Part shown: positions 1-21,342 of the stretch, piece by piece
How the letters are laid out: each line of letters opens with the position of its first letter
Position numbering within the stretch: position 1 is the first letter of the stretch
From: a virus
Length of the DNA stretch: 21,342 nucleotides
IMG/VR virus record: IMGVR_UViG_3300022752_000452
Location: 1 to 21,342 of that record
Reading direction: 5' to 3' (one strand)
Notes under the pieces: model-generated
Seen by the model: only the letters and a program-made list of their open reading frames with translations
Told to the model about the DNA's origin: nothing
The model's database searches: none
Program-made: the position numbers and the translations under genes

Positions 1-2
1 CC

Positions 3-2252
3 ACACAAAAAGAAAAGGATCTTATTGAGAGTGGAGCAAAAATAACTCCAGCGTTAAGACAGAGGGCAATAGAATTATTTACAAAAAAACAAGCCGCAGA
101 AGACGCAATGCGCGAGGCTTGGAATAAAGCAAGAACTGATTTTTCTAAAAAGGCGGAGGAAATAGCCGACCAGCGTGAAGCCGAAGCATTGTTGGCAAGT
201 GGTGAACTAGCAAATTTTGAAGGCGAATTACTAACAAAAGAATTAGGAATGCAACTTCCAGATTATATCAGAGGCAATCTTTTAACAACGCTATCCCAAG
301 GCGCAAACATAATGGGGAATACGGTCAATATGCCGACACGCGCTGCGACTAGGCAGGTGGCATCGTTGTTGGATCAAATTGAAAGAAATATAATAAGACC
401 AGTTGCCACAAGAATACCTGGAGTAAAAGGCGTTGCTGAAAAGTACCTGGCAAAAGAGAGGCAGTTTATGTCTCCGCTTGGGCGAGGCTCGCTAGAAAGA
501 TTTATTGAAGTCGGGAAGGGCGGAGGCAGAGGATTAAAGGAGGGAGTTTATGCGCTAAAAACTGGCGTATCTCCAGAAGGTCTTTTGGCTGGTGAGGGCG
601 TACGCGGATTTAGGCCACTAAATGCTTGGAAGCAATTATTTACTGGTAAAGGATTGGCCGAGCCGATTGCCGAGGGCATGGCAGGAACTGCGGCGAAGGC
701 GATGGATCGGGCAAGGCTTCTTGCAGAAGGCACGCTTGGAATCCCGCCAGAAGTTATGTTTAGGCTTTTGCAACTTGGAGATACTCCAGCAAGAAGAATG
801 GCTCAAGCAAGATTGCTTACTGAAGCAAGGCAATTAGAGGGTCTGAAGGGCGAAGCACTTAGGCGTGCGGTAAAATACCCAACACAACTAGAGGCAGATA
901 AGGTTGCTTCTGAAGTTGCTGAGGCCGTTTACCAGCAGGACACAAAACTTTCTAGGGGCATACAATACTTGGCAGAGCTTGCCCCAAAATACTTGGAGAA
1001 AATACCAGGAGTGGGACGGCCACTTGCTGGCGTGGCAAGAACAGCAACAACGGCAGTTCTGCCATTCCAAAAAACGCCAACAAATGTAATTGACGAAATT
1101 CTGCAATACTCAATTCCAGAATATTCTTTTATCCGTGGTCTTGCTGAACAAGGACAAGGCAACTTTAGGCAGGCAAAACTACAGTTTGCAAAATCTATCG
1201 TTGGGTACGCAATTGGAAATATCGCAGATGTCTTGTCTAAGGCTGGCGTTATAACAGACGAAATGCCGAAGTCAGACAAAGCGAGGGATGTGCAATTCCA
1301 GGCTGCACCATCCAAAATGATAAATATTGATGGCGTAAAAAGGTTTTTGCAAACTGGATCTAGGCAAGAGATGGAACCTGGAGATTCATTGAGATCTCTT
1401 GAAAGACTTGGCGTTGTTGGTGCAATTATGTCAACTCGCAACGCAGCCAATCAAGCTACTGAAGGCGGGACAGGATCATTGGGCGAAGCATGGGGCGCAA
1501 CACTTCCAGAAACTCTTAAATTTGGATTCAATCAAAGCTTCCTGAGAAACATGAATAGCTTGCTTGGCACAATTTCTAGGGGCGAAGCAAAAGATATGGA
1601 CGCTTGGCTTGCAAATTACTATGGGGCGTTGTCGGCTGCGGTATTGCCAAATCAGTTAACATCAGTTTCTAGGTATATGAGCGAAAATATGCCAGACAAA
1701 ATTCAAGTTAAGGATATTGAGGGTGGCGATTTTGGAACAAAGTCCTACAACATATTCAAGGAAGTGGTCAAGAGGAAATGGCCTGGAAGTGCTGAAGATT
1801 TGCCCTCAAGGATAAACGTATGGGGAGAGCCAGTGCCACAAACACCAGAAGGCGTTGATCCATTTATCTATAATTTCATAGATCCAACAAGGCCCAGAAA
1901 AGTCACTTACGATGACGTGACTCTTGCTGTTTATGATTTGTATAAGAAGACTGGAAAAACCGAAGGCATCCCACAAATTCCAGACCGAGATTTGCAAGTA
2001 TTAAAAAGAAGGACTGGTCAGAGGGCAAGATTTAGACTTGACCCAACGCTTTATGAGGAATACGCAAGCGCGGTTGGCAAGGCAAACAGGCAAGTTGCGG
2101 AACAACTTTTAGGTGATAAAAGATTTAGAAGGCTTATTCCAGAAGAACAAGTCAAAACGCTGTCAAATGCTTACAATAAAGCAAGCAAGACAGCGAGAGA
2201 AAACTTCATCAGAAAGAACCAAAGAAGTATAGAGTTTGGACAGGAGTTATAA
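3..2252 (+). CDS. Large internal/polyvalent virion protein, C-terminal part (5' partial)
   Basis: The frame is open from base 3 with no stop, so the gene begins outside the window. The methionine at 108 is only the first internal ATG. About 750 residues are visible, ending at TAA. The sequence is rich in Ala, Lys, Arg and Gln, with long helical stretches and no catalytic motif I can place. Its middle has a Pro-Phe-Gln-Lys-Thr-Pro-Thr-Asn segment (about 1060-1083) followed by a hydrophobic helical region. I recall similar Pro-Phe-x-x-Thr-Pro motifs in very large phage polyvalent or internal virion proteins. Such proteins travel in the capsid and are ejected with the DNA. The lysozyme-like gene that follows two bases later fits a virion ejection module. 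The family call is an inference from composition, motif and position. A tail-associated structural protein is the alternative. Confidence 0.55.
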   Translation, partial: TQKEKDLIESGAKITPALRQRAIELFTKKQAAEDAMREAWNKARTDFSKKAEEIADQREAEALLASGELANFEGELLTKELGMQLPDYIRGNLLTTLSQGANIMGNTVNMPTRAATRQVASLLDQIERNIIRPVATRIPGVKGVAEKYLAKERQFMSPLGRGSLERFIEVGKGGGRGLKEGVYALKTGVSPEGLLAGEGVRGFRPLNAWKQLFTGKGLAEPIAEGMAGTAAKAMDRARLLAEGTLGIPPEVMFRLLQLGDTPARRMAQARLLTEARQLEGLKGEALRRAVKYPTQLEADKVASEVAEAVYQQDTKLSRGIQYLAELAPKYLEKIPGVGRPLAGVARTATTAVLPFQKTPTNVIDEILQYSIPEYSFIRGLAEQGQGNFRQAKLQFAKSIVGYAIGNIADVLSKAGVITDEMPKSDKARDVQFQAAPSKMINIDGVKRFLQTGSRQEMEPGDSLRSLERLGVVGAIMSTRNAANQATEGGTGSLGEAWGATLPETLKFGFNQSFLRNMNSLLGTISRGEAKDMDAWLANYYGALSAAVLPNQLTSVSRYMSENMPDKIQVKDIEGGDFGTKSYNIFKEVVKRKWPGSAEDLPSRINVWGEPVPQTPEGVDPFIYNFIDPTRPRKVTYDDVTLAVYDLYKKTGKTEGIPQIPDRDLQVLKRRTGQRARFRLDPTLYEEYASAVGKANRQVAEQLLGDKRFRRLIPEEQVKTLSNAYNKASKTARENFIRKNQRSIEFGQEL

Positions 2253-2253
2253 T

Positions 2254-3396
2254 ATGGCAAAATTCAATGTAAACCCAAGTAAAGATGTTCTCACACCCCA
2301 AATGCGAGAATCAATGAATAGGATTTTAGAAGGAGGAAATATGGAGAAAGATATGACCAATCGTTCTATTGCTGAAGATTTAACCAACAGGCCGTATGTA
2401 CCAGTTCCAGATGATATTCGCGGAGAGTCTTCTCGCCTATTGCTTGATCCTGCTGGTGCTGGCGAAGTCGGCACTACAGTAGGTGGCGCGCCAAATACAA
2501 GGGCAATGATGGATGCGGATTTAAGGCAACAAATAGAGGGCAAGTTTAATGAGGGTGCTGGCGGTGTGCCAGCCAGCGCGATGCCATACCAAGGGCCAGC
2601 CACATCAAGACCAGTACAACCTCGCGGGACTAGAGCAGGGACTGGGAATACGCTGAATGATTGGGTTACCAATAATACCATTAACTGGGAGGCGAGAAGG
2701 GATAAGCAAGGCAATCTAGCTGTGTACGATATTCCATCTGGAGACTACGGCGGCACAAGAGAAGTGGCTGGGATCACGGATAAGTACCATCCAGAGGCGT
2801 TTAAGCGTATATCTGCATTACCTCCAGCACAAAGAGAGAAGGCGAGCGCAGACTATGTGCTTGAATATACTGCTCCAATTGCAAATCTTGTACCAGAACC
2901 ATTGAAGGCTCAAGCCGTTGACTTAGGATTTAATCGCGGTCCTGGCGGATACACGACATTAGTGCAACAAGGATTGAATGCGTTAGGAGTTCCAGTAAAA
3001 GTTGACGGGGCGTTTGGCAGGAAAACATTGGATGCAATGAATCAAGTAGATCCAGAGCAGTTAATTAACGCTACTGAGGATGCTTACCTACGGAAAGAAC
3101 GCGCAATGGCGGAGGCCGATCCGAATAGAGCGAAACTATATCAAGGCATAGTGAATCGCTCAAACAAAAGAAGGCAATCTGCAACAATGTATGCCAAGGC
3201 CAACTTGCCATACACTGGACCACTGGAACCAGAGGTTAAGCCGCCACCCAAAGAAAATGTGGATGAGTCTTCTCCAAGATACGCAATGGCAAACTTACCT
3301 TACATTGGCCCACTAGAGCCAGAAGTTAAGCCTCCGCGCAAAGAGGAGGAGGTTGAGGACTACTCGCCAAGACCACTAGGACTTGGGCTTAGTTAG
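2254..3396 (+). CDS. Virion-associated lysozyme-like protein (GH108 / PG-binding_3 type)
   Basis: Probably cleaves peptidoglycan, most likely as part of the virion. I place the start at ATG 2254 because AGGAG at 2242-2246 is correctly spaced; a TTG at 2236 is the alternative. The 380-residue protein has a low-complexity N-terminal 130 residues. It then has a GH108-like core with Trp145-Glu146 (candidate catalytic Glu, in place of the usual Glu-Gly-Gly) and Asp164-Tyr-Gly-Gly-Thr168, then Gly-Ile-Thr at 173-175. A PG_binding_3-like segment follows at about 223-270, with Asn227-Arg-Gly229 and Asp251-Gly-x-Phe-Gly255. The last 70 residues contain two 30-residue tandem repeats (313-342 and 343-372) rich in Pro and Glu. 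It directly follows the large virion protein. Family assignment rests on motif spacing from memory. Confidence 0.6.
   Translation: MAKFNVNPSKDVLTPQMRESMNRILEGGNMEKDMTNRSIAEDLTNRPYVPVPDDIRGESSRLLLDPAGAGEVGTTVGGAPNTRAMMDADLRQQIEGKFNEGAGGVPASAMPYQGPATSRPVQPRGTRAGTGNTLNDWVTNNTINWEARRDKQGNLAVYDIPSGDYGGTREVAGITDKYHPEAFKRISALPPAQREKASADYVLEYTAPIANLVPEPLKAQAVDLGFNRGPGGYTTLVQQGLNALGVPVKVDGAFGRKTLDAMNQVDPEQLINATEDAYLRKERAMAEADPNRAKLYQGIVNRSNKRRQSATMYAKANLPYTGPLEPEVKPPPKENVDESSPRYAMANLPYIGPLEPEVKPPRKEEEVEDYSPRPLGLGLS
3213..3372 (+). repeat. Two 30-codon tandem repeats at the lysozyme C terminus
   Basis: Residues 313-342 and 343-372 of the lysozyme-like protein are two copies of a 30-residue unit. Both share Ala-Asn-Leu-Pro-Tyr, Gly-Pro-Leu-Glu-Pro-Glu-Val-Lys-Pro-Pro and Ser-Pro-Arg. 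Most nucleotide differences within the shared blocks fall in third codon positions. The peptide has therefore been kept while the DNA diverged, which argues for a function such as a linker or docking peptide. Confidence 0.8.
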
Positions 3397-3755
3397 TCGT
3401 CAATCTTTGGCTTACTGGTAATCCAAGAGCCTTTCTCACCATCAAAATAAGAATTGCCATTCTTCCAAGATGAGGAGCTTCCATAAAAAAAGCTACCAGA
3501 TTTAACGACTAGCTTGCCATTGCCAAATACTTGCTTCCCATTCGCACCGTAATAACCGCCAGATGTCGCAAACCCCCTGCCATTGGAATAGATGAATTTA
3601 CCATCTGATGTTACTGCGGTGTTTCTGCCAGTAATGATTGCTGATTTGCCAAGTACACCTCCAGCAAAATCACCAATACTTACTTCATCATCATCTTCCG
3701 CCATCACCGATGCCATCAGCATCGCCGTCAGTGTTGCCATTATTATTGCTTTCAT
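3393..3755 (-). CDS. Small secreted Gly/Ser-rich protein of unknown function
   Basis: A 120-residue protein with an N-terminal signal peptide: Met-Lys, then a hydrophobic stretch ending Val-Met-Ala at 17-19, where cleavage is likely, followed by an acidic Glu-Asp-Asp-Asp-Glu. The mature part is rich in Gly, Ser, Lys, Asn and aromatic residues. It has an irregular beta-type repeat in which Ser/Asn-Gly or Gly-Lys turns alternate with short Phe/Tyr/Ile/Val strands. It lies opposite to both neighbours. Its stop codon overlaps the stop of the lysozyme-like gene (3393-3396), and it diverges from the nuclease gene at 3794. A single gene inverted in the late region, encoding an exported protein, has the look of a cargo (moron) gene. 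I do not recognise the family. Confidence 0.6.
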   Translation of the reverse strand: MKAIIMATLTAMLMASVMAEDDDEVSIGDFAGGVLGKSAIITGRNTAVTSDGKFIYSNGRGFATSGGYYGANGKQVFGNGKLVVKSGSFFYGSSSSWKNGNSYFDGEKGSWITSKPKIDD

Positions 3756-3793
3756 TGTGAAAAGTCTCTAGGACAAACCGAAAGCCGTCAAGG

Positions 3794-4177
3794 ATGAAAT
3801 TAACATCACGCCAAGTTGGAGCAGTTGGAGTAGCTCGCGTTACTGGCGCGTTGCTGCGATGCGGATACAACGTGCTTACGCCTTACGAGGATTTTGCTGG
3901 GTACGATGTGGTGGCTGAAAAGAATAATAAGTTTTACCGCATCCAAGTTAAGACCGCCCAAGCCATAGAGCCTGGTCGAACCAAGTATCGCTTCACTACC
4001 AGCAGTGGGAATGGATTTAATATCCCCAAGCGCGCTATCAGTGGCGTGGATTACGTTGCCTGCTGGGGTATGAATGATGATCTTTTCTGGCTGTTACCCA
4101 TCGCCAAGTGCAAAAGCATAACAACTAAACTTTGCCCATCGACAGGTCAGAACTGGCGTGTATTCCAAAGCTTGTGA
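3794..4177 (+). CDS. PD-(D/E)XK nuclease-like protein
   Basis: A 127-residue protein with the outline of a small PD-(D/E)XK endonuclease. It has an N-terminal helix with Gly-Ala-Val-Gly-Val-Ala, a Gly-Tyr-Asp-Val-Val strand supplying the acidic residue (about 36-40), and Arg-Ile-Gln-Val-Lys-Thr (about 49-54) as the Q-x-K active-site strand. The order resembles the PDDEXK_5 group, known from intron-associated endonucleases and phage or archaeal proteins. The only Shine-Dalgarno-like bases (AAGG) touch the start codon, so initiation may be weak. No alternative upstream ATG exists before an in-frame stop. It opens the early operon and overlaps the next gene by GTGA. It may be a nuclease or a resolvase-like recombination factor; the substrate is unknown. 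Confidence 0.6.
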   Translation: MKLTSRQVGAVGVARVTGALLRCGYNVLTPYEDFAGYDVVAEKNNKFYRIQVKTAQAIEPGRTKYRFTTSSGNGFNIPKRAISGVDYVACWGMNDDLFWLLPIAKCKSITTKLCPSTGQNWRVFQSL

Positions 4178-4353
4178 ACGAGAAAGAGGCTTGGGCTAAG
4201 TTTGAGGAAGGTCTGAAGGATATGGAGTCCTTTGATGAAGCTGTGGCTTGGGTGAAGAAGAACAAGAAGATAGTCGAAAAATTAACCATGATGGCAATGA
4301 TTAGACGATTTAATGAGGATATTAGTAAAGCTAATAAGACTTGGCGGAACTGA
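4174..4353 (+). CDS. Small hypothetical protein (59 aa)
   Basis: I choose the GTG at 4174 because its GTGA overlaps the stop of the nuclease gene, the junction type used along this operon. A longer reading from TTG 4132 is possible but would run deep into the upstream gene. The 59-residue product is charged and mostly helical, with a Lys-Lys-Asn-Lys-Lys patch and two predicted helices. I do not recognise a family. Translational coupling to the nuclease is the only contextual clue. Confidence 0.55.
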   Translation: MNEKEAWAKFEEGLKDMESFDEAVAWVKKNKKIVEKLTMMAMIRRFNEDISKANKTWRN

Positions 4354-4377
4354 AATAGATTAAAATATATATCGACA

Positions 4378-4407
4378 CCATCGTGGGTTGACAGCTAAAC
4401 CCGATGG
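4378..4407 (+). promoter_or_regulatory. Hairpin abutting the start codon of the resolvase-like gene
   Basis: CCATC (4378-4382) pairs with GATGG (4403-4407), and GGGTT (4385-4389) pairs with AACCC (4398-4402), leaving a GT bulge and an 8-nt loop. The 3' arm ends exactly at the ATG at 4408, and no Shine-Dalgarno sequence is visible upstream of that ATG. An AT-rich stretch (4361-4372) precedes the hairpin and could hold a -10 element. A role in translation control or RNA stability is an inference. Confidence 0.4.
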
Positions 4408-4854
4408 ATGGGCAAAATCAATAGTCGGGCTAAAGGCGCAGCGGGTGAGCGAGAGTTAGCAAACTACTTGCGGGAGCAGGGCTGGCAGAAGGCCAGAAGG
4501 ACCGCCCAATACGCAGGCAATCCCGAAGGTGGTAGCGGTGATGTAGTCTGCGAGAACTTTCCTTTCCACATTGAAGGCAAGCGATGCCAAGCACTCAAGC
4601 CCGAAGAGTGGATGGAACAATCCAAGCGTGATTGCCCGAAGGGCAAGATCCCAGCGGTATTCTTCCGCCGTAACGGACGCAAAGAGTGGCTAGTCATAAT
4701 GACTGCCGACAGCGTGTGCGAATTAGCTCGACAGATCGCGCCAGCAAATGTCACTATTGAGTATGCAAAGACCGCAACCATCGCGCAGGGCTTTTACGTA
4801 AAATCACCAGCTTTTGAAGACCTTACCCCAACAACAATAAACCCAAATAAATAA
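4408..4854 (+). CDS. Holliday-junction-resolvase-like PD-(D/E)XK endonuclease
   Basis: A 148-residue protein starting with Asn-Ser-Arg-Ala-Lys-Gly-Ala-Ala-Gly-Glu-Arg-Glu-Leu-Ala (5-18). It has an Arg-Arg-Thr-Ala-Gln-Tyr segment, then Gly-Asp-Val (44-46) and His-Ile-Glu-Gly-Lys-Arg (54-59). The spacing Glu...Gly-Asp...Glu-x-Lys is the PD-(D/E)XK active site as seen in Hjc-type and related phage resolvases. Such enzymes cut branched DNA arising during phage replication and recombination. The gene stands just before the candidate SSB and the RecB-like nuclease, which supports a recombination role. The leader hairpin at 4378-4407 occupies the place of a normal ribosome-binding site. Confidence 0.65.
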   Translation: MGKINSRAKGAAGERELANYLREQGWQKARRTAQYAGNPEGGSGDVVCENFPFHIEGKRCQALKPEEWMEQSKRDCPKGKIPAVFFRRNGRKEWLVIMTADSVCELARQIAPANVTIEYAKTATIAQGFYVKSPAFEDLTPTTINPNK

Positions 4855-4867
4855 AGGAGATACTACA

Positions 4868-5509
4868 ATGGCACTAACCATAAGTGAATCGCAGAAGATG
4901 GAACGCAAGTTGCCCGAAGCTGGCGCAACTGTAGGCGTTCTTTACAGCCTAGTTGACCTAGGCCACCAGAAGACAAATTGGGATAACCAAGAGAAGTGGA
5001 CACCTAAAGTCCGCTTGACCTTTGAGTTGCCCGATCAGACCGATGAGTTCGAGGTCGAGGAGAATGGCAAACGCACCACAGTCCAGAAGCCTATGGTCGT
5101 TTCCATCGAGCAGACCCGCAGCCTTGGCGAGAAAGCAAGCCTTCGCAAGCTTCTCGAACAATGGCGCGGTCAAACCTTCACCTCCAAGGAACTCCAGGCA
5201 TTCAGCTTGAAGAACCTTCTCGGTAAGCCAGCTATGCTGACCTTAATCCACAAGACCAGCCAGCAGGGTCGGCAATACTGCGCAATCGCGGGTGCATCCA
5301 AACTCCCCAAGGGCATGAAAGCACCAGCTACCACCACCAACGATCAGTTGTATTACGAGATTGAACAGGGTGAGGCTGGGCAGTTTAACGATATGCCCGA
5401 TTGGTTGCAGGAGAAGATTAGAGCATCCAAGGAGTTTGCTACCGCTGCTGGCAAGTCCACGGCCACTAAGGTCGAGGTGGACGCAGACGGCAACCAAGTT
5501 CCGTTCTAA
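4868..5509 (+). CDS. Candidate single-stranded DNA-binding protein
   Basis: A 213-residue protein, well expressed by its leader (AAGGAG 8 nt before the ATG). It has a beta-rich first half with Tyr-Ser-Leu-Val-Asp-Leu-Gly, Val-Arg-Leu-Thr-Phe-Glu-Leu-Pro, and a Leu-Arg-Lys-Leu-Leu-Glu-Gln-Trp-Arg-Gly-Gln-Thr-Phe motif (about 92-104). The C terminus is acidic and ends in Val-Pro-Phe after Asp-Ala-Asp-Gly-Asn-Gln. This resembles the acidic, Phe-terminated tail by which bacterial and phage SSBs recruit partners. I recall the same overall pattern in phage proteins of replication modules. It is bracketed by two PD-(D/E)XK nucleases, an SSB-nuclease pairing typical of phage recombination. The exact family is not certain. 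Confidence 0.55.
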   Translation: MALTISESQKMERKLPEAGATVGVLYSLVDLGHQKTNWDNQEKWTPKVRLTFELPDQTDEFEVEENGKRTTVQKPMVVSIEQTRSLGEKASLRKLLEQWRGQTFTSKELQAFSLKNLLGKPAMLTLIHKTSQQGRQYCAIAGASKLPKGMKAPATTTNDQLYYEIEQGEAGQFNDMPDWLQEKIRASKEFATAAGKSTATKVEVDADGNQVPF

Positions 5510-5514
5510 ATTGT

Positions 5515-6333
5515 ATGGCTCTTACAATCACAGCGAAAGAGCCTACTAATTCCCGTCTGGTCGCTACTGACCAGGCGGGACATTGGTACACAGCCGAGGG
5601 TGAATCCGCCCACGTTGTGATTGGCAAGAACGGAAAAGAAAGAAACACAACCGTAGCCGATGCGCGCCAGATGGGATTGTACCCATCCGTAACCAGCGTG
5701 CTTGGCATTATGGATAAGCCGCAATTGACGGCGTGGAAGATTGAGCAGGCCATTATGTCTTCGCTCACACTTCCGAAGGAGGCAGATGAAACGCTCGAAA
5801 CCTACGCTCGAAGAGTGGTTAAGGACTCTAAAGAGTCAACAACAAAGGCAGCTGAGCATGGCACGCTCATGCACGAACAGGCAGAGAATATCCTTATGGG
5901 ACGTGATACTACCACAGACCCAATCCTGCAACCATACATCGCCACGTTTAAGAAGTGGGCAGAAGAAAATGTTGAAAAGACCTACTGGTGCGAGAAGGCA
6001 CTTGTTGGCGCAGGGTATGCTGGAAGATGTGACGCATACGTCAAACTACGGGGTGTTGGTGACGCTATCGTTGACTTAAAGAATAGGAAAGTTAATCCAA
6101 AATATGAGCCATTCTATGACACGGACTGCGCCCAAATTTTTGCTTACTTGTCAGCTTCCGAAAACCCTAAAGCAGCAGGCGTGTCAATCGTGCTGGCATC
6201 AAATGATCCAAGCAAGATAATGACTAAGATTTGGGATAAAGACGAACTCTACCAAGCTGGTATTGCTTTCTGTGCAATGCAGAAAGTATGGGCTTGGGTC
6301 AAGGGCTACACGCCTCCTGGGATGAAGTTATGA
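5515..6333 (+). CDS. RecB/Cas4-like PD-(D/E)XK exonuclease
   Basis: A 272-residue protein with the motif order of RecB-family nucleases. It has a Tyr-Pro-Ser-Val-Thr-Ser-Val-Leu opening (about 55-63) and a His-Gly-x-x-Met-His-Glu helix (about 115-122, the conserved His). It then has Gly-Arg-Cys-Asp (about 170-173) supplying the first acidic ligand, Val-Asp-Leu-Lys-Asn-Arg-Lys (about 187-193, the D-x-K core) and a downstream Gln in Cys-Ala-Gln-Ile-Phe-Ala-Tyr. Phage enzymes of this kind resect DNA for single-strand annealing, or act in replication. The gene starts six bases after the SSB-like gene. Both begin with the same Met-Ala-Leu-Thr-Ile, probably chance or a shared initiation context. 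Its stop overlaps the next start (ATGA). Confidence 0.8.
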   Translation: MALTITAKEPTNSRLVATDQAGHWYTAEGESAHVVIGKNGKERNTTVADARQMGLYPSVTSVLGIMDKPQLTAWKIEQAIMSSLTLPKEADETLETYARRVVKDSKESTTKAAEHGTLMHEQAENILMGRDTTTDPILQPYIATFKKWAEENVEKTYWCEKALVGAGYAGRCDAYVKLRGVGDAIVDLKNRKVNPKYEPFYDTDCAQIFAYLSASENPKAAGVSIVLASNDPSKIMTKIWDKDELYQAGIAFCAMQKVWAWVKGYTPPGMKL

Positions 6334-6401
6334 TCGACTCACAAGACGTGCTTTGGCTAGAAGGATTACTGGATCAATTCTATAGGAGTTTAGCAAAATG
6401 A
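6330..6401 (+). CDS. Very small coupled ORF (23 aa)
   Basis: ATG at 6330 overlaps the stop of the exonuclease (ATGA), and its own TGA overlaps the ATG of the next gene at 6398 (ATGA). It fills the space between the two genes exactly. The 23-residue peptide is acidic-amphipathic, with Val-Leu-Trp-Leu-Glu-Gly-Leu-Leu. It could be a true microprotein, or serve only to carry ribosomes to the next gene, whose AGGAG (6384-6388) lies inside it. Length prevents a family call. Confidence 0.4.
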   Translation: MIDSQDVLWLEGLLDQFYRSLAK

Positions 6402-6694
6402 CTGCACCAACAATTCAAGAGATGGGTAACGCCGCGCAGGAGATAGTCTGGCGCGTGATGGGAAAGGGATCGGATAAGTCTGGTTATGGCGATTGGCTGG
6501 AGAAGGATAGGCCAACTCACGATTACCATATTGCGCGCGCTGTACGTCACCTAGCCACAGCGCAGATGCAGTTGCACAAGTCATTGCCTTGTCCAGATAA
6601 TAACGGCGAAACAAGTGTTGACCACTTGGAGCGTGCGTTGGTAAGGTCGCTGTTCGTATTAGCACAAATCAAAAAGGAAGTACCAAGATTATGA
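6398..6694 (+). CDS. Conserved hypothetical protein (98 aa)
   Basis: A 98-residue, helix-rich protein. Notable stretches are Gly-Tyr-Gly-Asp-Trp-Leu-Glu-Lys-Asp (about 29-37), His-Asp-Tyr-His-Ile-Ala-Arg-Ala-Val-Arg-His-Leu (41-52) and Asp-His-Leu-Glu-Arg-Ala-Leu-Val-Arg-Ser-Leu-Phe (75-86). The repeated His/Arg/Glu helices recall the layout of DUF5664-like phage proteins, but I cannot claim membership. A conserved His/Asp/Glu set may bind a metal or nucleotide. RBS AGGAG at 6384-6388. Its stop overlaps the next start by ATGA. Confidence 0.65.
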   Translation: MTAPTIQEMGNAAQEIVWRVMGKGSDKSGYGDWLEKDRPTHDYHIARAVRHLATAQMQLHKSLPCPDNNGETSVDHLERALVRSLFVLAQIKKEVPRL

Positions 6695-6963
6695 TTATGG
6701 AAGATGTAAGTGTTGATTTTGAGTTTAATGGAGAAAAGTACACTGCGTATGGCAACGCAGAGATTGATACTATCACCGAGGATATTGGTCCAGTTGGCTA
6801 TAGGGAACATTACTTTGCCGAGGTGGTCAACAATGTGATTATGTCAAAGATTGAAATCTCAACCGCTACTGAGGACATCAAGAATCCAAGCAAGGAATTG
6901 CTGGAAAAGGCTGACGATCTTTTGTCCATTCAGGCAACAGAAGATTTTGACGCTGGCAAATGA
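6691..6963 (+). CDS. Hypothetical acidic protein (90 aa)
   Basis: A 90-residue acidic protein with ATGA junctions on both sides. The first half reads as a beta-hairpin (Val-Asp-Phe-Glu-Phe-Asn-Gly-Glu-Lys-Tyr-Thr-Ala), and the second half is helical and rich in Glu and Asp. The high negative charge could mean a DNA mimic or a protein-binding inhibitor, but that is speculation. I do not recognise it. Two ATGs (6691, 6697) are possible starts; the overlap favours the first. Confidence 0.6.
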   Translation: MIMEDVSVDFEFNGEKYTAYGNAEIDTITEDIGPVGYREHYFAEVVNNVIMSKIEISTATEDIKNPSKELLEKADDLLSIQATEDFDAGK

Positions 6964-7136
6964 AACAAACATTGTCTCGATTGTTCTACTTCTTGGGTGA
7001 TACAATAAGTCGTACGCTTTTGCGTACGGGTATTGGATACGGTCTATACAGAACATTTATGCTTTGGTCATTGGAGCTGGATGAAAGGTTTGATGTGTGG
7101 AAAGAAATTAAACCGAAGCGGAGGAGGAAGAAATGA
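6960..7136 (+). CDS. Small basic-tailed protein (58 aa)
   Basis: A 58-residue gene that starts with an ATGA overlap at 6960 and ends with an ATGA overlap at 7133, so it fits the operon without a gap. The product has an amphipathic, aromatic N-terminal half (Leu-Phe-Tyr-Phe-Leu-Gly-Asp and Tyr-Gly-Leu-Tyr-Arg-Thr-Phe-Met-Leu-Trp-Ser), a Leu-Asp-Glu turn and a strongly basic tail (Lys-Pro-Lys-Arg-Arg-Arg-Lys-Lys). I recall similar short phage proteins with a Met-x-Trp-Ser-x-x-Leu-Asp motif and a basic end, function unknown. The coding DNA contains a perfect 7-bp hairpin (CGTACGC, TTTT loop, GCGTACG; 7011-7028). Confidence 0.6.
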   Translation: MKQTLSRLFYFLGDTISRTLLRTGIGYGLYRTFMLWSLELDERFDVWKEIKPKRRRKK

Positions 7137-7798
7137 AGCAAGCAATGGTAACGCAATCGTTTGGTGATGAGTGGAAGAACATTATTGATCTGACTAGGCC
7201 GAGGATGGAGGCGTACTGCAAACGCCATAGCTGTGACTTCATTCTGATCGACAAGCCTCTGACGCACCCAGCCCAATACTCCAAGTCTGCCATTGGAAAC
7301 ATTATGGCAACCAAGGGCTATGACCAAGTGACATTCGTTGACGCTGATGTTTTGATTGCAGCCGATTGCCCTAAGCTATCCGAGGACGCTGGCGTATTCT
7401 GCGCCTTTGACGAAGGAGCTTACTTGGATCGCAAGCCAGAGATGGTCAAGCTGGCTGGAGCTTTCGGCGGAATAATTGAGCCTAAGTTCTATGTCAACAC
7501 TGGCGTGTTCGTAGTCCATACCAAGGCCGTTGGTATCTTATCAATGCCACCCATTGGCCTGCACCCTAACCACTTCGCCGAGCAGACTTGGCTCAACGTG
7601 ATGGCGCACCTGTGGAATATACCACTCACCGAGCTTGATCCATCATTCAATTGCATGACCAGCGTGGAATCCCACTTTGGCTTGGACCGCTACAAGGATG
7701 CAATGATTATTCATTACGCTGGTCAATCAAACGATCTGGTTAAGTTAGCTAACCAGATTAAAGCTGACGAAGCAAAGCTGGTGGAGCTTGGTCGGTGA
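7133..7798 (+). CDS. GT-A-fold glycosyltransferase (GT8-like)
   Basis: A 221-residue single-domain enzyme. It has a nucleotide-sugar domain start (Met-Val-Thr-Gln-Ser-Phe-Gly), a Phe-Val-Asp70-Ala-Asp72 (DxD) metal and nucleotide-sugar motif, Asn122-Thr-Gly-Val-Phe-Val, and a Glu-Gln-Thr-Trp-Leu-Asn helix. A late His-Tyr-Ala-Gly near residue 193 completes the pattern. DxD, NTG, D/E-Q and a late HxxG are the order of GT8 and related GT-A enzymes. The acceptor is unknown. Candidates are modified phage DNA, a virion protein or a host surface glycan. The close 2OG oxygenase (8442) and methyltransferase (9596) make a hydroxylated or methylated acceptor worth considering. RBS GGAGGAGG lies just before the ATG; the stop overlaps the next start by GTGA. 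Confidence 0.75.
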   Translation: MKQAMVTQSFGDEWKNIIDLTRPRMEAYCKRHSCDFILIDKPLTHPAQYSKSAIGNIMATKGYDQVTFVDADVLIAADCPKLSEDAGVFCAFDEGAYLDRKPEMVKLAGAFGGIIEPKFYVNTGVFVVHTKAVGILSMPPIGLHPNHFAEQTWLNVMAHLWNIPLTELDPSFNCMTSVESHFGLDRYKDAMIIHYAGQSNDLVKLANQIKADEAKLVELGR

Positions 7799-8115
7799 GA
7801 TCCACGCAGTTATGTCGTGGAGACTACGATGACAGAGTGCAACAGTTGGCTGGAGAGGTTGCACTCCAAGCTATCCGTGACCTGCGGATGCTACGCAAAC
7901 GAGGGATGGTTAAGGGCATGAAGATCATTAAGGATCATCAAGGCGTGCCACTCAACGATGCGCTGGAGTATAAGAACTCGCACGAGGTACAGAAGCTATT
8001 GCGTGACTTTAAGACGGGCGTTGTCTCTTGGTGGTGCAGAGCAAGCGGGGTGCAGATCGATAACCGCACGTTGCTACGGAAGCTAAAGGAAAACGACTAT
8101 GCTCTGCCTACTTGA
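7795..8115 (+). CDS. Hypothetical protein (106 aa)
   Basis: A GTG start at 7795 sits in a GTGA overlap with the glycosyltransferase stop. The 106-residue product is basic and helical, with Leu-Arg-Met-Leu-Arg-Lys-Arg in the first half and a Val-Val-Ser-Trp-Trp-Cys-Arg-Ala-Ser-Gly-Val motif (about 77-87). It ends in an Arg-Lys-Leu-Lys-Glu-Asn tail. The basic helices suggest nucleic-acid binding, but I recognise no family. Its last 17 bases overlap the membrane-protein gene at 8099. Confidence 0.6.
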   Translation: MRSTQLCRGDYDDRVQQLAGEVALQAIRDLRMLRKRGMVKGMKIIKDHQGVPLNDALEYKNSHEVQKLLRDFKTGVVSWWCRASGVQIDNRTLLRKLKENDYALPT

Positions 8116-8245
8116 TCTTGCTGGAGTTGTTTGGGTAATCGGTTGGTTTGTGCTTTACAGTTCGCTGACTTTATCGGCAATCTACTGTGCGCTGTACATC
8201 ATCTTCAAGCTGATTGATTACATAAGAAAGGAATTGGACCTATGA
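8099..8245 (+). CDS. Small membrane protein (48 aa)
   Basis: A 48-residue ORF, overlapping the previous gene by 17 bases and the next by ATGA, with a good AAAGGA ribosome-binding site (about 8086-8091). Residues 7-36 are almost wholly hydrophobic (Ala-Gly-Val-Val-Trp-Val-Ile-Gly-Trp and Leu-Tyr-Ile-Ile-Phe), followed by a charged tail with Arg-Lys-Glu. It reads as one long or two short membrane helices with a cytoplasmic basic end. Phage proteins like this can be holins, superinfection-exclusion factors or membrane anchors. It lies far from the lysis genes, so a holin role is less likely. Confidence 0.6.
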   Translation: MLCLLDLAGVVWVIGWFVLYSSLTLSAIYCALYIIFKLIDYIRKELDL

Positions 8246-8445
8246 GGAAAAGAAAAGCTGGAAAGCATATTAAACTTCTAAAGGTTGAGGAGTACGATGC
8301 AGTCAAGATTACAGTCAATGTTGACGATGATCTGTACGAAGCTATGGCCGAGGCTGGCCGCCAGCATATTGTCAAAGACAAGAAGGCGTGCTTTGAGTAC
8401 GCGCTAAACCAAGCATTACTTGAGTTATCCAAGGAGATTAAATGA
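8242..8445 (+). CDS. Possible ribbon-helix-helix DNA-binding protein (67 aa)
   Basis: A 67-residue protein with a basic N terminus (Met-Arg-Lys-Arg-Lys-Ala-Gly-Lys), then one strand (Val-Lys-Ile-Thr-Val-Asn-Val-Asp). Two helices follow (about 31-42 and 48-64), separated by a short charged turn. One strand plus two helices at this length matches the MetJ/Arc fold used by phage regulators. The match is structural, not by a recognised motif. A regulatory role over the operon is an inference. ATGA overlaps at both ends; AAAGGA precedes the start. Confidence 0.5.
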   Translation: MRKRKAGKHIKLLKVEEYDAVKITVNVDDDLYEAMAEAGRQHIVKDKKACFEYALNQALLELSKEIK

Positions 8446-9014
8446 ACGAGTTCAAGCAGAAGGTATTAACCGCTTCAGTTGACCGCTATGTCCTAACTAG
8501 GACGCAGTGTGAGATGCTGCGCCAGGATGCTGAAGTGATCGGTATGAAGCGTGCGCCAGTGCTATCCAAGGATGGTGTGACCCGTACGGTATCGCGTACG
8601 CGAACCTGCTCATCGTGCTGGATACCTTTCGCAAAACATTACGAATGGATATACAATGTGATGCGAGAGATTACGGATGGCATCAATGCCGAGCAATGGC
8701 GTTTCGACATCCAAGGCATCCAACAGTTGCAGATTCTGCGATACCGCCCACTACAGAAGTTCTCTTGGCACTACGACACCTACACATCCGAAGCACCAGT
8801 TCGCAAGCTGACGGCTGTGGTGAACCTGTCTGCACCAGAGGAGTATATCGGAGGAGGATTGCAGGCTAAGGCTGACATGGTGAACACTCAGTTCATCCGC
8901 GAGCAGGGCGCAGGCTGCTGGTTTCCATCATACATAGAACATCGTGCGCGTGCGCCTATATGGGGTACACGCTGGGTGTTGGTAGCTTGGTTTACTGGAC
9001 CTGCTTGGAAATGA
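8442..9014 (+). CDS. 2OG-Fe(II) dioxygenase, prolyl-4-hydroxylase-like
   Basis: A 190-residue enzyme of the double-stranded beta-helix 2-oxoglutarate/Fe(II) oxygenase superfamily. The iron ligands are His110 and Asp112 (Trp-His-Tyr-Asp-Thr) and a distal His167 (Ile-Glu-His-Arg). Arg177 (Gly-Thr-Arg-Trp) is the expected 2-oxoglutarate carboxylate anchor. Leu-Thr-Ala-Val-Val-Asn-Leu-Ser and Gly-Gly-Gly-Leu fill the central strands. The pattern fits PKHD/P4H-type oxygenases, common in phages, better than TET/JBP enzymes. Substrate is unknown: protein residues are likely by family, a nucleic-acid base is possible. It sits between a glycosyltransferase and a cytosine methyltransferase. ATGA overlaps on both sides. 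Confidence 0.8.
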   Translation: MNEFKQKVLTASVDRYVLTRTQCEMLRQDAEVIGMKRAPVLSKDGVTRTVSRTRTCSSCWIPFAKHYEWIYNVMREITDGINAEQWRFDIQGIQQLQILRYRPLQKFSWHYDTYTSEAPVRKLTAVVNLSAPEEYIGGGLQAKADMVNTQFIREQGAGCWFPSYIEHRARAPIWGTRWVLVAWFTGPAWK

Positions 9015-9229
9015 TACAACTCAATCCAGAACTATGGATGATGACTCCAAAAGGTGAAGGATTGGCCTTCATCGTTACGGACTATGGGATGGATCATAAC
9101 AAGATATTCACGGTCATGCTGAACTCTGGCGAGATACTTGACTTTGACCTGCGAGATTGTCGCAGATGCGAGAACCCAAGCTTCGGGGTACAAGCACCAT
9201 CAGTGCCTAATCCCTATTACAACATATAA
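9011..9229 (+). CDS. Hypothetical protein (72 aa)
   Basis: I place the start at ATG 9011, where ATGA overlaps the oxygenase stop. A longer reading from 8960 would lie in another frame of the oxygenase gene. The 72-residue product looks like a small beta-barrel: Gly-Leu-Ala-Phe-Ile-Val-Thr-Asp-Tyr-Gly, then Lys-Ile-Phe-Thr-Val-Met-Leu, then Gly-Glu-Ile-Leu-Asp-Phe-Asp. This order is like small SH3-type phage proteins. It ends in a Pro-rich tail with Asn-Pro-Tyr-Tyr. Function unknown. Confidence 0.6.
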   Translation: MIQLNPELWMMTPKGEGLAFIVTDYGMDHNKIFTVMLNSGEILDFDLRDCRRCENPSFGVQAPSVPNPYYNI

Positions 9230-9241
9230 GGAGAATAGAAT

Positions 9242-9424
9242 ATGCTAGGTAAAGACGTATCAAAGAATATGCACGAGTTGGCGATGGATAATAAGAAGAA
9301 AGGCAAAGAGCGTGGTGCAGGCGGCAAGCCTCGCTCGCGTCAGCAGATGATTGCGATAGCACTCTCTGCTGCTGGGAAGAGCAACAAATCGCCTCGTAAG
9401 TTTAGGATGCGATCTGGTTCGTAA
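9242..9424 (+). CDS. Small basic phage protein (DUF6496-like, 60 aa)
   Basis: A 60-residue, Lys/Arg-rich protein with a strong AAGGAG leader. Its core reads Gly-Gly-Lys-Pro-Arg-Ser-Arg-Gln-Gln-Met-Ile-Ala-Ile-Ala-Leu-Ser-Ala-Ala-Gly-Lys-Ser. I recall a near-identical helix in DUF6496-type phage proteins, which are small, basic and of unknown function, perhaps DNA-binding. Its TAA overlaps the next ATG (TAATG). Confidence 0.6.
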   Translation: MLGKDVSKNMHELAMDNKKKGKERGAGGKPRSRQQMIAIALSAAGKSNKSPRKFRMRSGS

Positions 9425-9595
9425 TGCAAGTCGAGGCTAAAGATCGCCTCAAGTGGGCGCGCGAGATCCTTCTCATTGCACGCAATAAGCTTGCAGTTGA
9501 GAGGGATCGCGCGACTCATGGCCATGCAATTGATATGATCCAGATCATCACGATGGTGGATGCGGCTGCTTTGATTTGTAAGGAGATTATTGAAG

Positions 9596-9603
<8 letters not shown>
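9424..9603 (+). CDS. Small helical protein (59 aa)
   Basis: The reading frame runs from ATG 9424, inside TAATG with the preceding stop, to TGA 9601-9603. The 59-residue product is almost wholly helical: a basic first helix with Trp-Ala-Arg-Glu-Ile-Leu-Leu, a short Thr-His-Gly-His-Ala turn and a hydrophobic second helix. A helical hairpin of this size suggests a dimerising or protein-binding role. I do not recognise it. It overlaps the methyltransferase start by eight bases or more. Confidence 0.55.
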
Positions 9604-10447
<844 letters not shown>

Positions 10448-10460
10448 TGGAGGATACCAA

Positions 10461-11567
10461 ATGAAACTATGGACAAATAACACAAACGCAATTCACAAGG
10501 TCGATGACAATATGCTCTACCCGCGCACTACCTATGTACTGCCCGATGAGCTAACTGGACCAATCTGGGACGATTCAATCCCTTGCCCACACAAGATCAA
10601 GCCGTACTACAAGGGGCGCGCTGCTGGTGGGGCAACAGCCGTCTACCGCGCTGGTGCAATTGGTGACGCGATCATCGCTACTGCCTTCGTCAACTACTTG
10701 GTACAAGAGTCGGGTGGGGTTGTGGAGGTTTACGCTCCTGCTCGCAACCTGCCTCTCTACGCTGGGCTGGGTGCAAGGCTGTGGCCTTTGCCATCCTCGC
10801 TGGAGGCGTGGGATTCATTTGATGCACACTTGCCAACGGATGATTTGTTCAGCGGACAGGTTGGCAACACCAAGCTAGGCACTGGTCCTGGCAACTGCTA
10901 CCAGCGGATCTACGAGTGGATGGGTGTGTGGGATGAGAAGACGATGGCTAAGTATTGTAAGCCAGTTCTACATCTCATCGAGCCAGACCATGAAGAGTTG
11001 AAGGCGATGGGAAAGTGGCCGTTGCCAGACCCGTTCTTTGCTTACCATGTTTCTTCAAGCGGTCCGACCCGAACCTACCCGCCAACAATGGGGCAGGAGG
11101 CGGTGCTGGCGTTACTAGAGGCTTACCCCAAACATCACGCTGTTATCATCGGGCTGGATAACTCAAACAACTTTAAGGTGGATCATCCCAGGGTGATTGA
11201 CCTATTCAACTGCACAAAGGCTGTGCGCTCGCTGTTCCCGATTATAAGCGGGGCTGACTTCGTTGTTGCGCCAGATAGTTCAGTCAACCATATGGCTGCT
11301 GGGTTGGATACTCCGTGTGTGTCGTTGTGGGGTTCGTATTCCCCAGAAGACAGAATGACTTATTATAGTAAGAACGTATCGGTCTTCAAGCCCGACACCT
11401 GCCCACACGCGCCTTGCCGTCCTCACGCTGGGTTGCCGCAAGCGAAGTGTAAGGATGCGACCAACAAGACTCCCAAGACTCAATACTGGTGCAATGCTCT
11501 GCGGAATATAACAGCGCAGGATATTGTTGAAGCATCCAAAAAGGCAATAGAACTAGAAAACAAATAA
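10461..11567 (+). CDS. GT9-like (heptosyltransferase-type) glycosyltransferase
   Basis: A 368-residue GT-B-fold enzyme. I use ATG 10461 (GGAGG eight bases before it, ATGA overlap) instead of an upstream ATG at 10431. The N-terminal domain has Gly65-Ala-Ile-Gly-Asp69 followed by a helix, as in ADP-heptose:LPS heptosyltransferases. The C-terminal domain has Ala-Pro-Asp272-Ser-Ser-x-Asn-His277-Met-Ala-Ala-Gly and Val-Ser-Leu-Trp-Gly-Ser-Tyr, the nucleotide-sugar loop of GT9. A Cys-rich patch follows (about 313-352), which could bind a metal. In bacteria GT9 enzymes build the LPS core; in a phage the acceptor may be host LPS, a virion protein or DNA. Confidence 0.8.
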   Translation: MKLWTNNTNAIHKVDDNMLYPRTTYVLPDELTGPIWDDSIPCPHKIKPYYKGRAAGGATAVYRAGAIGDAIIATAFVNYLVQESGGVVEVYAPARNLPLYAGLGARLWPLPSSLEAWDSFDAHLPTDDLFSGQVGNTKLGTGPGNCYQRIYEWMGVWDEKTMAKYCKPVLHLIEPDHEELKAMGKWPLPDPFFAYHVSSSGPTRTYPPTMGQEAVLALLEAYPKHHAVIIGLDNSNNFKVDHPRVIDLFNCTKAVRSLFPIISGADFVVAPDSSVNHMAAGLDTPCVSLWGSYSPEDRMTYYSKNVSVFKPDTCPHAPCRPHAGLPQAKCKDATNKTPKTQYWCNALRNITAQDIVEASKKAIELENK

Positions 11568-11569
11568 CT

Positions 11570-11739
11570 AACTGGCGTTGTGGTATGCAAGGAGATCTTG
11601 CATCGGGCGTTTCCTCAGTGTGTCTACCCCTTGAATCAGAGCCAGTTTGAATTTTAATATGAACTTAATGTCCCGAATGGTACGCAAGGAGATCTTGCGG
11701 CTGTGTGCTACTAACCACATCTGAAACAAAGGGACATTA
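11570..11739 (+). ncRNA. Tandem stem-loop element, candidate structured RNA
   Basis: Two 22-bp near-identical repeats (11581-11602 and 11678-11699, 97 bp apart) each fold into a hairpin with the same GAGAT loop. Copy one has a 7-bp stem (ATGCAAG with CTTGCAT). Copy two has CGCAAG with CTTGCG, so a T-A pair has become C-G, a compensatory change. Each hairpin is enclosed by a longer-range inverted repeat: AACTGGC 11570-11576 with GCCAGTT 11641-11647, and TAATGTCCC 11666-11674 with GGGACATTA 11731-11739. Both domains also contain a GTGTG...CTAC string after the hairpin. The loops include GGAGA, like a Shine-Dalgarno core. Transcribed RNA, protein-binding site or endonuclease target are all possible. 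The 225-bp gap 11568-11792 holds nothing else clear. Confidence 0.45.
11631..11660 (+). promoter_or_regulatory. Possible promoter for the HNH/primase segment
   Basis: TTGAAT (11631-11636) and TAATAT (11655-11660) are spaced by 18 bases, a sigma70-like arrangement with four matches in each hexamer. Transcription would start near 11667, at the left arm of the second long inverted repeat, giving a structured leader to the HNH gene at 11793. Weak evidence. Confidence 0.3.
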
Positions 11740-11792
11740 CTTGCAAACAGAAATAGTAGTGATATAGAAGCAGGCAGAAAGGTTGGTAGCAA

Positions 11793-12299
11793 ATGACCGA
11801 TGAAGAAATCATTCGGTGGTTCAGAAGTGTTGATCCATCGACTAGCAGGCCGCAAAGCTATTCAGAGCTTGCGTCAATAAAAACCCCACAATTCATAAGC
11901 GACGATATTGATCGCGCCTATATAAGCGGAGCAATTGATTGCGCTGATATGTTCCTATCGATGTACAGAAAGGGATATATTAGGGTAACTGAAACGCATA
12001 ATGTTTTTATGCGATGGTTGCATTCAAGAAAGAAAACATCTTGGAACAAGATAGAAGATTGGCACGAACCCATATCAACCTGGACAAGCACAAGAAGAAA
12101 AGTCCTTGCCAGATGTAATAACAAATGCACGATTTGTGGCGCAGATGATAATTTGGAAATTCACCACAAGGTTGCTGTTGCAGATGGAGGAGCGATGGAT
12201 TTAGAAAACTTAACTACTGTGTGCTTCAAATGCCACAGGGAAAGGAAAGATGAAACTACCGACACGAACACAGCAATTCATAACAAACGGAGCGCATGA
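11793..12299 (+). CDS. HNH endonuclease
   Basis: A 168-residue protein with a helical N-terminal half and a C-terminal HNH domain. The domain has Cys112-x-x-Cys115, His124-His125 in the first strand, a Gly-Gly turn, Asn-Leu-Thr-Thr in the central part, and Cys-x-x-Cys-His near 143-147. The paired CxxC motifs form the structural zinc site and the double His the catalytic centre. Free-standing phage HNH enzymes are usually homing endonucleases or nicking enzymes helping packaging. The gene follows the structured gap and overlaps the primase-helicase start by 50 bases, so its end is constrained by the downstream gene. AAAGG precedes the ATG. Confidence 0.8.
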   Translation: MTDEEIIRWFRSVDPSTSRPQSYSELASIKTPQFISDDIDRAYISGAIDCADMFLSMYRKGYIRVTETHNVFMRWLHSRKKTSWNKIEDWHEPISTWTSTRRKVLARCNNKCTICGADDNLEIHHKVAVADGGAMDLENLTTVCFKCHRERKDETTDTNTAIHNKRSA

Positions 12300-14175
12300 G
12301 GGGCAACGCAACGAGGAGTTGTTCCTAGCCGCACAGCAATTGCGAGATGCTGGACTAGATGAATTTTCAGCAATCGACAAGCTGTATCCATCAGCTACCG
12401 CTTCTGGATTAAAGGAGCGAGAAATAGAGGCAGCGGTTAAGTCTGCGTACAGAAGATCGCCAAGACAACCGTTGAGCTTTAGCCCATTCAAAGCGAATGA
12501 ACCAATGAAGATAGACATTGCCCCTTGCCCAACCCCAAGCCATCACGCCGATGATGTAAGACGATTTCTGCTGACCGCATTTAATGAAGGCGATCGGGTT
12601 TGCATTGTCGGTGCCATTCATCAGGACGACTCAGAAAGGCCATCTGGTAAGGGAACAATAAAGACCCGCGAGGAGTGGCTAGATCAGTTTCATTCTGGAG
12701 TGGAGCTTCCAGACTCGTACGTTGGTGCGTATGTCTGCATCAATCCCTGTGGAGATTCGAGGAAGTCAGATGACGTTACAAGCTTTCGCCATGCCCTAAT
12801 TGAATTTGATAGCGGAACGATGGACGAGCAGTGGTCGATCATCAACGCGCTTGAGCTGCCTTGTTCGGTTGTGATTCATTCGGGATCGAGATCGGTTCAT
12901 GCTTGGGTAAAGGTAGATGCCAAGGACATCAAGGAGCATCAAGAGCGAGTTGCGTATCTGTACTCAAAGATGGCTCAGTTCGATATAGATCCGAAGAATA
13001 AGGATGCATCAAGATTATCAAGACTACCAGGTGCGCCGAGAAAGCTTGCTAATTCATATCAAGCACTACTAGCTACCAATACTGGACGTAGCGGGTGGAG
13101 CGAGTGGAAGGCACACATGGAGGCCATGAATCTCCCACAACAAACACCCTGGTCGGACATCCTTGGATTTAAGGCGGAGGATGACAACGATTGCTTACTT
13201 GGCAATCGATGGCTGTGCAAGGGTGGTAGTTGCGTTTGGGTCGGCGGATCTGGACTTGGTAAGTCAACGCTATGCCTTCAAGCCATGATGACTTGGGCGA
13301 TAGGTTTACCGTTCCTTGGCATAACCCCGAAGAAGCCTATGCGTAGCTTGCTTATCCAAGCCGAGAATGATCTTGGTGACGTTGCCGAGATGGCTCAAGG
13401 CGTACTACGACATCTGAAAGCCAAGCTGACATTGTCAGAGGAGCAGTCTGCGATGATGCTTGCCAATGTGATTATTGTCAGAGATTCAACAAAGACGGGG
13501 CCAGACTTCGCAAAGATGGCAGCCGCACTGATAGGAGTTTATAGACCTGACTTATGCTGGATTGACCCGCTTCTATCATTTATGGGTGGAGATGCCCTAG
13601 CTCAAGAGAACATGACGATGTTCCTGCGACACTGCCTAAATCCGATCAGTGTGGCGACTGGTGTGACGTGGATGGTAATGCATCACACCCCAAAGCCACC
13701 CAAGGAGGGGCAGCATTCACAAGTGCTGTATGACTTGGCATACGCTGGCATAGGGTCAAGCGAGCTTACCAACTGGGCAAGAGCCGTGGTGTACCTTCAG
13801 GCGGTTAAGGAAGGGCATTTTAAACTGTCGTTCCCGAAGCGCGGAGGCAGGGCTGCTATACCATGGCCTCAAGGGGATACTGATTTGCATGAAAGCAAGT
13901 ACGCGACTCATGTGTGGCTGCGACACGCAGAGGAATGGATGGCATGGGAGGAGTCAAATGGTCCAGAGAATAGAGGCAGGGGCAGACCAGAATTAACCAT
14001 AGAACAAGCCATTCCAGATTGGCCCAAAGGGCATGGTTATAACGATTGCATTGACCATATTATTGAGTCAACTGGATGCTCCAAGAGAAAGGCTCAAGAG
14101 TTATTTGCTTCCGCAAAAGCTGACGGAACTATCACCAAAAATGGTCAAGGCTGGGAGATCACACAGATTCCGTAA
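12250..14175 (+). CDS. Primase-helicase (prim-pol-like domain plus RecA-fold helicase)
   Basis: A 641-residue replication protein. N-terminal part: a helical region (1-75), then a primase-like domain with Ile184-Glu-Phe-Asp187, His210...His217-Ala-Trp and Asp252-Ala-Ser-Arg-Leu-Ser-Arg-Leu-Pro-Gly261. This is the acidic, His and Arg pattern of archaeo-eukaryotic-type phage primases. C-terminal part: a RepA/DnaB-like ATPase with Walker A Gly332-Gly-Ser-Gly-Leu-Gly-Lys338-Ser-Thr and Walker B Cys-Trp-Ile-Asp439. A Met-His-His-Thr-Pro stretch follows, as in RepA-type helicases. The last 60 residues look like a winged-helix fold. The candidate origin lies directly downstream. Such fusions lay primers and unwind DNA for phage replication. 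ATG 12250 lies inside the HNH gene; a later start would cut the helical part only. Confidence 0.8.
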   Translation: MKLPTRTQQFITNGAHEGQRNEELFLAAQQLRDAGLDEFSAIDKLYPSATASGLKEREIEAAVKSAYRRSPRQPLSFSPFKANEPMKIDIAPCPTPSHHADDVRRFLLTAFNEGDRVCIVGAIHQDDSERPSGKGTIKTREEWLDQFHSGVELPDSYVGAYVCINPCGDSRKSDDVTSFRHALIEFDSGTMDEQWSIINALELPCSVVIHSGSRSVHAWVKVDAKDIKEHQERVAYLYSKMAQFDIDPKNKDASRLSRLPGAPRKLANSYQALLATNTGRSGWSEWKAHMEAMNLPQQTPWSDILGFKAEDDNDCLLGNRWLCKGGSCVWVGGSGLGKSTLCLQAMMTWAIGLPFLGITPKKPMRSLLIQAENDLGDVAEMAQGVLRHLKAKLTLSEEQSAMMLANVIIVRDSTKTGPDFAKMAAALIGVYRPDLCWIDPLLSFMGGDALAQENMTMFLRHCLNPISVATGVTWMVMHHTPKPPKEGQHSQVLYDLAYAGIGSSELTNWARAVVYLQAVKEGHFKLSFPKRGGRAAIPWPQGDTDLHESKYATHVWLRHAEEWMAWEESNGPENRGRGRPELTIEQAIPDWPKGHGYNDCIDHIIESTGCSKRKAQELFASAKADGTITKNGQGWEITQIP

Positions 14176-14215
14176 GTCGTTGATAATGATTTTTGCATAA
14201 ATGCGACTTACGCAT
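14171..14215 (+). repeat. Inverted repeat over the primase-helicase stop, with an alternative stem
   Basis: CGTAAGTCG (14171-14179, including the TAA stop) and CGACTTACG (14204-14212) form a perfect 9-bp stem with a 24-base loop. ATGCG and CGCAT (14201-14215) can pair instead, using the same bases. Two exclusive stems suggest a terminator/antiterminator-like switch, but no U-tract follows. Confidence 0.4.
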
Positions 14216-14225
14216 AATTTAGTGA

Positions 14226-14360
14226 TACCGCAACAAATCGTCTGAAGTACCGCAAGTAATGGTCAGTTTGCCCGCTACCGCAACTACCGCAACAAATACC
14301 CCTTATAGGGGTATTTATGCGGTATTGCTGCGGCAGTTAGAAATCTTTTCTGCGGTAGTT
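14226..14360. other. Candidate iteron origin of replication
   Basis: TACCGCAA occurs four times in direct orientation (14226-14233, 14248-14255, 14276-14283, 14285-14292). The first and last extend to an identical 13-mer TACCGCAACAAAT. On the other side, TGCGGTA/TGCGGCA occur in inverted orientation at 14318, 14329 and 14351; the last gives a perfect 10-bp inverted match to 14282-14291. Between the two groups is a perfect hairpin (14294-14316). Closely spaced repeats of one motif in a noncoding segment just after the primase-helicase gene are typical of replication origins. A regulator-binding region is the alternative. Confidence 0.55.
14294..14316. repeat. Perfect 9-bp hairpin, TTATA loop
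   Basis: AAATACCCC (14294-14302) pairs with GGGGTATTT (14308-14316) around TTATA. An outer ACCGCA/TGCGGT pair extends it. The core CCCTTATAGGG recurs at 15922 and 15946 and, shortened, at 16177. Could be the central extrusion structure of the origin, or a terminator without a clear U-tract. Confidence 0.6.
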
Positions 14361-14438
14361 GGGTAGAAATGGGGTCGCATAATCTTGCGCAAGTGTTTTT
14401 GAAATTAAAACGGCCACTACACCTGCCAAGGAACGAAG

Positions 14439-14468
14439 TTGGTTATCAGGTGGTGGGTGTGGTACAAT
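14439..14468 (+). promoter_or_regulatory. Extended -10 promoter, possibly giving a leaderless mRNA
   Basis: TTGGTT (14439-14444), an 18-base spacer and TACAAT (14463-14468) preceded by TG-G, an extended -10. The ATG at 14475 falls seven bases after the hexamer, about where transcription would begin, and no Shine-Dalgarno sequence is visible. This suggests leaderless expression of the small gene at 14475. Confidence 0.4.
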
Positions 14469-14474
14469 CGTGAA

Positions 14475-14618
14475 ATGAACAACTCAAAGCCAGGTCTATA
14501 CGCCAACATTAACGCCCGTCGCAAGGCTGGCACTAGCCGTCCTAAATCTAAAAGCACCATCAGCCCCAAGGTGTGGCGCATGATGAAAGCCAAGAAGGGC
14601 GGGTTTGAACCACGATAG
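14475..14618 (+). CDS. Small basic conserved phage protein (47 aa)
   Basis: A 47-residue, strongly basic protein. Its start, Lys-Pro-Gly-Leu-Tyr-Ala-Asn-Ile-Asn-Ala-Arg-Arg-Lys-Ala-Gly, is a pattern I recall from many phage small proteins that sit near replication or packaging genes and have no known function. The high Lys/Arg content suggests nucleic-acid contact. It begins right after the extended -10 promoter, so it may be the first gene of a new transcript. Its end overlaps the next ORF if that starts at TTG 14605. Confidence 0.65.
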   Translation: MNNSKPGLYANINARRKAGTSRPKSKSTISPKVWRMMKAKKGGFEPR

Positions 14619-14886
14619 AGAGCAACTGAAGGTGGCACACAAGTTTATTGCCCTCCTCCAGCGTGAGAATGCACAGTTGCATGGCGTGTTACGTTTGCTA
14701 GGCCAATTGGTTGATGATATGAATGCCAACTGCTCCTATGAAGTCTTCGAAGTACAGTGGAATAGCCTTACCGAGCAGGTCAAGAGGCTGTCAGGGTTCT
14801 TTGAAAGCCACCAGAAGGCACTACAGTCGCTTCAGGACTCGATCCCTGACGTTTGGGACCAAGATGAGGTAGATGATGAATCCTAG
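14605..14886 (+). CDS. Coiled-coil hypothetical protein
   Basis: Up to 93 residues. The start is uncertain: TTG 14605 overlaps the previous gene, while GTG 14632 follows its stop with GAGAG nine bases before it and would give 84 residues. The product is almost all helix with heptad-like Leu/Val spacing (Leu-Leu-Gln-Arg-Glu-Asn-Ala-Gln-Leu, Leu-Arg-Leu-Leu-Gly-Gln-Leu-Val) and a very acidic end. A scaffold or adaptor role is conceivable; no family is recognised. Its stop overlaps the next gene by 14 bases. Confidence 0.55.
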   Translation: MNHDREQLKVAHKFIALLQRENAQLHGVLRLLGQLVDDMNANCSYEVFEVQWNSLTEQVKRLSGFFESHQKALQSLQDSIPDVWDQDEVDDES

Positions 14887-15112
14887 AGAACTGCCATGCA
14901 ACAGCCCCAGGCGCACACCTGGAGAGCGTAAGAAGTTTGTGGTGCGTGCGTGCCAGAATGGTCAAAGCAAGGTTATACGCTACGGAGATCCCAAGATGAC
15001 TATAAAGAAGAGCAATCCAGACCGCAGGCGTAGCTTTAGAGCTAGGCACAAGTGCGACAGCAACCCTCCCAGCAAGCTAACGGCTCGTGCGTGGAGCTGC
15101 AAAAACTGGTAA
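14873..15112 (+). CDS. Conserved phage protein of the GDP...RRxSFRARH type (79 aa)
   Basis: A 79-residue basic protein with Lys-Lys-Phe-Val-Val-Arg-Ala (20-26), Arg-Tyr-Gly-Asp-Pro (36-40), Asn-Pro-Asp-Arg-Arg-Arg-Ser-Phe-Arg-Ala-Arg-His (48-59) and a final Ala-Arg-Ala-Trp-Ser-Cys-Lys-x-Trp. I recall this order from a widespread family of small proteins in podoviruses and pelagic phages, often near capsid protease or packaging genes, with no established function. The conserved Cys, His and Trp suggest a small metal-supported fold. GAGG lies just before the paired ATGs (14873, 14876). Confidence 0.7.
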   Translation: MMNPRELPCNSPRRTPGERKKFVVRACQNGQSKVIRYGDPKMTIKKSNPDRRRSFRARHKCDSNPPSKLTARAWSCKNW

Positions 15113-15121
15113 AAGCAAGCT

Positions 15122-15826
15122 GTGACTACCCATCTAAACCGCACACAATTGCTTCAGGATCGTTTATACGGGGTTTTGAACCAAGAAATGGGTCGCGCAG
15201 GCTCAATCTCTATAAACAGCTCCATATTGAGAGAAGAGCCACAAGGCAATTATGGCCTGAATTTGATAGAATGTAGGTGTTGTGGGGAGTTTAAGGAAGT
15301 ATCAAAATTTAGCATAGATAGGTCAAGCAAGAGGGGTTATAATAAATTTTGTAAGCTATGCAAAAGCATTGGCAAACCACAAGACATGCCCAAAGTGGCA
15401 AAATTTTGTTCTGAATGTGGGGCAGACATTACTCACAAGGTTTTCTCTGCCGCAACATGTTCATCAAAATGTGCAAGCATTAGGTCAGACAAGAGGTCCA
15501 AGGGCGACCAATTCTTGATATTCAATAGGGATGGATGCAGGTGTCAGTATTGCGGAAGGACACCATCCGAAGATGACATCAAAATAGTGTGCGATCACAT
15601 TGTACCAAAAATAGAAGGTGGCGAAGATACCGCAGACAATCTTGTTGCTTGTTGTGTTGGATGCAACTCATCTAAATCGGGCAAAAAACTATTGCCAGAA
15701 ACCTTGGAGCTAATATTTAAATCTGTTGCCAGTAAAAATGAAAAGCTTGGAATCAGCCCAAAGAAAATTATTACTGGATCTCACTCTAGGCGTGTTGTAC
15801 CAAGGTGCGATGAGCAAGCAAACTAA
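15122..15826 (+). CDS. HNH endonuclease with two extra zinc ribbons
   Basis: A 234-residue protein, GTG start, built from three Cys-rich units. A first ribbon has Cys51, Cys53/54, Cys77 and Cys80. A second has Cys96, Cys99, Cys113 and Cys117. The HNH domain has Cys141-x-x-Cys144, Asp158-His159-Ile-Val-Pro, Gly-Gly at 166-167, Asn173-Leu-Val and Cys178-x-x-Cys181-Asn182. Asp-His is the metal/general-base pair and Asn the second histidine-like position. Multiple zinc modules before HNH are typical of free-standing homing endonucleases that recognise long sites. Base use here is more AT-rich than in the neighbouring genes, in line with recent arrival. It probably recognises a site near its own insertion point. 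Confidence 0.8.
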   Translation: MTTHLNRTQLLQDRLYGVLNQEMGRAGSISINSSILREEPQGNYGLNLIECRCCGEFKEVSKFSIDRSSKRGYNKFCKLCKSIGKPQDMPKVAKFCSECGADITHKVFSAATCSSKCASIRSDKRSKGDQFLIFNRDGCRCQYCGRTPSEDDIKIVCDHIVPKIEGGEDTADNLVACCVGCNSSKSGKKLLPETLELIFKSVASKNEKLGISPKKIITGSHSRRVVPRCDEQAN

Positions 15827-15905
15827 AGAAAAGCCTAAACCAAAACCAAGGCCAACTCCAAATCCATTAGGCAATCAAGCCTGTTGCATATCTATTGGTC
15901 GCTAG
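15810..15905 (+). CDS. Possible small Lys/Pro-rich peptide (31 aa)
   Basis: A 31-codon frame from ATG 15810 (AAGG five bases before it), overlapping the end of the HNH gene. The peptide begins Met-Ser-Lys-Gln-Thr-Lys and runs through alternating Lys-Pro to Asn-Pro-Leu-Gly-Asn-Gln-Ala-Cys-Cys. Short, but the start context is good and the composition is not random. Low confidence. Confidence 0.35.
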   Translation: MSKQTKEKPKPKPRPTPNPLGNQACCISIGR

Positions 15906-15921
15906 ACTGCCGTTTATAGTA

Positions 15922-15960
15922 CCCTTATAGGGCTATTCTGCACACCCCTTATAGGGCTAT
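15922..15960. repeat. Two copies of CCCTTATAGGGCTAT
   Basis: Identical 15-mers at 15922-15936 and 15946-15960, a 24-base period, each containing the palindromic core CCCT-TAT-AGGG also found in the origin hairpin (14301) and, shortened, at 16177. On the minus strand it reads CCCTATAAGGG, with a TATAAG like the -10 of the terminase promoter. A binding site for a phage regulator or initiator is the likely meaning. Confidence 0.6.
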
Positions 15961-15980
15961 CGCTCCCGCGAAAGGCTACG

Positions 15981-16163
15981 CTACCGTTTGGTAGCTGGCC
16001 TACCGTTTTCAGCCCGCCACTTCTGCCAACGCTCCCGTTGTGCCTGCGCTACAGTTTGGTAATGCTCCCGCGAAAGTTTGCGAGCCTTGCAAGATCCTTT
16101 GACGCTCCCGCCTTTCTTGCCTAGGCGCGAAAGGTAGGCTTTAATAATTTCTTCTTCTGTCAT
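15981..16163 (-). CDS. Small basic hypothetical protein (60 aa)
   Basis: A 60-residue minus-strand protein with Gly-Lys-Lys-Gly-Gly-Ser-Val-Lys-Gly (15-23) followed by a helix ending Arg-Glu-Arg-Trp-Gln-Lys-Trp-Arg-Ala-Glu. Gly-Lys-Lys-Gly-Gly loops before a basic helix are common in small phage and plasmid proteins believed to bind DNA. The coding DNA and its 3' flank hold four copies of GCTCCCG (15962, 16031, 16064, 16104), two extended to GCTCCCGCGAAAG. It is the last gene of the minus-strand group; AAGGA lies 12-13 bases before the start. Confidence 0.6.
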   Translation of the reverse strand: MTEEEIIKAYLSRLGKKGGSVKGSCKARKLSREHYQTVAQAQRERWQKWRAENGRPATKR

Positions 16164-16185
16164 ATTTTTATGTTGTCCTTATAGG

Positions 16186-16200
16186 CTGCGCTGCCGTTTG
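16186..16200. repeat. 15-bp repeat CTGCGCTGCCGTTTG (second copy 16674-16688)
   Basis: An exact 15-base match between 16186-16200 and 16674-16688. Each copy lies just upstream of a minus-strand gene (starts 16163 and 16629), and looser versions occur at 15906, 15976 and 16046. The second copy continues into GTTTGTTAGG, which recurs at 17290-17299 upstream of the gene starting at 17267. This looks like a shared leader or regulatory element of the minus-strand genes. Confidence 0.55.
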
Positions 16201-16264
16201 AATAGCGCACAAGTGTGAGCCTTTGCAAGCGGAAAGCCTTGGGGGTTGAACCCTTGGCCGTGCT

Positions 16265-16441
16265 TTATCTTGTCTTAATGTCTTCTGCCACCATCTTGTT
16301 TATCAGTTTCAGCGAATACTCCCCCCATTGTTCCATTGCTATCTGTACCGCCCTTTTGTAAGATACGCCCTCTTTTTTTGCCAGCTTTCTAAGATAACTT
16401 TCAGTAATTCCAGCTTCATCTAATTGCTTAGGGTGTGTCAT
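16265..16441 (-). CDS. Small helical protein (58 aa), possible HTH
   Basis: A 58-residue gene with an excellent AAGGAG, seven bases before ATG 16441. The sequence has Ile-Thr-Glu-Ser-Tyr-Leu-Arg-Lys-Leu-Ala-Lys-Lys-Glu-Gly-Val-Ser-Tyr-Lys-Arg-Ala. This reads as helix, turn at Glu-Gly-Val, and a second helix, similar to a compact helix-turn-helix. It ends in another helix with Trp and Met. A DNA-binding or regulatory role is a guess. The 100-bp stretch after its stop (16164-16264) holds only a short GGGTT/AACCC palindrome and the 15-bp repeat. Confidence 0.6.
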   Translation of the reverse strand: MTHPKQLDEAGITESYLRKLAKKEGVSYKRAVQIAMEQWGEYSLKLINKMVAEDIKTR

Positions 16442-16470
16442 GTGTTCTCCTTTGTGTGGGGTTGCTTTAT

Positions 16471-16629
16471 TCAGATATCGTAGCTCAAAACATCTTCCTT
16501 CAATTGCTTTGCCGTATATTCGCCCAAAGCAACTTGAGCTATAATTTCAATTAAGTCCGCACGACTTGCATCAGAGCCAATCCAATCTTCAACCCGCACC
16601 ATCATTTTCTTTCTGTCTTTCATACTCAT
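16471..16629 (-). CDS. Small hypothetical protein (52 aa)
   Basis: Three in-frame ATGs lie close together (16635, 16629, 16623). AGAGG is eight bases before 16629, the best spacing, so I use that. A reading from 16719 would include the leader repeat and is unlikely. The product has a basic start (Met-Lys-Asp-Arg-Lys-Lys), Trp-Ile-Gly-Ser-Asp-Ala-Ser-Arg-Ala-Asp and a helical acidic end. No family recognised. The leader is a purine-rich GAAA run on the coding strand, shared in part with the gene at 17267. Confidence 0.55.
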   Translation of the reverse strand: MSMKDRKKMMVRVEDWIGSDASRADLIEIIAQVALGEYTAKQLKEDVLSYDI

Positions 16630-16719
16630 TTTCATATCCTCTTTCTTTCTTTCATTCGCGCAATCTGTAAGGACTGCGCTGCCGTTTGTTAGGATGTCCT
16701 GGCGAGAGCCAAAATCCAT

Positions 16720-16753
16720 CCTCCGTTCCCCTCCGTTACGAGGGGAAACGAGG
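16720..16753 (-). terminator. GC-rich hairpin between minus-strand genes
   Basis: CCTCCGTTCCCCTC (16720-16733) pairs with GAGGGGAAACGAGG (16740-16753) through 8 + 4 bp with two mismatched positions and a 6-base loop. It lies nine bases after the stop of the minus-strand gene 16762-17028. No U-tract follows, so it is either a weak terminator or an RNA-stabilising hairpin. Its sequence resembles the hairpin at 17320. Confidence 0.45.
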
Positions 16754-16761
16754 AGAGACTA

Positions 16762-17028
16762 TCAGCTTGTTGCGTAAGTTGTCTTCGGTTCTTCAACAAA
16801 CTTGCAAAAGCTTTTCACAAGTTTTGACCTCCACTCATCACCATCAGCCATCCAAACATTCAGAACAACGTCCCGCAAGTTTGGTGACTCCCGATAGTCC
16901 AGCTCGGCTTTCATCATTTTGTCTGCCTCTTTTACGCTTGGGACCTTGTCTGATTCCTCAAGCCATGAGTTTGAATAATCAAACTTGCCCAAGTATTCTT
17001 TTCCTCTTAACATTTCAAGTGTATACAT
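16762..17028 (-). CDS. Hypothetical protein (88 aa)
   Basis: An 88-residue protein with AGGA ten bases before the ATG at 17028. It has mixed alpha/beta character: an N-terminal Tyr-Leu-Gly-Lys-Phe-Asp-Tyr, an acidic helical middle and a strand Val-Val-Leu-Asn-Val-Trp-Met-Ala-Asp-Gly. It ends in a Phe-Cys-Lys-Phe helix. Not recognised. It is 11 bases downstream of the gene at 17040-17267, likely in one transcript with it. Confidence 0.6.
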   Translation of the reverse strand: MYTLEMLRGKEYLGKFDYSNSWLEESDKVPSVKEADKMMKAELDYRESPNLRDVVLNVWMADGDEWRSKLVKSFCKFVEEPKTTYATS

Positions 17029-17039
17029 ATTTTTGCGTC

Positions 17040-17267
17040 CTATCTTTGTTGAGGATAAAAAGGATCGTCAGTATTGGTGACATCATAAACGCAATTCAAT
17101 TCAACCTCGCAATCTCCCTGTTCTTGGTAGTCTCCTGCGTCAAATGTCCTTGTTGCTAACACCTTCGCTTCATTTTCGTTCTTCGCGTAAACATCAACAA
17201 TAAATGTCTCTGTTTGCGTAAACTCAACCTTGTATTTTCTTCTCCCAACTTGTTCTTTCTTCTTCAT
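17040..17267 (-). CDS. Hypothetical protein, DpnD/PcfM-like layout (75 aa)
   Basis: A 75-residue protein with a basic start, a strand Tyr-Lys-Val-Glu-Phe-Thr-Gln-Thr-Glu-Thr-Phe-Ile-Val-Asp-Val-Tyr-Ala and a helix Asn-Glu-Asn-Glu-Ala-Lys-Val-Leu-Ala. Acidic strands and a final Asp-Asp-Pro-Phe-Tyr-Pro follow. Strand, then Ala-rich helix, then strand is the layout of DpnD/PcfM-like phage and plasmid proteins, whose function is unclear. The likeness is by pattern only. AAGGA lies 11 bases before the start, after a purine-rich leader. Confidence 0.6.
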   Translation of the reverse strand: MKKKEQVGRRKYKVEFTQTETFIVDVYAKNENEAKVLATRTFDAGDYQEQGDCEVELNCVYDVTNTDDPFYPQQR

Positions 17268-17319
17268 ATATTCCGTGTCCTTTCTTTCTGTTTGTTAGGT
17301 CATCTCTATCGAGTTTGAC

Positions 17320-17346
17320 CTCTCCTCCCCTCAGTAACGAGGAGAG
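17320..17346 (-). terminator. Second GC-rich hairpin in the minus-strand cluster
   Basis: CTCTCCTC (17320-17327) and GAGGAGAG (17339-17346) form a perfect 8-bp stem with an 11-base loop. It lies 11 bases after the stop of the small membrane gene 17358-17453. The flanks share TAACGAGG and ACTAT strings with the hairpin at 16720, so the two may be copies of one element. Confidence 0.45.
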
Positions 17347-17357
17347 ACGAGGGAAAA

Positions 17358-17453
17358 CTATTTCCGCTTATTCTTAGGCCATACCATCCACACGAACGCG
17401 AGCAGCAGCCCGCCATGTAGTAGCCCTAGCGCGTAAACTTGTGGGCAGTTCAT
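17358..17453 (-). CDS. Tiny single-span membrane protein (31 aa)
   Basis: A 31-residue ORF with the strongest Shine-Dalgarno in the window (AAAGGAGGTT, six bases before the ATG). Residues 6-25 are hydrophobic (Val-Tyr-Ala-Leu-Gly-Leu-Leu, Leu-Leu-Leu-Ala-Phe-Val-Trp-Met-Val-Trp), followed by Pro-Lys-Asn-Lys-Arg-Lys, so one membrane helix with the basic tail in the cytoplasm. The start overlaps the upstream stop (ATGA). Small phage membrane proteins can modify host envelope functions or exclude rival phages. Confidence 0.6.
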   Translation of the reverse strand: MNCPQVYALGLLHGGLLLAFVWMVWPKNKRK

Positions 17454-17590
17454 GATTGAACCTCCTTTCTTATTACTGCGGTCCATTCCATGCCTTCACG
17501 AATTGCCCAACGCAGCGCATTTCTCCAAGTCAAAAAGCGTGCCTGGAATTGCCCGACTGAGTTGTAAACGGCGTAGGAGTGTTTGGTCAT
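17450..17590 (-). CDS. Small hypothetical protein (46 aa)
   Basis: A 46-residue ORF joined to both neighbours by ATGA overlaps. It has a Tyr-Ala-Val-Tyr-Asn-Ser-Val-Gly-Gln-Phe strand pair and a basic aromatic helix (Thr-Trp-Arg-Asn-Ala-Leu-Arg-Trp-Ala-Ile-Arg-Glu). It closes with a strand carrying Trp-Thr-Ala-Val-Ile. The beta-beta-alpha-beta layout fits a small compact domain. The strong ribosome-binding site of the next gene lies inside its last codons. Confidence 0.55.
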   Translation of the reverse strand: MTKHSYAVYNSVGQFQARFLTWRNALRWAIREGMEWTAVIRKEVQS

Positions 17591-17973
17591 TTGTTGTTTT
17601 CCTTCCACTTCTCAAACACTTCCTCTGCCTCATCGTTGTACCACTCCTGCACCTTGTCCATGATATAGAAGTAGATCGCTGACATCCCATCGTTCTCCAT
17701 CGGGTTGTCACCGACTCCAGCGTTTTCGTAGGCTTCCTCTAATTCCGATCCGTGCAGATACCAAATGGACTTGATTTCGTGCGTGTAGATCGGAACGGAT
17801 GAATCAACTATGGAGTGAATCGCTCCGCTATAATCCAAATCGTTATTGAGACAAGGCAAAGAATCCGTTTTGGCATTCTCTTTCAAGTAGTTTTCCAACT
17901 CTGCCTTCACTTCGTCAATCGCACACTCAACCCGATTGTCGAGCGTGTCATCTATTTCCAATGTTCTTTTCAT
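17587..17973 (-). CDS. Acidic hypothetical protein (128 aa), first gene of the minus-strand group
   Basis: A 128-residue, very acidic protein with AAGGAG nine bases before the ATG. It starts Met-Lys-Arg-Thr-Leu-Glu-Ile-Asp-Asp, continues as a long acidic helix, has an aromatic middle (Ile-Lys-Ser-Ile-Trp-Tyr-Leu-His-Gly) and ends in a helical Glu-rich tail. Low pI and position at the head of an early-type divergent operon are common for phage anti-host or DNA-mimic proteins, but no motif proves this. The promoter should lie in 17974-18107, shared with the terminase gene. Confidence 0.6.
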   Translation of the reverse strand: MKRTLEIDDTLDNRVECAIDEVKAELENYLKENAKTDSLPCLNNDLDYSGAIHSIVDSSVPIYTHEIKSIWYLHGSELEEAYENAGVGDNPMENDGMSAIYFYIMDKVQEWYNDEAEEVFEKWKENNK

Positions 17974-18093
17974 TGTGTGTTCTCCTTATTTTCTTTTATG
18001 CCTTGGGAGTTCCTAGCGGATTCTCCCTCGACAAGTAGCAATCTAATACAAGCGGATTGTCTAATCAATACTTTCTTTTCATTCATTTGATGA

Positions 18094-18109
18094 TATAAGT
18101 TCAACTTAT
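18094..18109 (+). promoter_or_regulatory. -10 element overlapped by a palindrome at the terminase start
   Basis: TATAAG (18094-18099) lies eight bases before the ATG at 18108, with no good -35 and no Shine-Dalgarno sequence, so the transcript may be leaderless. ATAAGTT-C-AACTTAT (18095-18109) is a palindrome with perfect 7-bp arms that covers both the hexamer and the start codon. This is a natural operator position for a repressor or activator of the late operon. The divergent gap 17974-18107 otherwise holds two AGCGGATT copies. Confidence 0.4.
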
Positions 18110-18737
18110 GGATGAAACTTGCGCAACTCCAAGCGCACCTATCGAAAAAGCTAAGAACGGGCGCGATATATTTACGGAAAAAATCGCTGATGAAATTGTA
18201 GCAGCTTGTGGCAGCGGATTTACTTTAGAGAAAGCGGGTGCACTTGTGGGGGTCAATCCTTCCACGATCAGAACATGGGCGCAGCGGAAGCCTGATTTTG
18301 GCAAGCGAGTGGAGACGGCCCGCAAAAAGCACGAATTGTCTCTACTGCGTGACATCCAACTTGCGGGCGAGAAGTCATGGCAAGCGAAAGCATGGATTTT
18401 GGAGCGCGGGTATAATTGGGCGCAACCCAGTGCGCGGCTGAATGTTACGCAAGATGTCACCCACGGCATCAGCGGAAACTTAGCCTCACTTCTCGCGGGC
18501 ATCGCGGGCAGAAAGAAGACGCAAGTGATTGACGCTAAAGCAGTTGAAGTTAAAACCGCACTACCAATTCGAGACAATAGCTATTGTGCGACAGATGCCA
18601 CGCAAACTATTGTAATGACAACGCCAAAAATTCCCACAAAGACCAGGCATAGACGCATGAAAACTAGAAAGCCAAGGGCTGAGAGCTTGGCCAAGTACAC
18701 CACCACGCCCCCTGCCACTCCCCCAGCCCCCATTTAA
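18108..18737 (+). CDS. terS: Terminase small subunit
   Basis: A 209-residue protein directly before the large terminase. Residues 21-61 form a helix-turn-helix: Ile-Ala-Asp-Glu-Ile-Val, then Thr-Leu-Glu-Lys-Ala-Gly-Ala-Leu-Val-Gly-Val-Asn-Pro-Ser-Thr-Ile-Arg-Thr-Trp. This is the DNA-recognition domain of many TerS proteins. A helical segment (70-105) probably makes the oligomer ring. The tail is basic, with Arg-His-Arg-Arg and a Pro/Thr-rich end, and may contact the large subunit or DNA. It binds the packaging site and stimulates TerL. The assignment rests on HTH plus position; sequence families of TerS vary widely. Confidence 0.75.
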   Translation: MDETCATPSAPIEKAKNGRDIFTEKIADEIVAACGSGFTLEKAGALVGVNPSTIRTWAQRKPDFGKRVETARKKHELSLLRDIQLAGEKSWQAKAWILERGYNWAQPSARLNVTQDVTHGISGNLASLLAGIAGRKKTQVIDAKAVEVKTALPIRDNSYCATDATQTIVMTTPKIPTKTRHRRMKTRKPRAESLAKYTTTPPATPPAPI

Positions 18738-18798
18738 TACGCATAAACCCCCCCAAATTATTCTGGCTCAAAACAAAAAGAGGTCTTAAACATTAGCA

Positions 18799-20223
18799 AT
18801 GCCAAAGCCTCCCAAGCGTAGCCAAGAAGAGATTCTGCTAGACCTATCTAAACCAGCCGCATTCGCATCTAACGTCCTTGGCATCAATCTTTATGACTGG
18901 CAACGCAAGGTACTGCGTGATTTAGAGGCCAAGGACTGTCGCGTAGCCCTGCGTGCAGCTAACGGATCTGGCAAGACCAGCACCGTCATTTCGGCTATTT
19001 TGATATGGCACGCGCTCGTTTACCCGCGCTCAATCGCTGTAACCACGGCAGGCGTTTTCCGCCAAGTCGAAAGCCAACTCTGGCCTAGCCTGCGCAATCA
19101 CATTGCCAAGCTTGGCGGTGCGTGGGAGGTCACATCTGGCGAGATTCGCTACCTCCACCCCAACGGCAACACATCACGCATTATAGGCTACTCAGCAACT
19201 GATCCAGGGCGTGCTGAAGGCTGGCACGCAGAAGACCACGAATACCATCCGTTGCTGATGGTGGTGGACGAAGCCAAGACCGTAGCCGACCCGCTGTTTG
19301 AGGCTATCAGCCGATGTCAACCAACCCGCTTGCTAATCGCATCCAGCCCAGGCGGAACTAGCGGTGCGTTCTATCGAGCGTTTACCAAGGAAGCCAATAT
19401 GTGGTCGAAGCACGCAGTCACAGCGTTTGACTGCCCACACATAACCCAGACTCAGATTGATGAGGTAATCCAGCGATACGGCGAGAAGCACCCGCTAACC
19501 CGATCTATGATCTATGGCGAGTTTGTTGACATAGGGCTGGAAAGTCTGGTCATCAACCTCACCCAGCTACAGAACTGCCACAACACGCCACCCCGTTTCA
19601 GACCAGGTGTACGCATAGCAGGCGTGGACTTTGCGGCGGGTGGCGATCAGAACGTGATCTGCATAAGTGACGGTAACAAGATTCTGCCTATGATTGCATG
19701 GCGTGAGAAAGATACAATGGCAGCCGTAGGCAGGTTTATAGTCGAGTTTAAGAAGGCTGGGTTGGAAGCCAACAACATTTACGCTGACGCAAGCGGGATG
19801 GGGATGGTTATGTGCGATGCCTTGGCTGAATCTGGCTGGGTAGTCAATCGCGTGAACTTTGGGGCTACGGCATACGACAACAACGCCTATACCAATAGAT
19901 CGGCTGAGATGTGGTATGGGATGGCAAAGAAGATTGAGGATGCTGAGATCATATTGCCAGAGGATGAGGACTTGACAGCGCAGTTGACTTGCAGGCGCAC
20001 AATCACCAACAGCAAAGGTAAGCTTGGCGTGGAGTCTAAGGACTCAATGCGCGCCAGAGGCATAGCCTCACCCGATAGGGCTGACGCGCTGGCCTTGTGC
20101 CTCAGCAGCTCAAATGTCGGTCTTGACTTGACATTTCAGATAGAGCGTCCAACTTGGAAGTCACTTCAAGAAATGATGGTATCCCACGATCCCGTCATGG
20201 CTGGATTTGACCCAGGAGGATAA
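18799..20223 (+). CDS. terL: Terminase large subunit
   Basis: A 474-residue DNA-packaging motor and nuclease. The ATPase part has an adenine-binding Asp-Trp-Gln-Arg (28-31 region), Walker A Arg-Ala-Ala-Asn55-Gly-Ser-Gly-Lys59-Thr60 and Walker B Val-Val-Asp157-Glu158. A Ser-Ser-Pro-Gly-Gly coupling motif follows. The nuclease part has Gly-Val-Asp277-Phe-Ala, Ala-Asp330-Ala-Ser-Gly and Pro-Asp426-Arg-Ala-Asp429-Ala-Leu, the acidic residues of the RNase H-like fold. Length and motif order are complete. AGAGG lies about 15 bases before the ATG, rather far. The gene heads the packaging and lysis cluster. Confidence 0.92.
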   Translation: MPKPPKRSQEEILLDLSKPAAFASNVLGINLYDWQRKVLRDLEAKDCRVALRAANGSGKTSTVISAILIWHALVYPRSIAVTTAGVFRQVESQLWPSLRNHIAKLGGAWEVTSGEIRYLHPNGNTSRIIGYSATDPGRAEGWHAEDHEYHPLLMVVDEAKTVADPLFEAISRCQPTRLLIASSPGGTSGAFYRAFTKEANMWSKHAVTAFDCPHITQTQIDEVIQRYGEKHPLTRSMIYGEFVDIGLESLVINLTQLQNCHNTPPRFRPGVRIAGVDFAAGGDQNVICISDGNKILPMIAWREKDTMAAVGRFIVEFKKAGLEANNIYADASGMGMVMCDALAESGWVVNRVNFGATAYDNNAYTNRSAEMWYGMAKKIEDAEIILPEDEDLTAQLTCRRTITNSKGKLGVESKDSMRARGIASPDRADALALCLSSSNVGLDLTFQIERPTWKSLQEMMVSHDPVMAGFDPGG

Positions 20224-20228
20224 ACACT

Positions 20229-20399
20229 ATGAATATCTGGAATTGGATTACTTCAAATTGGCAAGAGATCGTAGCCGCTGTTGGTGGCATCGTTCTTGCT
20301 GCTCGCATCATTGTCAAACTCACACCGACCCCAGCGGACGATTCGTTCTTGGAAAAGATCGTAAACTTCCTCAAGACAGTCGGACTGAATATTAAATAA
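20229..20399 (+). CDS. Holin-like small membrane protein (56 aa)
   Basis: A 56-residue ORF five bases after the terminase stop. It has an aromatic N terminus (Asn-Ile-Trp-Asn-Trp-Ile), one hydrophobic helix (about 13-31, Ile-Val-Ala-Ala-Val-Gly-Gly-Ile-Val-Leu-Ala-Ala), then Leu-Thr-Pro-Thr-Pro-Ala-Asp-Asp-Ser and an amphipathic end. I recall the Thr-Pro-Thr-Pro-x-Asp-Asp motif after a membrane helix in phage proteins annotated as holins or lysis-associated membrane proteins. Spanin-like genes come next, so a lysis role is likely. Confidence 0.6.
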   Translation: MNIWNWITSNWQEIVAAVGGIVLAARIIVKLTPTPADDSFLEKIVNFLKTVGLNIK

Positions 20400-20405
20400 T
20401 CTTTT

Positions 20406-20594
20406 GTGCTGCGTGCAATCCTTGAGATCATCGCAGCCGTGTTTCGCATCATTCCAGGTTGGAAAGAGAAGCGAACACAAAACCTTGAAAACGATTGGCG
20501 CAAGAACCGCAAAGCTATTGACAGCGATTTGCCTGGTGAGTCTTGGTGGTTGCGCAACAACAACACCAGTAACCCAGACAACGGGGGCAGTTGA
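20406..20594 (+). CDS. Possible inner-membrane spanin subunit (Rz-like, 62 aa)
   Basis: A 62-residue ORF from GTG 20406, with no strong Shine-Dalgarno. It has an N-terminal hydrophobic helix (Ala-Ile-Leu-Glu-Ile-Ile-Ala-Ala-Val-Phe-Arg-Ile-Ile), a charged helical middle with Trp-Lys-Glu-Lys-Arg and Asp-Trp-Arg-Lys-Asn-Arg, and a Trp-Trp motif near the end. The lipoprotein gene 20485-20724 overlaps it in the +1 frame, the hallmark of Rz/Rz1 pairs. It is short for an Rz and its membrane helix is interrupted by charges, so the role is inferred from the overlap. Confidence 0.5.
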   Translation: MLRAILEIIAAVFRIIPGWKEKRTQNLENDWRKNRKAIDSDLPGESWWLRNNNTSNPDNGGS

Positions 20595-20724
20595 GTCTTT
20601 AATGCGAGATGAAAACTATTCTTCTGTCCGTACTGCTGATCCAAAAGTACGCGCTTGGGCAAAGCGTGCTTTACATTACGTCAACGATCTGTCATTTGAA
20701 TTGAACAGAGAAAGACAAAAATGA
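20485..20724 (+). CDS. Outer-membrane spanin lipoprotein (Rz1-like)
   Basis: The likely start is TTG 20485, giving 79 residues. The N terminus is a classic lipoprotein signal: Lys, Arg and Lys early, a hydrophobic Leu-Leu-Thr-Ala-Ile-Cys-Leu-Val-Ser run and the lipobox Leu-Gly-Gly-Cys (about 20-23). Residues after the Cys are Thr/Pro-rich, as in Rz1. A longer reading from 20404 would put a non-signal stretch before the hydrophobic core. Rz1-type lipoproteins are anchored in the outer membrane and, with the inner partner, fuse the membranes at lysis. This implies a Gram-negative host. The stop overlaps the portal start (ATGA). Confidence 0.65.
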   Translation: MKTIGARTAKLLTAICLVSLGGCATTTPVTQTTGAVESLMRDENYSSVRTADPKVRAWAKRALHYVNDLSFELNRERQK

Positions 20725-21342
20725 ACGCTAAAGATACTCGCAGAACAGAATATTATTCTCGGATTATTGATTCGCTTAACCAGCGCGAGACTTGGGAGAA
20801 CCGCCAGCGGTTGTTCTATCAAGCTCGCTACTTTGGCGTTCGCCGTAAGGTCAAGCCTTGGCCTACAGCCGCCGATCTGCACGTTCAGCTAATCGACACA
20901 GCGATTGAGAAGCTGAAACCAAGCTTCGTCAACAGCGCGATTGGTAACGACATTCTTTCCAGTTTCGTGCCGATGCGCCAGCAGCTAACCCCGCTGACCG
21001 TATCAGCCGAGCGTTGGTTTGATTACAATATGCGGGAGAAGACAAACTTCCAGAAAGAGATTGTTTCAGTAATTGACAACATTCTCCTCTACGGACGTGG
21101 TGTTTCCAAGATCATCTGGAACGAAGAGAAGAAACGCATTGACTTTGAGGCTATTGATCCATTTCATATTATTGTTCCTGCCTACACCAAGGAGTTTAAA
21201 GATGCCGATTTCATTGTACACATCGTCTCAACTTCAGTCGATTCCTATAAGGCAAATCCGCTTTACAAGCAGGACGACGAGTTCATTAAAACCATTTCGG
21301 GTAAACCCTCCAAATCGGTGGGCTTACGAAGTGAGATTCAAG
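20721..21342 (+). CDS. Portal protein, N-terminal part (3' partial)
   Basis: The frame is open from ATG 20721 to the window end (207 codons) with no stop. The first third has Thr-Trp-Glu-Asn-Arg-Gln and Phe-Tyr-Gln-Ala-Arg-Tyr-Phe-Gly, then Lys-Pro-Trp-Pro-Thr-Ala-Ala-Asp-Leu-His. Later come Asp-Thr-Ala-Ile-Glu-Lys-Leu-Lys-Pro, Leu-Leu-Tyr-Gly-Arg-Gly and Ile-Asp-Pro-Phe-His-Ile. This succession (Pro-Trp near a Leu-His, then Tyr-Gly-x-Gly, then Asp-Pro) is familiar from portal proteins of podovirus-like phages. They form the dodecameric DNA channel at one capsid vertex. The place after terminase and lysis genes agrees. Codon overlap ATGA with the spanin gene indicates one late operon. Confidence 0.7.
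   Translation, partial: MNAKDTRRTEYYSRIIDSLNQRETWENRQRLFYQARYFGVRRKVKPWPTAADLHVQLIDTAIEKLKPSFVNSAIGNDILSSFVPMRQQLTPLTVSAERWFDYNMREKTNFQKEIVSVIDNILLYGRGVSKIIWNEEKKRIDFEAIDPFHIIVPAYTKEFKDADFIVHIVSTSVDSYKANPLYKQDDEFIKTISGKPSKSVGLRSEIQ

Follow-up and report, generated by a model that had tools for sequence, protein, structure and literature searches.

A conserved three-way-junction RNA element, duplicated in tandem in one phage genome and dispersed among phages and archaea

The 21,342-nucleotide stretch of viral DNA analysed here, referred to throughout as the window (IMG/VR record IMGVR_UViG_3300022752_000452, positions 1 to 21,342), carries two near-identical short repeats between a glycosyltransferase-like gene and an HNH endonuclease gene, and the question they raise is whether they represent RNA, DNA or coding sequence. 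The initial annotation described two hairpin-forming repeats with a compensatory base change, each enclosed by a longer inverted repeat, and suggested a duplicated RNA domain or a duplicated protein-binding site. We confirm that the repeats lie at 11581-11601 and 11678-11698, with a spacing of 97 nt and one difference in 21-22 nt. Specifically, the hairpins are; 1) a stem TGCAAG/CTTGCA with a GAGAT loop at 11592-11596, and 2) a stem CGCAAG/CTTGCG with a GAGAT loop at 11689-11693, such that the T-A pair of the first (11586-11602) is exchanged for C-G in the second (11683-11699). The enclosing inverted repeats are also exact, being of 7 bp in one case (AACTGGC 11570-11576 / GCCAGTT 11641-11647) and of 9 bp in the other (TAATGTCCC 11666-11674 / GGGACATTA 11731-11739).

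The two hairpins are the P2 stems of two tandem copies of one larger RNA fold, at 11570-11647 and 11666-11739, and each duplicated domain is thus larger than the hairpin described earlier. The element is an uncatalogued structured RNA of about 70-90 nt (about 75 in the window), built as a three-way junction of stems P1, P2 and P3, and the first copy starts 3 nt past the stop codon of the upstream gene. The features of the locus are as follows.

10431-11567, + strand: upstream gene, glycosyltransferase family 9 (GT9)-like (Pfam PF01075, E 2e-8)
11570-11647, + strand: element 1, complete structured RNA domain with P1, P2, P3 and junction (cmsearch, model R1, 62.1 bits, E 3e-15)
11570-11576, + strand: P1 5' strand of element 1 (AACTGGC), exact complement of 11641-11647; P1 co-varies across the family
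11583-11604, + strand: P2 hairpin of element 1, loop GAGAT at 11592-11596; 11 P2 haplotypes at the orthologous site, mostly compensated
11605-11630, + strand: P3 hairpin of element 1 (GGG...CCC), variable in length, supported by P3 covariation
11631-11640, + strand: conserved junction strand of element 1 (TTGAATCAGA; family consensus UGAAACA), invariant columns
11641-11647, + strand: P1 3' strand of element 1 (GCCAGTT), complementary to 11570-11576
11666-11739, + strand: element 2, complete structured RNA domain (model R1, 66.8 bits, E 1.6e-16); minimum-energy fold equals the conserved fold
11666-11674, + strand: P1 5' strand of element 2 (TAATGTCCC), exact complement of 11731-11739
11680-11701, + strand: P2 hairpin of element 2, loop GAGAT at 11689-11693, from repeat comparison, R1 match and folding
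11702-11719, + strand: P3 hairpin of element 2, from folding; sister loci have unrelated yet paired P3 stems, e.g., TGGTAATC/GATTACCA
11720-11730, + strand: junction strand of element 2 (TCTGAAACAAA), from R1 match and family alignment
11731-11739, + strand: P1 3' strand of element 2 (GGGACATTA), complementary to 11666-11674
11793-12299, + strand: downstream HNH endonuclease gene, context only (Pfam PF01844, E 2e-11)
12250-14175, + strand: primase/helicase-like gene, context (PHROG 2597, DNA primase, E 8.5e-52)

The comparison of folding energy with shuffled sequence, which had been proposed as a check, divides between the copies. Element 2 alone folds better than its shuffles (z -3.41) and its minimum-energy fold is the conserved one, element 1 alone reaches z -1.45 with a minimum-energy fold that misses the conserved fold, and the joint 225-nt region is no better than shuffled (z -0.30). 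Folding energy is therefore weak evidence for the element, and chance is ruled out because homologues exist and not because of energy. The initial annotation had let its reading stand or fall with folding energy and covarying homologues together, and the latter were decisively found. A covariance model, R1, built only from loci other than the window, recovered both window copies in a cmsearch run (66.8 and 62.1 bits, E ~1e-16 and 3e-15) and returned no further copy in the window.

The homologues came from several routes. When viral contigs were scanned for the hairpin core GCAAGGAGATCTTGC, many loci showed the same longer architecture, often as a tandem pair 94-98 nt apart, and a stem-free pattern (ATGGTNNGNNNGGAGATCNNNCNNC ... 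TTGAAACA) gave 108 loci whose stems are quite different. Variant patterns with ATGAAACA or with one P2 pair swapped gave at least 120 and 80 loci, respectively, where by our estimate more than 20 fixed bases with this range of gaps would be expected by chance about once or less per collection. In total, 323 instances with a complete P2 were collected from 297 loci (287 unique sequences), and pattern and covariance-model searches together place the element in hundreds of environmental phage genomes, at more than 290 viral contig loci, with 1-3 copies per phage record. One record holds a triple tandem, with three copies in 300 nt (L255, 1036-1331, + strand). Among cellular genomes, matches were found in 3 of 388 sampled Verrucomicrobiota and in 3 of 200 sampled Nitrososphaeria, the latter with 5, 4 and 16 copies. 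None of 297 Desulfobacterota genomes matched, in a sample without a known positive, so that the element may still occur in this group; a single pattern match in Desulfobacterales looks like chance and was set aside.

Across the family P1, the closing stem, varies freely in sequence and in length, from about 5 bp to over 12 bp. P2 is a hairpin of 5-6 bp with a GNRA-like GAGAN loop; its base is a conserved G-U/A-C, with a bulged nucleotide. P3 is a variable hairpin, and the junction strands UGGU and UGAAACA are conserved. In 39 seed sequences, 14 of 18 pairs show double changes and 87% of cells pair, against 36-52% in a slid register. The figures for 106 aligned members (93.4% of cells paired and 37-45% on sliding; 566 cells with double changes and 174 after shuffling) and for the archaeal members alone (92.7% against 34-44%) come from alignments that were fitted to the structure and are biased towards it, a bias which is limited by the slid and shuffled controls and by the MAFFT alignment of the seed. 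Similarly, UGGU, GGAGATC and UGAAACA formed part of the search patterns and their conservation is partly by construction; conservation of the core was seen independently in loci found by protein or model search, namely the window lineage, the terminase lineage and the archaea. The loop reads GAGAA or GAGAG in the terminase lineage and GAGAU, GAGAG or GAGAC in archaea, and the window lineage has GUGGU occurring together with UGAAUCA, where elsewhere AUGGU goes with UGAAACA. A short inner helix at the junction, with AAACA as a bulge, is suggested by pairing of (C/U)AUG of J1/2 with (C)NUG before AAACA in 85% of cells, and only suggested because double changes are never seen there.

Which strand folds is given by the mismatches that are tolerated. 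P2 has 98 G.U against 1 A.C and P1 has 87 G.U against 26 A.C, which means that one strand folds, and this is the mRNA-sense strand in nearly all contexts. The signature fits RNA, as far as sequence can tell, and single-stranded DNA of the same strand would fit too. Strong covariation and a P2 that tolerates G.U, not A.C, on the mRNA-sense strand thus support the earlier proposal of a duplicated RNA domain, whereas a protein-binding site, if there is any, would work at the level of RNA, or of that strand as single-stranded DNA, and not of double-stranded DNA. That the element is a conserved structured RNA of the sense strand we regard as very nearly certain. A peptide-coding reading, in which P2 on the + strand reads MVRKEILRR or HGxQGDPA, was rejected as a general explanation because frames differ between copies; P3 indels that are not multiples of three, and stems that change in compensating pairs, also count against it.

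In the window lineage the element is a fixed feature. A protein search with the glycosyltransferase gave 80 loci, and all 78 of those that could be tested keep the element downstream, either right after the GT9 gene or separated from it by as much as 1.3 kb of inserted genes, with 11 P2 haplotypes at the orthologous site, most of them compensated. What follows the element is HNH, primase, PAPS-reductase-like (a label from sequence reading) or unknown genes, and this variation around a fixed element makes the HNH gene incidental. The earlier placement before an HNH gene is correct for the window, where the gene begins at 11793, but does not extend to sister phages, in which the same pair precedes primase or other genes, and an HNH-linked element was rejected. 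A second HNH gene in the window (15122-15826, + strand) has no structured element beside it.

Elsewhere the distribution is patchy. Of 37 records of the terminase lineage, 30 belong to a terminase branch without the insert and have no element over 16-41 kb, and 6 of the 7 others carry one or two. Phages with terminases about 69-77% identical lack the element entirely, so there is no general requirement for it. Homologous terminases occur both with and without the insert at the same loop, which is too variable for the ends of the insert to be placed. Crude-ORF blastp clustering of 13 carrier against 7 sister records found no gene common to carriers and missing from non-carriers.

For 150 intergenic copies both neighbours could be read, with 99 co-oriented, 35 convergent, 9 divergent and 7 antisense, so that 134 of the 150 follow a gene on the same strand (sign test 2e-24) and convergent sites exceed divergent ones (35 against 9, sign test 1e-4), P values that are optimistic as the copies are related and ORF calling was crude. 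Many copies begin less than 20 nt past a stop codon. In about 13 phages the element lies 0-12 nt from a tRNA on the same strand, and three records carry it in tRNA arrays (L401, within a long array, L458 and L420). In the array of L401 (1-1910, - strand) two elements sit snugly between tRNAs, and two extra hairpins of GGAGATCTCC or GGGACGTCTCC type, at about 1255 and 1600, look like divergent relatives. The gene just upstream, by sequence reading, is SSB- or DUF669-like in several unrelated phages (L127, L280, L346, L374 and L421). An intrinsic terminator, a GC stem followed directly by a T-run, was rejected, as just 34 of 287 unique copies have TTTTT at a distance of 8-30 nt past UGAAACA. A 5'UTR riboswitch was also rejected, the downstream genes being unrelated and 35 copies lying at convergent ends.

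Other copies lie in frame within real genes, including the terminase large subunit (phrog_38), a Mu-type portal (PF06074) and a 330-aa family, and they use two reading frames. At the terminase site TCTGGGGAGATCCCAGA in P2 is replaced by TCCGAGGAGATCTCGGA, with altered amino acids, which indicates that pairing is kept and not the peptide. One terminase large subunit has grown to 926 codons (L515, 1501-4278) and carries a variant of the element whose loop closing pair reads C-GAGAG-G. At three loci (L111 3754, L186 1994, L207 3479) the start codon of the next gene is inside P1 and the reading frame spans the whole element (MTEVPTHGVQGDPATA...), such that the N-terminus of the gene is made of the RNA element.

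The archaeal copies lie in 3'UTRs, and decayed second copies occur. In the genome with 16 copies (G1192), 11 follow PQQ-dehydrogenase paralogues on the same strand, at a distance of 70-288 nt from their 3' ends, beyond a hairpin and T-tract which may already terminate transcription upstream of the element. In related archaea the PQQ-dehydrogenase family is reported to be one of those with the highest expression (PMC7300363). In the same genome a PQQ-dehydrogenase pseudogene with four stops (C7, 166212-166992) still has a well-folded element downstream.

We favour a cis-acting RNA element on the 3' side of transcripts that would control 3' processing, decay or termination, because it lies on the sense strand, 3' of genes and tRNAs, is a self-contained fold and showed no common protein partner in the carriers compared. 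As an autonomously folding block or recognition site, it might determine the extent of 3' processing, decay or termination in the gene or tRNA upstream, and tandem copies could reinforce each other. A host factor, or the RNA itself, is the probable partner, because no phage gene common to carriers was found. We give this explanation a probability of about 35%, a figure that covers the whole of it including the mechanism and is separate from the narrower claim of a structured element. A 3'-side role does not easily explain the in-frame copies in the middle of genes (terminase large subunit, Mu-type portal), and a simple exonuclease block would need no conserved core. The phages that lack the element altogether, and the possible terminator that precedes it in archaea, also count against this explanation. 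Given the mid-gene copies and the invariant core, rival readings have to be considered, namely a trans-acting RNA, a ribozyme, a selfish palindrome and an antiterminator.

In the first of these the fold, excised or not, would be a stable RNA or decoy whose target is a host factor, such as a protein of defence or decay, and position would matter only for high transcription. The copies in the three tRNA arrays, those next to SSB-like and lysis-type genes and those in frame within genes would agree with this, as would 1-3 copies per phage record and an accessory distribution between sister lineages. We nevertheless think it unlikely, as the 16 copies in an archaeal chromosome, most tied to one gene family, look cis-acting and no link to defence was seen.

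A new class of self-cleaving ribozyme, trimming or separating transcripts, is also an improbable reading, although a three-way junction whose core is invariant while its arms vary freely, the position between genes and tRNAs, the scatter over phages and archaea and the failure to find a common partner gene are what such a ribozyme might show. In one carrier phage (L126) the element even lies 0.9 kb from a type II hammerhead on the same strand (1805-1863, - strand; Rfam RF02276, 39.7 bits), but 16 other carrier loci have no known ribozyme, and the in-frame copies in the middle of terminase genes keep the fold where cleavage would cut the message. Like hammerheads and other small self-cleaving ribozymes, the element is scattered in phages as a three-way junction with an invariant core; it lacks the hammerhead CUGAUGA...GAAA arrangement and no Rfam ribozyme matches it.

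It is similarly doubtful that the element is a selfish palindromic repeat, comparable to Rickettsia palindromic elements or REPs, that inserts where it is tolerated. Insertion in frame, in unrelated genes and in two reading frames, presence or absence at the same terminase loop and dispersed and decayed archaeal copies would all be expected of such a repeat, and the element resembles Rickettsia palindromic elements and in-frame MITEs in being short, palindromic, dispersed and in frame in unrelated protein genes (Ogata 2000; PMC10969869). However, Rickettsia palindromic elements measure about 150 bp and encode a conserved peptide (PMC10969869), whereas the element is read in two frames, has indels that disrupt any peptide, is constrained in its RNA pairing and mostly lies 3' of genes on the sense strand. 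Moreover, all 78 window-lineage loci keep the element, with compensatory change at the orthologous site, the bias to the sense strand is strong, and no transposase was found; nor was a target-site duplication, the terminase loop being too variable to place the ends of the insert.

There is little to recommend a nascent-RNA antiterminator or anti-Rho element, functionally like the put sites of phage HK022, which are two stem-loops near early promoters. Placement where translation stops, just past stop codons, and in untranslated tRNA operons would suit it, as would the sense strand, the phage carriers and the failure to find a common phage protein, but 35 copies at convergent gene ends would then promote antisense transcription and the element also occurs in archaea, which are not known to have Rho. 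Like put, which acts nascent without a phage protein (PMC9378689), the element is a short phage-encoded structured RNA, its own activity being putative; unlike put, it is a three-way junction, often past stop codons or at convergent ends, and also archaeal. A single-stranded DNA structure, such as an attC-like recombination site or a replication initiation site, would accommodate the tolerance of G.T on one strand and the nearby primase genes (window lineage) and SSB-like genes (others), but is most improbable as orientation consistently follows transcription, the element occurs in archaeal 3'UTRs and tRNA arrays, and P1 ends vary freely without attC core sites. Integron attC is likewise a strand-specific, folded imperfect palindrome just 3' of a stop codon, yet has one hairpin where the element has three arms, and carries RYYYAAC/GTTRRRY (R''/R') core sites which the element lacks at its ends.

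The element has the conserved secondary structure and compensatory change of the structured families in Rfam 15, but no family matches it. At the gathering score there are no matches in the window, only tRNAs and one hammerhead in 12 carrier loci, none over the element, and one tRNA in 16 further carrier loci. With E up to 10, the window stretch matched only an off-strand lncRNA (E 9.9) and an archaeal copy only an off-strand lncRNA and an MS2 hairpin (E 0.67 and 5.3), which is at chance level. The L17 downstream element, a structured domain in a potential 3'UTR called highly unusual in bacteria (PMC2864571), and other 3'UTR motifs are likewise structured, but the L17 element is tied to one ribosomal gene and differs in fold and hosts. 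No prior description was found in the open-access full text that was covered, so an earlier report elsewhere is possible. Within Rfam 15 and the open-access literature, then, the element is an RNA family with no known relative.

On balance we believe that it represents a new functional RNA class of tailed phages and archaea, a small and possibly catalytic three-way-junction fold working in 3'UTRs, between tRNAs and inside ORFs, that would have escaped cataloguing because its carriers are almost all uncultivated. That hundreds of phage loci and archaeal 3'UTRs share a conserved RNA whose core is invariant implies an RNA function common to two domains of life, one that the sources searched do not describe. 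In prokaryotes, structured elements in 3'UTRs are rare, and persistence of a fold inside phage ORFs at the cost of amino-acid changes is unusual.

BLAST searches of INPHARED and of plasmids, in which BLASTN is weak for so variable an element, gave no convincing copy, save a possible divergent one in each of two isolated Microcystis phages (PP438416.1 43291-43343 and OR083034.1 17637-17689). Both candidates are intergenic, before the terminase small subunit, and have the loop GAGAG with UAGA in place of UGGU.
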